Part shown: positions 1 through 64,000 of the stretch, one piece after another
Layout: every line of letters starts with the position of its first letter
Position numbering within the stretch: position 1 is the first letter of the stretch
Assembly: GCF_900116205.1 (NCBI RefSeq)
Contig: NZ_FOZS01000004.1
Span: 186,001-250,000, forward strand
Origin: Halostagnicola kamekurae
Lineage (GTDB): Archaea; Halobacteriota; Halobacteria; Halobacteriales; Natrialbaceae
DNA length: 64,000 bases
Direction: 5' to 3'
Notes under the pieces: model-generated
Databases searched by the model: none
What the model was told of the DNA's origin: nothing
Seen by the model: the letters and a program-made list of their open reading frames with translations, nothing else
Made by a program: the position numbers and the translations under genes

Positions 1-873
1 GGTCGTCCGTATCTGATCGGCCCGGTCGGCCAGTTCTTCTGTCTCGAGTGACTCCTTGAGAGTGGTGCTTTGGCCGAGAATGAGGGTTAAATCGTTTCGG
101 ATGTTATGACGCATGACACGACTCAGTACGTCGAGGCGCTGTTGACGTCGATGGGTCTCATCGTACGCCGCAGAGAGGTCTGTGAGGGTCTGTAACATCC
201 GTTCGAATTTGGCTTCTGGTTTCTCTGCCTTGAGAAGGGGTTCCGGTCCGGTATAGTATGAATTTGGGCGGAGTTTTCCACGGTAGACGATATCCGAGTA
301 CGCATGAACGATATCGATCAAATCGCTGGCATCGAATTTCGTCATATCGTACTGGGCGAGTGCAACGCACGGAAGATCCGCAGCGGAGTCATTAAAACGC
401 GATATCGCTTTCAAGAGTTCGCGGATCGAGCGATTCGACGTGTGAATCCAACTCATCTCAGCGGTGATCAAGAGTCCATCGAACCCACGGTTTAGACTTT
501 CCTCGACCATCTCGAAGACGAAATCGAGGATCCCATCGCAGTCCAGCGATGACTTTCTCCCTTTCTCGGTAAGCGTTTCGACGACGAATTGCTCATCGGG
601 GATCGATTCGTGATCGACGCCGAATCGAGCGAGTGCCGAACGGAGTTCGTCGCTCGAACTTTCGGATGCTAAATACAAACAGCGTTGGTTTCGCTCGAGT
701 CCGGATTTGACGAACGGCATCGCGGCAGCCAGTCGTTGTTCACGGTTATCGAACAACACCGCGAGATTAGCAGTATCGAATGCGGTCACGACGTTAGAGC
801 TCTGACAAACCCGATCGAAATCTACAGAGTGGGCGTTAGATGCCGCAAAGAGGTGATTTTCTGTTGTATCCAT
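1..873 (-). CDS. MEDS-domain sensor histidine kinase (partial, C-terminus beyond window)
   Basis: The reading frame is open for 291 codons from the ATG at 871-873 and runs off the left edge. Residues 25-205 look like a MEDS (DcmR sensory) domain: an early segment around FDNREQRLAAAMPFVKSGLE, a strand ending CLYLASE, and a later helix with GFDGLLITAEMSW. A helical linker follows, then an H-box reading RVMRHNIRNDLTLILG, the haloarchaeal form of the phosphorylated-histidine region, so the ATPase domain lies outside the window. No membrane segment is visible, so it is probably a soluble kinase. It is divergently oriented to the receiver protein at 1083, with about 210 bp between them. The input signal cannot be told from sequence. 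MEDS and kinase calls rest on motif recognition only. Confidence 0.8.
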   Translation of the reverse strand, partial: MDTTENHLFAASNAHSVDFDRVCQSSNVVTAFDTANLAVLFDNREQRLAAAMPFVKSGLERNQRCLYLASESSSDELRSALARFGVDHESIPDEQFVVETLTEKGRKSSLDCDGILDFVFEMVEESLNRGFDGLLITAEMSWIHTSNRSIRELLKAISRFNDSAADLPCVALAQYDMTKFDASDLIDIVHAYSDIVYRGKLRPNSYYTGPEPLLKAEKPEAKFERMLQTLTDLSAAYDETHRRQQRLDVLSRVMRHNIRNDLTLILGQSTTLKESLETEELADRADQIRTT

Positions 874-1082
874 ATACGGTCCCAAATGACATTGGCTGTC
901 TCTCAATTTCTAACTTTGTCATATGTATCTTTGGATACTCCGACAAGTGCTTGTCAATGACTCCGACTCGTGAAAGAATCGCTGAACCGACTGCCCTTAT
1001 TACTATGTGATGGTAACATAACCCAAGGCCACACGAGATATGAGGGTTCAAGTGGGTTACCGCTGTAATGTAAACAGGATCT

Positions 1083-2159
1083 ATGTCACGTCAAACTCGA
1101 GTCTTGGCCGTCGCCAATGATCGGTCATCGTTACGACACTGGACCGAGGTACTCGAGGAGTACGAGGACATAGAAGTTCGATCGGCACAGGGGGTTTCCG
1201 AGGGTCTTTCGGTAATAACAGAGGCGGATATCGACTGTGTGCTGGTCGATCTATCGACGCCACAGTTGAATCTCGAGTTCATTCGGACGGTCGCTGACCG
1301 CAATCCGGAGCCACGATTATTACTCGTTACCGAGGACGAAGCAGACAAGACGATTAACAACGCGATCGAAGCCGGTGCAACTGATTACGTTCCGAAAGCA
1401 ACTGCGAACTCGTCAGACGGAAGATTCTCCCAGATACTACATGAATCGACTGAACCCGATCAAGCCGAATCGAACACGAGTTCGCGCACATCAACACGGA
1501 TCGACGTGGTTGCACCGAGCGAGTCGGAAACTGATGCCGAGTCCGATTTACCGTCCGACTCGGCCTCGCAGGATGAGCAATCGGGATCGCCACCACTCGA
1601 ATACACCCCGCAAGCGGGGACGAGTACGCTGGTCCAATCGAAATCGAACGTCGAAACCCAGTTTTCGTGTTCGAGCGTGGCCGAGACAAACGGCCCAAAG
1701 CGAAGTGTCGTGATCCGGTATACACAACTCGGGGAACAGGAGCTGTCGCGGATCGTCACCCAATGTGAGCAGACCACACTGATAGCTATTGGGTACTCGC
1801 AGTCAGTTCCCGACCACATCGAAGACGAACTCGAGGTGATCGAGATTACCAGTCCGACGGACCTCACTCGACTCGGAATCGTAACGACTGGCATCGTTCA
1901 AAACTGGGAGACGGACCGGGCGGAAACGGTGCTTTGTTTCGACGGGGTAAACGTTTTGCTTCGGTATAAATCGGTCAGGCAGGTGTTTCAGTTCTTGCAC
2001 GTGTTCCTCGCGAAACTGCAATCGTCTCAGGTGACGTCTCATTTTCACATCGATCACGGGGCCGAAGACCCACAGGATGTCAACTCTCTGAAACCGATTT
2101 TTGACAACGTTATCGAACTACGCTCTGAGGGGGTCGTGGTCGAATCGGAACTCGAATGA
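1083..2159 (+). CDS. Receiver-domain protein with C-terminal DUF7504-like domain
   Basis: The protein has 358 residues. Residues 1-110 resemble a response-regulator receiver: the phosphoacceptor lies in DCVLVDLSTPQ and the conserved Lys in DYVPKAT, but the usual N-terminal acidic pair is reduced to VANDR, so phosphorylation may be weak. Residues 115-210 are a low-complexity Ser/Thr/Asp/Glu linker. The C-terminal 150 residues resemble the haloarchaeal DUF7504 (RecA/KaiC-like) domain, with VLCFDGVNVLLRYKSVRQVF and a later HFHIDHGAEDP segment. Such proteins are thought to be signalling outputs without DNA binding. It is the first gene of a rightward signalling run, 83 bp before the HalX regulator. 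Domain names are inferred and the function is unknown. Confidence 0.75.
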   Translation: MSRQTRVLAVANDRSSLRHWTEVLEEYEDIEVRSAQGVSEGLSVITEADIDCVLVDLSTPQLNLEFIRTVADRNPEPRLLLVTEDEADKTINNAIEAGATDYVPKATANSSDGRFSQILHESTEPDQAESNTSSRTSTRIDVVAPSESETDAESDLPSDSASQDEQSGSPPLEYTPQAGTSTLVQSKSNVETQFSCSSVAETNGPKRSVVIRYTQLGEQELSRIVTQCEQTTLIAIGYSQSVPDHIEDELEVIEITSPTDLTRLGIVTTGIVQNWETDRAETVLCFDGVNVLLRYKSVRQVFQFLHVFLAKLQSSQVTSHFHIDHGAEDPQDVNSLKPIFDNVIELRSEGVVVESELE

Positions 2160-2242
2160 CTTTCGGCGGATTCGAAAGATATTCCAACCAACCAAAATTG
2201 CCAATACAATTTTCACGGATGACGCTGAAGGGGTAGATACGA

Positions 2243-2812
2243 ATGGCGACATCACCGACGGTCCTAATCGTCGAAGACGAACGTCTTCTGGGCGAGCTGT
2301 TCGAGACGTGGCTGGAATCAGCCTACACCGTCCGCGTCGCAAACGATGGGGAGCAGGCACTCGAGATGCTCGACGACGAAGTCAGTATGGCGCTTCTCGA
2401 TCGGCGGATGCCTGGACTCTCAGGGGATGCGGTACTCGACGAAATACGTAATCGGGGGTACGACTTCCCGGTCGCGATGGTAACGGCGGTCGACCCGGAC
2501 TTCGATATCGTCGAAATGAGGTTCGACGACTATCTCGTCAAACCAGTGTCGCGAGAGACGCTTCTCGATCTCGTCGACAGCCTGATTACGCTGCCGTCAT
2601 ACACGGACGCCGTCCAGCAGTACTTTCAGCTTTCAACGAAGAAGGCCGCCCTCGAGGCGAACAAATCGCAGGCCGAACTCAATTCGAGCGAGGAGTACGA
2701 AAAACTCCTCGAGAAACACGCTGAGGCGAAGAATCGAGCCGATACCAGGGTCGAATCGATCTCGGATCAGATTTCCTTCTCCGATCTCGACGATAAATCG
2801 TATTTCTCATAA
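2243..2812 (+). CDS. HalX-type response regulator
   Basis: This 189-residue protein has a canonical receiver (residues 1-115) with the acidic pair in VEDERL, the phosphoacceptor in MALLDRRMPG, a Thr switch in AMVTAV and the Lys in YLVKPVS. A roughly 60-residue helical C-terminus beginning near LPSYTDAVQQYFQLSTKKA matches the HalX domain found almost only in haloarchaeal regulators. HalX has no recognised DNA-binding motif and its output is not settled. The nearby orphan kinases are the obvious candidates for phosphodonor, though partner choice cannot be read from sequence. Confidence 0.88.
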   Translation: MATSPTVLIVEDERLLGELFETWLESAYTVRVANDGEQALEMLDDEVSMALLDRRMPGLSGDAVLDEIRNRGYDFPVAMVTAVDPDFDIVEMRFDDYLVKPVSRETLLDLVDSLITLPSYTDAVQQYFQLSTKKAALEANKSQAELNSSEEYEKLLEKHAEAKNRADTRVESISDQISFSDLDDKSYFS

Positions 2813-3042
2813 ACGATCGCTGACCGAGGATAGACGGGGGATATCGTGAGGACATTCGTCTACTACCGGTAGAACGTCGTCGCCGGCTACAATTCGTTGT
2901 CTTCCCGGGTATCCTCGATAGCGAGCGGAGGAGCGAATCGAGCGAGTAGACGAACCAGTTAGTGTAAACTATACGGGGATAAGACTCATCTGCATTGAGA
3001 TCCCTAGAACAGGGTAAGTTACGACTCGACTATGACACGGCT

Positions 3043-4185
3043 ATGACACGGCGGCGTCGGAAACGCGGACGCTCAAGCGGGTTGCGTAGCCGCCGCTCTG
3101 TGTTAGCTCTCGCCGCGAGTGCTCTCGGGATCGGAAGCGTGTACGGGAGCGAAGCGTTTTCGGGTTCAACCGCCCGCAGATCGTTAGGGATCGGGGTGAG
3201 CGACGACAGCCGGTCGCTACTGGCTATCGAGCCACAGGATCCCGTTGTAGGGGGCGGTGACAGAACGAAACTGTTCCAATTGACGAACAACTTTGCGGGA
3301 GCACTCGACGACATCTCTGTCGAAGTCGAAAACCCGAACGCCGTCGAACTGGACTTCCATGCGTTTACTACACCGGAGCCGCTCGAGCCTGGTGAGTCGG
3401 GAGCGATACGTGCGAGTATTTCGGCTGGGTCGAGCGTCACCGAAACGGTGGGTATAATCATCCGTGCGTCTGGTGATGGTGAGTCGGTTGTGGCAAGACG
3501 AGACCTAACGATTTCATATGAGTCGGAGTCCAACTCGGGAGTGAGCGCCCGTGTCGATGACCTCACGTCGATAGATACGGATGATCCGGTCTTTTATGTT
3601 TCATACGACACACACGGTAGCGCAGGCAGCGTACGAATCACTGCCTCGGACCAGAATACGCACGGAGCGAGTGATACGGAAACCGTCATCGGTGAGCGAG
3701 GGGGGACGTTGCTCCAACCCGGCTGGAACGCTGGCGCGACGTTTGACATCACGATCGAAGCTGTGGATGACGGGACGGTAACCGAGGACCGAACGCTCGT
3801 TACCATTGCAGATACGCAGAACCCGAGTGGCAACGACGATCTCGGACTGGCGGAGAGTGCTAGCCTCAAAACGGCGTCTATCGCGGACAGTTCGAGTCCC
3901 ACCCGAGACGCCGTACACTTCGACTTTAGCTACGCCGTCACGCCCTCCGGAAGTTTCTCCGAAGTCGGCTTATACACGCTCAACACCAGTGGAACCGGCG
4001 GGGTCGCTGATCGAACCCGCGATCACCGAAGCGGCGATAGCATCTCCGTTTCGACAAACTACGGTGCAAATACTCCGTATAAATTGGCACTCCTCGTATT
4101 TGACGGAGATGGCGTCGTCGTGGATAGTCACATTACAACAGATGTTGCGGACGGAGTACCCCAGAACGGCCCGATAGGGGGATAA
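3043..4185 (+). CDS. Tat-type exported protein of unknown function
   Basis: The ATG at 3043 gives 380 residues; an in-frame TTG 48 bp upstream would only lengthen the N-region. The N-terminus is very basic, with SRRSVLALAASALGIGS: a twin arginine before a hydrophobic stretch, as in haloarchaeal Tat substrates, without an obvious lipobox cysteine. The mature part is acidic and beta-rich. Residues 55-170 look like an Ig-like or archaellin-adjacent fold of the kind seen in haloarchaeal surface proteins (LFQLTNNFAGALDDISVEVE), and a second beta-domain follows. It lies between the HalX regulator and a PAS kinase. No enzymatic motif is recognised. A surface or cell-wall role is inference. Confidence 0.7.
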   Translation: MTRRRRKRGRSSGLRSRRSVLALAASALGIGSVYGSEAFSGSTARRSLGIGVSDDSRSLLAIEPQDPVVGGGDRTKLFQLTNNFAGALDDISVEVENPNAVELDFHAFTTPEPLEPGESGAIRASISAGSSVTETVGIIIRASGDGESVVARRDLTISYESESNSGVSARVDDLTSIDTDDPVFYVSYDTHGSAGSVRITASDQNTHGASDTETVIGERGGTLLQPGWNAGATFDITIEAVDDGTVTEDRTLVTIADTQNPSGNDDLGLAESASLKTASIADSSSPTRDAVHFDFSYAVTPSGSFSEVGLYTLNTSGTGGVADRTRDHRSGDSISVSTNYGANTPYKLALLVFDGDGVVVDSHITTDVADGVPQNGPIGG

Positions 4186-4384
4186 GCGAGGGAGTCGAGC
4201 GATACATCTTTTCCCCATCGAACGTGCGATGACAAAGAGAAAGTCCCTATAAGACGGATCGTGCTTCGTAGTTCAACGTTTGTCTCAGAATATTCGAGTA
4301 GATATTAATTTATTGAGCTATAACAACCATTGATAGTCGGCGGTAGAGTTTTATGGATGGGGCGATAATTATACTTAGCAATAG

Positions 4385-5434
4385 ATGGCCAAAGAGACCG
4401 ATGAAGTTCGCTCTGCTGAGTTTTACCGAACGCTCGTCCGAAACGCTGCGGAAGGGATGTTAACAATCGATAAGAATAGTGACATCGTGTACGCGAACCC
4501 GGCCATTGAGGATATTCTCGGATATTCTCCCGAGGAATTGATCGGTTCTTCGAAGATGAAGATCATCCCCGAGCGCCTCCAGTCTGCACACGCGAATGCA
4601 TTAGCATCCTACGTTGAAACGGGAGAACGGAACATCGACTGGAACGGCTTCGAACTACCAGCACTTCATAAAGACGGCCACGAAGTACCGACACTAATCA
4701 GTCTCCGTGAACACGATCACGATGGGAAACAGTACTTCACCGGCATTATCCGGGATATAACCGAGCGGAGACATCGCGAGAACCAGCTACGCGACCAGAA
4801 AGATCGTCTCAATGAGTTCTCGGAGATTCTCACTCACGACATTCGAAATCCCCTCTCGATAGCCCAAGGGCATGCAGAATTAGCCCAAGAGGAGCACGAT
4901 ATTCCAGAAGCAGAGCAAATCATCGAATCGCTCGAGCGTATCGATTCGCTCATCGAAGATGTAAATGCACTCACGCAGAATGGCGATACGATCGTCGACG
5001 TGGAACCGGTTGCTATCGAGACTTGCGCCACCGAAGCATGGCGGAACGTGAGTACTGCAAGTGCGGAGTTATGCGTCGAAGGAGCGCTCGGGAGGGCCAA
5101 CGCAGACGAAAGTCAACTGCACGGGTTTTTCGAGAACCTGTTTCGCAATGCGGTTGAACACGCGGGAACCGATGTCGCCATCCAGATCGGACTATTACCG
5201 GATCGGAAGGGGATGTACGTCGAAGATACTGGTTCCGGAATTCCAGAATCAATACGTGGTGATATCTTCGAATACGGGTACACGACGAATGATAATGGGA
5301 CGGGGTACGGACTTTCGATCGTCCAACAGATCGTAAACGAACATGGGTGGGAAATCGCCGTGACTGAAAGCGATGCAGGTGGCGCTCGCTTCGAAATCAC
5401 AGGGATGGAGTTCGTTGACGCAACTGATCGATAA
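4385..5434 (+). CDS. PAS-domain histidine kinase
   Basis: The protein has 349 residues. Residues 10-125 form a PAS domain (VYANPAIEDILGYSPEELIG and a PAC-like end at GIIRDITERR). The dimerisation and phosphoacceptor helix carries FSEILTHDIRNPLSIAQGH, and residues 240-345 form a HATPase_c domain with N-box FFENLFRNAVEHA, G1-box VEDTGSGIP and a glycine-rich lid at GTGYGLSIVQQI. All catalytic boxes look intact. There is no transmembrane segment, so it is cytoplasmic, with the PAS domain as the probable sensor. It shares its kinase architecture with the two larger hybrids downstream, which suggests expansion by duplication. Confidence 0.9.
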   Translation: MAKETDEVRSAEFYRTLVRNAAEGMLTIDKNSDIVYANPAIEDILGYSPEELIGSSKMKIIPERLQSAHANALASYVETGERNIDWNGFELPALHKDGHEVPTLISLREHDHDGKQYFTGIIRDITERRHRENQLRDQKDRLNEFSEILTHDIRNPLSIAQGHAELAQEEHDIPEAEQIIESLERIDSLIEDVNALTQNGDTIVDVEPVAIETCATEAWRNVSTASAELCVEGALGRANADESQLHGFFENLFRNAVEHAGTDVAIQIGLLPDRKGMYVEDTGSGIPESIRGDIFEYGYTTNDNGTGYGLSIVQQIVNEHGWEIAVTESDAGGARFEITGMEFVDATDR

Positions 5435-5943
5435 CGGTGTGTGGGAATCTGACCCATCTCACCCCTCGTCGGTTTCGCCACCGCCGCATACGAAACCCGT
5501 CACAGCGCTGGAACCGTTGACCTACGGCAGACGATTCGTCGATACGGGGAATGAAACCGTCGACTTCGTTGTACTGATCTCGGCAGACCAATTCTGTTCG
5601 GCTAAGCGACGTGATTTCGTACAGACTCGAGCGCTCGGCTAGGTCGATACCTCCGGCGAGGCTGTAGCCCTCGGGCGCGTCGAGATGTAGGAAACCAGCT
5701 GGCTGTCGTAGTCTCGTCGGCTTATTTTAGGTTTCGATGCATAGACTGTTTATTCTGTATGGTATGGAACATTGACGATTTCCAGAATCGATTTTTGTAC
5801 TGCAGTGATAGGTTCGGAATCGTCGACACTTGCTTCAAACGCCTCTTCCCAACTAGTAATGGTGGATGAAGCTTGTCCGACACCAGCTGTGGCACCCACT
5901 TTTTTGTCCGATTAGTATAAGAACACCTCGTGGGGAACGCACT
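5435..5943. other. Gene-free stretch
   Basis: About 500 bp lie between the PAS kinase and the small membrane protein. Open frames here are short, lack codon bias and resemble no family I know. No tRNA, hairpin array or insertion-sequence end was seen. Confidence 0.5.
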
Positions 5944-6543
5944 ATGTCACTAGCAGACCTGCAAAGACCAGCTACTCGGCGTGAACGGTATCGATATATG
6001 GCCACTGCCGCGACCCGCCCATTCGCGATTGGAGCCACTCTCTTGCCACTTGCACTTCCCGTCTTGGGCTATCTCTCGAGCGATATTCGGATCATGTTCA
6101 CCATTCATCTCTTTCTCGGCGCGTTCTGGTTCGGAACGGCGGTCCTCGGTGCGGTCGTTCTCGGACCGGTAATGGGGGGTCTTTCTGCGGAAGCAAACGT
6201 CGAGTTCGCCAAAGGTTTCGTTCCCAGAATGACCCTCCTTATGGAACCGGTTTCCGTTGGCGTCATCGGTTCTGGAATCGGTCTCGCGAGTATGATGGGA
6301 CTCTGGGCCTCTCCGTCACCGTCCCTATGGGCGGCACTCGTTCTTGCTATCGCATTACTCGTCCTTGGATTCGGTCCGCTTCACAAATTCACGGTCGGTA
6401 TGTTCGACGAGATTGCCGCCGAAGAGACCAATCACGAACGGCTTGCCGCGTTAAACAAGAAGTATGGAATGCTGAGTCTGGTCGAACTCGTCTTGATGAT
6501 CGCGATCGTAGCGACGATGTCTGGCCTTCGATGGGGCTTTTGA
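5944..6543 (+). CDS. Four-helix integral membrane protein
   Basis: From the ATG at 5944 the product is 199 residues; an upstream in-frame ATG at 5866 would add an unconvincing 26-residue leader. Four hydrophobic helices are visible at about residues 25-45, 55-85, 105-125 and 165-190 (FAIGATLLPLALPVLGYLSS, FWFGTAVLGAVVLGPVMGG). Loops are short and charged, including one with FDEIAAEETNHERLAALN. The organisation recalls CopD- or DUF2269-like four-helix proteins, but no metal ligands stand out, so I do not assign a substrate. It stands alone, flanked by roughly 500 and 320 bp of non-coding DNA. Confidence 0.65.
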   Translation: MSLADLQRPATRRERYRYMATAATRPFAIGATLLPLALPVLGYLSSDIRIMFTIHLFLGAFWFGTAVLGAVVLGPVMGGLSAEANVEFAKGFVPRMTLLMEPVSVGVIGSGIGLASMMGLWASPSPSLWAALVLAIALLVLGFGPLHKFTVGMFDEIAAEETNHERLAALNKKYGMLSLVELVLMIAIVATMSGLRWGF

Positions 6544-6866
6544 CTCCACAATTCGCCTGTGTCGTGATACCATCGACTCCGTCGGTATCGATGGCAGAGT
6601 TAGGTGTTCGGGCAGTCGTGTGATAGAAGGCGGACTCGGTCGAATTCACAGTCGCGTCAATTTCCCGAGGAAGCGTTGTACCTCCATCCGAACGCGCTAT
6701 TGATCGGTACACGAACAGTTGAGTGTCGATTGAGATTCCAACTCGAGGATGTATGTGGTTCACTGAACGGAGCGTAGCTTCTGATAGGTGTCCACTAGTT
6801 TTATCTGTCTTTCCCAACGATAGTCGATATCTGAAAAACAGAGCCAATTCAATGGTCGTACTTACT
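6544..6866. other. Gene-free stretch
   Basis: About 320 bp lie upstream of the first hybrid kinase. Nothing recognisable as a gene, repeat or structured RNA was found. Confidence 0.4.
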
Positions 6867-8300
6867 ATGTCGGCTGAAATCACACGAGTCTTACACGTCG
6901 ATGACGACCCTAATTTCAGTGACGTTGTTACGTCATTTCTCGAATCGGAAGATGAGGCGCTCGAGGTCGTTACCGAGACGTCCGTAGAGGATGGACTCAG
7001 CCAACTCCAGAAGGGCAGCGTTGATTGTGTCGTTAGCGATTACGATATGCCGGAAACGAATGGGTTAGATTTTTTCGAGGCGGTTCGAGAATCACACCCG
7101 GAGATGCCGTTCATCCTCTTTACCGGTAAGGGGAGCGAAGAAATCGCAAGCACGGCGATCAGTCGCGGCGTCACCGATTACTTACAGAAGGCAGGGGGGA
7201 CCGAGCAGTACGAGGTGCTTGCAAACCGCATTCGAAACAGCGTCGACCGGCACCGAACCGAGCGCGAGCTCCGCCGGAATCGGGAATTTCTCACGCGCGT
7301 TCTCAATCTCAATCCGTCGGCCATCATCGTGCTAGATGAGTGCGGAGAAATTGTTCGAGCAAACGAACGCGCCGAAACGATTCTCGACCTCCCCGAATCA
7401 GAGATAACGAGTCGCTCTTTCGATGACGCCGAATGGGACGTCGTGGATGAAGACGGGTGTTCGATTTCGAAGGACGCGTTGCCGTTCGGGCGTGTACGTG
7501 AGAGCGGCGAATCGGTATACGAAATCCAACACGGTATCAGACGGGCCGATGGAGACGTCGTATGGGTCTCGATAAACGCCGCCCCGCTGTGGGACGAACA
7601 CGACGAAATTCAATACGTGGTCACGGTCGTGTCCGATATAACATCGAGAAAACGGAAAAATCAGTCCCTGAACGCGACTATCATACAACTCGAGGGATTC
7701 GGAAATGTCCTCTCTCATGACCTCGGAAATATCCACCAAATTGCACACGGCCGTCTCGAACTGGCACGCGATACGGGCGAGCAAGAACACTTCGAGGCTG
7801 TCGAGGAGTCGATAGACCGAGCCGAAGGGATGTTAGACGAACTGACAACGGCAATGCAGGCCGGCAGTATCGTAGAGGAGGTTGCCACGGTTGCGGTGGA
7901 TGACGTATTCGATCGAGCATGGCAATCTCAGGCAACAGCGGACGCAACGAGGGAAGTAGAGGAAGGCATTCGGATCGAAGCGAACGAAATGGCATTACAG
8001 CGGATGTTCGAAAATCTGGTCCGCAATGCGTTTGAACACGGGGATAATACGGCAACAGTTCGAGTGGGCTCACTCGCAGATGGTTTCTACGTCGAAGATG
8101 ATGGGCCGGGAATCCCGAAGGACGAGCGTGAAAACGTCTTCGAGCCAGGATATACGACGAAAAAAGGTGGAACCGGAACAGGACTCGTTAGCATTCAACA
8201 GATAGCTCTCGCGCACGGATGGGATACGGAGATTCGAGACGGGTCTGATGGAGGTGCTCGATTTAACTTTACAACGTCGAACCGGGCTGCTGACCGATGA
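6867..8300 (+). CDS. Receiver-PAS-histidine kinase hybrid with altered H-box
   Basis: The start at 6867 begins directly before the receiver (MSAEITRVLHVDDDP); an in-frame ATG at 6852 is an alternative. The 477 residues hold a receiver (1-125; phosphoacceptor in VVSDYDMPET, Lys in YLQKAGG), a PAS domain (about 140-260, ending VVSDITSRKR), a dimerisation helix and a HATPase domain (N-box FENLVRNAFEHG, G1 VEDDGPGIP, lid GGTGTGLVSIQQI). The H-box reads LSHDLGNIHQIAHG: the His is present, but the usual H-D-[IL]-R-N-P is replaced by H-D-L-G-N-I. The receiver-first order is common in haloarchaeal phosphorelays. It is closely related in its receiver to the next gene. Confidence 0.85.
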   Translation: MSAEITRVLHVDDDPNFSDVVTSFLESEDEALEVVTETSVEDGLSQLQKGSVDCVVSDYDMPETNGLDFFEAVRESHPEMPFILFTGKGSEEIASTAISRGVTDYLQKAGGTEQYEVLANRIRNSVDRHRTERELRRNREFLTRVLNLNPSAIIVLDECGEIVRANERAETILDLPESEITSRSFDDAEWDVVDEDGCSISKDALPFGRVRESGESVYEIQHGIRRADGDVVWVSINAAPLWDEHDEIQYVVTVVSDITSRKRKNQSLNATIIQLEGFGNVLSHDLGNIHQIAHGRLELARDTGEQEHFEAVEESIDRAEGMLDELTTAMQAGSIVEEVATVAVDDVFDRAWQSQATADATREVEEGIRIEANEMALQRMFENLVRNAFEHGDNTATVRVGSLADGFYVEDDGPGIPKDERENVFEPGYTTKKGGTGTGLVSIQQIALAHGWDTEIRDGSDGGARFNFTTSNRAADR

Positions 8301-8394
8301 GGTCACAAACGAGCTCGAACACTGCTGGACGAAAACCAACTGTGGTATGTGACACAACCGATAAGACGATTATTGTCGACCAGTATACGACACT

Positions 8395-10551
8395 ATGTAC
8401 GGCGAGGACAGAGTAGACATGGATTCAACACTGCTTCCTGATTCGAAGACGATCGAAATCCTCCATATCGACGACGATTCCAGCTTCGCGGATCTGGTCG
8501 CAACGTTTCTCGAGCGCGAACGCGACAGCTTCAGTGTCCACACCGAGACCGATCCCGAAGCCGCCCTCGAGAGACTCGAGATGCGCGAGTCGGCTTTCGA
8601 CTGTGTCATCAGTGATTACGAAATGCCCGGTCTCGACGGACTCGAGCTTTTAGCGCGTGTCCGTGAGACCCATCCCGATCTTCCGTTTATTCTCTTTACG
8701 GGCAAAGGCAGCGAAGAGATCGCCAGTGAGGCAATCACTGCAGGTGTTACCGACTACTTGCAGAAAGCCGGCGGAACCGAACAGTACCGCGTCCTCGCCA
8801 ACAGGGTCCAGAACGCCATCGAACGATACTGGGCCGAACGATACCTAAATAGAGGCCTCGAAGCCATTGAAACCGCACAAGACGGTATCGGAATTCTCAG
8901 CAACGAGGGGTACATCGAGTACGCGAACGCCGCCTACGCTGACCTCCTCGGCTACGAGCGTGAGGAACTCGTCGGGCTCCACTGGGAGGCCCTCTACCAC
9001 GAGGACGATATCGACCGCGTCTACGACGTTCTCATTCCGGACGCCCGCGATGGGCGCTGGCACGGCACCACATCGTTCGTTCGGAAGGATGGAACGGAAC
9101 TCGAGGTCGAGCACACGCTCTCGTATACTGACGACGACTCGCTCATCTGTACGTTCACACCACCGACGCGTGCTGACGGAACGACGACCAACCTATCCGC
9201 GAAGGAGCAAGCGATGGACGAGGCACCGATCGGAATTCTCCTGACAGACCCTCATCAAACGGACAATCCGATCATCTACGCGAACGACGAGTTCACCGAA
9301 CTCACCGGCTACGAGAAACCAGAGGTGATTGGGCGGAACTGCCGATTCCTCCAGGGTCGGGCAACCGAGGACGATCCGATCGCGAAGCTTCGAACCGCGA
9401 TCGACGATCGGGAACCGGCTACTGTCGAGTTACGGAACTACCGGAAAGACGGCACGGAGTTTTGGAACCGTGTCCGCATCGCACCGTTGTTCGACGACGA
9501 CGGTGACCTCGATCTCTTCGTCGGGTTTCAGGACGATATTACGGACCAGAAACTGTACGAGGAACGATTACAGTCACAGGCGTCCCGCCTTGAAGCGATC
9601 TTCGAGCACTCGCCGGATATGATCGCCGTCCACGATATCGACGGCGGTATCCGCGGCGTCAACCAACGACTGTGCGAAGAACTCGGATACACGCGGGAGG
9701 AACTCCTCGACCGAGACGTCTGGGACCTCGATCCGACGGCGGATCCCGACCGATCGCGAGCGTTCTGGGAATCGCTACCACCGAACACGCCACAACGGTT
9801 CGAAGGGAAACTCGAGCGGAAAGACGGATCGACGTTTCCGATCGAGATCCACATCATCCGTCTCGACCTGGACGGCGACGATCGGTTCTTTGCAATTGAC
9901 CGCGACATCAGCGAGCAAGTGGGGCGCGAACGCGAACTCGTCCAGCAAAACGAGCGGTTGGATCGGTTCGCGAGCGTCGTAAGCCACGATCTACGGAATC
10001 CATTACAGGTCGCGGGTGGACACCTTGAATTGCTGCGCGAAGATTGTCATAGCGACCACATAGACGAGATCAGCGACGCGTTGGGTCAGATGGAGACGCT
10101 GATCGAGGACTTACTGCTGTTCGCGCAAGCGGGCGAAGAGACGATGGACATCGAACCGGTACGGTTACCCGCAATCCTTCGGTCGTGTTGGGAGACGATC
10201 TCAACGGAGAACGCGACCCTCAGGGTCGAAACCGAACGGACACTCAGGGCAGACCACGATCAACTCTACCAACTCCTTTCGAATCTCGTACAGAACGCCA
10301 TTGAACACGGTGGCCCCGACGTGACGATCACGGTTGGGGACACAGAAACCGGATTCTTTATCGCCGACGACGGCCCCGGGCTTCCAGAGACGGACGGCGC
10401 GGAGATATTTAACGCAGGCTACACGACCGCCGCCGATGGTACGGGGTTTGGCCTCAATATCGTCAAGGAGGTCGCCGAGCGCCACGGGTGGGATATTACA
10501 GCGACGAACGAACAGCGAGGTGGTGCTCGGTTCGAAATCGAACTCGAGTGA
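8395..10551 (+). CDS. Receiver-PAS-LOV-PAS-histidine kinase (candidate blue-light sensor)
   Basis: The product is 718 residues, with an alternative ATG at 8419. Order: receiver (1-130, phosphoacceptor in VISDYEMPGLDG), a PAS domain (about 150-270), a LOV-type PAS (about 275-395), a third PAS (about 405-510), an H-box VVSHDLRNPLQVAGGH and a HATPase domain with LSNLVQNAIEHGG, ADDGPGLPE and GTGFGLNIV. The LOV segment carries GRNCRFLQG, in which the Cys (about residue 316) is the FMN-adduct cysteine of LOV photosensors, preceded by FTELTGYEKPEVIG and followed by NYRKDGTEFWN, both typical of LOV domains. FMN binding and light sensing are therefore plausible but unproven. The kinase boxes are intact. 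Confidence 0.88.
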   Translation: MYGEDRVDMDSTLLPDSKTIEILHIDDDSSFADLVATFLERERDSFSVHTETDPEAALERLEMRESAFDCVISDYEMPGLDGLELLARVRETHPDLPFILFTGKGSEEIASEAITAGVTDYLQKAGGTEQYRVLANRVQNAIERYWAERYLNRGLEAIETAQDGIGILSNEGYIEYANAAYADLLGYEREELVGLHWEALYHEDDIDRVYDVLIPDARDGRWHGTTSFVRKDGTELEVEHTLSYTDDDSLICTFTPPTRADGTTTNLSAKEQAMDEAPIGILLTDPHQTDNPIIYANDEFTELTGYEKPEVIGRNCRFLQGRATEDDPIAKLRTAIDDREPATVELRNYRKDGTEFWNRVRIAPLFDDDGDLDLFVGFQDDITDQKLYEERLQSQASRLEAIFEHSPDMIAVHDIDGGIRGVNQRLCEELGYTREELLDRDVWDLDPTADPDRSRAFWESLPPNTPQRFEGKLERKDGSTFPIEIHIIRLDLDGDDRFFAIDRDISEQVGRERELVQQNERLDRFASVVSHDLRNPLQVAGGHLELLREDCHSDHIDEISDALGQMETLIEDLLLFAQAGEETMDIEPVRLPAILRSCWETISTENATLRVETERTLRADHDQLYQLLSNLVQNAIEHGGPDVTITVGDTETGFFIADDGPGLPETDGAEIFNAGYTTAADGTGFGLNIVKEVAERHGWDITATNEQRGGARFEIELE

Positions 10552-11622
10552 ACCACGCGCACAACCGTCGTCGATGAGTCGGATCCGGCCACCGCCGATT
10601 GATATCGGTTCAAACCGATCAGACAGTTTGTACCACCGTAATCTCGTCGTTTCGTCGATCGAGTATCCTTTCGTCACAATTTCGCTTTTATAACTTTACT
10701 ACTGAGCGAGCCTGTATCCTACCACGTCGGCCCCACCGAACTGGTCTGGACCGTACAGTTTCCTGTCTCCGTCACGGGCCAGGCGCTGACCAGGTTTATT
10801 CACGCTTTCGCCTTTTCGCTCGAAGTTCTTCCGTGGCGTTTCGACCCCGTCGAAAGTCGAGAGACGGTACTGAATCTGTTCTCGGTCTTACCCTCACCGG
10901 AATGCTAAATAATTTGGCTGTTACAATAATCAGACATAGAGAATTGTTTAGATCCTTCAAAATAGTGGACGGGCGTGATTGGTGCTGTATAAATGACTAT
11001 GCTGACTAGTTAGCTCGATTTTTACTAGATAAAGCACTTCTATAGAGGTTTCGAGCTGAATACCATGATTGATGGATCAATACTTCTGGAAAGCAATCGA
11101 TCACCTGCCGTCACTATCGACGAGAGACCTCACTTAGGAATACCGCGTATCTCGAGCGATGAGTACAGCAGCAAGACGACGTGAGGTAGCCGGTAACTGC
11201 AAACAGAGGGACCGAGCCAAACTAAACTGAATTGCAGTATAATAACAATTCTATGTATTGAGTTTATTGACAAATACAAGAGTGGTTGGTTCTCAAAGAG
11301 TATCCGCTCCAAACTTCACGACCCGCGGTCCACCAGTACACAGCCGTTCCCCTATGGACGGGCCGTCTCACTCGAACTCTAAACTACGTGTATGCAAGAA
11401 AGACGGTCGGCGTTGTATCCCCCTTCTGCTTGTGCCTTCGGCGCTCGCTGAGGAAGGGGGCTTAACGCCTCAATTCAGCTAAAAGAGGACTCTCGAGTCA
11501 TTTATTAGTATATAAATATGATATCTCAGAAAGATGGTATCGAATATTCAACTCCATTAGCTAGGCGGTGTCCACCCTAACTCTACAAAACTCAAAATAA
11601 TTTGATCGCTACTTGAAGGTCG
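10552..11622. other. Gene-free AT-rich stretch with mobile-element debris
   Basis: About 1.07 kb lie between the LOV kinase and the 3' end of the methylaspartate ammonia-lyase gene. No open frame has convincing codon bias or homology. The only structure I recognise is the hairpin near 11418-11460, annotated separately as a probable TnpB-element right end. Base composition drops here relative to the signalling cluster. Confidence 0.5.
11396..11482 (+). mobile_element. Probable right-end remnant of an IS200/IS605-type (TnpB) element
   Basis: The segment contains a strong stem formed by CCCCCTT (from 11420) and AAGGGGG (ending 11460), with an inner GCC-TTC-GGC hairpin, followed by CTTAACGCCTCAATTCAG. 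This resembles the conserved 3' end of haloarchaeal TnpB elements, which also encodes the scaffold of the guide RNA. No tnpB reading frame is present upstream, so it would be an orphan end. The match is from memory of the family, not from a search. Confidence 0.45.
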
Positions 11623-12858
11623 TCAATTGCTTATTCGATAGGACGTCCGAGCCATCTCGTTGGCAATGATCTGATATCCTTCATCGACCCCCATTCCGGG
11701 CTTGGCCAGTATCTGTTCCGGTTGCGTTGCGAGCGCCATTTGTGCACAGACCCGAGCAGAGACATCTGTTTCCGCACAGCTTCCGCCTAAGTATGCACGC
11801 GTATCGGTGTTTTCGCAGTATTGGACAGCATCGATACTTGCAGTGATTTCACCGAGATCGGGCGTCTTGATCTGGGCAACATCGACGGCGCCGGAATCGA
11901 CAAATGCAGTGACGTCATCGTAGGTATTACAAAACTCGTCGGCGATGATATCTACGGGCACCGAACACTCGGTTAGGGCGTCTCGGAGTGCTCCGAGCAC
12001 GTGGATCTGCTCGTCGCGTGATCCTGCTTCGATCGGGCTTTCTATTTGAAGTGAATACGGCGATGCAGCATCGTCGAGCGCTGCGAAGTAGTCTATAACC
12101 TCGTCACGATCGTACGGAGGTGCAAAGATTTCGCCAACCGTCCCGTAGATATCTACGTGAAACGTTGGGTCGTACTCTGGAGAACCGAGTTCGGTCACTC
12201 GATCGCTAAGCCAATCCAGATATCCAAGGAGCCGTTCTCCCTCTTGGCCGATCTCGTCTACCGAATTAAACAGCCCGTGGGGAAGAACGGGAACCTCTTT
12301 GAGAATCATTTTTTCGGCGTTTCGACGGCGGTCACTGCCGCTTTGACAGAAGATTGGAACCGGTTGGGGCGAACGGTCGATACTGTATTCGTCAGTGATT
12401 ACCTCCGTCATCGTCTGTGCAGAAGCCGTCGCTGCGGCATCCAGTAACGCTTGGGAGACCCCGTATCGGACTGCCGTGTGTAACTCTTCCGTGTCAGCTA
12501 TGTCGCTCAGAATCTCGACATTGGTCGTAAACGCACTGGCATCTCGACCAACGAGGGCCTCCGAAATCGTCGTCTCGATTTCGTCAAGGTGGTCCTCTGC
12601 AGTGAAAAACGCATCGCGACCACCGAACCCGGAGTATTGGACCGCTGTACAATCACCGAGAGCGGTTCGACCGTCTTCGAGTTCGATTATTACACTCGCT
12701 GCTTCGGCCGGCTGACGGACATCGGTAAATCCCGGGGTAATTGCTTTTCCTTTGTACAGAAATCCGTCTCGTTCTGCATTCGACACGATAGCTTCCTTAT
12801 CGTCGAAGTAGTACCCACCTGTCGTTACAACTGCGGTTACGTTAGCTATCTCTGTCAT
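11623..12858 (-). CDS. mal: Methylaspartate ammonia-lyase
   Basis: This enolase-superfamily enzyme converts (2S,3S)-3-methylaspartate to mesaconate and ammonia, the step after glutamate mutase in the haloarchaeal methylaspartate cycle. The ATG at 12858 gives 411 residues, close to the 413 of characterised enzymes, and lies 30-40 nt below a TATA box; longer in-frame starts are not supported. Catalytic Lys331 falls in VAQIKTPDLG, His194 in LPHGLFN, and metal ligands Glu273 (QIESP) and Asp307 (IADEF) are at the expected places. A QSGSDRRRNAEKMILK segment is also typical. The gene stands without glutamate mutase or CoA-transferase genes, beside a divergent IclR regulator, a transporter and an asparaginase. 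Confidence 0.93.
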   Translation of the reverse strand: MTEIANVTAVVTTGGYYFDDKEAIVSNAERDGFLYKGKAITPGFTDVRQPAEAASVIIELEDGRTALGDCTAVQYSGFGGRDAFFTAEDHLDEIETTISEALVGRDASAFTTNVEILSDIADTEELHTAVRYGVSQALLDAAATASAQTMTEVITDEYSIDRSPQPVPIFCQSGSDRRRNAEKMILKEVPVLPHGLFNSVDEIGQEGERLLGYLDWLSDRVTELGSPEYDPTFHVDIYGTVGEIFAPPYDRDEVIDYFAALDDAASPYSLQIESPIEAGSRDEQIHVLGALRDALTECSVPVDIIADEFCNTYDDVTAFVDSGAVDVAQIKTPDLGEITASIDAVQYCENTDTRAYLGGSCAETDVSARVCAQMALATQPEQILAKPGMGVDEGYQIIANEMARTSYRISN

Positions 12859-12887
12859 TTTCCGTCCATGTAAGTATTTATTGAGGG

Positions 12888-12900
12888 GCCATATATAAAT
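12888..12900 (-). promoter_or_regulatory. TATA box of mal
   Basis: On the minus strand the sequence reads ATTTATATAT, about 33-42 nt before the mal ATG. This position predicts a transcript with little or no 5' leader, as is common in haloarchaea. Confidence 0.5.
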
Positions 12901-13246
12901 TCCTATTATAGACCAATCGTTGATTTGCGCTACGTCCAATTTGATGGCGAATTCAATTCTATAATACATAGAACGATTCCTGACGCAGTTCTTTGTTGGG
13001 CTGGCGAGGAAAGCGTTATTTACATTCATATGAGTGTATTATGGGTGGTGGTACGAGGCGGGCAAATTAGCCGTGTTCCAATTCAGCGACTCGGATGCGG
13101 TGAGGAAGGCGGTCAGTCTTCCCAAAGGAGATAAAATCAAAAGGCACGGGTGCCAGGACCCGTACTGAGCAAGGGAGGAGTGTCCTGCTATTAATATCAC
13201 CAATAGATGGTTGCTACGGTGAATAACGAAAATTCTATGATACATG
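12901..13246. other. Divergent intergenic region between mal and the IclR gene
   Basis: This non-coding stretch separates the two divergent genes. It contains a small inverted repeat, ACGGGT-GCCAGG-ACCCGT, near 13145-13165, and otherwise no recognisable gene. It is the expected place for IclR operator sites, but I could not define one. Confidence 0.35.
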
Positions 13247-13257
13247 GATTTATAAGG
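13247..13257 (+). promoter_or_regulatory. TATA box of the IclR gene
   Basis: GATTTATAAGG lies 21-31 nt before the ATG at 13278, so the transcript is probably leaderless or nearly so. Confidence 0.5.
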
Positions 13258-13277
13258 CCTGGAGAGAAAGAGACAGT

Positions 13278-14042
13278 ATGAACGAAAGTCAACTTTTGAC
13301 GACGACTGAAACATCGTTGGTGGTGATCGAGGCGATTCAGGAACTCGACGGGGCGACGCCGGCCGAACTCGCGGCGATGCTCGAGCTATCCGAAAGCACC
13401 ATCTACAAACACCTTTATACCCTCGCGAAACACGGCTACGTCGCTTCGGATGGGGACGAATACCGACTCGGGGCGCGGTTCTATCACATCGGAATGTACG
13501 TCCGGAACCGCAGCAAAGTATTCGAGCTGGCGGGCAAGTACGTCATCGAACTCGCTGAGCAGTCGAACGAGGAATCCGATTTCGGGATCGAGGAAAACGG
13601 TCGCATCGTGACGCTGTTTGATTCGGTCGGTAGTTCAGCCAAGCCAAGTTCTCGGCTCAACAACTACGAGTATATGCATACGACGGCCATCGGGAAAGCG
13701 ATCCTCGCTCGATTGCCGGAGTCACGCGTCGACGAAATCACCAGCCGGTGGGGTCTCCCGGAACTCACCGAGGAGACGATCACATCGCGGGCGGAGCTCG
13801 ATGCCGAACTTGAGCGCACTCGGGAACGGGGCTATGCCATCAACGATCAGGAATCAATTCCGGGCAAACGCGTCGCCGGTGTTGTCGCCGAGGGTCCCAA
13901 TGGGGCCGTCATCGGCGGGTTCACCATCTCCGGTCCGGCGTACCGAATCGAGGATGCCGACCTCCACCAGGAATTTCCCGACATTCTGCAGCGAGTTGTG
14001 CCGGATTTCGAGACGGAACTAGTCTCACAGGGGCTCCTGTAG
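13278..14042 (+). CDS. IclR-family transcriptional regulator
   Basis: The 254-residue product has an N-terminal winged helix (residues 10-75; ELDGATPAELAAMLELSEST, then YKHLYTLAKHGYV) and a C-terminal IclR effector-binding domain (about 85-250) with the usual MHTTAIGKAILARLPESRV segment and a late AGVVAEGPNGAVIGGFTISG core. IclR proteins usually bind small carboxylates and control adjacent catabolic genes. Here it is divergent to mal and 197 bp upstream of the NhaC-type transporter, so those genes and the asparaginase are the likely targets. The ligand is not predictable, though an amino acid or dicarboxylate would fit. Confidence 0.92.
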   Translation: MNESQLLTTTETSLVVIEAIQELDGATPAELAAMLELSESTIYKHLYTLAKHGYVASDGDEYRLGARFYHIGMYVRNRSKVFELAGKYVIELAEQSNEESDFGIEENGRIVTLFDSVGSSAKPSSRLNNYEYMHTTAIGKAILARLPESRVDEITSRWGLPELTEETITSRAELDAELERTRERGYAINDQESIPGKRVAGVVAEGPNGAVIGGFTISGPAYRIEDADLHQEFPDILQRVVPDFETELVSQGLL

Positions 14043-14239
14043 TCGTTTTCGAGATCGACAAAAGAACCGATAACCGACCGATTGTGGCCGCGATACTCAC
14101 AAATCGAAATGCTGTATACATCTATTCTCCAGCTATATATGTTGGATATCCTATAGGGGACGCCACTGTGTGTCCATCTGATCGCTTCCTTATCCTCATT
14201 CAAAAGATTAAAATAGTGTAATTCTCTCATTGAGTGTGT

Positions 14240-16009
14240 ATGTCATACGAATCGCTTCCGGTTGCAGCACTCGCACTGGCACCGCCGGTTCTCGCGATCG
14301 TACTCGCGATGTATACGCGGCAGGTGCTCGTGTCGTTGTTCGCCGGGGTCTGGATTGGTGCGTTGATGATCGCCGACTGGAATCCGATCGCGGCGACGGC
14401 GCTATCGATGGACTGGCTCGTCGAAGTCGTCAGATCGCCGTTCGATACCAAATTCTTACTGTTGATCATGTTCATGGGCGCTGGTGCCGCGTTCATTTAC
14501 AAATCAGGTGGTATCATTGCGCTCCAGAACTGGATCGGTCATCGGGTAAATACGGCACGTGACTCGCAAATCCTAACGTGGCTCATTGGGATTTTCATTT
14601 TCTTCGACTCGTATACGAGCACCATCGTGACCGGGAACGCGACTCGCGAGCTATCTCAGGAAAACAACACCTCCCGAGAGATGCACGCCTACGTGCTGGA
14701 CTCGACGACCTCGCCGGTTACGACCTTCGGACCCGTATCAAACTGGATTGGATATCAAGTATCGATGATCATCGTTGGGTTCGAAGCCGCCCAGTTCACC
14801 GCTGAAGAAGTCGGTCTCACCGCATTCGGGCTCTTCTTGCAGAGCATTCCGTGGAACATCTACTGTTTCCTAGCGTTCTTCATGGTTGGGTTCATTTCGA
14901 TCACCCAGCGGTTCTATGGTCCGATGCTGAACGCTGAGTGGCGTTCGCGCAAAGAAAAAAAGACTCGCCGGGACGACGCGACGCCCCTCTCGGATATCGA
15001 GACCGACGTTGGTGAGCCAAGCGAGAAGAACCCGACGCTGATCAATTTCTTCGCGCCGATCCTTTCTCTTCTGGTGGTCGGACTCGTCTCGATGTGGTGG
15101 CTCGGTGGAGGCCATCAGTCCGGCGTCGATATCGCGACTGCGTTCCAGGAAACCGATGTCGCACTCGGCCTCCTATACGGTTCATTCGCGTTCATGGCCG
15201 TCGGCATGCTCGGTTCCATCGGATTCGGAACGATGGACCTCGAGGAAGCGAGCGATACCGTAATTAGCGGGTTCAAGACGATGATGATCGCGGCGGCGAT
15301 CATCGTGCTGGCCTGGAGTATCGGCCACGCGGCTGAACAGGTTGGGACAGCCCAGTACATCGTCGACGTGATGGTCAACAGCGGCGTCCCAGGTTCGTTC
15401 CTGCCGCTACTGATCTTCCTCGCCGCGATGTTCATCGCGTTTACGACGGGAACGTCGTGGGGAACGATGGCTATTCTGACGCCGCTCGCGATTCCGCTCG
15501 GCTACGAACTGTCTGGACTGTCGATCCTGCCGGTACTCATGGGCGTCCTGTTCGGTGGCGCGATCTGGGGCGATCACGTCTCACCCATCAGTGATACGAC
15601 TGTCATGTCCTCGATTTTCGCCGGTTCGGATCACATCGATCACGTGCGCACGCAGATTCCGTTCGCGATGACCGCAGCAGGTGTGACGGTACTGATGTTG
15701 CTCCTGTACGCGGTCGGTGTGACATCGCCACTGGTGTTGCTCCCGCTCTCAGTCGTCATCACCGTGGGCGCCGTTATCGCGCTGAACAAGTTCGATGCTC
15801 GCCGCAAGAACTTGCCCGAAGTCATGCCGACTACCGAGGCCATCGACAACGGTGAAATTGATGTCGATGCGATCGAAAACGGAACCAAAACCGACACAAC
15901 ACAGATCAATGGCCGGTACAATTTCGTCGAATCAATCCCGATGACCGCAGTCGGGATCGTTATCGCGTATCTCTGTCTGGTATTCGGGTTCATGACCCTC
16001 GGCTTCTAG
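14240..16009 (+). CDS. NhaC-family Na+/H+ antiporter-like transporter
   Basis: The ATG at 14240 (preceded in frame by a GTG at 14234) gives 589 residues with about 11-12 membrane helices. The family signature GDHVSPISDTTVMSS is complete near residues 440-455, and IFIFFDSYTSTIVTG and FTTGTSWGTMAILTPLAIPL match conserved helices. A charged cytoplasmic loop lies at about residues 240-265. NhaC-type proteins exchange sodium for protons or for organic anions such as malate and lactate. Its place between an IclR regulator and amino-acid-degrading enzymes favours an organic substrate, but that is inference. The C-terminal tail before the last helix is unusually polar. Confidence 0.88.
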   Translation: MSYESLPVAALALAPPVLAIVLAMYTRQVLVSLFAGVWIGALMIADWNPIAATALSMDWLVEVVRSPFDTKFLLLIMFMGAGAAFIYKSGGIIALQNWIGHRVNTARDSQILTWLIGIFIFFDSYTSTIVTGNATRELSQENNTSREMHAYVLDSTTSPVTTFGPVSNWIGYQVSMIIVGFEAAQFTAEEVGLTAFGLFLQSIPWNIYCFLAFFMVGFISITQRFYGPMLNAEWRSRKEKKTRRDDATPLSDIETDVGEPSEKNPTLINFFAPILSLLVVGLVSMWWLGGGHQSGVDIATAFQETDVALGLLYGSFAFMAVGMLGSIGFGTMDLEEASDTVISGFKTMMIAAAIIVLAWSIGHAAEQVGTAQYIVDVMVNSGVPGSFLPLLIFLAAMFIAFTTGTSWGTMAILTPLAIPLGYELSGLSILPVLMGVLFGGAIWGDHVSPISDTTVMSSIFAGSDHIDHVRTQIPFAMTAAGVTVLMLLLYAVGVTSPLVLLPLSVVITVGAVIALNKFDARRKNLPEVMPTTEAIDNGEIDVDAIENGTKTDTTQINGRYNFVESIPMTAVGIVIAYLCLVFGFMTLGF

Positions 16010-16214
16010 CGGGAGGGTTTACTTCTGTTTCATCGTTTTTGACGAAGAGAGAAGTAGAGATGTGGCTCAAATAGATATCTGGTTACAGATACAACACGAG
16101 CTATCCGACACAGTATTCTCCGCGCCGTAAACGGCGAGGGTCCCCGCTGACAGGGGGTTGGCGTGGTCGATGTCAATCATAACCGATATACGTTTTGTTC
16201 GGACAGTACGATGT

Positions 16215-17201
16215 ATGTCGACTGTGTACGTCATTGCCACCGGCGGCACGATCGTGAGTACCTCGAGCGACACCGGGACGGTCCCGACCGAGTCGGTACA
16301 GGAGTTAGTACAGACCTATCCCGAGAGCTTTGAACACGTTGATATCGAATTGGAACAACTCACGCAAACCCCGAGTTCAGAGCTGACGATCAACGATCTC
16401 GTGAGACTGAGTGATCGTGTGCGAGCCGTCGCCGACGAGATGGACGGCGTCGTCGTCCTCCACGGGACCGATACGATCGAAGAGACCGCATACTACCTCG
16501 ATATCGTGCTCGACGTTGACGTACCGGTCGTCCTCACTGGAGCACAACGGCCGTACGATAGCCGTAGTCCCGACGGACCGGCAAACCTTCGTGGGGCCCT
16601 CGCGGTAGCGAGTCACGATCACGTTCGGACGGGTGCCTACGTCTTCTTCAACGACCGTCTTCACGCAGCGCGACCAGTGACGAAAGACCACAGCAGCAAT
16701 CTCGACGCGTACGATTCGGGCAACTACGGCCCAGTCGCCGATAGGACACCGAACGGCCTCTGGTTTTACCGCCGTCCCGTGAGTCTATCGGTGACGATCC
16801 CCACACGAGAGATCACGGCGACCGTCGAGGTCGTGCCGACATCGACGGACACCAACGGAAGACAGATCGACCACGCCATTGATCGCGGTGTCGATGGAAT
16901 CGTCGTCGACGCGCTCGGACTCGGAAATGTTCCCGCGGACGTTGCAGATTCCATCGGAGACGCTGTTGACGATGATATTGTCGTCGTTATTACGACGCGG
17001 TGTCACAACGGAGTCGTCTCGCCCGTGTACGGTTCCAAAGGGGGTGGTGCAGCTCTCGAAGAAGAGGGTGTACTGTTCGCATCGAACCTTCCCGCCCACA
17101 AGGCCCGAATCAAACTCCTAGTAGCTCTGTCACAACAACCAGGCGATACGGTTTTAGAGGCGTTTGATTCCAGTCAAATCGATGGCCACGGGTATGTGTG
17201 A
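16215..17201 (+). CDS. ansA: L-asparaginase
   Basis: The start at 16215 opens on YVIATGGTIVS, the first catalytic-Thr motif of asparaginases; longer in-frame starts add no conserved sequence. The 328 residues also hold the second motif, GVVVLHGTDTIEETAYYLD, with the Thr-Asp pair, and the conserved ALTGAQRP-like segment VVLTGAQRPYDSRSPDGPAN. No signal peptide is seen, so it is cytoplasmic and should hydrolyse asparagine to aspartate and ammonia. It is the last gene of the rightward set starting with the IclR regulator. Together with mal it suggests a small module for acidic amino acid use. The bacterial types I and II cannot be separated with certainty. Confidence 0.9.
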   Translation: MSTVYVIATGGTIVSTSSDTGTVPTESVQELVQTYPESFEHVDIELEQLTQTPSSELTINDLVRLSDRVRAVADEMDGVVVLHGTDTIEETAYYLDIVLDVDVPVVLTGAQRPYDSRSPDGPANLRGALAVASHDHVRTGAYVFFNDRLHAARPVTKDHSSNLDAYDSGNYGPVADRTPNGLWFYRRPVSLSVTIPTREITATVEVVPTSTDTNGRQIDHAIDRGVDGIVVDALGLGNVPADVADSIGDAVDDDIVVVITTRCHNGVVSPVYGSKGGGAALEEEGVLFASNLPAHKARIKLLVALSQQPGDTVLEAFDSSQIDGHGYV

Positions 17202-17489
17202 AAGATGGTTCTGAAAGTGATAAATGTTTAATAGGTGGTTAGTAGTTGGAACGTATTCGTGTAGCCGATCGCTCCGCGACGGCAAATTCCCGTGACACAG
17301 TAAGTGGGGATGGATCTGGCGATAGCTTCGCCCACGAGTTTGCTCGCTTTTGCCGCCGACCAAGAAAGCACTAGGAGAAACGGGAATTCGACCTCCCCCG
17401 AGAACGACCGTATCCCTTCGAGGATAGGCGTAGACCTCACCGGCGAATTCGTCCGAAATAGTATCGGAATTTTCCATATAGTTGTAGGA
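17202..17489. other. Gene-free stretch before IS6 remnant
   Basis: This 288-bp segment shows no convincing gene. Short frames on both strands lack recognisable motifs. Confidence 0.4.
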
Positions 17490-18228
17490 GGCAGTGTCTA
17501 GTTAGCCCAGTTTGAGAAGCGAGCAGCTCAGAGAGCTAATTTGGCTATGTCACTCGCAGACCTGCTCAATGAGTCCTACGCGGCGGAATTTGATGAAGCT
17601 TGGAGCGTGAGCGGACGGCGATTGCGTCAGGGTGTTCGCCGTCCGGTTCCACGCGACTGGTTGTTCACTTCGAGAGACACAAGCAATTCTTCACTTGATC
17701 GGCGTCGAACGGTCTCATCAAGCAATCTGGCACTAGGTACATCGGCTGGCTAACAGCGTTCCAGACCCGCGACTGCGCAGCCGCCGCGGGTTGCAATTAA
17801 TAAAAATCTGTCAAGATCAACGGCAGCTGGTCTTGGGTATACGATGCAATTAATCTAGACTCACACCTAATATTTGATGTCGCAGTGTTCTGACGGCGAG
17901 GCACTGATCCAGTCGTTGCGTTCCTGCATCGATTGACCGAGCAACACGATCTCTCCGAAGCGGTGCTTCTTGTCGATGGCTACGGCTATCTGACTGTCCT
18001 CTCTCGATTAGGCTTGCGCGGTCACCTCCACTACGACGAGCGAAACCTGATCGAAAAGTGGTTTTAGACGTTCAAGATGCGGGTTGACCGCTTCCATCAT
18101 TCGTGGGTGGGCAGTCGGGCGAGCGTCAGAGAATGGCTTGATTAGTTCGTACACTACTATCACACACAATGACAGTACCAATCACTCACCGGACAGACTC
18201 CAGTCGAGGTGCTAAACTAGACAGTACC
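17490..18228 (+). mobile_element. Decayed IS6-family element, left copy
   Basis: Both ends carry related terminal repeats: GGCAGTGTCTAGTTA at 17490 and, inverted, GGTACTGTCTAGTTTA ending at 18228. Between them are scattered pieces of a haloarchaeal IS6 DDE transposase: an N-terminus at about 17544 (MSLADLLNESYAAEFDEAW), a middle with KINGSW and a C-terminal part with FLHRLTEQHDL, VDGYGYLT and HHSWVGSRASVREW. Frameshifts and stop codons interrupt all of them, and about 60 bp are missing compared with the copy at 54115. No matching 8-bp target duplication was found. The element is immobile and old. Confidence 0.85.
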
Positions 18229-18264
18229 CTCAAACTAGATGTGAAAACTACTCGCTGAGGAATT

Positions 18265-18280
18265 TTTTGGCTCGCCAAAA
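18265..18280. promoter_or_regulatory. Perfect palindrome, candidate metal-repressor operator 1
   Basis: TTTTGGC-TC-GCCAAAA is a perfect 7-2-7 palindrome centred 34 bp upstream of a second one. Its GGC-NN-GCC core resembles DtxR/SirR-type operators. It lies in the promoter region of the binding-protein gene at 18319. Confidence 0.55.
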
Positions 18281-18299
18281 CCGGAACCACTATCAACTA

Positions 18300-18313
18300 T
18301 TAGGCCAGCCTAA
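18300..18313. promoter_or_regulatory. Perfect palindrome, candidate metal-repressor operator 2
   Basis: TTAGGC-CA-GCCTAA is a perfect 6-2-6 palindrome ending 5 bp before the ATG at 18319, so it would cover the start of a leaderless transcript. The sequence is very close to the half-sites recognised by DtxR-family iron repressors. Confidence 0.6.
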
Positions 18314-18318
18314 ATCAT

Positions 18319-19458
18319 ATGGTGGATGATTCCAGCGGTGACGAGGCACCAACACGGCGTGACTACATGAAGTACGGCGGGGCAATTGTGGGTACTGGTT
18401 TATTTGCAGGCTGTTTGGATGCTTCCCAGTCAGAGAACGCCGGGGGTGAGTTAGATGATTCATACACTGTTGAAATCGAACCAATGGGTGCAGTCGAGTT
18501 CGACGGCCCACCCGAGCGATGGACCGCATTACTACCAACTTTCGCGGATATGGCGTTCGCACTAGGCGGTGGACAGACGCTTGGCATTCAGAATCACGAT
18601 CGATTTGCGAACGAAGCCTTCGAAGACCTTCCAGGTGTAGAATTTAACGTGGATGAGATCGTAGAACTGGTTGCAGACGGCGTGAGTAGGGAGCTGTTCT
18701 ATAAAATGGACGCGGATGCCCACTTCATAGACCCACATCTGCTACGACTCTGGTACGGCTGGGATCAAGCTGACGTTGATGAAGTTAAGAGAAGCCTCGG
18801 TCCTTTCTTTGGCAATTTTATCCGTCGACATAGTGACGACTGGCACGATTATCGCTACTACACCTTGTATGAAGCCTTTGGATTAATGGCCGAGGTCTTT
18901 CAGGCACAAGAGCGATATCAAGCATTTGTTGAGCTCCATGAGAGAATGCTCAAGTTGATCGATGAGCACTTGCCGCCGGCCGACCAGCGACCGACTGCCT
19001 TACTTGTCTTTCCAGCCGACGGATCAGGATCCCAATTCTATCCGTTTCGGATTGATGATGGCGGAGTCAGCACCAAGCAGTGGCGCGAACTCGGTTTGAC
19101 CGATGCACTTGCGGAGACGGATGTAGGACACTATAGTTTCTCTGACAGAGGGACACTTGATCTAGAAGCCTTGATCGAAATCGATCCCGAGGTACTATTA
19201 GTGCGAAACTACGGAGGAACGTCCGAATCTGAGTTTCAAGAAAAAGTTGTCAAGCCAATACAAGAGGAGACCGTATCTGACAGTATACAAGCAGTTCAGA
19301 ACGATGCCATCTACAACGCTGGCTACCTCGACCAGGGACCAATTATCAATTTCTACCATACCGACCGGGCGGCGAAAGATATCTATCCAGATTCGTTCGA
19401 GGACGTTACGCTATTCGACCGTGAACGCATTGCAGAAATCGTCCAAGGAAATATCTGA
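18319..19458 (+). CDS. Iron-siderophore-type ABC substrate-binding lipoprotein
   Basis: The 379-residue product starts with a Tat-type leader (TRRDYMKYGGAIVGTGLF) ending in a lipobox, LFAGC, so it should be exported folded and lipid-anchored. The rest fits a periplasmic-binding (FecB/BtuF) fold with a long helical backbone near residues 185-215 and a C-terminal domain containing LDLEALIEIDPEVLLVRNYG. Family members present iron-siderophore or similar complexes to an ABC importer. No permease or ATPase gene is adjacent; an IS6 remnant abuts it upstream and non-coding DNA follows. Two palindromes overlap its promoter, which suggests iron-dependent repression. The exact ligand is unknown. Confidence 0.82.
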   Translation: MVDDSSGDEAPTRRDYMKYGGAIVGTGLFAGCLDASQSENAGGELDDSYTVEIEPMGAVEFDGPPERWTALLPTFADMAFALGGGQTLGIQNHDRFANEAFEDLPGVEFNVDEIVELVADGVSRELFYKMDADAHFIDPHLLRLWYGWDQADVDEVKRSLGPFFGNFIRRHSDDWHDYRYYTLYEAFGLMAEVFQAQERYQAFVELHERMLKLIDEHLPPADQRPTALLVFPADGSGSQFYPFRIDDGGVSTKQWRELGLTDALAETDVGHYSFSDRGTLDLEALIEIDPEVLLVRNYGGTSESEFQEKVVKPIQEETVSDSIQAVQNDAIYNAGYLDQGPIINFYHTDRAAKDIYPDSFEDVTLFDRERIAEIVQGNI

Positions 19459-19928
19459 GAAGGTTTACAAATAAATTACTTACCGAGGAACGGCTTCTGT
19501 TTCAGGCAGTGATGACGAGCTTCTCGAGTTCGTCCTCGGTGTACTCAGTGCGAAATTCTTCCATACTGGCCCTGTTGAAATCCTATTGGTCCAACACTTT
19601 CCCTACTGAAACAGCCGTTGGATGGGTGTGCGAATCCATCGAGGTATCCGATAGTGGTTAGCGGGTATACGAAACAGAGCTAAGGTCAGTGTGGTCACTA
19701 AACGCTTTGGACTAGGTTTTATCTGAATGGCAAGGGTACTGAACCTCACTCTCGAGGCAGCACGTGAAATCGAAGCTAAGAAACCGATCGATGGCGAGTA
19801 ATCCTGCCGAGCCGTAACCGGTGGCGACAAACGCCCCAGTTTCTCCGGAACGTTGCCGATGATCGGCCGGCCGACATTCGAGACGGGCCACAGCCCGACG
19901 CGGACCTCGAGGAGCGATAGCCTACCCG
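19459..19928. other. Non-coding stretch with possible transposase debris
   Basis: No intact gene is present. On the minus strand two fragments may be remains of a transposase: a short frame starting MEEFRTEYTEDELEKLV near 19563 and a basic stretch with KPSPKRLVTTLTLALFRIP near 19650-19720. I cannot name the family. GC content rises sharply just beyond this segment, at the start of the glyA gene. Confidence 0.35.
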
Positions 19929-21179
19929 CTACCCGTAGATGGGAAACTCCTGGCAAAGGTGCTCGACTGTCGAAGCGACCCGTTCGTGAACGTCGTCGTC
20001 TTCGGGATTGTCGAGCACGTTAACGATAAGGTCGGCGACGGTTTTCATCTCTTTTTCTCCGAATCCACGGGTCGTGAGCGCCGGCGTACCGACGCGAATC
20101 CCGCTGGTCACCATCGGCGACCGCGTCTCGCCGGGGACAGTGTTCTTGTTAACGACGATATCGACGTCGGACAGCAGCTCTTCGGCCTCCTTTCCCGTGA
20201 TATCGGGGTGGGAGTCACGGAGGTCGACGAGCAGTAGGTGCTTGTCCGTTCCACCACTCACCAGCGAGAGTCCTCGGTCGTTGAACGTATCGGCGAGCGT
20301 ATTCGCGTTAGCTATTGTCTGTATGGCGTAGGACTGGAACTCATCGGTGCCCGCTTCTGCGAACCCTGCGGCCTTGCCGGCCACGCTGTGCATCAGCGGC
20401 CCGCCCTGCGCGCCGGGAAACACTGCGGAGTCGACGTCGTCCGCGAACTCCTGGTCGCACATGATGATGCCGCCGCGGCCGGCGCGGATCGTTTTGTGGG
20501 TACTCCCGGTGACGAAGTCCGCGTGCTCGGTCGGCGACGAGTGAACGCCAGCCGCGATGAGGCCAGTCACGTGAGCGATGTCCGCGAGGTGGTAGGCGTC
20601 GACGTCGTCCGCGATATCGCCGATGCGTTCGTATTCGAATTCGCGGGGATACGCCGACGAGCCGCTGACGATCATGTCCGGGTCGAATTCGCGCGCGTGA
20701 CTCTCGAGTTCGTCGTAATCGATGTACCCCGTCTCGGGGTCGACCTCGTACTGTTCGACGTCGTAGAGCTCTCCCGAGAAGTTGACGCTGTGACCGTGAG
20801 AGAGGTGGCCGCCGTGGGACAGCGACAGCGACAGTATCTTATCGCCCGGTTCGAGCGTGGAGAAGTAGACGCCCATATTGGCCTGCGTGCCGCTGTGGGG
20901 TTGCACGTTGGCGTGGTCGACCTCGAACAGTTCCTTCGCGCGTTCGATCGCGAGTTCCTCCACCGTGTCGACATGCTGGCAGCCGCCGTAGTACCGGCCG
21001 CCGGGGTATCCCTCGGCGTACTTGTTCGTGAGGACGCTCCCCTGCGCTTCGAGCACAGCTTTCGAGACGTGATTCTCGGAGGCGATCATCCCCAGTGTCG
21101 ATTCCTGCCGCTCGCGCTCGAGGTCAATGGCTTCGGCGGTGTTCGGATCTATCTGCTCAAGCGATTGGTTGAACGCCAT
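19929..21179 (-). CDS. glyA: Serine hydroxymethyltransferase
   Basis: This PLP enzyme interconverts glycine plus 5,10-methylene-THF with serine. The 416 residues are the usual archaeal length. The PLP Lys is at residue 229 in VTGSTHKTIRAGRGG, with the substrate-binding EGYPGGRYYGG (residues 57-66) and SGTQANMGVY motifs intact, and TSGIRVGTPALTTRG near the C-terminus. In this context it would condense glycine released by the dehydrogenase-GcvT fusions with a methylene unit they also generate. A broken ridA copy lies just upstream on the other strand. A C-terminal glyA fragment also occurs at 46510-46685, next to an intact ridA. Confidence 0.96.
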   Translation of the reverse strand: MAFNQSLEQIDPNTAEAIDLERERQESTLGMIASENHVSKAVLEAQGSVLTNKYAEGYPGGRYYGGCQHVDTVEELAIERAKELFEVDHANVQPHSGTQANMGVYFSTLEPGDKILSLSLSHGGHLSHGHSVNFSGELYDVEQYEVDPETGYIDYDELESHAREFDPDMIVSGSSAYPREFEYERIGDIADDVDAYHLADIAHVTGLIAAGVHSSPTEHADFVTGSTHKTIRAGRGGIIMCDQEFADDVDSAVFPGAQGGPLMHSVAGKAAGFAEAGTDEFQSYAIQTIANANTLADTFNDRGLSLVSGGTDKHLLLVDLRDSHPDITGKEAEELLSDVDIVVNKNTVPGETRSPMVTSGIRVGTPALTTRGFGEKEMKTVADLIVNVLDNPEDDDVHERVASTVEHLCQEFPIYG

Positions 21180-21292
21180 AGATAAATGTCGATAATGGAC
21201 GGTAAGTATCTTGCGTGCAGCGGGTATCCAACCTCAAAAGATAATATGTCTTATATGATGTGCGGGTGACCTCCGGCAGCCGTGGGAGGTCA

Positions 21293-21612
21293 GGTGACGA
21301 CGAACGGTGGGCTGCTTTCCACCGGGAGTCAGTTCCCGCTTACGACCGACGGCGAACTCCTCGACGATGCGCCGGTCGACGAACAGATTCAACAATATCT
21401 CGAAAACGTCAGCGCGATTCTCCGGCCCGAAGGGGGACCGTTGGACGACGTCTTCAGGTGACCCTATTCCTCGACGATAGTGAACTTTCGACGAGTTCAA
21501 CCAGTCACACAGCGAGTTCTTCGATGAAGCGCCGCCAGCCAGAAGCGCCGTCGAGGTCGCCGCGTTCCCAAAGGCGCCGTAGTGGAGATCGCGGCTCTTC
21601 CTGTAATCGAGT
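21293..21612 (+). pseudogene. ridA pseudogene
   Basis: Translation from about 21297 gives LLSTGSQFPLTTDGELLDD and YLENVSAIL with a DDV-LFLDD segment, which aligns block by block with the intact RidA at 46758 (ITAGQLPLTADGDLLDD, CLENVAAIL, VFLDD). The frame then shifts: the matching SEFF, ARSAVEV and FPK parts lie in other frames, and no start codon is left. It is therefore an inactive copy of the enamine/imine deaminase gene. It sits divergently to glyA, the same arrangement as the remnant-plus-intact pair at 46.5-47.1 kb. Confidence 0.8.
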
Positions 21613-21676
21613 AGTCTCAGTCGGATTGCCCGGGATGACCGATACGCCTTTTCCATTCGGCGTGGTATGGTCGACC

Positions 21677-21838
21677 ATGTGTCAATACTGTAGCTACCGG
21701 TACCACGACGGCTGGACGCAGTTATTACAGTACGACGACGTGTATCAGAATACGATCAGCACGGAGTCGGAGGCGACGTACGGGTTCCACGAATCGTGGG
21801 ACGAACTTCGAGAGGAAGTCGGCTACGGCGCAGCCTGA
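21677..21838 (+). CDS. Possible small protein, unrecognised
   Basis: A 53-residue frame starts with MCQYCSYRYHDGW and ends ELREEVGYGAA. It has one CxxC pair, an aromatic-rich N-terminus and an acidic C-terminus with good haloarchaeal character. No family is recognised. It might be a genuine small protein or the end of a decayed gene. It lies between the ridA pseudogene and the formate dehydrogenase remnant, both dead, which lowers confidence. Confidence 0.3.
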   Translation: MCQYCSYRYHDGWTQLLQYDDVYQNTISTESEATYGFHESWDELREEVGYGAA

Positions 21839-21915
21839 CGGTCAACTCGGCTGACCGCTCCGATACAAGAATGTTACTCGGATAGAAGCGTTGACGAGCG
21901 AGACGCCCGCGACGA

Positions 21916-22225
21916 TCAGTCGTCGCTGGCTGTGGTTCTGCCGTTGCTATCGGCTCCCGCGTCGGGCGCCCGCAACGTGTCCGGATCAGCGTCCGATCCG
22001 AGCGAGTCGACGCGGACGCTGGACACCTTGTACTCGGGAATTCCGGTGTGTGAGGTCGAAGTTCTCCTGGGTGAGCTTGTCGACCGCGCCGGCAGCGAAA
22101 ACTGCATCGGGATGAATAGCGTCCCGTTACTGATGCGGTCGGTCACGGTGGCCTCGACGACGATGGCTCCGCGGCGAGACTCGACCCGGATGTACTCGCC
22201 GTCGGCGACGCCGAGTGCGCTTTTT
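21916..22225 (-). pseudogene. C-terminal remnant of a molybdopterin formate dehydrogenase-type subunit
   Basis: The minus strand encodes a molybdopterin-dinucleotide-binding domain end: LGVADGEYIRVESRRGAIVV, then ATVTDRISNGTLFIPM and, after a scrambled stretch, HTGIPEYKVSSVRVD. This order is typical of the C-terminus of FdhA-like oxidoreductases. Only about 100 of some 700 or more residues remain. The middle is out of frame, and no start exists. The fragment lies directly downstream of the dehydrogenase-GcvT gene on the same strand, so a formate-oxidising gene probably once followed it. Confidence 0.7.
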
Positions 22226-24799
22226 CTAGTCGAGCAGCGGTTCCTCGCGAACGGTGGCGTCGTACCGTTCGCCCTCGTACAGAATCTCGAGTTCGGTCCC
22301 GGGCTCGGCGTACTCCGGTGGGAGGTATGTGTAGACGACGCAGGCGCCGACCGTGTAGCCGTACTCGGCGCTGTGTGCGTAGCCGATCGATTCATCACCG
22401 TCGAAGATTGGACGGTGAGGAAGGATCGTCGCCGCTTCGTCGTCGAGGGTCAGGCACGCGACCTTGTGGGTGATGTTGTCACCCTCGGCTGCTGCAACGA
22501 CCGCTTCCTTGCCGATGAAGTCGGTCTCCAGGTCGGTAGCCCACCCGAGGCCCGCTTCGTAGGGGTTGTGCTCAGTGTGGAGGTCCTCTCCCCAGAGCCG
22601 GAACCCTTTCTCGATGCGCAGCGCGTTTAGCGCGCCGTTGCCGTACGGGCGAATGTCGTACTCTTCGCCGGCCTCCATGAGATGTTCCCAGAGTTGCTCG
22701 CCGTACTCGGAGGGCGTGTACAGCTCCCAGCCGAGTTCGCCGGCGTAGGACACTCGGAGCGCGGTGACGGGCACGTTCTTGACGAAGAACTGCTGACTCG
22801 TGAAGAACGGGAACGCCTCGTCGGAGAGATCCACGTCCGTCACCTCCGAGAGCACCTTCCGCGCGTTCGGACCGGTACAGACCATCGCCGCCAGGCTCGA
22901 GGTAACGTCGTTGACGACCACGTCCTCGGGGGACTGCTCGCGGACCCACGCGACGTGGTTGTTTCCGACCTCGCGACCGGTCGTCAGAACGAGATAGCGG
23001 TCGTCGTCGACGCGCGTGACGGTGATGTCCGCACGGATGCCACCCTCCTCGTTACACATCAAGGTGTACCGGACATCGCCAATGTCGAGGCTCATGTCGT
23101 TCGTACAGAGGCGCTGAACGAAGTCTCCGGCGTCGCTGCCGACGACCTCCATCTTATTGAACGAGGTCATGTCGTGGAGGCCGACCTTGTTGCGGACGTG
23201 TAGCGCCTCCGCGCCCTCGATGGGCGACCAGTACTTGCCTTCCCAGCCCTCACGGTCCGGAATCTGGTCGCCGTACTCGGCGAGCAGGTCGGCGTTGGAT
23301 TCGAACCACTGCGGTTCCTCCCACCCGGCTTCGGCCCACAGCTCGGCGTCGAGTTCCTTGTGGCTGTGGTACATCGGCGTGCGGCGGATGTCGCGCTGAT
23401 GATCCGTCCAGACCCACTTCGGGTGCATGATGTTGTAGACGATGCGGTACTCCTCGCCGCCGATGTCCCGTGCGAAGTCCCAGCTACCTTCGTGGTCGTC
23501 GAACCGATTGACATCGCAGTGCCGGAGGTCGATCGGTCCGTCGGAGAGACGGGGGACGCCGTTTTCCATCCACTCGGCGAGCGCTTTGCCGGCGCCGCCG
23601 GCGTGAGTGACCCAGATTGCGGCCGCGGTCCAGAGCCCGTCGTACTTTTGGACTGGTCCCATTACCGGTAGGCCGTTAGGGGATTCCGCGAACATGCCGT
23701 TGTACTTGTGTTCGAGTTCCTTCCCCTCCGTGGCCGGTAGCAGTTCGTTGCTGGCCTGTCGGGGGGCCTTGTCCGGTCGATCCGGGTGGGTCGCGTTGTT
23801 CATATGGTACTCGGTGAATTTGTGGACCGAGCCCTGTTCACCGCCCTCCTCGTTGCCGCCGAGCTCCCGCGGGTCCGGAACGACGGGTTCGTGGTTGTAC
23901 GACCCGATCCCGTACGAATCCCCGTGGGTACGGAAGTACATCGCGTTGTCCTGATCGCGGAGGATCGGCCGGTCGGGGCCCGCGAGCAGGCGATCGGTCT
24001 TCTCGCCGGAGACGTCCTTGTAACCCTCGTACAGCGGGTGGTCGCTGACGTCGATCTGGTTGTCGGCGAGCTCCTCGAGCGGCTCGGTCATCGTGTACTG
24101 ATGCTCGACCGGCGTCACCGGGAGGTGAACGTCGAGTTTCTCACCCAGCTGACGCGCCCAGATGTTCGTCGCGATGACGACTTCGTTACACTCTATAGTC
24201 CCGTTTTCGGTGATAACAGAGCTGACCGAGCCGTTCTCGGTCTCGACGTCTTCGGTGCGGGTATGCGGAACGAACGTCGCTCCCCGGTCCATGGCTCCTC
24301 TGGCGAGGGCAGCGCAGGCGACGACGCCGGACACCTGGCCGTCAGTCGGCGAGTAGTACCCTCCCTGAATCGCGTCGCTGTCGACGAGCGGCAGCTTCTC
24401 TTCTACTTCCTCGGGCGAAAGGATCTCCGAGTTCGGGAGGCCCCAGGATTCGGCCCACTCGACGCGTCGCTGGAGGAAGTCCATCCGCTCGTCGCTGCGA
24501 GCGACCTCGATACCGCCGACTTCCTTGTAGGCCTGGACCCCGTTGTCGTCCTCGAGTTCCGAGTACACGTTCCGGCTGTACTTGGCGAACTTCGAGAGGA
24601 TCTTCGACTCGGAGGTCTGGAACATGATTCCCGGTGCGTGGCTGGAAGATCCACCAGTGGTTGGCATCGGGCCCTGATCGACGACGACGACGTCGTCTCG
24701 GCCGAGTTCGGTGAGCTGGTACGCCAAGTTACACCCGACGATACCGGCACCGACAATAACAGTGTCCGCTTGGTCCGGTAAGCTATCGTCTGCGTTCAT
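22226..24799 (-). CDS. Dimethylglycine/sarcosine dehydrogenase-GcvT fusion, copy 1
   Basis: From the ATG at 24799 the product is 857 residues. Residues 12-400 are a DAO-type FAD oxidoreductase with dinucleotide motif VIVGAGIVGCNLAYQL. His54 in GGSSSHAPG matches the His that binds FAD covalently in dimethylglycine oxidase. Residues about 480-760 form a GcvT folate-binding domain (VGLHDMTSFNKMEV, ADITVTRVDD, SYAGELGWELY) and 770-855 the GcvT C-domain (PHRPIFDGDESIGY). Such enzymes oxidise an N-methyl group and pass it to THF as methylene-THF. Whether it prefers dimethylglycine or sarcosine cannot be read here. A second, clearly diverged copy is at 40664. Confidence 0.93.
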   Translation of the reverse strand: MNADDSLPDQADTVIVGAGIVGCNLAYQLTELGRDDVVVVDQGPMPTTGGSSSHAPGIMFQTSESKILSKFAKYSRNVYSELEDDNGVQAYKEVGGIEVARSDERMDFLQRRVEWAESWGLPNSEILSPEEVEEKLPLVDSDAIQGGYYSPTDGQVSGVVACAALARGAMDRGATFVPHTRTEDVETENGSVSSVITENGTIECNEVVIATNIWARQLGEKLDVHLPVTPVEHQYTMTEPLEELADNQIDVSDHPLYEGYKDVSGEKTDRLLAGPDRPILRDQDNAMYFRTHGDSYGIGSYNHEPVVPDPRELGGNEEGGEQGSVHKFTEYHMNNATHPDRPDKAPRQASNELLPATEGKELEHKYNGMFAESPNGLPVMGPVQKYDGLWTAAAIWVTHAGGAGKALAEWMENGVPRLSDGPIDLRHCDVNRFDDHEGSWDFARDIGGEEYRIVYNIMHPKWVWTDHQRDIRRTPMYHSHKELDAELWAEAGWEEPQWFESNADLLAEYGDQIPDREGWEGKYWSPIEGAEALHVRNKVGLHDMTSFNKMEVVGSDAGDFVQRLCTNDMSLDIGDVRYTLMCNEEGGIRADITVTRVDDDRYLVLTTGREVGNNHVAWVREQSPEDVVVNDVTSSLAAMVCTGPNARKVLSEVTDVDLSDEAFPFFTSQQFFVKNVPVTALRVSYAGELGWELYTPSEYGEQLWEHLMEAGEEYDIRPYGNGALNALRIEKGFRLWGEDLHTEHNPYEAGLGWATDLETDFIGKEAVVAAAEGDNITHKVACLTLDDEAATILPHRPIFDGDESIGYAHSAEYGYTVGACVVYTYLPPEYAEPGTELEILYEGERYDATVREEPLLD

Positions 24800-25231
24800 A
24801 ATCGTACACTTCGTGGTGCCAGTCGAGTACAAATATAATTATCGCCAACTCGGATTTCCCCAAAACGTGGTCGCAGAATTATACGTAGAGTTTCGGGGAG
24901 GGGGCTGCAGATAACGGTGATATCACTGTATTTCACGCCACCATCGCCGAGCGACGGCGCTCTATCCCGTGCATGGACAGATCAGTCGAGACAGTGGCCA
25001 GGCTACGGAAAAGCACAAAGTGACATTGCAGAGTACGTTTGGCGATAGTGAGGGTGAATCACGGAGTGACGGGATCCCTTTGAAGCTATCTGAACCAAGC
25101 AATCAAAACCCGAAGATACGTACATAGTTGCACCAATTGCCCATAATTCACCACGGATATACAGAAATCATACATCATGTCGGGAAAATAATAGCAAGTT
25201 ATTTCATGGAAAGTCTTCATCTTCCTCTTGC
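24800..25231. other. Divergent intergenic region
   Basis: This 430-bp AT-rich spacer separates the divergent dehydrogenase and GlcG genes. On the minus strand a TATA-like ATAATTATATTTG lies about 35 nt before the dehydrogenase ATG, followed by GACTGGCACC, which is loosely like the ACTGG element before the Rieske genes. No gene was seen. Confidence 0.45.
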
Positions 25232-25675
25232 ATGGTAGAGTCCATTCCGCTGGAGACAGCGAAAAAGCTGATAGAAGCGACAGAAGAGAAAGCGGACGAG
25301 ATCGACAATCCGATGGTGATCACGGTCGCAAACAGCGAGGGGAATCTCATCGCCCAGCACCGCATGGACGGCGGTTGGTTGGCCTCCGTGAGCATTTCGC
25401 GTAACAAGGCGTACACGGCGGCCGCCCTGGAGATGCCGACACACGAACTGGCGGAGGCATCCGAACCGGGCAACTCCCTGTACGGCCTCCAGACGACCGA
25501 CGACGGCCAGATCGTCATCTTCGGTGGCGGCTATCCGCTCGAGCGAGACGGCGAGGTCGTCGGCTCGATCGGCGTCTCCGGTGGTGCCGTGAGCCAGGAC
25601 CGCGAGGTCGCCGAAGCTGGTGTCGAACGGTGGAACGAACTGCTCAAAGAGGAAGCGGTCACGGCGAACGACTGA
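25232..25675 (+). CDS. GlcG/HbpS (DUF336) family protein
   Basis: The 147-residue product covers a full GlcG/HbpS domain: an N-terminal helix (IPLETAKKLIEATEEKADEI), a strand with MVITVANSEGNLIAQHRMDG, the conserved SRNKAYTAAAL helix and the C-terminal IFGGGYPLERDGEVVGSIGV sheet. Family members bind haem or small cofactors in some bacteria and are often encoded beside dehydrogenases, but no general function is established. It is divergent from the dehydrogenase-GcvT gene and upstream of formaldehyde dehydrogenase, so a supporting role in methyl-group oxidation is a reasonable guess only. Confidence 0.88.
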   Translation: MVESIPLETAKKLIEATEEKADEIDNPMVITVANSEGNLIAQHRMDGGWLASVSISRNKAYTAAALEMPTHELAEASEPGNSLYGLQTTDDGQIVIFGGGYPLERDGEVVGSIGVSGGAVSQDREVAEAGVERWNELLKEEAVTAND

Positions 25676-26219
25676 TCGCCGGGAGACTCGGAGACACCCG
25701 TTCGGGAAGCAACTGAACTCCCGACGTCTCTCAGTCGCGCTTCTGTGTCTCAACTGAAGCGCAATTCTTACCGGTTTGTATCGAGGTTCAGTATCACGGG
25801 TGATGTCAAACGCGTCACCGGCGAAGTCCTTCATTGGAACGGGATAATCCGGTAGCCGCTGGACGAAAAACACCGGATGAAATACCCGACGACGATACTC
25901 GGACGAGTCAAACGAATCCCTCTCTCAACGCCGATCTCTCCGTTCCAGTAGCGGAAACGGCCATCACCGCTGCTGGAGACGTCGCTGTCGCTCGAGACTG
26001 CTGCAACCAGGGACACGATACGTTGTTTTAGCGCCGACGCCGCGACCGCCAGTGGCCAGCGAACTCGACGGAGAATCCACGAAATGGTGGTGTACAGACA
26101 TGTGGGGCGAACCCCTCGGCACTACAGATTGATATTTTTATATATTGAGCTTTCACTACCGAAGAGTGTCATGAATATAAATAGGAGCCGCTCGTAGACT
26201 CCAGTGGAGATACCGATCA
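25676..26219. other. Non-coding stretch with promoter of formaldehyde dehydrogenase
   Basis: About 540 bp hold no gene that I can support. Near the right end are two TATA-like runs, one at about 26135-26146 and a better placed one at 26173-26184. The sequence GTGGAGA lies before the ATG at 26220 and may act as a ribosome-binding site. Confidence 0.45.
26173..26184 (+). promoter_or_regulatory. TATA box of formaldehyde dehydrogenase
   Basis: AATATAAATAGG lies about 36-47 nt before the ATG at 26220, implying a leader of roughly 15-20 nt that includes GTGGAGA. Confidence 0.45.
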
Positions 26220-27383
26220 ATGTCCATGAATGCCGTCGTTTACAAAGGTGAACGCGAGGTAGCAGTCGAAGAAGTCGAACAACCACAGATCGAGCACCCA
26301 AACGACGTCGTAATCGACATCACGACGACGTGTATCTGCGGATCCGACCTCCACATGTACGAGGGACGGACGGCCGCAGAGTCAGGGATCGTGTTCGGGC
26401 ACGAGAACATGGGGATCGTGACCGAAGTCGGCGATGCGGTGACCTCCCTCGAGGAGGGCGACCGGGTCGTCGCGCCGTTCAACGTCGCCTGTGGCTTCTG
26501 TGAGAACTGCGAGAACGGCTATACCGGCTTCTGTACGAACGTCAATCCCGGATTCGCCGGGGGCGCGTACGGGTACGTTGCGATGGGGCCGTACAAGGGC
26601 GGTCAGGCCGAGGAACTCCGCATTCCGTACGCGGACTTCAACGCACTCAAACTGCCCGACGGAGACGAACACGAGGACTCGTTCGCACTGCTCGCGGACA
26701 TCTTCCCGACCGGCTGGCACGGCACCGAACTCGCAAATCTCGAGTCCGGTGACTCCGTCGCGATCTACGGCGCCGGCCCGGTGGGCCTGATGGCGGCCTA
26801 CAGCGCCAAGCTCAAAGGTGCCGCCGAGATTTACGTCGTCGACCGCGTTCCCAGCCGCCTCGAACTGGCCGAGGAACACTGCGACGCGACGCCGATTAAT
26901 TTCGAGGAGGGCGACCCGGTCGAACAGATCAAGGATATCCACGGCGGCGGCGTGGACAAGGGCGTCGACGCCGTCGGATATCAGGCGATCGATCCGGAGA
27001 AGCAAGGCGACGACGCGTACGATCCCGCTCGCGAGAACCCGGCTGTCGTCATCAACAATCTCATCCGGACGGTCCGACCGACCGGCGAACTCGGGATTCC
27101 GGGATTGTACGTCCCCGACGATCCCGGCGCACCGGACGAGATGGCCGCACAGGGCCGTCTCGGCATCGACTTCGGCCTCCTCTTCGAGAAGGGACAGGCG
27201 CTCGGTACCGGCCAGTGCAACGTCAAGGAGTACAACCGCGAGCTCCGCGACATGATCGTCGAGGGGCGCGCCGACCCCAGCTGGGTCGTCTCCCACCGCG
27301 TCGACCTGGAGGACGCACCAAAGATGTACGAGAAGTTCGACAACCGCGAGGAAGGCGTCACGAAGGTCCTGCTGGAACCGTAG
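26220..27383 (+). CDS. Zinc-dependent, glutathione-independent formaldehyde dehydrogenase
   Basis: This 387-residue medium-chain dehydrogenase has catalytic zinc ligands Cys40 and His61-Glu62 (CICGSDLHMYEG, FGHENMG), the four structural-zinc cysteines 91, 94, 97 and 105 (CGFCENC...FC) and a Rossmann motif VAIYGAGPVGLMAAY. The long insert DAVGYQAIDPEKQG and the extended C-terminal region are features of the Pseudomonas-type formaldehyde dehydrogenase, which dismutates or oxidises free formaldehyde to formate with bound NAD. In this island it would remove formaldehyde from oxidative demethylation of betaine. It is followed by a convergent COG0523 GTPase gene. Confidence 0.9.
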   Translation: MSMNAVVYKGEREVAVEEVEQPQIEHPNDVVIDITTTCICGSDLHMYEGRTAAESGIVFGHENMGIVTEVGDAVTSLEEGDRVVAPFNVACGFCENCENGYTGFCTNVNPGFAGGAYGYVAMGPYKGGQAEELRIPYADFNALKLPDGDEHEDSFALLADIFPTGWHGTELANLESGDSVAIYGAGPVGLMAAYSAKLKGAAEIYVVDRVPSRLELAEEHCDATPINFEEGDPVEQIKDIHGGGVDKGVDAVGYQAIDPEKQGDDAYDPARENPAVVINNLIRTVRPTGELGIPGLYVPDDPGAPDEMAAQGRLGIDFGLLFEKGQALGTGQCNVKEYNRELRDMIVEGRADPSWVVSHRVDLEDAPKMYEKFDNREEGVTKVLLEP

Positions 27384-27608
27384 CCCTCGCACGATCAGCC
27401 ACTTCCGTTTTTTCGCATCACCACGGTACCTTCCGTGAGAGAGCAACGAATCACTTCACAGCCTTCGTACCCTAGATACAGGAGAGCTAGGACGAGACGC
27501 GGATACGGACGACGCAACCGATAGCCACCGCGGTGGTCAACGGCGACTGCGGGGATTCGATGGGCGTCGGAACGCCCGGCAACGAGATAGATCGGGCCCG
27601 GGAGGAGA

Positions 27609-28727
27609 TCAATTGGATTTGCGGGGGAAGGGATCAGTAGAGTACTCGTCGGTCCGTTCGTCAAACGACGCCAGACAGTCGTCGAGTTCGGTGGTCACGG
27701 CCGCTTCGTCGAGGTCGCTGCCGATGAACACTAACCGCGTCACCGGATCGTCGTCGCCCCACTCGCCGATCGGGCCAGCCTGGACGGACGGACCGGCCTG
27801 ACTTACCCCGAGAACCGTCTCCGGGCGGCTCGCCACCCACGCGAACCCTTTCGCGCGGATAATCTCGCCGTCCCAGTCGTCGAGCCACGCGTCGAACCGC
27901 TCGGGGTGGAAGGGGCGGTCTCGCCGATAGACGAACGACTCGACGCCGTGTGCCTCGGCCGCCGAAACGGCGTCGTCACTGTGGTCGTGATCCGGATGCT
28001 CGTTCGCTGTGTCTCCGGCCAAGGCTCGCTTCCAGCCTTGCTGTCGCCGTGCCGCTTCGAAGTCGAACGATCCGGTGTCGAGAACGGCGCTCGGGTCGAC
28101 ATCGCTGTACGTCGTTCGATGAAGCGTCGCACGCGGCTGGAGTTCGCGGATGGCGGCCTCGATAGACTCCCGGGCATCGTCGGGTACCATATCGCACTTG
28201 TTCAGCAACAACACGTCGCAGAACTCGATCTGATCGACTAACACCTCGGTCAGCGGGCGCTCAGGGTCCGGGGCGGCATCCGGAAGGGATTCCTCGGAAT
28301 CGAACGCTTTCCAGAACCCGTAGGCGTCGACGACCGAGACTGTCGTATCGAGGCGGAACCGGTCCGGAAGGCTGTCCGCTTCTGTCCCATCCGTGAGCGC
28401 GCGAGCGATGGGAATCGGTTCGCTGATTCCCGACGCCTCGACGGCGAGGTAGTCGAACGAGCGCTCCTCGGCCAACCGCGTCGCTTGATCGACGAGGTCG
28501 CCCTGGAGCCGACAGCAGATACACCCGTTCGAGAGATCGACGACGCCCTCCTCCGTCTCGTCAGCGATCAACTCCGCGTCGACGTTGACCTCGCCCATGT
28601 CGTTGACGATGACGGCGATTCGCCTTTCGCCGGGATCGTTCAGCAGTCGGTTGACAAGCGTCGTTTTACCCGCACCCAGCGGTCCACTGATAACGGTGAT
28701 CGGAATCTCCGATAGAGACGTAACCAT
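27609..28727 (-). CDS. CobW/COG0523 G3E-family GTPase (metallochaperone-like)
   Basis: The 372-residue protein begins with a Walker A site, ISGPLGAGKTTLVNRLL, has the family metal-binding CxCC motif in NGCICCRLQGDLV, a Walker B-type EASGISEPIP and the guanine-specificity LLNKCDM. A CobW C-terminal domain follows (about 245-360), with a His/Asp-rich stretch near residues 228-242 (ANEHPDHDHSDDA). COG0523 GTPases deliver zinc, iron or cobalt to target enzymes. The convergent neighbour is a two-zinc formaldehyde dehydrogenase, and nearby there are iron oxygenases, so a metal-delivery role for the island is plausible. The specific metal is not determinable. Confidence 0.88.
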   Translation of the reverse strand: MVTSLSEIPITVISGPLGAGKTTLVNRLLNDPGERRIAVIVNDMGEVNVDAELIADETEEGVVDLSNGCICCRLQGDLVDQATRLAEERSFDYLAVEASGISEPIPIARALTDGTEADSLPDRFRLDTTVSVVDAYGFWKAFDSEESLPDAAPDPERPLTEVLVDQIEFCDVLLLNKCDMVPDDARESIEAAIRELQPRATLHRTTYSDVDPSAVLDTGSFDFEAARRQQGWKRALAGDTANEHPDHDHSDDAVSAAEAHGVESFVYRRDRPFHPERFDAWLDDWDGEIIRAKGFAWVASRPETVLGVSQAGPSVQAGPIGEWGDDDPVTRLVFIGSDLDEAAVTTELDDCLASFDERTDEYSTDPFPRKSN

Positions 28728-29085
28728 TCCGTATCACATCTCGTGCCGACGGATAATGAATCTCCCGTCACCGTCGGGAGTGATGGTTCGTCGTTTGCCC
28801 CTTTATCGGAAGTGGTCCCGTTATCGAAGTTCCGTGTCTGTGGCTGGCATCGCGGCGGAACAGGGACACGTCCGGTATAGACTCGCTCGCACCGTCCACA
28901 ACACATAATTCACTTGGTGTGTTGCGGAGAACGGGAAAGCGTGCCGTTTCGTCTATCAAAATACGGAACCCCCCTCAGTCGATAACCCGTGGAAGGCCTG
29001 TCTTGCTCTTCCGTGGTGGAGGTGTGATTTGATTCGCCTGTATTCGGTAGCACCGACCCACATACGACCATCGAACAAATTCAGT
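28728..29085. other. Gene-free stretch
   Basis: About 360 bp separate the GTPase start and the 3' end of the EamA-type gene. No recognisable gene or repeat was found. The promoter of the GTPase must lie within its left end. Confidence 0.4.
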
Positions 29086-29511
29086 CTATCGAGTGATCAG
29101 GGCGATACTGAGAGCCGCGAATGCGATTCCAATAAATTTCGTTATCGTCGCATCGTCTCCGAGAACAACGATACCAAGGATGGCCGCTACGACGAAGTAC
29201 ATGGCACCGAGAGTAGAGACCATCGTCGTTGACCCCTGGGTGAATCCGATGTACATCGAAATAAGGCCGATTCCGGTGAACAGTCCTGCCGCGCCAGCAA
29301 GCATCCCTCCTCTCGCAGTAACGGCGAGCGATGCGTCTGAAACGACGATGAATCCAAGCGCGAGGAAACCCGCTACGAGATACGAGATCGCAGCGGCAGT
29401 CCTCGGATCGATGGCCTCCGACGCGGCGTTGCCTAGGATTATCCAAATCCCCCATGACGTCATCGTAATCAAGCCGAACAAAATTCCCGAATCCATTTCA
29501 GTGAACTCCAT
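29086..29511 (-). CDS. Half-size EamA/DMT-family membrane protein
   Basis: The ATG at 29511 gives 141 residues with five hydrophobic helices, one EamA repeat rather than the usual two. It begins MDSGILFGLITMTSWGIWII, has a central FTGIGLISMYIGFTQG and ends ITKFIGIAFAALSIALITR, matching the conserved EamA edges. Single-repeat members are thought to dimerise into a ten-helix transporter. A drug/metabolite export or amine-uptake role is possible; the substrate is unknown. TTTAATG-type AT-rich sequence precedes the start. The longer in-frame start at 29637 adds only basic, non-conserved residues. Confidence 0.8.
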   Translation of the reverse strand: MEFTEMDSGILFGLITMTSWGIWIILGNAASEAIDPRTAAAISYLVAGFLALGFIVVSDASLAVTARGGMLAGAAGLFTGIGLISMYIGFTQGSTTMVSTLGAMYFVVAAILGIVVLGDDATITKFIGIAFAALSIALITR

Positions 29512-29721
29512 CCGTACGGTCTTCGCGCCGGTATTTAATGAAAAACAATGTTCGATATGACCGGTGCTTAAATACTCGCTGCTAACGGTTGTTCTGCGTC
29601 TGAATAAGTCCCTTCGCACGTGATGTCTCGACAGCAACCCCGGATAATGAACCGCGGTGCTCCGAAAAACGGAACTCCATATTCGATCGACTGAGTCTCC
29701 CGCTCCGACGTTTCGAATCAG

Positions 29722-30732
29722 TTACGAGTTATAGGCCTCTTGAGCGAGCTGATGGAAGCGGTGGACGGTGTGTTCGTTGGGGCCGAGTTGGGCCTGGGCG
29801 AGCGCGCCGGTTTTGAGGCCTTGCCACTGGCGCTCGACCAGCTCGAAGTCCTCCTCTTGGAGCTGGCGGCTCGTGCGGACGAACTCGCGTTCCTCGTCGG
29901 TGAGTTCGCTGTCGCGGAAGTAGTAGTCCGCGATGAGTTGGAACCGGTCGGTGTCGATCGGATCGACGATGTAGGTGCCGTAGCCGTCGGCGGTGCCGTA
30001 CATGTTGACCGTGAAGTTCGGCCAGAGGTAATGGAACTGCGCCTCGTGCTCGTCGTGGATCCGCATCTCGTCCTCGACATCCTCAGCGTGCGTGTAGTGG
30101 AGGACCCAGTGGTAGTCGTTGACCTCGAGTTCGGACTCGTTGAGCGAGATGCCTTTGATCCAGTCCTGGTGGTTGGCCTGGCAGTGGTCACACTCCGAGT
30201 AGTTGCTCGCGAACACCTTCCAGTTGCACTCGACCTCCGAACTGATCCGGGTGGCAAGTTCGTACTCCTCGAGGGGCAGCGCCTCGAGTCGATCCTTCAT
30301 GACGCCGGCCTGTTCGGCCAGCGGCATCGGATCCTCGCTGAGGTTGACGAAGAGCAGCGGCCCGATGCTGTCGACGTGCATCGACTCCGCATCGGCGAGC
30401 TCGTCCGGATCGACGCGACGGGGATCGGTCATCGGCGCGTCCTCGAGGAGCACGTCGCCGTCGCGAGCGGAGAAGTTGGCCACGGCGCGGACGTCACCGT
30501 CGTCGTCTCGAGCGACGATCAGATTCCGGCCACCGAGGGTTCGCGTGAAGTACTGGCCGGGATCGCTGATGCTGTTGGCGTGGCCGGCGTACACCCAGTA
30601 CTGGCCGAAAATCTTCTCTTTTTCCATCTCGAAGACGTCGCCATCGGTGAAATACCGGGCCGGCAGCGCGTTTGTCTCGTCCGTGATGTCCGCGCTCACC
30701 GCCTCGGTCTGGCTTTGGTTCCATTGCGTCAT
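29722..30732 (-). CDS. Rieske-less paralogue of glycine-betaine-type oxygenase alpha subunit
   Basis: The 336-residue product is nearly identical to the Rieske oxygenase at 33145 except in residues 65-118. There the first ligand pair C-x-H is changed to Ser88 and Arg90 (ANFSARDGD), and about 41 residues holding the second C-P-Y-H pair are deleted, so a [2Fe-2S] Rieske cluster cannot form. The mononuclear iron site is kept: Glu180, His183 and His188 in YSECDHCQANHQD, the same spacing as in carnitine oxygenase CntA. The frame is open to the normal stop. It may form mixed trimers with its paralogue, regulate it, or be a young pseudogene. The start at MTQW matches the paralogue. Confidence 0.85.
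   Translation of the reverse strand: MTQWNQSQTEAVSADITDETNALPARYFTDGDVFEMEKEKIFGQYWVYAGHANSISDPGQYFTRTLGGRNLIVARDDDGDVRAVANFSARDGDVLLEDAPMTDPRRVDPDELADAESMHVDSIGPLLFVNLSEDPMPLAEQAGVMKDRLEALPLEEYELATRISSEVECNWKVFASNYSECDHCQANHQDWIKGISLNESELEVNDYHWVLHYTHAEDVEDEMRIHDEHEAQFHYLWPNFTVNMYGTADGYGTYIVDPIDTDRFQLIADYYFRDSELTDEEREFVRTSRQLQEEDFELVERQWQGLKTGALAQAQLGPNEHTVHRFHQLAQEAYNS
30539..30674 (-). repeat. 136-bp identical block, copy A
   Basis: This block inside the Rieske-less gene is identical, base for base, to 34085-34220 in the intact paralogue and covers codons for about residues 20-65. Both genes lie in direct orientation about 3.5 kb apart. Confidence 0.9.
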
Positions 30733-31841
30733 GCGGTAGCACATTTGGGGGCGTTCCGAAAAAGCGTTCACCAGTTATATGGAATCCCATTATATGGTCG
30801 GTTTCCGTCTTCGGATATCAGATAGCTCCGCGATATCGATTTGACCGTCTCGAGCCGGCGACTCTTACGACCGACGTTCTAGTGTCGAGCCGCTTCATGC
30901 GCTTGAATCGCTCCGATACCGCCGTATTTACGCAGGGATTCTCGGGAAACAGATCGTGAAACACAAAACCTTAGATGTCGAACCTTTTGTTGATGGAGCG
31001 CGATAGCTCTGGCTGCGTTTTCGAATGGAACTCCGAGTTCGGTGCGGAAGAGACGGAAATAGAACTGCTGCCGGATCCGTCCGATCACGGATGGACGACG
31101 GGATATCGCCTATACTTTTCGACTGCGTAAACGTGGGAGGCAGGATCGCAGTTTCGGTGTCCCAGTTCGCCACGGTCTATCGGCTACCACGACCTTGGAC
31201 GCCCTCTTTCGGACGCTGCAATTCGGCACGCGATGGGGGTCAGCGGCAGATAATGCCCCCACGCGCCGATGTGGGCGACAGGTCCGCTGGCCGACGAGAA
31301 CGGTTGAGTCGTTCGAACGTCGAGCTATCGATCGGATTTCTGTCATCCGTACGTGTTCGGACTCGACACTAGAACGTCGGTCGTAAACGCGACCTATTAC
31401 AAGTATACGCATGTAATTCCTTATCGGCTCGAGATCGCTGACCGGAATCGTCCGTACGAAGCCGTTCGCTGTTCGATTCTATGATATCGAGACCGCGACC
31501 GGAGATCGGTGACCGTTCCGTGACGTTCGCGAACTCGCATAGTATCGAATCTGTCACGATGTGTTTCACGAACGCACTCGATCCGCTCGACTCGTCCGCG
31601 ATCTCGGTCAGTTCACGATCAACGCGATAGCGATCCCGCCTGGTGCCAGCAGACAAGTTCGTGGGCGAACCGCGATGGTTCCCCAGGATCGAACCGGACG
31701 GCTCTGCAGGTGGTGCGGGTACCTCCCACCTCTCAGAGCGGAATGATTACCCTGACCGTCGGGCACGGTCAGTCGGCGTGAGTCGCCCGCCTGTCGGTCG
31801 AAGCAGTCAACTATTTCGGTCGACGGGCGAGAGAACCGAGT
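30733..31841. other. Long non-coding stretch with promoter of the Rieske-less gene
   Basis: About 1.1 kb hold no gene that I can support. At the left end, on the minus strand, the promoter region carries the direct repeat CCATATAA-7 bp-CCATATAA followed by CTGGTGAACG, close to a CTGGTTAACC in front of the intact paralogue. A minus-strand frame at 30879-31088 ends KYGGIGAIQAHEAARH; it resembles nothing known to me and may be a gene remnant. Confidence 0.45.
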
Positions 31842-32639
31842 ATGGACGACGGAAAACAGGCCACGTTCGGCACGGAAGGGGAACTTCGAACCGACGAGAC
31901 GGACACGACCGACGCCGGCTCCGATGCCGGGCCCGAGCACGACGACTTCGGCGACGAACTCGGTGAGAACGAGACCAAGTCCGGAGCGAACCGCTACGTC
32001 GTCTCGAGCCTCCTTCAGAAGGCGGTTCGGCGGTCCGACGAGGAGGTCGCGGCGTGGGCTGCGTGGGAACTGGTCCGTTCGGGCTACGCCTGGAACTTCT
32101 GGGACCGGATCAACCTCTACGTCGTCGAGGACTTGCGCGCCGGAGACGAGGTCGCGCTCACGGTGGCCCGGTACGAGGAACTGGCCCGCGAACGGTGGAC
32201 GCCGGACTCCTGGCGCGGGCGGCTCTGTGCGGTCCACGCGGCCCTAGCGGCCGCTCGAGCGCCGTCGTCTCGTGAGGCCGCACACGCCGACGATTACTTC
32301 GGCGAACTCTCCGAAGAACGCGCCGCCGCACGCGAGGAGGACCGCGAGCCCCGCTACGACCACCCCGTCGACGAACTCGAGCCCGGCGAGACGTACGACG
32401 CCGTCTTCGACCAGCACACCTACGAGGGGAAGCGGCTCGGCCGCGACGGCGCCTTCTTCAGGACTCACGGCGGGCGAGTCGGGCCCGAGGGCGAACCGCA
32501 ACTGAGCCGTCAGTGGCGGATCCGGAGCATGCGGCTCGAGGACCGCGACTACACCGAAGACGAACTCGTTCGAGCGGTGGAACCGATCGATCCCGACGAG
32601 AAGTGGCCCGAGACGGACACGACCGATTGCGAGGAGTGA
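31842..32639 (+). CDS. Conserved hypothetical protein with RarA-C-terminal-like helical domain
   Basis: The 265-residue acidic protein has a disordered Asp/Glu/Thr-rich N-terminus (1-45), a helical segment at about 48-150 containing YVVSSLLQKAVRRSDEEVAA and NFWDRINLYVVEDLRAGD, and a tail with YDAVFDQHTYEGKRLGRDG. The helical part resembles the C-terminal oligomerisation domain of RarA/MgsA replication-recombination ATPases, but the AAA+ domain is absent. Haloarchaeal stand-alone versions appear familiar to me, without a known function. Its codon use is typical for the island. It lies between the two Rieske paralogues on the opposite strand. Confidence 0.7.
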   Translation: MDDGKQATFGTEGELRTDETDTTDAGSDAGPEHDDFGDELGENETKSGANRYVVSSLLQKAVRRSDEEVAAWAAWELVRSGYAWNFWDRINLYVVEDLRAGDEVALTVARYEELARERWTPDSWRGRLCAVHAALAAARAPSSREAAHADDYFGELSEERAAAREEDREPRYDHPVDELEPGETYDAVFDQHTYEGKRLGRDGAFFRTHGGRVGPEGEPQLSRQWRIRSMRLEDRDYTEDELVRAVEPIDPDEKWPETDTTDCEE

Positions 32640-32732
32640 CCGCCGTGACGAGCGACGGTGGTGAACGAGAGTCGTCTGGCGTTTCGAATCGAACGCGAGT
32701 CAGTGAGCCGGGAGACGAACGAAAATGGTCGG

Positions 32733-33092
32733 TCAGAACGCACCGAGGTGATCGTCCTGCGGTTCGTACAGGCCGCCGGTCATCCGCACCTCGTGGATCT
32801 CGTCTAACGTCTCGCCGATCGAGACCCCTCGGTCGGACATCACCCCCGCGACGACGCCGATCGGGACGCCGTTCTCGTACTGCTCTTGCAGTTGCCAGAT
32901 GACGTCCTTGAGATCGTCGGTAGCGACGTCGGCGGCGAGATCAATCTGTGCGCGTTCGAACTCCACGTCGTGGCCCGTCACGCGGTAGTGACGGCGGTAA
33001 AACTCGATGATTTCGTTCGGCGTCTCGGTTCGTAGATCGACGTCGCACTCCGGGCAGGACGCGACGTACGGTGCCTGATCTTGGGTACTCAT
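32733..33092 (-). CDS. Zinc-ribbon plus winged-helix protein, possible local regulator
   Basis: The 119-residue protein has an N-terminal CPECDVDL motif with a partnering HYRVTGH further on, suggesting a one-ended zinc ribbon (1-45), and a C-terminal winged-helix-like part (about 60-119) reading YENGVPIGVVAGVMSDRGVS and ending GGLYEPQDDHLGAF. That ending is very like the winged-helix tail of haloarchaeal MCM proteins. A DNA-binding role is inferred. It lies just downstream (53 bp) of the intact Rieske gene start-to-end unit on the same strand... its ATG at 33092 faces the Rieske stop at 33145, so both could share a transcript. Confidence 0.72.
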   Translation of the reverse strand: MSTQDQAPYVASCPECDVDLRTETPNEIIEFYRRHYRVTGHDVEFERAQIDLAADVATDDLKDVIWQLQEQYENGVPIGVVAGVMSDRGVSIGETLDEIHEVRMTGGLYEPQDDHLGAF

Positions 33093-33144
33093 GGGTTCTG
33101 AATGTCGTGTTTCAACGTCGGTCGGTTATACAGAGGCGATACTA

Positions 33145-34278
33145 TCACGAGTCGTAGGCTTCCTGCGCGAGTTGGTGGAAGCGGTGGACGGTGTGTTCGT
33201 TGGGGCCAAGTTGGGCCTGCGCGAGCGCACCGGTTTTGAGGCCTTGCCACTGGCGTTCGACCAGTTCGAAGTCCTCCTCCTGGAGCTGGCGGCTCGTGCG
33301 GACGAACTCGCGTTCCTCTTCGGAGAGTTCGCTGTCGCGGAAGTAGTAGTCCGCGATGAGCTGGAACCGGTCGGTGTCGATCGGATCGACGATGTAGGTG
33401 CCGTAGCCGTCGGCAGTGCCGTACATGTTGACCGTGAAGTTCGGCCAGAGGTAGTGAAACTGCGCCTCGTGCTCGTCGTGGATCCGCATCTCGTCCTCGA
33501 CGTCTTCGGCGTGGGTGTAGTGGAGGACCCAGTGGTAGTCGTTGACCTCGAGTTCGGACTCGTTGAGCGAGATGCCCGTGATCCAGTCCTGGTGGTTGGC
33601 CTGGCAGTGGTCACACTCCGAGTAGTTGCTCGCGAACACCTTCCAGTTGCACTCGACCTCCGAGACAATCCGAGTCGCGTGTTCGTACTCTCCCAGCGGA
33701 AGGGACTCGAGTCGATCCTTCATGACGCCGGCCTGCTCGGCCAGTGGCATCGGATCCTCGCTGAGGTTGACGAAGAGCAGCGGCCCGATGCTATCGACGT
33801 GGACGTCGTTGAGTCCGTTTGACTCGCAATCGAACTCCTGTATTTCGTCGTCCTCGAGATCGGGGTTCAAGCCCGCTTCCTCGAAGCTTCTGGGCGTACT
33901 CTGAAGGTTCCCGTTCAGGTCGTACGTCCAGAGGTGGTACGGGCACCGAATTCGCTTCCCCTCGCTGGGATCGGTCATCGGGGTATCCTCGACCATCTTC
34001 GAGCCGCGGTGGGCGCAGACGTTGTCGAACGCCTTGATATCCCCCTCGTGACCGCGGACGATGATCAGTTGGCGTTCGCCGATAGTTCGCGTGAAGTACT
34101 GGCCGGGATCGCTGATGCTGTTGGCGTGGCCGGCGTACACCCAGTACTGGCCGAAAATCTTCTCTTTTTCCATCTCGAAGACGTCGCCATCGGTGAAATA
34201 CCGGGCCGGCAGCGCGTTTGCATCGTCCGTGATGTCCTCGCTCACTGCTTTCGTCTGGGAGTCGTCCCACTGTGTCAT
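33145..34278 (-). CDS. Rieske non-haem iron oxygenase alpha subunit, glycine betaine monooxygenase type
   Basis: The 377-residue product has a complete Rieske domain (about 45-160) with ligands Cys88-x-His90 (NVCAHRGS) and Cys112-x2-His115 (RCPYHLWTYD). The catalytic domain has Glu221, His224 and His229 in YSECDHCQANHQDW. A Glu at the bridging position, rather than Asp, is the mark of quaternary-ammonium oxygenases such as CntA and GbcA. With the BCCT transporter and methyl-group-handling genes nearby, demethylation of glycine betaine to dimethylglycine plus formaldehyde is the best reading. No reductase subunit gene is in the window, so electrons must come from elsewhere. The start at MTQW was chosen because both paralogues share it. 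Confidence 0.9.
   Translation of the reverse strand: MTQWDDSQTKAVSEDITDDANALPARYFTDGDVFEMEKEKIFGQYWVYAGHANSISDPGQYFTRTIGERQLIIVRGHEGDIKAFDNVCAHRGSKMVEDTPMTDPSEGKRIRCPYHLWTYDLNGNLQSTPRSFEEAGLNPDLEDDEIQEFDCESNGLNDVHVDSIGPLLFVNLSEDPMPLAEQAGVMKDRLESLPLGEYEHATRIVSEVECNWKVFASNYSECDHCQANHQDWITGISLNESELEVNDYHWVLHYTHAEDVEDEMRIHDEHEAQFHYLWPNFTVNMYGTADGYGTYIVDPIDTDRFQLIADYYFRDSELSEEEREFVRTSRQLQEEDFELVERQWQGLKTGALAQAQLGPNEHTVHRFHQLAQEAYDS
34085..34220 (-). repeat. 136-bp identical block, copy B
   Basis: This block is identical to 30539-30674 in the Rieske-less paralogue. It is the longest run I could confirm by eye within about 1 kb of highly similar direct repeat. Confidence 0.9.
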
Positions 34279-34302
34279 ACGATACCAATAACACAATGGG
34301 AC

Positions 34303-34578
34303 CTAAAAACGGTTAACCAGTGATATTGAACATGAATATAAGTGGATAACCGACCTGGGGAGAGGACCCGTTTTTCCGTTCCGATAACGCGGTCCGTTCC
34401 GTTTCGGGGCGTCGCGGATGATTCCAGCGTCCGCGAGCATCGGTAGATGAACGCGCCGGAACGAGGTTCCCGTCCGTTCGATCACGTCGTCCACGGGCTC
34501 GGTCGCCTCGAGTCGTGACTTCGCGCGTACGGTCGTCGAAACCGATCGCGTCGCGGTCGAGGAGAGATTGCGGCACGT
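34303..34578 (-). pseudogene. Fragment of a winged-helix regulator
   Basis: The minus strand reads SRLEATEPVDDVIERTG and FRRVHLPMLADAGIIRDAP, the pattern of haloarchaeal ArsR/DUF7344-like winged helices in which VHLPxLADAG is the recognition-wing part. The preceding piece (VPQSLLDRDAIGFDD) is in another frame and there is no proper start. It is probably a decayed regulator gene upstream of the Rieske gene. The assignment is tentative. Confidence 0.4.
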
Positions 34579-34738
34579 CGAGACGAGTCGGCCAGTGTCC
34601 TGTGCAGCGTGTCCCTGTCACGGGCACCAAGTCCATCTCGGTGGCCCATGGTTTACTGGGCGTCTGAGAGCGGGAGCAGTGGGAAAGGGGGTGATGCGCG
34701 CTGTTAGCGCTTCGGGAGTCCTCCGACGGCGGCTCATG

Positions 34739-35962
34739 TTACTGGCCGTCGGTGACGCTCTCGCGGATCCGATCGGCGATCTCGTTTCGCGAGGGGTGTC
34801 GCGTGGGTTCGTCCGAGTCGTAGACGCGTTTCATGACGAGATCGAGCAGGTTCAGCTGCTCGAGCAGTTCGCGAGTTCGACCGCGCTCGAGGCTGAGATT
34901 CCGGGTGACGTCGTGTAACGTCATGGACGACTCGAGCGCGTCCATCAGTTCGTTGATTTCGACGTCTTCGGGAAGACCGATCCCGTCGGCGAGGAGCTGT
35001 TTCTCCGGGACGGACGCGGCCGAATCGTCCGCCGTCGCCGGTCGATCGGGTTCGCCGTCGGTCGCCGGCTTCCGGTCTTCAGCGGCGGTGCCGTTCTGCT
35101 GGCCGGTCGTCGTTTCCGAACCGTCGGTCGTCGCGTCATCCTCGTCCGATGCGTTCGTCTCGTAGGACGTCGGCTCGTGGATGCCAGCGTCGATCATGTA
35201 TCGCCGAACGGTCTCTGACGCGACGTCCATCTCAAGCACCTCCGCCATCGCAGTGAACGTATCGAAGGAGTCGTACAGACACGCGAGGTACTCGACGTCG
35301 TCGTACGGTGGCAGGTCTTCGTTCCGTGCGGCCGCGATTGCGCGCTCGGTCTCGTCGTCGATCGTGACGTCGCTCGTCACCGCGTTCGGAGCCGGATCTG
35401 AGGGGGATCGATCGCGGGAATCGGGCACGCGTTCGTCCTCGCTTTCGGTCGCCGACTTCGACTCGCAGGTCGTTACCGTCCCCTCGAACGAATCGACCGG
35501 TGCCTCGCGATCCGGGCGATCGCACTCGATGGGGTCGGTCGATTCGCTTCCGTTCTCGTCGGACTCGGTATGCCCGTTTGCGGTCTCACTGCTCGGCTCC
35601 GCGTTCGCCCCGATACTGAGGTCGAACGTGACGACGACGGTCCCCTCCGAGGTGACGGTTGCTCCCTCCGTGACACACGACGCGTCCGCGGGCACGAACT
35701 CGTCTATCTCCGGCACCGCTGATGGCGGAAACTCGAGGCAGAAACCGCCGTTCTCCCCGACCGTCGCCGCTCGCGGTGTCGCTTCGGTCTCGCTGGCCGA
35801 CACTCCTGCGGCCGAACACAGTGGAACCACGACGTCGATCGTCATGCTTGGTTCGTCACCGTCCCCACGAACCGTCGCGTCGACGCGATGGATCTCGCCT
35901 CCGTCCGCCTCGTATCGTTCGATCGTTCGAGAGAGTTTCTCAATCGAGTCACAGACTCCCAT
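34739..35962 (-). CDS. Haloarchaeal HTH regulator with long acidic linkers
   Basis: From the ATG at 35962 the product is 407 residues; the longer in-frame start adds a poorly coded stretch. Residues 1-115 form a conserved alpha/beta domain starting MGVCDSIEKLSRTIERYEAD. A Ser/Glu/Asp-rich linker follows, then a helix-turn-helix segment at about 220-275 (YLACLYDSFDTFTAMAEVLE and ETVRRYMIDAGIHEP), another low-complexity linker and a helical C-terminus (LHDVTRNLSLERGRTRELLE). The HTH with its TVRRYM recognition helix suggests DNA binding. I know of no assigned function. Its position 460 bp from the betaine oxygenase promoter makes it a candidate regulator of the island. Confidence 0.72.
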   Translation of the reverse strand: MGVCDSIEKLSRTIERYEADGGEIHRVDATVRGDGDEPSMTIDVVVPLCSAAGVSASETEATPRAATVGENGGFCLEFPPSAVPEIDEFVPADASCVTEGATVTSEGTVVVTFDLSIGANAEPSSETANGHTESDENGSESTDPIECDRPDREAPVDSFEGTVTTCESKSATESEDERVPDSRDRSPSDPAPNAVTSDVTIDDETERAIAAARNEDLPPYDDVEYLACLYDSFDTFTAMAEVLEMDVASETVRRYMIDAGIHEPTSYETNASDEDDATTDGSETTTGQQNGTAAEDRKPATDGEPDRPATADDSAASVPEKQLLADGIGLPEDVEINELMDALESSMTLHDVTRNLSLERGRTRELLEQLNLLDLVMKRVYDSDEPTRHPSRNEIADRIRESVTDGQ

Positions 35963-36195
35963 GATACTCGTAATCACACACCTATTTGGGATAAGGGTAC
36001 ATGAGGAATAGTTCACCCATTCATATGTCTCTCGGAAAACCCGTCCTAGAACGGTGATACGCTCCAATCGTCGTGGCACCCGTTATATCGTGGTGTGGCT
36101 ACTCGTGACACAATATTTTCATACTCTCCCCTTGCGCTCCTGAGACGAACGCTTCCGGGACGGCTGGCGGCCGATCCCGGTGGCGGGTATCTGTC

Positions 36196-36720
36196 ATGAG
36201 CACGATTACGGTTATAACTGACAGTGAATCGTTCGCAAAGACTGCCGAGTGCGCACCGGACGGCGCTCGCGTCCCAGTCGAGGTACGCATCTCCGTCGGC
36301 GATCCGTTCGACGCTTACTGCAGGGCCCGGACCGACGAGGCTGACGGCTTCTACTTCGAGACGACCGGCGGTCAGTCCGGCTGGGACTACTTCGGTGTTG
36401 ATCCCGTCGAACGAATTCGAGTAACTGCGAACGCGCTCGATCGAGACGGCGAGAGTCCAACAATCCGAACGATCGACGCGCTCCTCGAGCGCGAGCAGTT
36501 GGTGCACGGAGACTGCTCGGTGCCGTATCCTTGCGGTGCGTTCGGCTGGCTCTCCTACGACGTCGCCAGAGAACTCGAGTCGGTACCGTCGACGACGACC
36601 CCCGAACGCGGGTTGCCGCGGCTTCAACTGGGTGTCTTCGACCGGGTCGTCGCGTGGAGCGAACCGCGTGATGACGACGGCGGAACGGAACTCCGAGTGA
36701 CCGCCTGTCCCGTGGTCGAC
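36196..36720 (+). pseudogene. Truncated pabB (aminodeoxychorismate synthase component I, N-terminal part)
   Basis: The first 175 codons encode the N-terminal domain of TrpE/PabB-type enzymes: PCGAFGWLSYDVARELES, LPRLQLGVFDRVVAWSEP and an early VPVEVRISVGDPFDAYCRAR. The catalytic chorismate-binding domain (normally another 250-300 residues) is absent; after VVDGRS the frame runs antisense into the next gene. PabB rather than TrpE is suggested by the short N-terminal layout and the folate context. The 5' end looks intact, so the loss came from a deletion or insertion at about 36720. It should be non-functional. Confidence 0.75.
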
Positions 36721-36726
36721 GGCCGA

Positions 36727-37716
36727 TCACGCTCGCTCCGCGATACAGGCGACCTTCTCGCCGGCGGTCACGACGGACTCGCGGGTGAGCGAGTAGATCA
36801 CGCCGGCGTCGGTCGTCGTCACGCGCTGGCGTTCCTCGAACGTCGAGGGGCAGTACACCGTCCCCAGTTCGGTTCCCGCGGACACGCGATCACCGACGGT
36901 GACCTCCGGGTTCGGTTCGAAGAGCCCCGAAGCGTCGGTACCGATCCGTCCCTCGTCGTTTCGGAGGATCGTCTGCGACGGCGTCGGCCCCGGTTCCTCG
37001 CGGAGCATCCCCAGTTCCCCGAGGACGTTCCGGAGCCCGCAGACCCCGCGGTGTGCCGCGTCGTGATCGATCTGGCGACTGTTCGAGAGCTCCGGAACGA
37101 TCGCTGGAATCCCGGCCCGCGCGGCGGCCGTTCGGAGCTTGCCCTGAAACGACTCGTCGGCCGCGCCGTCGTCCGCTGTGTCGTCTTCCGGTTCACCGTC
37201 GGACGGGGCGTCGGTCAGGAGATAGTCGGCCCCGAACGTTGCCGCGAGGGTCCGGGATTTCCGATTCCCGTGCTGGAATCTGACGTGCTCGAGCATGTCC
37301 GGGGTTCCGGTGTGCAGATCGATCACGACGTCAGCCGGTTCGATCACCTCCCACAGTCGAGCGACGATCCGCTCCTGGAGGGTTCCCGCGTCGTCGCCCG
37401 GCCAGACGCGATTACAGTTGGAGTTAACTGCGTCGACCGCCTGCGGCGTGACGTACGATCCGTGATCGAACGCGAGCGAATTGACGACCGGCACGGCGAT
37501 CACCGTGCCGGCGAGGTCCGCGGTCAGCAGGTGACGGTGCAACCGACGCATCGCAGCCGTTCCGTTGAGTTCGATGCCGTGCTGTGCGGCCTGCACGTAG
37601 GCGGTCGGTCCGGCTCCGCCGTCGTACCGATGGACGGTTACCGCGACGTCCGTCCCGGACGGCAAGCGAGCGAGACGGCGCTCGGCGGTCGCGTGGGTGA
37701 CAGTCTCGTACTCCAT
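36727..37716 (-). CDS. Succinylglutamate desuccinylase/aspartoacylase-family zinc hydrolase
   Basis: The 329-residue protein belongs to the M14-like AstE/AspA family: zinc ligands in QHGIELNGTAA (His and Glu) and in VIDLHTG (His), with conserved NSLAFDHGSY and NSNCNRVWPG segments between them and a C-terminal beta-barrel (SAGTELGTVY). Family members remove acyl groups from amino acids, including N-acetyl-diaminobutyrate in ectoine breakdown. It converges on the truncated pabB and is divergent from the creatininase-like gene, with only 90 bp between their starts. A joint role in degrading N-acyl or guanidino compounds is inference. Confidence 0.85.
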   Translation of the reverse strand: MEYETVTHATAERRLARLPSGTDVAVTVHRYDGGAGPTAYVQAAQHGIELNGTAAMRRLHRHLLTADLAGTVIAVPVVNSLAFDHGSYVTPQAVDAVNSNCNRVWPGDDAGTLQERIVARLWEVIEPADVVIDLHTGTPDMLEHVRFQHGNRKSRTLAATFGADYLLTDAPSDGEPEDDTADDGAADESFQGKLRTAAARAGIPAIVPELSNSRQIDHDAAHRGVCGLRNVLGELGMLREEPGPTPSQTILRNDEGRIGTDASGLFEPNPEVTVGDRVSAGTELGTVYCPSTFEERQRVTTTDAGVIYSLTRESVVTAGEKVACIAERA

Positions 37717-37805
37717 ACTCGTTCAACCCCTCGTTCGGACTTGTAAGTTTGCACGTGTCTCGAGGAAGTATGTTTTATGCGACTACGCGTACAGCGATCG
37801 ACCGT

Positions 37806-38543
37806 ATGCATCTCGAGCGAGCGACGTGGACGGAGATAGACGCGGTCGAAACGGACCTCGCACTGCTCCCGATCGGGAGCACGGAGCAACACGGTCCGCA
37901 CGCACCGCTGGGAACTGACACGCTCAACGCCGAGGTGGTCGCGGACGCGGCCGCGGAGCGGTACGAGGGGTCGGTCGCGGTCGCGCCCGCGGTCCCCGTC
38001 GGTATCGCTGCGGAACACCGGCAGTTCACCGGCACGCTCTGGGCCTCGGAGTCGACGTTCAAGTCGTATGTCCGCGATATCGTCGAGAGCCTCGCCCACC
38101 ACGGATTCGATCGAATCGTTCTCGTCAACGGACACGGCGGGAATACGAGCGCCCTCCGGGAGGTCGCCGGTCAGATCACTCGATCCGACGACGCCTACGC
38201 CGCGCCGTTCACGTGGTTCGACGAGGTCGGCGAACACAGCTCCCGTATGGGCCACGGCGGGCCGCTCGAGACGGCGCTGGTACAGCACGCGAATCCAGGA
38301 GCCATCCGCGAGGACCGCCTCGAGGAAGCCGCCGAGAACGGAAGCGATCGCTGGGGCGACTGGCAAGGACGGGTCAATCTCGCGTTCGACTCGGCCGAGT
38401 TCACCGAGAACGGCGTCGTCGGCGATCCGCGCGAGGCGAGCGCAGAACTGGGCGAAGAGCTGCTCGACGCGGCGGCCGACGCGCTGATAGCGTTGCTGAA
38501 GACCGTCGCTGACCGGGATCTCGACCGTCCCGCCCACCGGTGA
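37806..38543 (+). CDS. Creatininase-family amidohydrolase
   Basis: The ATG at 37806 opens on a typical family start and gives 245 residues. The metal site is visible: Glu and His in PIGSTEQHGPHAPLGTD plus the Asp of that motif, and the NGHGGNTSAL loop, followed by GHGGPLETALV with the late His and Glu. Creatininase hydrolyses creatinine to creatine, one step from sarcosine, which would feed the dehydrogenases in this island. The same fold also occurs in formamide hydrolases of flavin synthesis (ArfB) and in MftE, so the substrate is open. No creatinase gene is in the window. Confidence 0.85.
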   Translation: MHLERATWTEIDAVETDLALLPIGSTEQHGPHAPLGTDTLNAEVVADAAAERYEGSVAVAPAVPVGIAAEHRQFTGTLWASESTFKSYVRDIVESLAHHGFDRIVLVNGHGGNTSALREVAGQITRSDDAYAAPFTWFDEVGEHSSRMGHGGPLETALVQHANPGAIREDRLEEAAENGSDRWGDWQGRVNLAFDSAEFTENGVVGDPREASAELGEELLDAAADALIALLKTVADRDLDRPAHR

Positions 38544-39544
38544 CCGGATCCCGCGACGGCGTGGCCGATCCCCGACTCTCGATGAGACGGTCCTCGCCGT
38601 CGGTGTCGCCGCGAGACCGTCGCCTCGAGCGTTCGCTTTTCACATGGTTATCGCTGTTATTCGATCGAGCGATCGCACCTCATCGGCATCGGTCGCGAAA
38701 CTCCATCCGTTAGCACGCTGACCCGCTGTTGGCGATCGGTGACCGTCTGGACAGCTCTCGTTGTCTGTCTTTGGTATCGTACAATGGAGGTTGTAAATAC
38801 ACGATCTAGTTTGCCGGGTTCGGCAAAGACGGTTATCGTCGGCATCGGCATCGTCGAATGCAGCACAACCGCTGTACAACCCTGAACGCGAGCGCGTGCT
38901 GTCGTAACGTCGTCGGTCGGTTGACGGGTCCGCCACACCGCATGAACGCGTTCTTCCGGATCATTGTCGCTTTTCACTCCCTCTCACTCGCGTAGCCGAC
39001 CGGGTCTCGGTAGCGATTGGATCCGCTCGGCGTCGTTCATTGTTCGCTACTGTTGACAGCTCGAGGTGACACCGTCAGCACCCACTCGCCGAAGTACGAG
39101 GGAAGGCGGAACCCAGTAAGGCTGAGGACCCGGGAACCGGGGCAGGGCCCGGGAGACGGGGCGGTGTCGCTGGTCGCGGTTGCGGACTCCACCGTCCCGG
39201 TTTCGGCACCACCGTCTGGCGCCGTTCGGGGAGACCGCAGAGAGACAGATAAGTTTCCACCGCAAATACTACTGGTGTACAAATAAGTTCGCCGAACCTG
39301 ACCGTGAGACCGATCGTAGCGACCGATTAGAGACACGGGCGTCTGCTCGGACGATCCGGTTTGGGAACGGAGCGGCGATCAACACGTGGATTAATTATCC
39401 TTCCTGAAATCCATTCAGTCGGCATCACTGCGGGTCGATGCGGTCCGTTTCGACGAGCGATGGCACCGACACCCGAGCGAGGTTCGGGCCTAGCGCCTCG
39501 CCTCCTCGAGCGGACAGCCCGTAGCGATCGAAACGAGATCAGCT
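38544..39544. other. Gene-free 1-kb stretch with a GC-rich, foldable segment
   Basis: No credible gene was found. The part at about 39090-39260 is very GC-rich, with short complementary runs (CCGGGAACCGGGG, CCCGGGAGACGGGG, CCACCGTCCCGG) that could fold. It does not match RNase P RNA, SRP RNA or a riboswitch I know. The right end must hold the folD promoter. Confidence 0.4.
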
Positions 39545-40483
39545 ATGACACAGATTATCGACGGAAACGAGATTGCGGATCGTATCACTGCAGACCTAGA
39601 ACCGTGCCTCGAGACACTCGCGGACGCCGGCGTGACGCCGGGACTGGCGACGGTCCTGATGAGCGACGACGGTGCGAGCGAGACCTACGTCTCGATGAAG
39701 CGGCGGGCCTGCAACGACCTCGGGATCGAGAGCATCCACCACGAACTCGATCCGGACGCGCCCGCCGACGCGCTGTTCGATCGGATCGACGAACTGAACG
39801 GCGATCCGGCGGTCCACGGGATCCTCGTGCAGTTACCGCTCCCGAATCACGTCGACCGACAAGCCGTCCTCGAGCGGATCGATCCGCGGAAGGACGTCGA
39901 CGGGTTTCACCCAGAGAACGTCGGTCGATTGGTCACCGGGGCGCCGCGGTTCAAGCCGTGTACGCCCCACGGCATCCAGAAACTGCTCGAGGCGGAGGAC
40001 GTCGAGACCGAGGGTGCGGACGTCGTCGTCGTCGGCCGGTCGAACATCGTCGGGAAACCGATGGCGAATCTCCTCGTCCAGAAGTCCGATACCGGGAACG
40101 CGACGGTGACGGTCTGTCACTCGCGCACGGACGATCTCGTGGCGAAGACGCGAGACGCGGACATCGTCGTCGCGGCCGCCGGCGTTCCGGAACTGATCGA
40201 TGGCTCGATGCTCTCGCCGGGAACGACCGTGGTTGACGTCGGCGTCAACCGCGTCGACGTCTCCGAACGACGTTCGGAGGACAGTCAGACGGAGTCTGAC
40301 CAGTCGGATACGGAGAAGGGGTACGAACTCGTCGGTGATGTCGAGTTCGAGAGCGCGAAGGAGAAGGCCGACGCGATCACGCCGGTCCCTGGCGGCGTCG
40401 GGCCGCTCACGATCACGATGCTCCTCTACAATACGATCAAGGCGGCGAGTCTGCGAGCTGACGTCGACGTATCGCTCCCGTGA
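39545..40483 (+). CDS. folD: Methylenetetrahydrofolate dehydrogenase/cyclohydrolase
   Basis: FolD oxidises 5,10-methylene-THF to methenyl-THF and hydrolyses it to 10-formyl-THF. The 312 residues include catalytic Lys52 in TYVSMKRRAC, the folate-site GILVQLPLP, DPRKDVDGFHPENVGRL and the nucleotide-binding VVVGRSNIVGKPMANLL and TPVPGGVGPLTITML motifs. An acidic insert of about 25 residues (ERRSEDSQTESDQSDTEKG) before VGDVEF is a halophilic addition. It lies 180 bp upstream of dehydrogenase-GcvT copy 2 and supplies the step that links methylene-THF from demethylation to PurU. Confidence 0.95.
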   Translation: MTQIIDGNEIADRITADLEPCLETLADAGVTPGLATVLMSDDGASETYVSMKRRACNDLGIESIHHELDPDAPADALFDRIDELNGDPAVHGILVQLPLPNHVDRQAVLERIDPRKDVDGFHPENVGRLVTGAPRFKPCTPHGIQKLLEAEDVETEGADVVVVGRSNIVGKPMANLLVQKSDTGNATVTVCHSRTDDLVAKTRDADIVVAAAGVPELIDGSMLSPGTTVVDVGVNRVDVSERRSEDSQTESDQSDTEKGYELVGDVEFESAKEKADAITPVPGGVGPLTITMLLYNTIKAASLRADVDVSLP

Positions 40484-40567
40484 CCGTCGTCGCAGACGCG
40501 GTGGCCCGATCGAACCGGTGACGATGCCGCGTTCGCAAAAACGTATCAACAATATTTTCTTTTGTGG

Positions 40568-40579
40568 AATTCGCGAATT
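40568..40579. promoter_or_regulatory. 12-bp palindrome upstream of dehydrogenase copy 2
   Basis: AATTCGCGAATT is a perfect palindrome about 45 bp upstream of the TATA box, a suitable place for an activator site. No binding family is assigned. Confidence 0.35.
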
Positions 40580-40623
40580 GCTCCGCAAAACGGCCTCGCT
40601 CGCCGGTTTCACTTAAGGCAACG

Positions 40624-40633
40624 GTATATTTAT
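40624..40633 (+). promoter_or_regulatory. TATA box of dehydrogenase copy 2
   Basis: GTATATTTAT lies 31-40 nt before the ATG at 40664, which supports that start and a very short leader. Confidence 0.5.
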
Positions 40634-40663
40634 GAGAGGGACTGTGTCATGTGTGGGTATCAC

Positions 40664-43219
40664 ATGAGTACAGATAGCTTGCCATCGAGAGCGAAGACGG
40701 TGATCATCGGCGCCGGGGCCGTCGGGTGTAGTATCGCCTACCACCTGACGGAACTCGGTGCAGATGACGTGGTCGTTGTCGATCAGGGACCGCTTCCGGT
40801 GACCGGCGGTTCGTCGACGCACGCGCCGGGAATCATGTTCCAGACGTCGCCGTCGAAGATCCAGACCAAGACGGCCCACTACACGAGCCGACTGCTAAAG
40901 GACGCGGGCGTCTACACCGAGGTCGGCGGTATCGAACTCGCCCGCTCCGAGGAACGGATGGACTTCCTCCAGCGACGCGTCGAGTGGGCCACCTCGTACG
41001 GGCTGCCGGAGCCGGAACTCCTCGAGCCCGAGGAGGTCACGGAGCGTCTCCCGCTCGTCGACGAGGACGAGATCCTCGGCGGGTACTACTCGCCGACCGA
41101 CGGTCGGGTCGATGGAACCGACGCGTTGCAGTGGTACATCGAGACGTCGTCGGCGCGGTTCTTCGGCGACACCGAGGTGACGGACATCGAGGCCAGCGGC
41201 GGCGAGATCCAGGCGGTCGTCACCGACAACGGCCGTATCGAGTGCGACCGGTGCGTCCTCGCGACGAACAACTGGGCGTACCAGACCGGTCAGATGGCGG
41301 GCCTCGACCTGCCGATCGCTCCCGTCGAGCACCAGTACGTGGTCACGGAGCCGCTCGCGGAACTCGACGACGGTTCCAGCGACGTGATCGGCGACGCCAC
41401 CATCGGCCTCGAGGTCCCCGGCGATAGCCAGATTACGGAGTCCATGGCCCAGCCGCCGGATCGGCCGGTCGGTCGGGACCAGGACAACTCGTTGTACTTC
41501 CGCACTCACGGCGACGGCTACGGTCTCGGCTCGTACAACCACGAGCCGCTGGTCGTCGACCCGGACGAGATGGGGACAAACGACGAGGACAGCCAGGCGT
41601 CGGTCCACACCTTCACCGAGAAGCACTGGACGAAGGCGACGCACCCGAATCGCGAGAAGTCGCCCCAGCAGGCGTTCGACGAACTGCTGCCCGCGACCGA
41701 GGACAAAGACTTCCGCATCACGGAGAACGGGATCTTCGTCTACACGCCCGACGGGATGCCGGTTCTCGGCGAGACGGCGGCGGTCGACGGGCTCTGGACC
41801 GGGTTGGCGATCTGGTGGACCCACTCCGGCGGCTACGGGAAGATCCTCGCCGAGTGGATGGAGAACGGCGTCCCGCGACTCCCGTCCGGACCCGTCGACA
41901 CGAGCGGCATCCACGTCAATCGGTTCGAGCCCCACGCCGGGAGCAAGGACTACTTCACGGATCGCGGTGGAAAGCGCTACGAGCAGGTGTACAGCATCGT
42001 CGAACCGCGGTGGCAACCCGACGACCGCCGCGGACTGCGCGTGAGTCCGTTCTACGACCACCAGCGGGACCTCGAGGCCGAGTTCTACCAGAGCGGCGGC
42101 TGGGAGACGCCCCAGTGGTACGAGTCTAACGCGGACCTCGTCGAGAAGTACGAGGAGCAGATCCCCGAACGGGACGGCTGGCAGGGGATCAACCGCTCTC
42201 CCATCGAGGGAGCCGAGCACCTCCACACCCGCGAGAACGTCTCGATGTTCGATATGACGACGTTCAGTTCGATCATGGTCGAAGGCGAGGACGCCGGCGA
42301 CTTTCTCCAGCGTATCTGTAGCAACGACATGGAGATCGATACAGGTCGGGTCCGCTACTCGACGATACTGAACGAGGGCGGAACCATTCTCGCCGACATC
42401 ACCGTCGCCCGGATAGGCGACGGCGAGTACATGGTGACTACCGGCGGCGGCAACTCGCCGGGTATCCACGGCTCCTGGATCGAGGACCACGCGCCCGACA
42501 CCGTCTCCGTGACGGTCGAGGAATCCGCGAAGTGCACCGTCGGACTGTGGGGGCCGAAGTCTCGGCTGCTGCTCCAGCGAGTCACCGATACCGACGTCTC
42601 TAACGACGAGTTCCCGTACTTCAGTTGCAAGCGGCTCTACGTCGGTGACATCCCCGTGATCGCGCTACGGGTCTCGTACGTCGGCGAACTTGGCTGGGAG
42701 CTGTGGGCCCCCTCCGAGTACGGACGGAAGCTCTGGACCACACTCTGGGAGGCCGGGCAGGACTTAGACGTCAGGCCCATGGGCGGTGGCGCCCTCGAGT
42801 CGATGCGCCTCGAGAAAGGGTTCCGCCTGTGGGGGACTGACATCGACACGGACGTCAACCCGCTCGAGGCCGGCCTTCCCTTCGCCGTCGACCTCGACAC
42901 CGAGTTCATCGGGAGAGAGGCGCTCGTTGAGGCCAAAGAGGCGGGCATCGACACCGAGGTCGCCTGCCTGACACTAGACGATTCGACGGACGCGATGCTG
43001 AGCGGCCGGCCGGTGTTCGCTGACGGCGAGGCCGTCGGCTACGTTCAGGCCGGCGACTACGGCTACAGCGTCGGCGAATCGATCGCCTACACCTACTTGC
43101 CCAGCGAGTACGCCGACGCCGGGACGTCGGTGCAGATCGAGTGCGAAGGGGAGACCTATGACGCGACGGTCCGCGACGAGCCGCTGTTCGATCCCGGCCG
43201 CGACAAGATCATCCGGTAG
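40664..43219 (+). CDS. Dimethylglycine/sarcosine dehydrogenase-GcvT fusion, copy 2
   Basis: The product is 851 residues, with the start chosen by the TATA box 31-40 nt upstream. Architecture equals copy 1: FAD motif VIIGAGAVGCSIAYHL, putative flavin-linking His53 in GGSSTHAPG, DAO domain to about 400, then a GcvT folate domain (MFDMTTFSSIMVEG, ADITVARIGDGE, SYVGELGWELW) and a C-domain (LSGRPVFADGEAVGY). Overall similarity to copy 1 is high but far from identity, so substrates probably differ, one enzyme for dimethylglycine and one for sarcosine. Its stop is 31 bp before the ammonia-lyase start, which suggests co-transcription. Confidence 0.93.
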   Translation: MSTDSLPSRAKTVIIGAGAVGCSIAYHLTELGADDVVVVDQGPLPVTGGSSTHAPGIMFQTSPSKIQTKTAHYTSRLLKDAGVYTEVGGIELARSEERMDFLQRRVEWATSYGLPEPELLEPEEVTERLPLVDEDEILGGYYSPTDGRVDGTDALQWYIETSSARFFGDTEVTDIEASGGEIQAVVTDNGRIECDRCVLATNNWAYQTGQMAGLDLPIAPVEHQYVVTEPLAELDDGSSDVIGDATIGLEVPGDSQITESMAQPPDRPVGRDQDNSLYFRTHGDGYGLGSYNHEPLVVDPDEMGTNDEDSQASVHTFTEKHWTKATHPNREKSPQQAFDELLPATEDKDFRITENGIFVYTPDGMPVLGETAAVDGLWTGLAIWWTHSGGYGKILAEWMENGVPRLPSGPVDTSGIHVNRFEPHAGSKDYFTDRGGKRYEQVYSIVEPRWQPDDRRGLRVSPFYDHQRDLEAEFYQSGGWETPQWYESNADLVEKYEEQIPERDGWQGINRSPIEGAEHLHTRENVSMFDMTTFSSIMVEGEDAGDFLQRICSNDMEIDTGRVRYSTILNEGGTILADITVARIGDGEYMVTTGGGNSPGIHGSWIEDHAPDTVSVTVEESAKCTVGLWGPKSRLLLQRVTDTDVSNDEFPYFSCKRLYVGDIPVIALRVSYVGELGWELWAPSEYGRKLWTTLWEAGQDLDVRPMGGGALESMRLEKGFRLWGTDIDTDVNPLEAGLPFAVDLDTEFIGREALVEAKEAGIDTEVACLTLDDSTDAMLSGRPVFADGEAVGYVQAGDYGYSVGESIAYTYLPSEYADAGTSVQIECEGETYDATVRDEPLFDPGRDKIIR

Positions 43220-43250
43220 CGTTCGACGACCAACAGCCACAAATTCAATC

Positions 43251-44495
43251 ATGAGCGAATTTCACGACGGAGAATCGTTAGTTCGGTACGCGGACATTGA
43301 ACGAGCACGCGACCGCCTCGACGACGAGACGGTCGTCAAGCGGACACCAGTCGAGCGGAGCACGTCGCTCGGCGAGATGGTCGACGCGGAGGTGTATCTG
43401 AAGATGGAGCACCTCCAGTGGACCGGCTCGTTCAAGACCCGTGGGGCGTACAACAAGATCAGCCGGGCGGTCGACGACGGAGCCGACGAGTTCGTCGCCG
43501 CGAGCGCGGGCAACCACGCACAGGGCGTCGCTCTCGCGGCGACGAACTGCGGCGCGGACTCGACGATCGTGATGCCGACCCACGCCCCGCAGGCGAAGAT
43601 CGACGCGACGCGGAGCTACGGCGCGACGGTCGAATTGGTCGGGCAGGACTTCCAGGAGGCGATGACGTACGCCCAGGAGTACGCCGCCGACAACGACGTC
43701 GAGTTCGTCCACGCGTACGACGATCCGCTCATCGTTGCCGGACAGGGGACGCTCGGTATCGAGATCCACGAGGACTGCCCCGATGTCGACACCGTCGTCG
43801 TCCCCATCGGTGGCGGGGGACTCATCAGCGGCGTCGCCACCGCTCTCGAACGCCTCTCTCCCGAGACGCGCGTCGTCGGCGTCCAGGCCGAGGGGGCCGC
43901 GACCGTCCACGAGAGTCTCGACAAGGGAATCCCGGTCACGCTCGACGAAGTCGATACCATCGCCGACGGGATCGCGACCGGCGGGATCTCCGACTTGACA
44001 CTGGGACTCATCGAGGACCACGTCGACGTGGTCGTCACCGTCTCCGACGCGGAGATCGCTAACGCGCTCCTGCTGTTGCTCGAGCGCGCGAAACAGGTCG
44101 TCGAGGGCGCGGCCGCCGCGTCGGTCGCGGCCGTCCTGAGCGACCAATTGGACGTCAGCGGTGAGACCGTCATGCCCGTCCTCGGCGGCGGGAACCTGGA
44201 CATGACGATGCTGCAGACGATCCTCATCCACGCGCTCACGGAGCGGGGACAGATCCTGCGGCTTCGCGTCCGAATCGACGACATGCCCGGAAAGATGGAC
44301 GTCATCTCGGGAGTCATCGCCGACCACGGAGCGAACATCCAGACGGTTCGGCACGACCGCGCGGTCGAGGACCTCACCGTCGGCGAAGCGTACCTGGTGT
44401 TTCAGATCGAGACCAGCGGTGCCGAACACGCTGCGACGATCATCGATGCAATCGAAGAGGAAGGGTACGTCGTCGAGGACATCAACCGCAAATAA
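43251..44495 (+). CDS. ilvA: Threonine/serine ammonia-lyase with ACT domain
   Basis: The 414-residue PLP enzyme has Lys62 in TGSFKTRGAYNKI, the SAGNHAQGVAL and phosphate-binding IGGGGLISGVATAL loops, and a C-terminal ACT-type domain (about 325-414; LRLRVRIDDMPGKMDVISGV). It belongs to the threonine dehydratase family, whose members usually also act on serine. It immediately follows dehydrogenase-GcvT copy 2, so serine formed by GlyA is a likely substrate, giving pyruvate and ammonia by way of aminoacrylate. The ACT domain implies amino-acid regulation. Threonine to 2-oxobutyrate for isoleucine synthesis remains an alternative. Confidence 0.9.
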   Translation: MSEFHDGESLVRYADIERARDRLDDETVVKRTPVERSTSLGEMVDAEVYLKMEHLQWTGSFKTRGAYNKISRAVDDGADEFVAASAGNHAQGVALAATNCGADSTIVMPTHAPQAKIDATRSYGATVELVGQDFQEAMTYAQEYAADNDVEFVHAYDDPLIVAGQGTLGIEIHEDCPDVDTVVVPIGGGGLISGVATALERLSPETRVVGVQAEGAATVHESLDKGIPVTLDEVDTIADGIATGGISDLTLGLIEDHVDVVVTVSDAEIANALLLLLERAKQVVEGAAAASVAAVLSDQLDVSGETVMPVLGGGNLDMTMLQTILIHALTERGQILRLRVRIDDMPGKMDVISGVIADHGANIQTVRHDRAVEDLTVGEAYLVFQIETSGAEHAATIIDAIEEEGYVVEDINRK

Positions 44496-44765
44496 TCAAA
44501 TATCACATATATAGTGCGCAATCACGCCCGGAGAGGCAGTTCACCGCGCACAATATGTTCGACAACAGATAGAAGGTCAGGCTTATAACGAACGATAGAG
44601 ACAACTCATGCGTGACAGTGACAAACGATGACCGGAACTAGGGAGTGGACGAATCCGAGACGTACCGAGAGCCCGGAACCGAGAAGCGATCCGCTCGGCT
44701 CCGGACTGGAGACGCCCACACGGGTGGCCGAACAGTGCCGACTGTCTGTAATGGGGTGATCGAGA

Positions 44766-46400
44766 ATGGCACAATCAGATCAGAAGGGGCCGTTCGGACA
44801 GTTCGTTGACGAGCTTGATACGCCGGTGTTCGCGGTCGGCTTCGTCGCCGCGGTAGTCGCGGTGCTCGCGTTCCTCGTCAGTCCGGATACCACGACGGGG
44901 TACATGACCGGCGTGAACGACTTCCTGTGGACTGTGGCGGGCTGGTGGTACCTGGTCGCGATGTTCCTGCTCGTCGCTTTCGTTGGGTTCCTGATATTCG
45001 GTCCCTGGGGGAACATCAAGCTCGGCGCCCCGGACGAGAAGCCGGAGTTCTCGTTCCCCGCGTACTTCGCGATGCTGTATTCCGCCGGGATCGCCGCCGG
45101 GATCGTGTTCTGGGGACCGGCTGAGGCGATCTTCCATTACGACGCCGTCTCGCCGTTCGTCGGCGCGGAGGCCCAGTCGTCGGGAGCGGCCGTCAGCGCG
45201 ATCCAGTACACGTTCTTCCACTGGGGACTCTCCGCATGGACCGCCTACGTCGTTATGGCGCTGCCGATCGCGTACTTCGCGTACAGATACGATGCACCGA
45301 TGCGTATTTCGACAGTGATCGCTCCGTGGGTCGGGTTCGACAACCTTGATAGTCCGATCGCGAAAGTCATCGACATTCTCGCGGTGTTCGCGACGATTGG
45401 CGGCGTCGCAACGACGCTGGGGCTGGTCGGGAGCCAGTTCCTCGTCGGCGTCGAGTGGATGACCGGCGTGAACGTCGGCGACTTCGGAACGGTGATCGTG
45501 ATCACCGGCCTAACCGTCGCGTTCACGATTTCGGTCGCACTCGGCATCAAGAAGGGCATCCGTCGGCTTTCGTACTTCAACATGGTCCTATTCGGCGTGG
45601 TGACCGTCGCGACGTTCGTCCTCGGCCCGACGGCGTACATCATGTCGGTCGGGACCGAAGCGCTCGGCGCGTACGCGAACCAGTTCGTCACGATGAGCTT
45701 CTACACCGGCGCCGAGACTACCATGGGCGGCGGCGTCGCCGAGTGGGTCGGCAGCTGGACCGTCTTCTACTGGGCATGGTGGTTCTCCTGGACGCCGTTC
45801 GTCGGCCTGTTCATCGCCCGCATCTCCCGCGGCCGGACGGTTAGACAGGTCGCTGTCACGGGCGTGATCGCCTCGACCGGCATCACGATTCCCTGGTTCG
45901 CGACGATGGGCGGCACCGCCATCTTCCTTCAGGAGAACGGCCGAGCCGACATTCTCTCCGTCATCAATGAACTCGGCGAGGCCGGGTCCGGCTACCCGCT
46001 GTTCGAGGCGCTTCCGCTCGGGGGCCTGCTGACGGTGCTGTTCCTCGTCCTCGTGACGACGTTCCTCGTCACGTCAGCCGACTCCTCGACGCTGGCGCTG
46101 GGCATGTTGACAACCGGCGGCGCCGAGAGCCCGTCGACGATCAACCGCGTCATTTGGGGTTTCCTCATCGGCGCGCTCGCGTCGCTACTGATGGTCACCG
46201 GCGGCGTCGACGCGCTCCAGCAGGCCGCGATCATCACCGGCGGTCCGTTCTCGATCATCGCCATCCTGGCCGTCGTCGCGATGATCGTCTCCTTCGGCGA
46301 TCGCCGGCCGCTGTTCCTCCGCGAGGAGGACGATGTCTCTCTCCCGAACCCCGAACTCAAGCCGACCGAGCAGGAGGGCGCTGATCCATCCGACGACTGA
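44766..46400 (+). CDS. BCCT-family betaine/carnitine/choline transporter
   Basis: The 544-residue protein has twelve predicted membrane helices. The family signature is complete: a Trp-rich helix with FYWAWWFSWTPFVGLFIARI followed by SRGRTVRQ, and the substrate-binding glycine stretch SAGIAAGIVFWGPAEAIFHY in helix 3. The cytoplasmic tail is short and acidic. BCCT carriers import glycine betaine and relatives by sodium or proton symport. Encoded in the same direction after the ammonia-lyase, it is the likely entry point of the pathway, although haloarchaea also use such carriers for osmoprotection. About 270 bp separate it from the gene upstream. Confidence 0.93.
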   Translation: MAQSDQKGPFGQFVDELDTPVFAVGFVAAVVAVLAFLVSPDTTTGYMTGVNDFLWTVAGWWYLVAMFLLVAFVGFLIFGPWGNIKLGAPDEKPEFSFPAYFAMLYSAGIAAGIVFWGPAEAIFHYDAVSPFVGAEAQSSGAAVSAIQYTFFHWGLSAWTAYVVMALPIAYFAYRYDAPMRISTVIAPWVGFDNLDSPIAKVIDILAVFATIGGVATTLGLVGSQFLVGVEWMTGVNVGDFGTVIVITGLTVAFTISVALGIKKGIRRLSYFNMVLFGVVTVATFVLGPTAYIMSVGTEALGAYANQFVTMSFYTGAETTMGGGVAEWVGSWTVFYWAWWFSWTPFVGLFIARISRGRTVRQVAVTGVIASTGITIPWFATMGGTAIFLQENGRADILSVINELGEAGSGYPLFEALPLGGLLTVLFLVLVTTFLVTSADSSTLALGMLTTGGAESPSTINRVIWGFLIGALASLLMVTGGVDALQQAAIITGGPFSIIAILAVVAMIVSFGDRRPLFLREEDDVSLPNPELKPTEQEGADPSDD

Positions 46401-46509
46401 CCGTTTCCGCGGTCTCGGTCACTGTCGCCCGCGTAGTCGGCTCCGGATGCGGTTCGGAGCACCCGCCTCGAGACGTCAGTAGCCGTCCGAGCCGAACCGG
46501 CGGAACGGT

Positions 46510-46685
46510 CGAACCGTAGATTGGAAACTTCTGGCAGGGTCGTCAACACACGATGAGACGCCCTCGGCGACCACGCCGGACGACGGCGCGTCGAGCACGT
46601 CGACGATGCGCTCGGTGACGGTTTCCATTTCGGCCTCCCTGAGGTCGCGAGTCGCGGGCACGGGGGTGCCCACGCGGATCTTCAC
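46510..46685 (-). pseudogene. C-terminal remnant of a second glyA
   Basis: The minus strand reads IRVGTPVPATRDLREAEMET, then VTERIVDVLDAP and a decayed tail. It aligns with the last 60 residues of the intact GlyA (IRVGTPALTTRGFGEKEMKT, VADLIVNVLDNP). The rest of the gene is missing. It lies 70 bp from ridA on the opposite strand. Confidence 0.82.
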
Positions 46686-46723
46686 AAAATATAATTCTGC
46701 TAACTAGACGTGGAACGGAACCG

Positions 46724-46734
46724 ACATTTAAGAG
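46724..46734 (+). promoter_or_regulatory. TATA-like box of ridA
   Basis: ACATTTAAGAG lies 24-34 nt before the ATG at 46758 and supports a leaderless start there. Confidence 0.45.
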
Positions 46735-46757
46735 ACCCGAACTGGTACCCTATTGTG

Positions 46758-47135
46758 ATGCGAACCGTTAGCACCGACGACGCACCGGCAGCCGTTGGCG
46801 CGTACAGTCAGGCGACCAGAACCGACGACGTCCTCATCACCGCTGGCCAGCTCCCGCTGACCGCGGACGGCGACCTGCTGGACGACGAATCGGTCGGCGA
46901 CCAGACGAGACAGTGCCTGGAAAACGTCGCGGCGATCCTCGAGGCGGAAGGCCTGTCGATGGACGACGTCCTCAAGACGACGGTCTTCCTCGACGACATC
47001 GACGACTTCGAGGAGTTCAACGAGGTCTACAGCGAGTTCTTCAGCGAGGAGCCGCCCGCTCGGAGCGCGGTCGAAGTCGGCCGCGTCCCGAAGGGTGCGG
47101 CGATCGAGATCGAAGCGACCGCGGCTGTCGAATAG
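46758..47135 (+). CDS. ridA: RidA-family enamine/imine deaminase
   Basis: The 125-residue product has the complete RidA (YjgF) pattern: APAAVGAYSQATR with the conserved Ser-Gln pair, LITAGQLPLTADG, the central TRQCLENVAAILEAEG helix and the C-terminal RSAVEVGRVPKGAAIEIEAT, which contains the catalytic Arg position and the Pro-x-x-Ala-x-Ile-Glu end. RidA hydrolyses 2-aminoacrylate and related enamines formed by PLP ammonia-lyases, so its placement 2.3 kb from ilvA is functionally sensible. It is flanked by a glyA fragment, mirroring the intact glyA plus broken ridA at 20-21.6 kb. Confidence 0.93.
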   Translation: MRTVSTDDAPAAVGAYSQATRTDDVLITAGQLPLTADGDLLDDESVGDQTRQCLENVAAILEAEGLSMDDVLKTTVFLDDIDDFEEFNEVYSEFFSEEPPARSAVEVGRVPKGAAIEIEATAAVE

Positions 47136-47541
47136 GCGACCGCGGCGAGCACCGGTCCGAAATCGATCCGTCTGTCCCTCCGTTTCGTTCCGTCGATCAC
47201 GATCAGCGAAGCGAGAACGAAGAATACGACCGCTCGAGATGTCAGTTGCCGGTGGGATCGTTCGCCGGGGCTTCCCCGTCTGCCGACTGTCGAGTCCTCA
47301 CGGACGCCAGTACGATTCCTCGATAGAACGAACCGCTACGCGAAGCACACGCCGCATCATGTTCGAGACTTCATAACGTTGTCAGTGGTATCGGTTGTCC
47401 GTCGAGCGCGTCTCGAGGCCCGAGGTCAGTTGCCGTCGAGACAGTATCCGACGGCGGTTCGTCTCGGTTACACCGATCGGGTCGCGCCGCTCACTCGAGT
47501 TCGAGGGAATCGAAGAGAACGCTATCGCGGGAGGAAACCCA
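47136..47541. other. Gene-free stretch
   Basis: About 400 bp lie between the convergent ridA and purU ends. No gene, repeat or RNA was recognised. Confidence 0.4.
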
Positions 47542-48519
47542 TCAGTCGTCGGCGACGGCCGTTGTGTCACCGTCTTCAGCGGAGAGTTCCTCGCGGCTGT
47601 CGACCGGCTCGCTGGGATTCACCCGATCCAGTTCCGTCGGGGCACCGAGCTGGGCGTCGGTCGCGTTCGGATCGACGACTCTCGTCTGTCCGCCCTCGAC
47701 CGCGATCTCGTCCTCGAGGTGCAACTGAATCGCCTCCACGAGAGCGTCCGCCTCGAGCGGCTGGCCGCGGTCCTTGAGGTCCGCTTCGGTCGCGTCAGCG
47801 GGGACGTTGAACGCCCGTTGGGCGATGATCGGTCCCTGATCGAGGTCCGTGGTCACGTAGTGAGCAGTGACGCCGGCAATCCGGACGCCCTCTTCGAGGG
47901 CCTGCCGGTAGGCGGCTGCCCCGGGGAACGCCGGCAGCAGCGAGGGGTGGACGTTGATGATGCGGTCTTCGTACCGGAAGACGACCTCCGGTGAGAGGAT
48001 CCGAATGTAGCGGGCCAGCGCGATGAGATCGGTCTCGTACTCCGCGAGGAGGTCGACGAGCTCGTTCTCGTCCGGCGTTCCGTTCTCGTCACCGACGTCG
48101 TGGAAGGGGACGTCGTACTCCTCCGCGAGTGGGCGGAGCGTGCCGTGATTTCCGATGACGACCCCGATGTCGGCGCCGAGTTCGTCGTTCGCCCAGCGCT
48201 CGAGGAGGGCCTCCAGGCAGTGGCTCTCCTTGGTGACGAGCACGGCGATGGACTGATCCTCGCAACTGGACGGGAATCGAACTTGGACATCGACGCCGAA
48301 CTCGTCGCCGAGCGCGTCGAGGTCCGTCCGGAGTCGTTCCTGCGAGACTGGCATCTCGGACGCGTCGACTTGCATGGTCATCCGAAACGTGCCGTCCCGA
48401 ACGGCCTGATCCAGGTCGACGATGTCCACGTCGCGTTCGAACAGCAGCGACGTCACGTCGGCGATTATCTCCGAGTTGTCGTCGCCGACGATCGTGATCT
48501 CGGTCCGCTCACGAGTCAT
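47542..48519 (-). CDS. purU: Formyltetrahydrofolate deformylase
   Basis: PurU hydrolyses 10-formyl-THF to THF and formate. The start at 48519 follows a clear GGAGGTG ribosome-binding site and gives 325 residues. Residues 1-85 are an ACT-type regulatory domain; the formyltransferase domain has the Asn-His-Asp catalytic triad in INVHPSLLPAFPG and YVTTDLDQGPII. A non-conserved acidic extension of about 40 residues follows the domain, longer than in bacterial PurU. With FolD it would dispose of excess methylene units from demethylation and regenerate free THF. It is the island's source of formate. Confidence 0.92.
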   Translation of the reverse strand: MTRERTEITIVGDDNSEIIADVTSLLFERDVDIVDLDQAVRDGTFRMTMQVDASEMPVSQERLRTDLDALGDEFGVDVQVRFPSSCEDQSIAVLVTKESHCLEALLERWANDELGADIGVVIGNHGTLRPLAEEYDVPFHDVGDENGTPDENELVDLLAEYETDLIALARYIRILSPEVVFRYEDRIINVHPSLLPAFPGAAAYRQALEEGVRIAGVTAHYVTTDLDQGPIIAQRAFNVPADATEADLKDRGQPLEADALVEAIQLHLEDEIAVEGGQTRVVDPNATDAQLGAPTELDRVNPSEPVDSREELSAEDGDTTAVADD

Positions 48520-48805
48520 CGCTCCCACCTCCGGGACCCGTCCTCGGTCGCGGCGGTCGGCTTCGCTCGGCCGATCCGGTGGCGCGTGCTGATCGGTCTA
48601 CTCGGTCTGTCGCCGCGGCGAACGGCGCATTCTGTGCTAGTGGCATTCATTCTCCTGTTCCAGATCGCCGTTAAAGAAGCTTGGCTCTCCTGATATCGGG
48701 AGGATAGGACGTGTTTGCCGACCGGCTCTTCCATTCGAAATACCGACACTATGAAAAGCAGCGTTCGGGTCGGTCGGCGATCGTCTCCGATCGGGCCGAG
48801 AGAAC

Positions 48806-50017
48806 TCAGGCCTCCGTTCGGAGGTAATCGACGACGGCGGTCGGCTCGTCTTCGAGACCGCCGCCCTGTGCGAACGTCGGTCCGCCACCGCCACCGCCGC
48901 CGAACGTCGCCGTGACGTCGTCGACGAGTTCGCTGGCATCCGTCTCACCGGTCGTGCCGACGACCACGAACGCGCTTCCGTTCACGCCAGTCAGCGCGAT
49001 CACGTCGCCGATATCGCCCGCGAGCGAGCGCACGCGCTCCGACACGTCGTTGGGGCCGATACCGTCGATATCGAGTTCGCCGACCACCCACTCCTCGCCG
49101 CCCTTCGAGACGGTGTCGTCGCCCAGCGACTCGAGGCGGTTCTCGAGAAGGCGATCGCGCAGGGCGTCGACCTCCGCCTCGAGGGCTGTGTCCTCTTCGA
49201 CGATGCTGGCCGCTCGCTCCGGGAGTCCCTCGACGCTCGTCTCCAGCGTTCGGGCGGCTCGGGTCGCGGCCCGCATCTCCTCGAGCCGTGCGCGAACGGC
49301 GGCCGGGCCGACCGCGTACTCGACGCGCACGAGACCCGATCCCGGATTCGACACCTCGAGGATCTCTACGGCCCCAATCTCGACGGTGTTTTCGACGTGT
49401 GTTCCGCCGCAGGCAGCAACGTCCCAGCCGTCGATCTCGACGACGCGGACGGTCTCGGTCGTCTCGGCCGCGCCGGTCTCGTTGAAGACGATTTTGTCGC
49501 GATCTCGGGCCTGAGCCGCGTCCATCTCCCGCCAAGAGACGTCTCTCGACTCCCAGACGACCTCGTTGACCATCCGCTGGAGGGTGAGCGCGTTCACCTC
49601 GTCCGGGTCGCGGTCGATCTCGAAGTCGATACGGCCCTTCTCCGCGTCGATGTCGAACCCGCCGTAGCCGTGGTCGTCGAACAGTTCGCGAGCGGCGCCA
49701 TACAGCACGTGACTGGCGGTGTGCGCCCGCATACAGTAGGTCCGGAACTCGTTGTCGATCGAGCCGATCACGTCGTCGCCCGCCTCGAAGTCGGGCATCG
49801 TCGCCAGTGTGTGAACGGTCTCGCCGTCGCGCGTCTGTACGTCGACGACGTCGATCTCGTCCAACGTCCCGCGATCGGCCGGTTGGCCACCACCTTCGGC
49901 GTAGAAGTACGTCTCCTCAAGCCGAACATCGGTCTCGTCGACGGACCGCACCGTCGCCTCGAACTCCGTCACGTACGGCTCGCCCGGTGCGCGATTGTCT
50001 CTCGATTCGGAAGCCAT
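48806..50017 (-). CDS. alaX: Alanyl-tRNA editing protein AlaX (long form)
   Basis: The ATG at 50017 gives 403 residues. The editing domain has the zinc motif HxxxH in MRAHTASHVLYG and the C-x3-H partner in VAACGGTHVENT, with the N-terminal FYAEGGGQPAD motif. A coiled segment (about 235-300) leads to a C-terminal DHHA1-like domain with GGGGGGGPTFAQGGG. The long form therefore resembles AlaRS from the editing domain onward, without the aminoacylation core. AlaX removes Ser or Gly from tRNA-Ala. It is divergent from folCP with 90 bp between starts. Confidence 0.92.
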   Translation of the reverse strand: MASESRDNRAPGEPYVTEFEATVRSVDETDVRLEETYFYAEGGGQPADRGTLDEIDVVDVQTRDGETVHTLATMPDFEAGDDVIGSIDNEFRTYCMRAHTASHVLYGAARELFDDHGYGGFDIDAEKGRIDFEIDRDPDEVNALTLQRMVNEVVWESRDVSWREMDAAQARDRDKIVFNETGAAETTETVRVVEIDGWDVAACGGTHVENTVEIGAVEILEVSNPGSGLVRVEYAVGPAAVRARLEEMRAATRAARTLETSVEGLPERAASIVEEDTALEAEVDALRDRLLENRLESLGDDTVSKGGEEWVVGELDIDGIGPNDVSERVRSLAGDIGDVIALTGVNGSAFVVVGTTGETDASELVDDVTATFGGGGGGGPTFAQGGGLEDEPTAVVDYLRTEA

Positions 50018-50106
50018 CGTGCTGACTGACAGCACACACCGTTATAAACCATGTGGAGGTCCCGGTTCGGCGACACATTAATGAAGTCGCCGGTGGCACC
50101 TGTGGT

Positions 50107-52539
50107 ATGGAGTATCACGAGTCGGTCGACTACCTCGAGTCGCTACAGCGGCGTCGACCCAAGCTCGGAACGGAAACGACCGCCGCGTTGCTCACGCATC
50201 TCGACCGGCCCCAAGCAGACCTCGACTGCGTCCAGATCGCCGGGTCGAACGGGAAGGGGAGCACCGCATGTATGCTCGAACGGATTCTTCGCGACGCCGG
50301 ACTCGACGTCGGCCTCTATACGTCGCCTGATCTAAACGATCTGCGCGAACGAGTCCAGATCAACGGCCGGAAAATTCCGAAACAGCGGGTCCGCGAGTTT
50401 GTCGCCGAAATCGACGACCGTGTCGAACGGCTCCGCGAGGCAGACGATACGCCGACCTACTTCGAGGTTCTCACGGCGCTTGCGCTCCACCACTTCGCAA
50501 CTGAGAACGTTGACGTCGCCGTCCTTGAGGTCGGCATCGGCGGCCGATACGACGCGACGAGCGCCGTCGATCCCGTCGCGAGCGCCGTGACCAGCGTCTC
50601 GCTGGAGCACACTGACATCCTCGGCGACACGATCGAGGAAATCGCCCGCGACAAGGCACAGGTCGCGCCAGCCGATGCGCCGCTGGTGACCGGCGCGTCG
50701 GGAGCGGCCCTCGAGGCGATTCGTTCGGAGACGGACGCGATTACCGTCGGAAGCGACGTCGCTGACGTGGTCGCCCGCGAGCACGGGCTGGCATCGCCGA
50801 TCGAGAGCGAGATTTCGATCGCGGGACCGAAGTGGTCGCTCGAGACGAGGCTGCCGCTCGTTGGCCCCCATCAGGCGACCAACGCCGGCGTCGCGGCGAC
50901 GCTGGCCGATCAGGTCGCCGGCGTCGATCCGGGGTCGATCGAACGCGGTCTTCGCGACGCCCACTGGCCGGGTCGGTTCGAAGTCATGTCGACTGCGCCG
51001 CTCGCGATCCTCGACGGCGCGCACAATCCGGGTGCCTGCGAGACGCTCGCCTCGCTCGTCGACCGATACTCGTTCGACGATCTTCACCTCGTCTTCGGTG
51101 CGATGCGGGAGAAGGATCACCGAGGAATGGCGACGGCGTTGCCGTCCCCCGACGGGCTCTATCTTTGTGAGCCGGACGTGCCCCGAGCCGAGAACGCGGC
51201 CGCCCTGGCGGCCGCGTTCGACGATCGCACGGCGACGATCGACTGCGCCGAGTCCGTTCTCGAGGCGACCGAGCGGGCGCTATCGGCGGCCGACGAAGAC
51301 GATTGCGTCCTCGTCACCGGCTCGCTGTACGCGGTCGCCGAAGCGCGCGACCGGTGGACGCGGCTCCAGATCCCGAAGCGGACGGACACCGCGGAGCAGG
51401 CGCGGGACGTGCTCACGAGCGCGGCCGTCAGCGCGGAGACCGCCGAGTCCGTCGCGGACGAGACCGTCCACCGAACGATAAAGACCTATCTGCGCGGTCC
51501 GCAGGCCGAGCGAGTCGAACGGGTATTCGAGGCGATCGGCGGAACGTGCGTCCGTTCGGACGCCGAGACAGCCGATCGCCGCGTCGCGACGGTCCTCTCC
51601 GGGACGTCGTCGCAGTTCCGAGAGCTGCTCACGAAACTGTCAGACTCCGACCACGGTCTCGCACACGTCGCCGCCCAACTCCGGCGAGTGATAGACGACG
51701 ACCGCGTCGACGACCGAGCTGATCGCGATCGGTATCCGTGGGATCGAACCCCTGCGGTCATGGGCATCCTGAACGTGACGCCAGACAGTTTTCACGACGG
51801 GGGCGAGTACGATCGCGTGCCGGAGGCGGTCCGCCGAGCCCGCGAGATGGCCGGCAACGGCGCGGATATCATCGACGTTGGCGGCGAGAGCACACGTCCC
51901 GGCGCCGAGCCGGTTTCGATTGCCGAGGAGATCGACCGCGTCATCCCGGTCATCGAACGCGTCGCGGATCTGGGCCTAGACGTCCCGATCTCGGTCGACA
52001 CGCGGAAAGCGGCGGTCGCCGACGCCGCCCTCGAGGCGGGCGCCGACATCGTCAACGACGTCTCCGGACTCGAGGACCCGGAGATGCGCTTCGTCGCGGC
52101 CGACCACGACGCGTCGCTCGTCGTCATGCACAGCCTCGAGACGCCCGTCGATCCCGATCGGACCGCCACCTACGATGACGTCGTCGAAGACGTCCTTCAC
52201 GAACTCACGGAGACGGTGTTGCTCGCGGAACGCGCGGGACTCGATCGGGAGCAGATCGTCGTCGACCCCGGGCTCGGCTTTGGAAAGGACCCTGCCGAAA
52301 GCCTGGAACTGGCTGCCAGGATCGACGAGTTGCGCGCGTTGGGGTGTCCCGTCATGATTGGCCATTCTCAGAAGTCGATGTTCAATCGCGTCGGCTGTGA
52401 ACCCGAGAAGCGATTACCGCCGACGCTCGCTGTGACGACTATGGCGGCCGAACGCGGCGCCGACGTCATCAGAGTTCACGACGTCCCGGAAAACGCCGCT
52501 GCGGTTCGGACGGTCCGCACGGCGGACAGACGATACTGA
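50107..52539 (+). CDS. folCP: FolC-linker-dihydropteroate synthase fusion (FolCP)
   Basis: The 810-residue protein joins a folylpolyglutamate/dihydrofolate synthase (about 1-420; ATP loop IAGSNGKGST at 45-54, LEVGIGGRYDAT, ILDGAHNPGA) to a dihydropteroate synthase (about 550-810; MGILNVTPDSFHDGG, DVGGESTRPGAEPV, VDPGLGFGK, IGHSQKSMF). The 130-residue linker contains IKTYLRGPQAERVERVFEAI. In Haloferax a polypeptide of this layout was reported to supply folate synthesis and a reductase-like function through its linker; whether this applies here is unknown. The start at MEYHES matches the conserved FolC N-terminus. It supplies THF for the methyl-transfer steps. Confidence 0.93.
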   Translation: MEYHESVDYLESLQRRRPKLGTETTAALLTHLDRPQADLDCVQIAGSNGKGSTACMLERILRDAGLDVGLYTSPDLNDLRERVQINGRKIPKQRVREFVAEIDDRVERLREADDTPTYFEVLTALALHHFATENVDVAVLEVGIGGRYDATSAVDPVASAVTSVSLEHTDILGDTIEEIARDKAQVAPADAPLVTGASGAALEAIRSETDAITVGSDVADVVAREHGLASPIESEISIAGPKWSLETRLPLVGPHQATNAGVAATLADQVAGVDPGSIERGLRDAHWPGRFEVMSTAPLAILDGAHNPGACETLASLVDRYSFDDLHLVFGAMREKDHRGMATALPSPDGLYLCEPDVPRAENAAALAAAFDDRTATIDCAESVLEATERALSAADEDDCVLVTGSLYAVAEARDRWTRLQIPKRTDTAEQARDVLTSAAVSAETAESVADETVHRTIKTYLRGPQAERVERVFEAIGGTCVRSDAETADRRVATVLSGTSSQFRELLTKLSDSDHGLAHVAAQLRRVIDDDRVDDRADRDRYPWDRTPAVMGILNVTPDSFHDGGEYDRVPEAVRRAREMAGNGADIIDVGGESTRPGAEPVSIAEEIDRVIPVIERVADLGLDVPISVDTRKAAVADAALEAGADIVNDVSGLEDPEMRFVAADHDASLVVMHSLETPVDPDRTATYDDVVEDVLHELTETVLLAERAGLDREQIVVDPGLGFGKDPAESLELAARIDELRALGCPVMIGHSQKSMFNRVGCEPEKRLPPTLAVTTMAAERGADVIRVHDVPENAAAVRTVRTADRRY

Positions 52540-52575
52540 CCCCCTACGTCGGGAACCAGAACGAAGCGACCACGG

Positions 52576-53028
52576 TCACGAACGGGCGGCGAACGAAGCG
52601 GTCGATACCGTTGGATACGTCTCCTCGAGTTCCCTCGACTCCTCGGGGAGGACGGCGACGACGTACTCGGTGTGATCCTCGAAGTAGTCCAGCAGACCGC
52701 GAATCCGGTCCGCCTCGAGCATTTCGACTGCATCAATGACGAGACCGTTCACCTCCCGCTCGCTCTCGCTCAGGCTGTCGACCGTGTCCTCGGACGCGGA
52801 CGCCGCTCTCGCTCGAGCGAACGACGTGTAGCTCGAAGCCGGTCGTCGACAGTGTGTCGCCGACTCCGATGAACCTTTCGACCCAGACGCGTTCGACGTT
52901 CTCATAGTCCAACACGTCGAGAACGCTGCATCGATTCGTTGAACTTCGAGGAGTCGCTGATCGAAGTCGTCGAGTTCTCGCTCTCGGACGATCCGATCGA
53001 TCTTACAGCCCCCGGATCTGTTCGCCAT
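52576..53028 (-). pseudogene. Remnant of an archaea-specific SMC-related ATPase
   Basis: Three pieces in two frames can be joined: an N-terminal piece (KIDRIVRERELDDFDQRL), a middle one (VLDYENVERVWVERFIGVGD, then LHVVRSSE) and an end (DTVDSLSESEREVNGLV joined to DAVEMLEADRIRGLLDYFED). The order matches the C-terminal part of haloarchaeal SMC-related proteins, in which the LSxSEREV signature precedes the Walker B region; the segment between them is deleted here. No intact frame exists. It probably derives from a larger gene lost from this place. Confidence 0.6.
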
Positions 53029-53233
53029 CGTATACATAGTGTGTGGTCCACCATTTATTTTTCCCGCTGTGTCGCCGCCGCTAACCGTGACCCGACTGAC
53101 TCGAGCATACTCTTATGATGTTCCCAAAGCAACGAGAGAGTACAGTGAAGACGAACGATACACGATCGACGAGCCGATATCGAACCGACGATCGAGGCCG
53201 CTCAGTAACCAAGACGAAGCCACTGTCGAAGAG

Positions 53234-53890
53234 ATGCCTATCACCGTAAAAGCCTACGCCGAACACGATAAACTCGCTCTGGTCCCGACGTTACAGAGCG
53301 TAGATGGTATCGAGATCGAAGTGATAACGCAGGCGAACACCGATCCGGATTCGGACGTTTTTCCGTTTCTCATCAAGTACGATGATCGCGACAAGTTAGA
53401 GCGTCACCTCAATTCCGATCCGACAGTTGATAGTTACGAACTCGTCGACGCGAACGACGATATGTTCATCTACTATATCGAACATCCGGACGAGACCATA
53501 TTACTGAGTCGGATCCTCACGGAAGTGAACGGATTCATGTTACGTACGGAAACCAGGCGTCGCGGATGGTTCGTCCAGTTACAGCTCCCGGACCGAGAGG
53601 CGCTCAATACGATCTGGGAGTACGCCGAGGGGTGCGAGATGAAATTCGAACTCATCGAAGTACACGGGAGTACGGGAGCCAAAGAGGACATCTCGTTCGG
53701 ACTGACGGACGAACAGATCGAAGCACTGCAAGCAGCATACAGGTGCGGGTACTTCAACGAACCTCGAGACACAGCTCTCAGCGGAGTTGCCGACGAGGTC
53801 GGCGTCTCCTCGACCGCGATGAGCGGTCGGCTTCGACGCGGGATGAGAAACTTGATCTCTGCGGCGTTGATGGACATAGATTCCGACTGA
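53234..53890 (+). CDS. Bacterioopsin-activator-type HTH regulator
   Basis: The ATG at 53234 (MPITVKAYAEHDKLALVPTL) gives 218 residues, the usual length. An alpha/beta sensor-like domain (about 1-150) is followed by the HTH_10 domain (about 155-215) with LTDEQIEALQAAYRCGYFNE and GVADEVGVSSTAMSGRLRRG. Such proteins are common haloarchaeal transcription factors related to the C-terminus of Bat. The target is unknown. It marks the right border of the GC-rich island: AT-rich DNA and an IS6 remnant follow within 250 bp. Confidence 0.88.
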   Translation: MPITVKAYAEHDKLALVPTLQSVDGIEIEVITQANTDPDSDVFPFLIKYDDRDKLERHLNSDPTVDSYELVDANDDMFIYYIEHPDETILLSRILTEVNGFMLRTETRRRGWFVQLQLPDREALNTIWEYAEGCEMKFELIEVHGSTGAKEDISFGLTDEQIEALQAAYRCGYFNEPRDTALSGVADEVGVSSTAMSGRLRRGMRNLISAALMDIDSD

Positions 53891-54114
53891 CGGCCCGCTA
53901 CCATTCATGTGTTATCAACTCACTATAGACGGGTTTTGATATATAATAAATATAATGGGATTTATTTAGTGAAAGGAAGAGGAAGGAGCTCAGAAATGGG
54001 CCAAATAGACTGGACTACTATCTTATAAAACACATATATGATTTCTGGCTCCCGTGTCGACTAACACGATGATCAGCGGACAGCATATGATATTAAGTAT
54101 ATTTGACTGATTCG

Positions 54115-54911
54115 GGCACTGTCTAGTTTAGTACCTCGGCTGGCGTTTGTCTGTTGAGTGATTGATGCGGTCGTTGTGTGTTATAATAGTGTACGAACTG
54201 TTCAAGCTAGTCTCTGACGCTCGCCCGACTGCCCACCCACGAGTTATGGAAGCGGTCAACTCGCGTCTTAAACGTCTGAAACCATTTTCCGAGCAGGTTT
54301 CGATTAACGTAGTCGAGCTGATCGCTCCATACTAACCGAGAGAGGGCAGTCAGATAGCCGTAGCCATCGACGAGAAACACAGTGTTATCGAGATCGTGGT
54401 TTTCGGCCAATCGATGCAGGAATACAGCGGTAGGATCGGTGCCTCGTCGTCCGTACACTGCGACATCGAGAATCAGTCGTGAGTCTAGGTATATTGTATT
54501 GTATAACCAAGGCCAACTGCCGTTGATCTTGACAGCTGTTAAATCAATGGCGACCCGCGACGGCGAAGCCGTCCTCAGAACCCATCGCGTTCTGATGGGC
54601 CGCACGAGAGCTTTACTCTCGTGGACGTCGGCGGGTCTGGCACGCTGTCAGCCAGTCGATGTACCCCGTACCAGATCGCATGATGAGAGCGTTCTACGCC
54701 GATCAAGTGAAGAATCGCTTGTGTCTCTCGAAGCGAACACCCGGTCGCGTGGAGCCGGACGGCGAACACCCTGACGCAATCGCTGTCTGCTCACGCTCCC
54801 AAGCTTCATCAAATTCCGCCGCGTAGCACTCGCTGAACAGGTCTACGTGTGTCATTCTAAACTAACTCTCCGACCTGCTCGCTTCTCAAACCGCACTAAC
54901 TAGACAGTGCC
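54115..54911 (-). mobile_element. Decayed IS6-family element, right copy
   Basis: Terminal inverted repeats GGCACTGTCTAGTTTA (54115) and GGCACTGTCTAGTTAG (inverted, ending 54911) bound a 797-bp element of the same type as 17490-18228. The transposase lies on the minus strand in pieces: MTHVDLFSECYAAEFDEAWE, then in another frame FAVRLHATGCSLRETQAIL, then VAIDLTAVKINGSWPWLY with LFLVDGYGYLT-type and HNSWVGSRASVRD parts. Frameshifts and stops make it non-functional. No 8-bp duplication was detected. It is more complete than the left copy. Confidence 0.87.
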
Positions 54912-55041
54912 TGTTTCTCGCAGAGTCTAACCAGGAACGCAGTCGCCGGATCGGTGCCATGCGATCCAAACAATGCAACGTCGAGGATCAGCTTCGTATC
55001 GATATCTATTGTAGCATATAACCAAGACCAGTCGCCGTTTT
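54912..55041 (-). mobile_element. Fragment of another IS6-family transposase
   Basis: Directly beside the right copy, the minus strand encodes NGDWSWLY, IDIDTKLILDVALFGSHGTD and PATAFLVRLCEK, the central catalytic part of an IS6 transposase. It differs in sequence from both larger remnants and lacks ends, so it is a separate, older insertion. Confidence 0.65.
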
Positions 55042-55225
55042 AATCTCTTCCCGATATCGAGCCGTGAGTTCTATAGGCTGAATAGGCGAGTGCATCAGGA
55101 CTTCCCCGCGGGTATCTAAAACCGCATTCTGAGACCTCAATAAATACCGCCAGCGTCCGAAGTCAAGAACTAACTGCGACGACTCCTGGGCGAGTGTTAT
55201 TATGCAACTACGCGGAGAAGGCTGA

Positions 55226-55450
55226 ATGGTGAACCAGACCATGAACGATCGCTGGGAGTATGAGACACTTCGAGTACCCCGCGGAGAAACCAAAAAGGAG
55301 GCGACGGATCCAAAGGCAGAGTTGAATGAGCTCGCTGCTCAGGGATGGCGACTCGTCGAGACAATCGACTACACTGGCGGTGGGACCAAGTACCTCGTAT
55401 TCGAGCGGTCAGCTCAGTCTTCTGTCGACAATACGGAGAACTCGTCATGA
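55226..55450 (+). CDS. DUF4177 small protein
   Basis: The 74-residue product covers a whole DUF4177 domain: WEYETLRVPRGETKKEATDP, then LNELAAQGWRLVETIDYTGG and a closing KYLVFER. The function of the family is unknown; members are small, soluble alpha/beta proteins. A GGAGAAGG sequence before the ATG may be a ribosome-binding site. Its stop overlaps the start of the next gene (ATGA at 55447), so the two are almost surely translated from one transcript. Confidence 0.85.
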   Translation: MVNQTMNDRWEYETLRVPRGETKKEATDPKAELNELAAQGWRLVETIDYTGGGTKYLVFERSAQSSVDNTENSS

Positions 55451-56502
55451 GTTCTGGCTCTATCGATGGCGATTCAAATCCGAATGTTGACACAGATATT
55501 GATGTCAGCACCGCTAATACGATGCGAGAGCGCGCCGGAGAGAGCCACATCAAGATCTGGTTGCTGCTCGCTGCGAACCGCTGGTACGTTACTGTTGTGT
55601 TAGCATTCGGCGTATTTGTTCTCTTTGTGGCACTCGTGACGGTTCTTCCACCAGCACTGGTTCCACAGCTTGAGACGGGTGACACCATCGAGACAATGTT
55701 CTCGACCATGATCGGCGCTATCATTACCGGCGTCACACTCGTTGTAACAATCGGTCAGCTGGTTCTCTCACAAGAGAACGGTCCGCTTGGCGAGCAACGC
55801 GAGCGAATGGAGAACTCGATGGACTTCCGTGACTACACCGAAGAACTCATCGGGGCGCCGAGTCCAGCCGACCCATCAGCGTTTCTCCGTGATCTTGTCG
55901 ACGTGGCAGAGCAGCGCGCGGAGGCAGTGCGGGACGGTCTGAGCGATATCGATAGCGACCAACTGCAGTGGGAAGTCGACGAGTTCACCGAGAGCCTTAT
56001 CGGTAACTCCGAGAAGGTCCGCGAACAACTTGACAGCGCAAACTTCGGTAGCTTTGATGTACTCTTTGCAGCACTCAACTACAACTACGGCTGGAAAATT
56101 TACCAAGTCGAGCGTATCGCACACGACCACGCGGAGGACCTTGGGGAACCGGAGAATACCCTCCTCAACGAATTGAAGACGGCACTCTCCCTGTTCGGTC
56201 CGGCCAGAGAGCATGTGAAGACGCTGTACTTCGAGTGGGCACTGGTTACCCTCTCGCAGATGATTCTGTACGCAGCGATTCCGGCACTGGTTGTTGCCGG
56301 TGTTATGCTCACCGTCGTCGAGGGGGCGACGCTCCCTGGGAGTACGTTCGGGATCGCACACATAACAGTGCTAATTGGGGCCACATTCACGATAACGCTC
56401 GTTCCGTTCCTGCTGTTTACCTCATACGTACTACGAATCGTCACGATCGCGAAGCGAACCTTGGCAATCGAGCCACTGATCCTCCGCGATTCGCAGCGAT
56501 AG
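55447..56502 (+). CDS. Haloarchaeal four-helix membrane protein, unknown function
   Basis: The 351-residue protein starts inside the stop of the DUF4177 gene. Two hydrophobic segments lie at about residues 48-70 and 85-112 (FGVFVLFVALVTVLPPALVP; MIGAIITGVTLVVTIGQLVL), followed by a soluble helical domain of about 150 residues and two further membrane segments (IPALVVAGVMLTVVEGA; VLIGATFTITLVPFLLFTSY). The layout and the GQLVLSQENGPLGEQ segment occur in many haloarchaeal proteins of no known role. Coupling with DUF4177 is the only functional hint. Confidence 0.78.
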   Translation: MSSGSIDGDSNPNVDTDIDVSTANTMRERAGESHIKIWLLLAANRWYVTVVLAFGVFVLFVALVTVLPPALVPQLETGDTIETMFSTMIGAIITGVTLVVTIGQLVLSQENGPLGEQRERMENSMDFRDYTEELIGAPSPADPSAFLRDLVDVAEQRAEAVRDGLSDIDSDQLQWEVDEFTESLIGNSEKVREQLDSANFGSFDVLFAALNYNYGWKIYQVERIAHDHAEDLGEPENTLLNELKTALSLFGPAREHVKTLYFEWALVTLSQMILYAAIPALVVAGVMLTVVEGATLPGSTFGIAHITVLIGATFTITLVPFLLFTSYVLRIVTIAKRTLAIEPLILRDSQR

Positions 56503-56823
56503 CAGGTGGTGTCTGACTGAGTAGTAGTATATAACCTCGAGAACTGTAGCTTTCTATTGGTCTTTTCAGCCACCAATGAGATTAATCATGACGGAGTAGC
56601 CGTATTTACCGTAGTTTCAGCCTCATTCGAGATGGTGGCTGTCTCATTACGATTGAAAAGATCATATAAAACACAGACTCCTGAACGAATCCAGAGATTG
56701 CCGGATACGTGTGGCCAACTCTTGACTGGGGAACCTACGTTGAGTGGTGGCACTCGCACCACTGTTAGAACACATACTCTAGAAGACTAGTTCTAGTTCA
56801 ACAATTTTTGAACGGCTCTTGAG
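56503..56823. other. Gene-free AT-rich stretch
   Basis: About 320 bp lie between convergent genes. Nothing recognisable was found. Confidence 0.4.
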
Positions 56824-57312
56824 TTATCTTTTGGACCAATATTTCACAGCAAAAGTGATAACCCCGAGAATACCAGTGAGGGTGCAGCCGGCGTAGACGG
56901 GAATGAATTTCACCCCATCTACGAAAAACGGATTCCAGGCAAGTGGAAAGAGTGGACGGGTGTCAGTATACAGTATCGAATCAAGAATCACGTGTGAGTA
57001 AATCCCAAGTACACTTCCAGCGAAAATCGCACGACGGGAAACACTATCAGTCAGTCGTCCAAATCCAAGCCAGTGATTGATAGAGTCGGGTAGTGAAGAG
57101 ACAACAGTTGTGAGTAGAATAGCGATTAAGGTTCCGCCAACAAATGTGGTTAGGATTCCGTGGGCTGGTGGTCCGAGCGGCCCATATACAACGAGCGCGG
57201 CGCGTATGTCGATGATGATACTGCTTACGAGAAGTGTTGGGAGATCCACCCATCGGTAGAGGAGGACTCCAAGCAGAAGTACGGGACCAAGGTGGAACGG
57301 GGTGAAGGGCAT
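56824..57312 (-). CDS. YdjM/DUF457-like membrane-bound metal-dependent hydrolase
   Basis: The 162-residue protein has four to five membrane helices. It starts MPFTPFHLGPVLLLGVLLYR with the conserved early His, and has IYSHVILDSILYTDTRPLFP with the His-x3-Asp motif and the Pro-rich end typical of the LexA-regulated YdjM/DUF457 family. Catalytic activity of the family is not proven. It stands alone, and an AT-rich promoter (ATATATAAATG-like on the minus strand's upstream side) lies just beyond 57320. Confidence 0.78.
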   Translation of the reverse strand: MPFTPFHLGPVLLLGVLLYRWVDLPTLLVSSIIIDIRAALVVYGPLGPPAHGILTTFVGGTLIAILLTTVVSSLPDSINHWLGFGRLTDSVSRRAIFAGSVLGIYSHVILDSILYTDTRPLFPLAWNPFFVDGVKFIPVYAGCTLTGILGVITFAVKYWSKR

Positions 57313-57796
57313 ATTAGTATATTCATTTTGCCATATATAAATGATTGAGATATATGGCGACCGTTTCGCCGATCCCCCGTCCAGCCTACTGTGTCGGCTA
57401 CGGCGGCGCGCCGTACGAAGCGATGATTCGAGTCCTGCTGTGCGTCGATGGGACGTCGCTGGCCCCTCACGCCGTCTTCTATATTGAACAGTAACTCTGT
57501 GAGTACACCGACCGAATCAGAAATCAAGAATCGCCAGCACTTCTATACATTTGATTGATATTGTTTGGTTCATCCACGATGACTGATCAGCGTTGTACAG
57601 AGGAAGTGACTATCCAATGCACGCAGTGTGGGGAAGTCTATCCTGCGCTCCGACTTGCTGGTGGCAAGCTAACGCGAGATTGTAATCAGTCAGTTTGTTG
57701 ATGCAGGAATGAGTCATTTGCTGAGTTAAATAGGGACGACTGAGAAGTATGTTCTTCAAAATTACTAAGCGCCCCCGCTGTGATTTTCTGGACATA
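57313..57796. other. Spacer with one possible mini-protein
   Basis: About 480 bp hold no gene of normal size. A GC-rich patch at 57360-57490, unlike its AT-rich surroundings, may be a gene fragment, but I cannot name it. A 40-codon Cys-rich frame at 57579 is listed separately. Confidence 0.4.
57579..57701 (+). CDS. Possible Cys-rich mini-protein
   Basis: A 40-codon frame has a CTQCGEVYPALRLAGGK core with further cysteines at positions 6, 35 and 40. Haloarchaea have many zinc-finger proteins below 60 residues, usually with two CPxCG-like knuckles; here only one CxxC is regular, so it may be a truncated member. A zinc-binding role is inference. Confidence 0.4.
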   Translation: MTDQRCTEEVTIQCTQCGEVYPALRLAGGKLTRDCNQSVC

Positions 57797-58462
57797 ATGC
57801 CTTCCAGATTAGGTTCTCTTGCCCGAGAGTTGTCGCTCCCGTACTATGAGGACGCCTTCCCCGCACACGATATTTTCCATGCGAAACGAGTACGTGATGT
57901 CTCACTCAGGCTTGCGGACGAGCACCCTGACAGTGTTGACCGAGAAGTGCTGGCTTCAGCAGCGTGGTTTCACGATATCGGGCGGCCACTCGAACGCGTC
58001 GGGGACATTGACGATCACGACAAATGGGCGGCCAACGAAGTCACAACCCTTCTTGAGAATGAAGACGTGACGGATGACCGGATCACAGCTATCGAGCACT
58101 GTCTGCGGGCACACAGTATCCGAGCGAGCTCTCCGGACCCAGAGACGATCGAGGCTAAATTGCTCTTCGACGCTGATAAGTTGGATGCGACTGGCGCTGT
58201 CGGAATCGTTCGACTCGCCTGTATCATCGGTGAGCGCTCAGGGCGTACTGGTAATCAGTATGCAGTTATAGATGACAAAACGACACTTAGTGGAGATCGT
58301 GCCGAAGTACCGGATATCGATCTCGTATGCGAGTGGGCACGTGAGCGCCTTGATGCGTTGCAGACTGACCCAGGCCGACGCCTTGGAGAGTCTCGATGGG
58401 ACTTTATGGAGAACTTCTTTACTCAGTTCACTCACGAAATTGATGCAGGCCCAAAAAAGTAA
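57797..58462 (+). CDS. HD-domain phosphohydrolase
   Basis: The ATG at 57797 gives 221 residues. The HD superfamily metal ligands are present: an early His in HDIFHAKRVRDVS, the His-Asp pair in AAWFHDIGRPLE, a further His in IEHCLRAHS and the Asp in LLFDADKLDATGAVG. The spacing fits the YedJ/PgpH-like single-domain nucleotide or phosphate-ester hydrolases. The substrate is unknown. Codon use is more AT-rich than in the island, in line with the accessory character of this region. Confidence 0.87.
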   Translation: MPSRLGSLARELSLPYYEDAFPAHDIFHAKRVRDVSLRLADEHPDSVDREVLASAAWFHDIGRPLERVGDIDDHDKWAANEVTTLLENEDVTDDRITAIEHCLRAHSIRASSPDPETIEAKLLFDADKLDATGAVGIVRLACIIGERSGRTGNQYAVIDDKTTLSGDRAEVPDIDLVCEWARERLDALQTDPGRRLGESRWDFMENFFTQFTHEIDAGPKK

Positions 58463-58668
58463 GACAGCTGTGCGTTCCGCAGCGGCGTCAAACCGCTCTT
58501 TCTCTGAGATTTTCAATAAGGCCGTTAGAGAGGTACTTCGGTCATAGGATGGATAAAGACCGGATATCGACAGTCAATAGTCCCAGCTAATTCGCTCCGA
58601 ACGGAGATGTTTGTCATCTCCTGAGGGGTGAGGGACGTTCACAGAATGTAGCGTCCCTCAACGAATCA

Positions 58669-59605
58669 ATGACTTCGAGCGACAGCTCAGTGGTATCCTT
58701 CGCTGAGTCGGATACCAGACGAGACGAGATGCATCGCATGATGGACATTGGCTGAAGACATTGTCGCAGAAATCGACGAAGCGGCCTCGAGCGATCAGTT
58801 TCAGGAGTGGTTCGACATCCAGAGTCATTTCCTCGACTACTTCTATCACAACGCGCTCCTCATTACTCGCCAGTGTCCCGAGGCAACTCGAGTCGCGGGC
58901 TACCGAATGTGGCAGACGGAGTTCGACCGGTATGTGAAAGAGGGCGAGACAGCGGTCGGGATCTGGGCGCTGATCATCGCCAAGCAGTGTCCCAGGTGTG
59001 AGAATTCGCCGTCGTACCACGAGCGGAGTGACTGTGAGTACGACGAGACGCCACCTGAAGCGTGGTCGAAAGGCTTAGTGGGCTTTCGGCCTACATCGGT
59101 ACTCGATATTTCTCAGACCGAAGGAGGGCCACTCCCCGAACTCGAGATCGACGCAACTGGGGATGCCGACGAGCTGGTACCAGTGCTGCTTGAGGGATCG
59201 AAAACGCTTGATGTCGATGTCGAGGTGATTTCCAAACCAGCGTAAACACACGGCGACGCTGAGGGTATCTGTCAGTATCGATCTCCTACAGAACAGCCAC
59301 TCGTCGAAGTACAAGATCGGGAGAATAGCGCAGCTTTAGCTGTACCGCTCGTCCACGAGTACGCCCACGCACTCTTACACGGTGGCGTCGACGAGATTGA
59401 GCGGTAGAAACGCGAACTCGAGGCGGAAGCTGTGGGCTATATCGTTGGGCGGTACTTCGGGCTGGATACGAGCGGCTCAGCCTTCTACCTAGCCGCGTGG
59501 GAAGGCGACGAGCCAGAAGCAATTCTCGACCGCCTCGAGCGGATCAGTTCGACAGCGGGGGAAATTATTGATGCCGCTGAAAGGGAGATGGCCAAAACAA
59601 ACTGA
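58669..59605 (+). pseudogene. Broken ArdC/ImmA-like zinc-metallopeptidase gene
   Basis: The start MTSSDSSVVSFAESDTRRDE matches family N-termini, but the frame shifts near 58735. The next frame carries SDQFQEWFDIQSHFLDYFYH, CPEATRVAGYRMWQTEFDRY and ENSPSYHERSDCEYDETPPE, then hits TAA at 59243. Reading on in the same frame gives the zinc site VHEYAHALLH, a TAG at 59405, and the family end YIVGRYFGLDTSGSAFYLAA up to the TGA at 59605. One frameshift and two stops make it non-functional. Intact relatives are plasmid- and virus-linked antirestriction or regulator-cleaving peptidases. Confidence 0.82.
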
Positions 59606-59680
59606 AGAGAACTCGGCTATTGAAATTGTATATCTGTTCTCCAAGAAAGATATATGTGGTCTGGCCTCGAAGAAGGTTGT

Positions 59681-60214
59681 ATGACAAAACGGTCAACCTC
59701 TGCAGACGATCCGTCAAAACAGTGGGATACGGATCGGACGACGTTCCAGCGTGTCTACGACATTCTCGTTGGCACTACGGATCCCGTTTCTGCACAACGG
59801 TTCGCAGAGTGGGCTCGCTGTTCTGAGACCGGTGCTCGCCAGGCACTTGAGCAACTTGTCGAGATGGGAATTGCAGAACGAACAGGAACCCGACCAGCTC
59901 AGTATCAGCGGAATCCATCGTACTTCCAGTGGAAGCGTGTTGAAACGCTTGCGCGCGAACACAGTCCCAGTGAGCTTCGTTCGCGTTTGGCAGAACTCGT
60001 TGAAAGAGACCAGGACCTGCAGGAAACGTATGGGGTCCCAGATCCGGATGCTGTCGTTGTCTCTGATGATCCTGTCGAAGACCACGAAGCGCTTCACGAC
60101 CGGTGGGACGACCTTACAGAATGGCGGACAATCCGACAGGATATAACAATCTTGAAACGGGCTGTTCAACGGGCCGAGTCATCAAACGATGGTCGAATCC
60201 AGTCAAAGACGTGA
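59681..60214 (+). CDS. Winged-helix antitoxin-like protein (DUF7342 type)
   Basis: The 177-residue protein starts at 59681, about 25 nt below a TATATG-like promoter. A winged helix at about residues 20-85 reads FQRVYDILVGTTDPVSAQRF and ARQALEQLVEMGIAERTG, followed by a helical region with HSPSELRSRLAELVERDQDL. It overlaps the TumE-like gene by 94 bp in another frame. Haloarchaeal HTH proteins of this type precede TumE-family toxins, so it is the probable antitoxin and autoregulator. Confidence 0.8.
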   Translation: MTKRSTSADDPSKQWDTDRTTFQRVYDILVGTTDPVSAQRFAEWARCSETGARQALEQLVEMGIAERTGTRPAQYQRNPSYFQWKRVETLAREHSPSELRSRLAELVERDQDLQETYGVPDPDAVVVSDDPVEDHEALHDRWDDLTEWRTIRQDITILKRAVQRAESSNDGRIQSKT

Positions 60215-60642
60215 CGGGACGAGACGAAACGCCAAGCGGTCCTCTTGATGTTCCGACGCTCGAGGTACTGGCACAGCGTGCAGCGACCCATCCACTTGTT
60301 TCCACCGGGGAGTTTCGGCCTGATGCAATTTCTCCGCGTGTCCTCGAGATCCAGTTAGACAGCACACAGTATCCTTCTGCAGTACGCGAAGCTCGAGTGG
60401 ATATTCGATGGTTTGTCGGAGGCGACTACACAGTTCACTATATCGAGATTCGTGAGGAGAAGACCTGGCAATGCCGATGGGATCGCCACCCGAAACCAGA
60501 GACGCCTCGGAACCACTATCATCCACCACCAGATGCGTCCGCAGATGTAGAGCAGTCCACACTCGAGTCTGCCCATCATTTGGATGTCCTCTTTGCCGTG
60601 TTGGAGTGGGTCGAAGATCGAGTCCAAGCGTTGCATTGCTAA
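60121..60642 (+). CDS. TumE-family toxin-like protein
   Basis: The 173-residue product has the TumE-type pattern: VLEIQLDSTQYPSAVREARV, DIRWFVGGDYTVHYIEIREE, WQCRWDRHPKP and RNHYHPPPDA, with a closing FAVLEWVEDRV helix. TumE proteins are small toxins, RNase-like by proposal, paired with an HTH or TumA antitoxin. The start lies within the antitoxin gene, giving strict translational coupling. The conserved Arg/His residues look intact, so the module may be active. Confidence 0.75.
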   Translation: MADNPTGYNNLETGCSTGRVIKRWSNPVKDVTGRDETPSGPLDVPTLEVLAQRAATHPLVSTGEFRPDAISPRVLEIQLDSTQYPSAVREARVDIRWFVGGDYTVHYIEIREEKTWQCRWDRHPKPETPRNHYHPPPDASADVEQSTLESAHHLDVLFAVLEWVEDRVQALHC

Positions 60643-61069
60643 TCCGGTCGCTATCTTTAAGCAGCGAGGGAGTCCCCGCTCTTTCCAGTAGTTGCCGATC
60701 CAAATTTCAGGGGGATCGTTGGAACCGGAGGAGATCAGTAAACGGCGCGGAGGATGTCACCTGCGCAAGCATACTTCTCCGACGACGATCTCTGGCGGGA
60801 CTTGCTCTACGACTGCACGAGCAGCTGATAGAGAAGTGCTCGTTGCCGCAAAGCTCCATAGTGGCCGGAAAACAGATCTCGCTGATGTTCTTACCGCAAT
60901 TCCATCAATCGACATAGACATGATCGAGTCACATCTGCATCGTGGAGATGCTGATGCTCTCCGAGAACAGCTCAGTGATGCACAGCCGTTCATCGATGAT
61001 GGTGAACTGAAGTACTGTTTTAAGAGTGTGTTTGGCCAATCGGCGACATTGGCCGAAGACATCCCTTGA
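60643..61069 (+). pseudogene. C-terminal remnant of a haloarchaeal accessory gene
   Basis: From about 60815 the frame encodes REVLVAAKLHSGRKTDLADV and IESHLHRGDADALREQL, an ending I associate with nucleotidyltransferase-like (DUF6036-type) accessory proteins of haloarchaea. Upstream the sequence is scrambled and without a good start. It follows the TumE pair and may be another toxin-antitoxin component in decay. The name is tentative. Confidence 0.4.
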
Positions 61070-61131
61070 GTTCCTCAAGCGACAACAACAGTGAGGTACC
61101 GCTCATTGACTCGGCGAAAGTCACCTGCTCG

Positions 61132-61395
61132 TTAGTTTTCAGGCTCCGTGATACGGAGTTCGTCGTTAACCTCGTAGAGATACCCGCGATCAATCAGCCG
61201 GGACAGCGCATGGGTCGCATCCCCGGCTTCGAGATCCACCTGTTCGGAATCACGAAGGACCTCGAGTGCGTGTTCTCGCGGAATCGACTGCCCGCTTTGC
61301 TCCGCCGCTGCGTTGGAACTGTAGGTAGACAAAATCTCGTACACGTCCGTAATCCACTCTGGAAGTGGTGGGCGTGGATCAGTGAGGTCGGTCAT
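61132..61395 (-). CDS. Small winged-helix-like conserved protein
   Basis: The 87-residue protein reads DPRPPLPEWITDVYEILSTY, with IPREHALEVLRDSEQVDLEA and a wing-like HALSRLIDRGYLYEVNDELR. The RLIDRGYLYEV pattern is a typical winged-helix end. Close relatives are frequent in haloarchaeal plasmids and accessory regions. No function is known; a DNA-binding or antitoxin role is possible. Confidence 0.72.
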   Translation of the reverse strand: MTDLTDPRPPLPEWITDVYEILSTYSSNAAAEQSGQSIPREHALEVLRDSEQVDLEAGDATHALSRLIDRGYLYEVNDELRITEPEN

Positions 61396-61648
61396 CTCAA
61401 CGCTGTACTAGCAACTTCACGATCAACCCGCATAAGAATATTCCCCGATGGAGACTCAAACTGACGTGGAGAGATCCATCTCGAGGGGATCATCTGAACA
61501 CCCAAAGTCCTGAATTACTGAGTGAGAGATATCTCCTCCCACGGTTCCCTCGTCTATAGGTCCATGAAACTTTAGCCGCCAGTGTCAAACGAAGCCGGCC
61601 ACTTCAGAACGGATATTTCGATACCGCCGCTTCCGCTGCTACCAACGG

Positions 61649-62665
61649 CTATTCAACCGTTACGACGACTTTCCCCTGATGGTCGCCCGCCTCAAGGTAT
61701 CGGTACGCCTCGCGGACCTCGTCAAAGTCGAACGTGCGGTCGATTACTGGTTCCATCTCCGTCGCAGCCATGGCTCGGTTCATCCGGTCGAACATCGCGC
61801 GGCTGCCGACGCCGATTACGCCCTCGACCGTGAGCGCCTTCTGGAGGATCGGACCCGGGTGGACCTGCCCGTCCTGCCCGGAGAGCACGCCGATGAGGTG
61901 AACGTGCCCGTCGACGGCGGCCGCTTCGAGCGACCGCTCGAGCGTTCCTGGCCCGCCGACCTCGACGACGTGATCGACCCCGCCCATCCGTTCCTGTATG
62001 GCCTCGCCCCAGTCGGGAGTCTCCTCGTAGTTTAGTGTCCACGCGGCACCGAGGTCGCGGGCGCGTTCGAGTTTGTCGTCACTCGAGGAGGTGACGAACA
62101 CCTCCGCTCCGTGCATCGTGGCGAACTGGAGCGCGAACGTCGAGACGCCGCCCGTTCCAAGTGCCAAGACGCGTTCGTCCGCACCGATGGTTCCGTCTTC
62201 GACGAGCGCCCGCCACGCGGTCAGACCGGCACACGAAAGCGTTGCGCCCTGTTCATAGGAGAGGTGCTCGGGGAGTGTCGCGAGGCTCTCGGCGGGGAAC
62301 GTGGTGTACTCGGCGAGTGCTCCGTCGACGTTCCCTCCGGTCATCCGTCCCATCTTCGCCCGCGTTCCGGGGCCGTCGATCCAGTCGGGCGCGAACGGCG
62401 TCGCGACTCGATCGCCTTCCGAAAGCCGCTCGACATTCTCACCGACTGCGACGACCTCCCCGGCCCCGTCGGAGAGGGGGACGACCGGTAGCGCCGCGCC
62501 GGGATAGACGAGATCGTCGTTTGCGATCGCCAGATCGCGATAGTTGAGCGATGCCGCATGGATGCGGACGAGCGCCTCGTCGGCGCTTGGTGTGGGCCGT
62601 TCGCGATCGATCTGGACGACCCCGTCGTAGTCGGTCGTGGCTTCTTGCACTTCGTACGCTTTCAT
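61649..62665 (-). CDS. Zinc-independent medium-chain alcohol dehydrogenase/quinone oxidoreductase-like
   Basis: The 338-residue enzyme has the MDR layout: an N-terminal GroES-like part with AASLNYRDLAIANDDLVYPG and the GAGEVVAVGENVERLSEGDR turn, and a Rossmann part with VLALGTGGVSTFALQFATMH. The catalytic-zinc cysteine position is Asn-Tyr, and the structural-zinc cysteines are absent, which places it with quinone-oxidoreductase or reductase-type members using NAD(P)H. Substrate is unknown. Its GC content and codon use are close to the core genome, unlike the decayed genes on either side. Confidence 0.86.
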   Translation of the reverse strand: MKAYEVQEATTDYDGVVQIDRERPTPSADEALVRIHAASLNYRDLAIANDDLVYPGAALPVVPLSDGAGEVVAVGENVERLSEGDRVATPFAPDWIDGPGTRAKMGRMTGGNVDGALAEYTTFPAESLATLPEHLSYEQGATLSCAGLTAWRALVEDGTIGADERVLALGTGGVSTFALQFATMHGAEVFVTSSSDDKLERARDLGAAWTLNYEETPDWGEAIQERMGGVDHVVEVGGPGTLERSLEAAAVDGHVHLIGVLSGQDGQVHPGPILQKALTVEGVIGVGSRAMFDRMNRAMAATEMEPVIDRTFDFDEVREAYRYLEAGDHQGKVVVTVE

Positions 62666-62874
62666 CGGATGAGAATAGGGAGGCTCGAAACTTTGGTGCT
62701 TGGACTAACAACTGTTTTGCTGGTACTTCCGATAATCTGTTCGATCGCAACGGATTCTTCGGAGAAAAGAACGTCCGCGCGTTCAGCACCGATTGAGTGG
62801 ACTGAGGCTGTTTGATATTTGTATGGAGCCATACAAGCGTTTATACGCTGGAAGAGTCAAGACTAGGTTGACCA

Positions 62875-62979
62875 ATGAGCCTTGACCAGACGGTTGACGA
62901 AGCGCTCGCGACGTACAATATGTCGCGCAGCGAAGAGGCCGAGGAAACGGGCCGAACAGTCGCCACGCTCCAAGACTAA
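62875..62979 (+). CDS. Possible 34-residue protein
   Basis: A short frame starting MSLDQTVDEALATYNMSRSE ends RTVATLQD. Acidic composition and a TTATAC-like box about 35 nt upstream (GCGTTTATACGC, itself a palindrome) give weak support. It may be a small antitoxin for the Fic-like remnant convergent to it, but this is a guess. Confidence 0.3.
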   Translation: MSLDQTVDEALATYNMSRSEEAEETGRTVATLQD

Positions 62980-62988
62980 CGGCACTCC

Positions 62989-63695
62989 TTAGTCGAGGCT
63001 ACGAACCTTTTCAGCGAACTCTGCTTTCGATAGCCCCGGAATTTCTTTCAGCTCTGGATATCCTGCGCGTTCGACGCCCTCCTCAACGAACTCGATCCAA
63101 AGCTTTTCGTGCTTCTCTGCGTAGACGATCTTTGCCTCGCTTGGGTACATATCCAGCTCGTATGCAGTCAAGTCAATTTCTACTGCGTGTTTTCGCTCAA
63201 GCGTTCTCGCACCGAAACTGTACAGGTGTTGCACAGAATGTTCTTCCGTCGAACGGTCAACAGCCGCTTTGATTCGTTGATGTACTCATTAACCCGCTCC
63301 TGTCAGTCGGACGTCTCTGGTTCGACTTCTATAGGCGTTTTCAGCATGGAGAAGGCGAATCAGACTCCGGGGGTAGAACTGGATCAGTGCGACAGCGGTC
63401 CGATGGTTGGCGTTCGGAAGTGCGTGTTTCAAATCAGGTTCAAGGGGAGTCGACCCGCAATATCCGTTGTTGAATCCCTGATAGACGAAGCAGGCAATGA
63501 GAATCCACTTCAGCGCTCCCGACCGCCCTTCGAGTTCTGGTAATTGGACTTCGTCAGGTCGTCTAGCTTCTTTTAGCGGCGGATGACTGCCTTGATTTCT
63601 CACCAGCGTCGATGACCGGATAGACATCGCTAGAAGAGAGAAAACCAACTGCAGGATTGAAACTTGTGCCCTGAGCCGGAGCTGGCAAATCATTG
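62989..63695 (-). pseudogene. Broken Fic-like gene
   Basis: Minus-strand pieces in different frames line up in family order: LPAPAQGTSFNPAVGFLSSS, then YCGSTPLEPDLKHALPNANH with RTAVALIQFY (a Fic/Doc-type H-x-x-P-N-x-N-H-R motif), then RVNEYINESKRLLTVRRKN and finally, in a third frame, VQHLYSFGARTLERKHAVEI up to the stop at 62989. The C-terminal part alone is an open 80-codon frame. The gene began at the end of the PH-like gene (ATGA overlap), so the two formed an operon. Confidence 0.6.
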
Positions 63696-64000
63696 AACTT
63701 CGATAGGAACGGTACGCTCGAGACGAGCAACGACTTCCTCCCCATCTGAAAGATATGGTAACTTTGCAGGCATATCGTCGCTCGTTTCGATAGACACAGT
63801 ACTGTAACCGAGCCGGTGACCGATGCGACTCCGCGTGATCGAAACCTGCTCGATCTCCGCATAGGGGAGTTTCCACTGCGGTTCTTGGAGCCAGCGGTCG
63901 TAGCAAACCAACTGACCATCGTAGAACTCATACTCAAGTGTCGCGTTTCGCGGGTACGAGATCGCAAGACCGCACACTATGAGACCACCCAACGCGATGC
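63690..64000 (-). CDS. PH-domain-like membrane protein (partial, N-terminus beyond window)
   Basis: The frame is open to the right edge. The visible 103 residues begin with a hydrophobic stretch (LGGLIVCGLAISYP) and continue as a bacterial PH-type (YdbS/bPH2) fold: EYEFYDGQLVCYDRW, WKLPYAEIEQVSITRSRIGH and VSIETSDDMPAKLPYLSDGE. It would be anchored in the membrane with the PH-like domain in the cytoplasm. Its TGA overlaps the start of the Fic-like remnant. Confidence 0.65.
   Translation of the reverse strand, partial: IALGGLIVCGLAISYPRNATLEYEFYDGQLVCYDRWLQEPQWKLPYAEIEQVSITRSRIGHRLGYSTVSIETSDDMPAKLPYLSDGEEVVARLERTVPIEVQ

Follow-up and report, generated by a model that had tools for sequence, protein, structure and literature searches.

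Introduction

Can a haloarchaeal histidine kinase join a blue-light input to a phosphorelay? The question is raised by a gene of Halostagnicola kamekurae (8395..10551, + strand; an intact ORF of 718 aa with no internal stop) within a 64,000-nucleotide stretch of contig NZ_FOZS01000004.1, referred to here as the window. A sequence-only reading had described its product as a LOV-type photosensor inside a receiver-fronted archaeal histidine kinase, in which light and phosphorelay signals could be merged. In 2014, 167 archaeal LOV proteins were on record, none of them investigated by then, and archaeal LOV kinases carried RR, GAF, and PAS as their only additional units (PMC4844311). Kinases with an N-terminal receiver account for almost 20% of archaeal REC proteins, and up to 40% may not be phosphorylated; as of 2018, no receiver-fronted archaeal kinase had been reported as experimentally characterized (PMC5847659).

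The window protein is read here, with a probability of roughly 0.8, as a predicted soluble haloarchaeal histidine kinase that would respond to blue light. Its activity would most likely be changed both by blue light and by phosphorylation of the receiver. The sections below describe the domains of the protein, its relatives, and the fate of its photoactive cysteine among them.

Domain organization

Pfam places the domains in the order receiver, PAS, LOV, PAS, HisKA, and HATPase, all on the + strand. The receiver covers residues 22-128 (8458..8778; Response_reg, E 4e-22), and its Asp74, Thr102, and Lys124 are intact by motif. Three PAS stretches separate it from HisKA. The first, drawn from Pfam PAS stretches and model secondary structure, spans about residues 146-257 (8830..9165). 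The LOV domain is the second (residues 274-392; 9214..9570), and the third (residues 395-515; 9577..9939) is a relative of the solved PAS domain 3bwl, as found by Pfam, VIA-align, and alignment to 3bwl. The protein ends in HisKA (residues 522-581; 9958..10137; E 3e-14) and the ATP-binding HATPase_c domain (residues 620-717; 10252..10545; E 2e-21), which together hold the phospho-accepting His and the N, G1, and G2 boxes of a sensor histidine kinase (Pfam and residue check). An N-terminal receiver leading through PAS domains to HisKA-HATPase is the layout of the receiver-fronted archaeal kinases, REC-(PAS)n-HisKA-HATPase, as defined in PMC5847659. The order first read from the sequence, with LOV between two other PAS domains and behind a receiver, therefore stands, as do the archaeal host (class Halobacteria) and the receiver-fronted kinase, with Asp74, Thr102, Lys124, and His531 all in place. 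A Bat-type LOV regulator was considered and rejected, because at E 0.01 or better Pfam finds neither GAF nor HTH_10 and the C-terminus is HATPase_c.

The full-length AlphaFold2 model has a pLDDT of 82.3 and a pTM of 0.32; the domains are thus trusted, and their relative arrangement is not. VIA-align superposes residues 264-718 on the Brucella LOV-PAS-kinase structure 6ph4 (393 aligned, rmsd 17.7, Z 20.5) and residues 381-505 on the Haloarcula PAS domain 3bwl (Z 19.7, rmsd 2.0, 46% identity), and its list for the full-length model covers mainly the receiver and LOV parts. A PDB search with the first PAS domain gave no solved relative at E 1e-6.

The LOV domain

By every available sequence and model-based fold test, the second PAS domain is a canonical LOV domain. 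The best PDB match to the window protein in a phmmer search is the LOV domain of YtvA (2pr5, E 5e-37), and the matches listed are, by name, mostly LOV proteins or LOV constructs. The NCBIfam YtvA profile aligns to residues 271-402 with 186 bits, under its whole-protein cut-off of 250, as expected when a single domain matches. In alignment to YtvA-LOV, the pocket residues N315, R317, Q320, N348, N358, and Q379 are all intact, and we take these to be the flavin-contacting positions of LOV domains. The GRNCRFLQG motif carries the putative adduct-forming Cys316 (codon at 9340..9342), as first noted from the sequence. A published LOV search pattern (PMC4844311) matches the window protein once, ending at Cys316, and is absent from both flanking PAS domains. 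Aligned by motif, the aromatic triad is F300-Y306-F318, and Phe-Tyr-Phe is the canonical triad type (PMC12202551).

The predicted fold agrees. AlphaFold2 modeling of residues 262-402 with a 38-row alignment gave a pLDDT of 91.9 and a pTM of 0.82. Foldseek with this model lists the Meiothermus LOV domain 9vf7 first (E 1.9e-15), followed at the head of the list by Brucella LOV-HK, YF1, and YtvA (2pr5, TM 0.84), and VIA-align also matches LOV structures. The strength of the sequence match is far beyond chance, and a degenerate or chance LOV motif was rejected on the 2pr5 and Foldseek matches and on the intact Cys and pocket residues. The presence of the conserved FMN-contacting Asn and Gln residues had been proposed as a check on the photosensor; the aligned residues are there, and the model contains the LOV fold. 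The original observation is thus confirmed, and its interpretation is partly supported, as regards the identity of the sensor, by sequence and model. For the window kinase, we infer FMN binding, a photocycle, the direction in which light acts, solubility, receiver phosphorylation, partners, and output.

Distribution and mobility of the family

LOV-like matches are widespread around the host. With at most 36 candidates scored per genome, 117 of the 125 genomes of the host's taxonomic family match the LOV segment at an E-value of 1e-25 or lower, and 27 of the 30 loci returned by this survey keep the Cys. At E 1e-180, at least 47 of the 391 class genomes, the host's own included, carry a long relative of the whole protein, and these genomes belong to 17 of 86 genera; this is a lower bound, since two candidates were scored per genome at that threshold. 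The 49 relatives compared below comprise these 47 class rows, the window's own gene among them, plus L050 and L039 (G109); L051 and L052, which duplicate L072 and L073, were left out, and 38 of the 49 fall in A1 and A2. The host's own genome contains a second LOV-like match (C2, 54%) and a distant PAS (C3, 25%). Read by eye, the translation of the other LOV protein of that genome (L002) is of a PAS-LOV-GAF-HTH type. LOV matches also fall in open frames of 1500-2060 codons in four places (G011:C2, G017:C1, G015:C1, and G083:C3), perhaps very large multi-sensor proteins.

Several lines of evidence bear on the mobility of the gene. Forty plasmid records match the window kinase at E 1e-60, the best being those of Haloarcula litorea (73%), Salarchaeum JOR-1 (71%), Halostagnicola larsenii (66%), and Natrinema salinisoli (65%). 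Named genome records reach 72-75% in Halospeciosus flavus (plasmid), Halobacterium sp. KA-4, and Halorubrum sp. CSM-61, above the 66% of the same-genus relative. A tree built by quick search, with the LOV columns left out and 22 of 46 inner branches starred, groups the window gene with rows of other taxonomic families in a clade of 14 rows (support 97) and puts the same-genus gene in a separate seven-row clade of the host's own family. Forcing the window gene into the own-family clade was rejected (AU p 0.0003, for a group chosen after the tree was seen). The GC content is 0.52-0.54 over the first 20 kb of the window and 0.59-0.66 from 20 to 52 kb. The history of the window gene is most simply read as one of horizontal acquisition. 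That the kinase gene moves between taxonomic families and is found on plasmids is added by the present analysis.

Linkers and signal transmission

The kinase core is constant across the family. His531 (9985-9987), the phospho-acceptor of HisKA, and Asn634, Asp658, Gly660, and Gly662 are kept in all 49 relatives. The phospho-acceptor Asp74 of the receiver (8614-8616) is kept in 46 and lost in three, so receiver phosphorylation is not indispensable to the protein. The linkers after LOV are nearly as constant, as counted in a single alignment. The DIT-like motif of the third PAS lies 27 residues before His531 in 49/49 relatives, and the LOV DIT lies 33 residues before a fixed point in the third PAS in 48/49. 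The distance from the receiver to the first PAS varies, with 48 residues in 33 rows, 55 in 10, and 47 in six, and the step from 48 to 55 equals one heptad. By count alone, the 10 rows with 55 residues fit the L106-L115 clade (10 rows), whose first PAS is just 14-18% identical to that of the window protein. Heptad-dependent linkers carry light signals in the LOV kinase YF1, and the near-invariant linkers after LOV would fit coiled-coil transmission as reviewed there (PMC6798134).

A mechanism can be proposed on this basis. The LOV domain would bind FMN, and blue light would drive formation of an adduct between the flavin and Cys316. The resulting change may travel along the helix that follows the LOV DIT motif, cross the third PAS, and reach the HisKA dimer, where autophosphorylation at His531 would be altered. 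Another kinase may phosphorylate the N-terminal receiver at Asp74, and the receiver and the two non-LOV PAS domains would feed additional signals into this helical spine. In this way a single protein would integrate blue light with a phosphorelay, as the sequence-only reading had suggested.

The activity of the protein could also be of another kind. Such histidine kinases can be bifunctional, and light moves YF1 between kinase-active and phosphatase-active states (PMC6798134), which would be compatible with a protein that is chiefly a light-controlled phosphatase, or that passes phosphate through its own receiver. That receiver lies N-terminal to the sensors, unlike in the C-terminal hybrid layout, and C-terminal hybrids are rare in archaea and confined to Methanomicrobia (PMC5847659), which makes such a role quite unlikely. 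A light-responsive kinase remains the preferred reading.

Loss of the adduct cysteine in relatives

The adduct Cys is kept in 42 of the 49 relatives, and all six pocket residues are intact in 41 of those 42, the sole exception being G305, with His in place of Gln379. The remaining seven have lost the Cys: G271 has Arg, G096 has Thr, and G002-G005 and G192 have Trp. G096 retains the whole pocket, and the other six lack three to six of its residues. Receiver, kinase, and linker lengths persist in all seven. Since the kinase is kept where the Cys is lost, light is not indispensable to the protein.

Two other roles for the LOV domain must be weighed against these counts. One is that it serves in the cell as a flavin redox sensor and that the light adduct is incidental. 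LOV domains that lack the Cys still signal, by way of the flavin semiquinone, and BAT, a halobacterial LOV protein that is naturally Cys-less, responds to flavin reduction (PMC4682037). The Thr in the intact pocket of G096 would suit this role. Retention of the Cys in 42/49 relatives would be needless for a pure redox sensor, and a redox role is accordingly considered unlikely. The second is that the domain is a mere structural spacer and the kinase answers to its receiver or its other PAS domains. The persistence of kinase, receiver, and linker lengths in the Cys-less relatives would be expected of a spacer, but the intact flavin pocket of 41/42 Cys-bearing rows would not; moreover, LOV is the most conserved domain against several relatives, at 86% identity for L050 and 85% for L072, compared with 72% and 70% for the kinase. 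A spacer is therefore highly improbable. For the window protein itself, blue-light sensing through Cys316 is the reading retained.

On the tree built without LOV columns, the pattern of Cys loss requires at least four independent changes, namely two to Trp, one to Thr, and one to Arg. Treating both Trp lineages as one event was rejected on that tree (AU p 5e-85, with groups chosen after the tree was seen). Rates of change were compared as plain Nei-Gojobori dN/dS counts over 10 chosen pairs. In the Trp genus, three pairs gave 0.19, 0.28, and 0.34 for LOV, and the other domains of the same pairs gave 0.18-0.34. Cys-bearing pairs gave LOV values of 0.06, 0.08, 0.09, 0.13, and 0.34, the last from G381/G389 and equal to the maximum in the Trp genus. 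LOV peaked at 0.39, for G192 (Trp) against G234. The range of 0.19-0.34 in the Trp genus suggests that the altered domain is under purifying selection, and thus repurposed rather than decaying.

These observations lead to a tentative proposal, which we hold at somewhat below even odds. One mobile haloarchaeal family of receiver-LOV kinases may have switched repeatedly from blue light to another input, through at least four Cys changes, three of them accompanied by loss of at least half the pocket; kinase, receiver, and linkers were kept, and the altered domain would have been repurposed. A narrow literature search found no report of repeated Cys loss inside one receiver-LOV kinase family. Natural Cys-less LOV domains are documented elsewhere, with about 70 entries and light signaling through the semiquinone (PMC4682037), and three of 28 LOV sequences from Lake Diamante have Pro or Phe in place of the Cys (PMC12202551, 2025). 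The family offers a natural matched set, with a photoactive Cys, a Thr in an intact pocket, and a Trp in a rebuilt pocket. Two questions thus become testable in one scaffold: whether the adduct is needed, and how receiver and light inputs combine on the helical spine.

Gene neighborhood and other features of the window

A receiver-PAS-HATPase kinase gene (6723..8300, + strand; 525 aa as listed; Pfam) ends 94 bases upstream of the LOV kinase gene, and its product is a possible partner. In the neighborhoods of 14 relatives, the best match to this upstream kinase is the LOV kinase itself. Across 15 loci (L036-L046, L050-L052, and the window), no gene besides the kinase recurs in more than three, and no response regulator partner was found in the flanks. 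The three nearest named relatives (L050, L051, and L052) have a zinc-ribbon-like ORF of 74-100 aa, as called, on the opposite strand 3' of the kinase; a six-frame reading by eye saw none in the window stretch. Genes for receiver-DUF7504, REC-HalX, and PAS-HisKA-HATPase proteins occupy window positions 1083-5434, and for the last of these, relatives at 65-73% lie close to other receiver kinases in L051, L055, and L057. The Bac_rhodopsin profile has no match in the host's own genome and equally none in control genomes, so this negative does not indicate absence.

Farther along, the window encodes a 349-aa paralogue of a ring-hydroxylating-oxygenase alpha subunit (29722-30771, - strand) with the catalytic domain and no Rieske domain, adjoined by an intact copy with both domains (33145-34296, - strand). 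Loss of the Rieske domain is common to all 15 long-match loci (L137-L151, 72-92% identity), in which the NYSECDHCQANH iron-site motif is kept; the Rieske motif is present in all four loci of the other kind (L152-L155). The paralogue looks like a conserved Rieske-less subunit, judged from these comparisons, and not a fresh pseudogene. A narrow literature phrase search found no relevant paper on it. Window positions 22226-52539 also hold two DAO-FAO_M-GCV_T proteins and a zinc alcohol dehydrogenase and, by eye, a CobW-type GTPase, FolD, a BCCT transporter, a PurU-like protein, and FolC-FolP. This region looks like a cluster for methylated-glycine or betaine demethylation and C1 metabolism. ARAGORN calls a tRNA-Cys at 20320-20409 (- strand) within a glyA-like ORF on the same strand (19929-21179), and the call is therefore probably false.

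Comparison with known systems

Among studied proteins, the parent kinase of ALovD-1 from Halonotius (WP_120100563, 726 aa) is likewise a histidine kinase with three PAS domains, of which the second is LOV, and the ALovD-1 photocycle runs at salt concentrations up to 3 M (PMC12202551). L132 and L133 were taken for orthologues of this parent, on stretches that fit 726 aa, an NCRYLQ motif, and a Tyr at the stated place. Their LOV domain is 61% identical to that of the window protein, and only the LOV and PAS stretches match: receiver, HisKA, and HATPase give no match at E 1e-4, and the N-terminus is at most receiver-like by eye. The H-box is HNLRN in L132 and L133 and SHDLRN in the window protein, and ALovD-1 has Tyr at two positions where the window LOV has Phe. 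With no kinase match at that threshold, the window kinase was rejected as an orthologue of the ALovD-1 parent.

A solved structure exists within the window kinase's own family. The entry 3bwl (HTR-like protein of Haloarcula marismortui, PAS domain only) is 100% identical over a 110-residue aligned stretch to the third PAS of L115 (G240). L115 keeps the LOV Cys. Over its full length it shares about 45% identity with the window protein; for the first PAS the figure is only 17%, so that domain is perhaps a different one. The title of 3bwl does not mention a place in a LOV kinase.

The best full-length structural analogue is the LOV-HK of Brucella abortus (6ph2, 6ph3, 6ph4, and 6pps), which shares the LOV-PAS-kinase order. 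Its solved construct, 15-489, has neither a receiver nor a PAS domain ahead of LOV, and its kinase is of the HWE type. YtvA (2pr5) is the best LOV sequence match, and the same photochemistry is expected; its output domain is STAS. In the engineered YF1 (4gcz), LOV is joined directly to the kinase, unlike in the window protein.

The archaeal LOV kinases and the REC-(PAS)n-HisKA-HATPase proteins are of the same kind as the window protein, and the available text of PMC4844311 and PMC5847659 names none with PAS domains on both sides of LOV. The window protein is an ordinary but well-formed example of a kind already known in haloarchaea, and as a protein it is one more LOV kinase for a list that has existed since 2014. 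The present analysis adds the family's presence in at least 47 of 391 class genomes, its mobility, its near-invariant linkers after LOV, and its repeated loss of the Cys.

Follow-up and report, generated by a model that had tools for sequence, protein, structure and literature searches.

A Rieske-less oxygenase subunit and its intact or iron-less partner in haloarchaea: a likely two-chain Rieske oxygenase

In the haloarchaeon Halostagnicola kamekurae, two paralogous genes for Rieske oxygenase alpha subunits lie within the window analysed here, a stretch of 64,000 nt at positions 186,001-250,000 of contig NZ_FOZS01000004.1. Throughout, S denotes the Rieske-less short form, F its intact partner, and R an iron-less partner found in other genomes; residue numbers for iron and cluster ligands follow the intact copy, F. 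The original prediction had placed both copies correctly and read their sequences correctly, both genes being on the minus strand (Table 1).

Table 1. Genes and sequence elements of the window that bear on the oxygenase pair
Feature	Position	Strand	Remark
FAD/GcvT fusion, related to dimethylglycine/sarcosine dehydrogenases	22226..24799	-	
Zinc alcohol dehydrogenase	26220..27383	+	nearest glutathione-independent formaldehyde dehydrogenase, under model cut-off
ZigA/CobW-type metallochaperone GTPase	27609..28727	-	adjoins S in several genomes
S, Rieske-less oxygenase subunit, 336 aa	29722..30732	-	iron site kept, cluster ligands lost; PF00848 71 bits
Rieske-segment remnant in S, about residues 66-125	30357..30537	-	N-x-S-x-R-x-G replaces N-x-C-x-H-x-G
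Promoter/operator-like element before S, TTCCATATAACTGGTGAAC	30766..30784	-	
HVO_B0008-family small CxxC protein (PF25214/PF25215)	32733..33092	-	immediately 3' of F/R, nearly all loci examined
F, intact Rieske oxygenase alpha subunit, 377 aa	33145..34278	-	both metal sites
Same element before F, TTCAATATCACTGGTTAAC	34312..34330	-	
446-aa protein without Pfam match	34739..36079	-	upstream of F/R, most loci; candidate regulator
Second FAD/GcvT fusion (DAO + FAO_M + GCV_T)	40649..43219	+	
BCCT-family transporter	44766..46400	+	nearest model glycine betaine uptake

S is 41 residues shorter than F (336 vs 377 aa), without a frameshift. As first noticed, Ser and Arg occupy positions 88 and 90 in place of Cys and His, and the in-frame loss of about 41 residues has taken the second Cys/His pair with it (C112-P-Y-H115), leaving none of the four CxH...CxxH cluster ligands. 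At the level of Pfam families, S matches PF00355 only partially and below threshold, and scores 71.2 bits against PF00848 (Ring_hydroxyl_A; cut-off 24.9). The predicted Glu-x2-His-x4-His iron motif was seen again as ECDHCQANH (E221, H224, H229), together with D336, and the equivalents of these four residues, i.e. the 2-His-1-carboxylate triad plus the bridging acid, are present in every tabulated S. The remainder of the protein had been described as unchanged, which holds for the catalytic half (dN 0.010 between S and F) but not for the surviving sequence next to the lost cluster, where dN reaches 0.55 over residues 66-160; overall identity is 87 %. Between the same two copies, dS is 0.17 at the N-terminus, 1.01 in the Rieske segment and 0.24 in the catalytic part. 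The contrast between a diverged flank and a nearly identical catalytic half agrees better with gene conversion in the latter than with a recent deletion.

When 84,980 species genomes, and also 391 genomes of Halobacteria, were scanned, S with the identical lesion was found in 21 haloarchaeal species from several genera, including Natrinema, Halostagnicola, Natronococcus, Natronorubrum, Natronolimnohabitans, Haloterrigena, Halegenticoccus, Halogranum and Haladaptatus. The deletion boundaries are common to all of them, Ser88 is found in every tabulated S, and Arg90 in all except one, which has Asn. The reading frame is open in 20 of the 21 species, the exception being Haloterrigena salina, in which it is disturbed at a draft sequence gap. 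Because the lesion recurs in 21 species, it is beyond chance, and its identical boundaries in independent genomes rule out an assembly or sequencing error as its source. The search of related haloarchaeal genomes, which had been suggested along with the original prediction, thus recovered the Rieske-less copy; a young pseudogene, envisaged as being absent from relatives and under relaxed selection, is ruled out by this conservation, by constraint on the catalytic domain and by the promoter element described below. Trees were read for the catalytic domain and the Rieske segment separately: S forms one clade in the Rieske-segment tree (support 0.96), and F and S from one genome tend to be neighbours in the catalytic-domain tree. 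Taken together with the dS profile, these trees point to a single old origin of S with later, repeated gene conversion of the catalytic half, from which the Rieske-less segment would have been exempt.

All 21 genomes with S also contain a partner gene, which is F in 15 and R in six. The order F or R, HVO_B0008-family gene, S, on one strand, is seen in 16 of the 21, several having one extra gene in between; in the other five, S and F are separated by roughly 10-15 kb, and F is disturbed by contig ends or gaps in two of these. The converse fails, as most genomes with a related single-copy homologue are without S, and Haloarcula amylovorans has F only. The HVO_B0008-family protein could have a regulatory or an enzyme-assembly role, and we infer a candidate regulator in the 446-aa protein. 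Two irregular loci were also encountered. Contig 57 of Haloterrigena salina contains three oxygenase copies (L029, L055, L045) with internal duplications, deletions and sequence gaps, which looks like assembly collapse of near-identical copies. In Halostagnicola, a further oxygenase fragment with a stop codon, 75-81 % identical (L061 and L012; C33:143652-143819 of G004), is likely a pseudogene remnant.

F, R and S also have a short upstream element in common, with a consensus near GTTCAATATCACTGGTGAAC. Among 41 genes for F, R or S, 37 have it 40-43 nt ahead of the start codon, whereas none of 16 single-copy homologues has it at this position; since the pattern was derived from the F, R and S genes themselves, its specificity is informative and its presence is not. 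Allowing up to two mismatches, the 4.1-Mb genome of the window contains exactly two copies, one before F and one before S. The element is probably an operator. Its arms are inverted (GTTCA...TGAAC in the F consensus), and in both genes it follows a TATA-like box and precedes the start codon.

A mirror image of S is found in six Natronococcus-type genomes, the partner there being R. All four C-H-C-H Rieske ligands are kept in R, and its iron site reads D-ED, E-RL or D-RA: the ECDH stretch carries a disruptive in-frame deletion, another residue stands in for the second His, and four of the six R proteins have lost D336 as well. A frameshifted catalytic half in R was considered and ruled out, as the frame is homologous throughout. 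In these six genomes, one chain has the cluster only and the other the iron site only, a division that does not extend to the genome of the window, whose F has the two sites together. A search of the split genomes for PF00848 proteins returned none beyond S and R, bar one distant oxygenase in a single genome (G145), on a scale where R itself scores under the search threshold in some of them, and thus detected no intact close homologue that could do the work or be inhibited; most of the split genomes are drafts, and one (G147) is 99 % complete in three contigs. Further Rieske-domain proteins are present in the split genomes and could in principle act as donors to S. In one genome of the same genus group as those with R (G279), S occurs together with an intact F; the partner would thus seem to have lost its iron site after S arose.

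Selection on the two halves of these proteins follows the same division. The catalytic domain of S is under strong purifying selection, with a dN/dS of 0.051 where the partner is an intact F and 0.078 where it is R, and its Rieske remnant evolves faster than the rest of S (about 0.4; 0.357 in genomes with R). Conversely, the catalytic domain of R is relaxed (0.608, vs 0.047 in F) while its Rieske segment is constrained (0.104, vs 0.107 in F). On phylogenetically independent pairs, the contrast between the halves is significant for R (Fisher p = 4e-5) and, with the sign reversed, for S from those genomes (p = 5e-4). The low catalytic dN/dS of S in genomes with intact F may be due in part to gene conversion from F.

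A quaternary amine, for instance glycine betaine, is the likely substrate of an oxidative N-demethylation, as suggested by a gene context of demethylation type, which includes FolD and serine hydroxymethyltransferase in addition to the enzymes and transporter of Table 1, and by a structural match to CntA. That quaternary-ammonium monooxygenase is the best structural match for the models of both S and R; with mean pLDDT values of 67.7 and 64.5, the models are of moderate confidence, probably due to shallow alignments, and the match supports the fold rather than details. Against the GbcA equivalog model NF058607, F scores 138 bits and S 77 bits, both far below the curated cut-off of 670. Inside the demethylation cluster, at 36727-38543, the genes for a DoeB/AstE-like deacylase and a creatininase-family hydrolase form a divergent pair, one possible clue that the substrate is not betaine. 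At 29086-29637 lies a 183-aa EamA-family protein, below the usual two-repeat EamA length, which adjoins S here and in Haloterrigena relatives.

Rieske oxygenases place each subunit's cluster ~12 Å from the iron of the neighbouring subunit, with a bridging acid as the link (PMC12445004). Since each iron is ordinarily fed by the neighbour's cluster, one chain can lose its own cluster if a neighbour supplies one. With a probability of roughly 75 %, we consider S to belong to a heteromeric Rieske oxygenase as its acceptor, or catalytic, subunit, the iron of which is fed by the partner's cluster, likely for quaternary-amine N-demethylation; the physical complex of S with its partner, its activity, electron path, stoichiometry and substrate are what we infer from the genes. 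The loss of the cluster-binding subdomain would have been a single event in an ancestor shared by several genera of haloarchaea, or S would have spread among these, and S, with its bridging carboxylate and iron ligands, would represent the acceptor half. F, or R in Natronococcus, would then pass an electron over the subunit interface to the iron of S, the mixed ring of R and S having at least one R-to-S interface. As F retains its iron site in most species, mixed trimers and F homomers might both be working there, and in the window's genome, S may contribute further acceptor sites that differ in substrate or regulation. In the Natronococcus lineage, with a partner that lacks the iron site, activity would come only from the R and S pair. 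Genomes with F and S, such as that of the window, are best explained as a first stage, and Natronococcus as the completed split. It is fairly probable that the series from single-gene homologues with both sites through F with S to R with S records a homomer becoming an obligate two-chain enzyme, gene conversion having homogenized the catalytic halves at the middle stage.

Three roles had originally been proposed for S, namely an acceptor-only subunit of mixed trimers, a brake on activity, and an enzyme with another electron donor, and the first of these is now the best supported, given a partner in all 21 genomes, the shared element and six genomes with complementary loss. That S might be a stand-alone homomeric oxygenase, fed by a different electron carrier (a free Rieske ferredoxin or one of plant type, for instance), is unlikely: it has a parallel in NdmC, which is without a cluster and is fed by NdmD (PMC10380055), as well as potential carriers in the additional Rieske-domain proteins of the split genomes, but it leaves unexplained why F or R occurs with every S, why the Rieske half alone of R is strongly selected and why the genes have a common promoter element. 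Still less probable is a non-catalytic modulator, a brake or scaffold that joins F trimers. Mixed trimers with F are indeed expected from the near-identical catalytic halves, but the iron site is complete in every tabulated S, with all four of its residues, and such a role cannot be general, because the search of Natronococcus-type genomes showed no close homologue besides S whose iron site is intact, and there is nothing to inhibit. It is also very improbable that both Natronococcus genes are decaying as their pathway is lost, the mirror image being coincidental; the relaxed catalytic domain of R (dN/dS 0.61) agrees with decay, but the domains that decay are complementary, and the other domain of each protein stays constrained across six genomes. 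Finally, S might be a pseudogene that gene conversion keeps similar to F. Such conversion is evident within genomes, in that catalytic halves tend to group by genome and Rieske segments by type, but this reading is already largely refuted by the open frames (with their one exception at a draft gap), identical boundaries and conserved element, and by the dN/dS of 0.078 in Natronococcus, where the intact F is gone as a conversion donor, and it has scarcely any probability left.

The proposed acceptor subunit S and its donor partner would be of wider use for the study of this enzyme class. Inter-subunit electron transfer in Rieske oxygenases has been deduced mostly from structures and mutants. 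With donor and acceptor sites on separate chains, the haloarchaeal pair would offer a natural system in which to test how the electron travels, which interface suffices for function and how many subunits of each kind the oligomer contains, and would show a stepwise route from homomer to obligate heteromer via complementary loss.

Among known systems, the chlorophyllide a oxygenase of Micromonas pusilla (MpCAO) has reportedly lost the iron site from one chain and the cluster from the other. PMC9615114, which discusses MpCAO (Kunugi et al. 2013), describes two chains that are active in vitro when purified, suggested to form a heterodimer or a trimer of dimers. Haloarchaeal R and S would likewise be a Rieske oxygenase on two chains. 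MpCAO, however, is eukaryotic, serves the chlorophyll pathway and belongs to another subfamily, whereas the haloarchaeal pair is archaeal and of the quaternary-amine type (CntA/GbcA-like); the latter would also have come from duplication and stepwise complementary loss, with gene conversion, and with intermediates preserved in which one subunit is degenerate.

In the 7-methylxanthine demethylase of Pseudomonas, NdmC/NdmD/NdmE, NdmC is without a Rieske cluster and receives electrons from the cluster of NdmD (PMC10380055). S resembles NdmC as a catalytic subunit without a cluster that would take electrons from another chain, but the Pseudomonas donor is a Rieske domain carried by a reductase, NdmD, whereas the partner of S is a paralogous oxygenase subunit; the annotated part of the window showed no reductase with an extra Rieske domain. 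The NdmA/NdmB heterohexamer (PMC12445004, PMC10380055) has two paralogous alpha subunits in one assembly, as is proposed for S and its partner, but both Ndm chains retain both metal sites. CntA (6y8j/6zgp), a carnitine monooxygenase, is the closest solved structure and a homotrimer (PMC12445004), and GbcA is the closest named family, with a model match well under its cut-off; in contrast to S without a cluster and R without an iron site, CntA and GbcA have both sites on a single chain. It was too strong to regard a Rieske-less alpha subunit as a wholly new arrangement, given NdmC (PMC10380055) and the two-chain MpCAO (PMC9615114). An archaeal split Rieske oxygenase was not found in the open-access literature searched, and an earlier description elsewhere is possible. 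To our knowledge, R and S would, if the reading is true, be the first archaeal split Rieske oxygenase, and one with its intermediate preserved.
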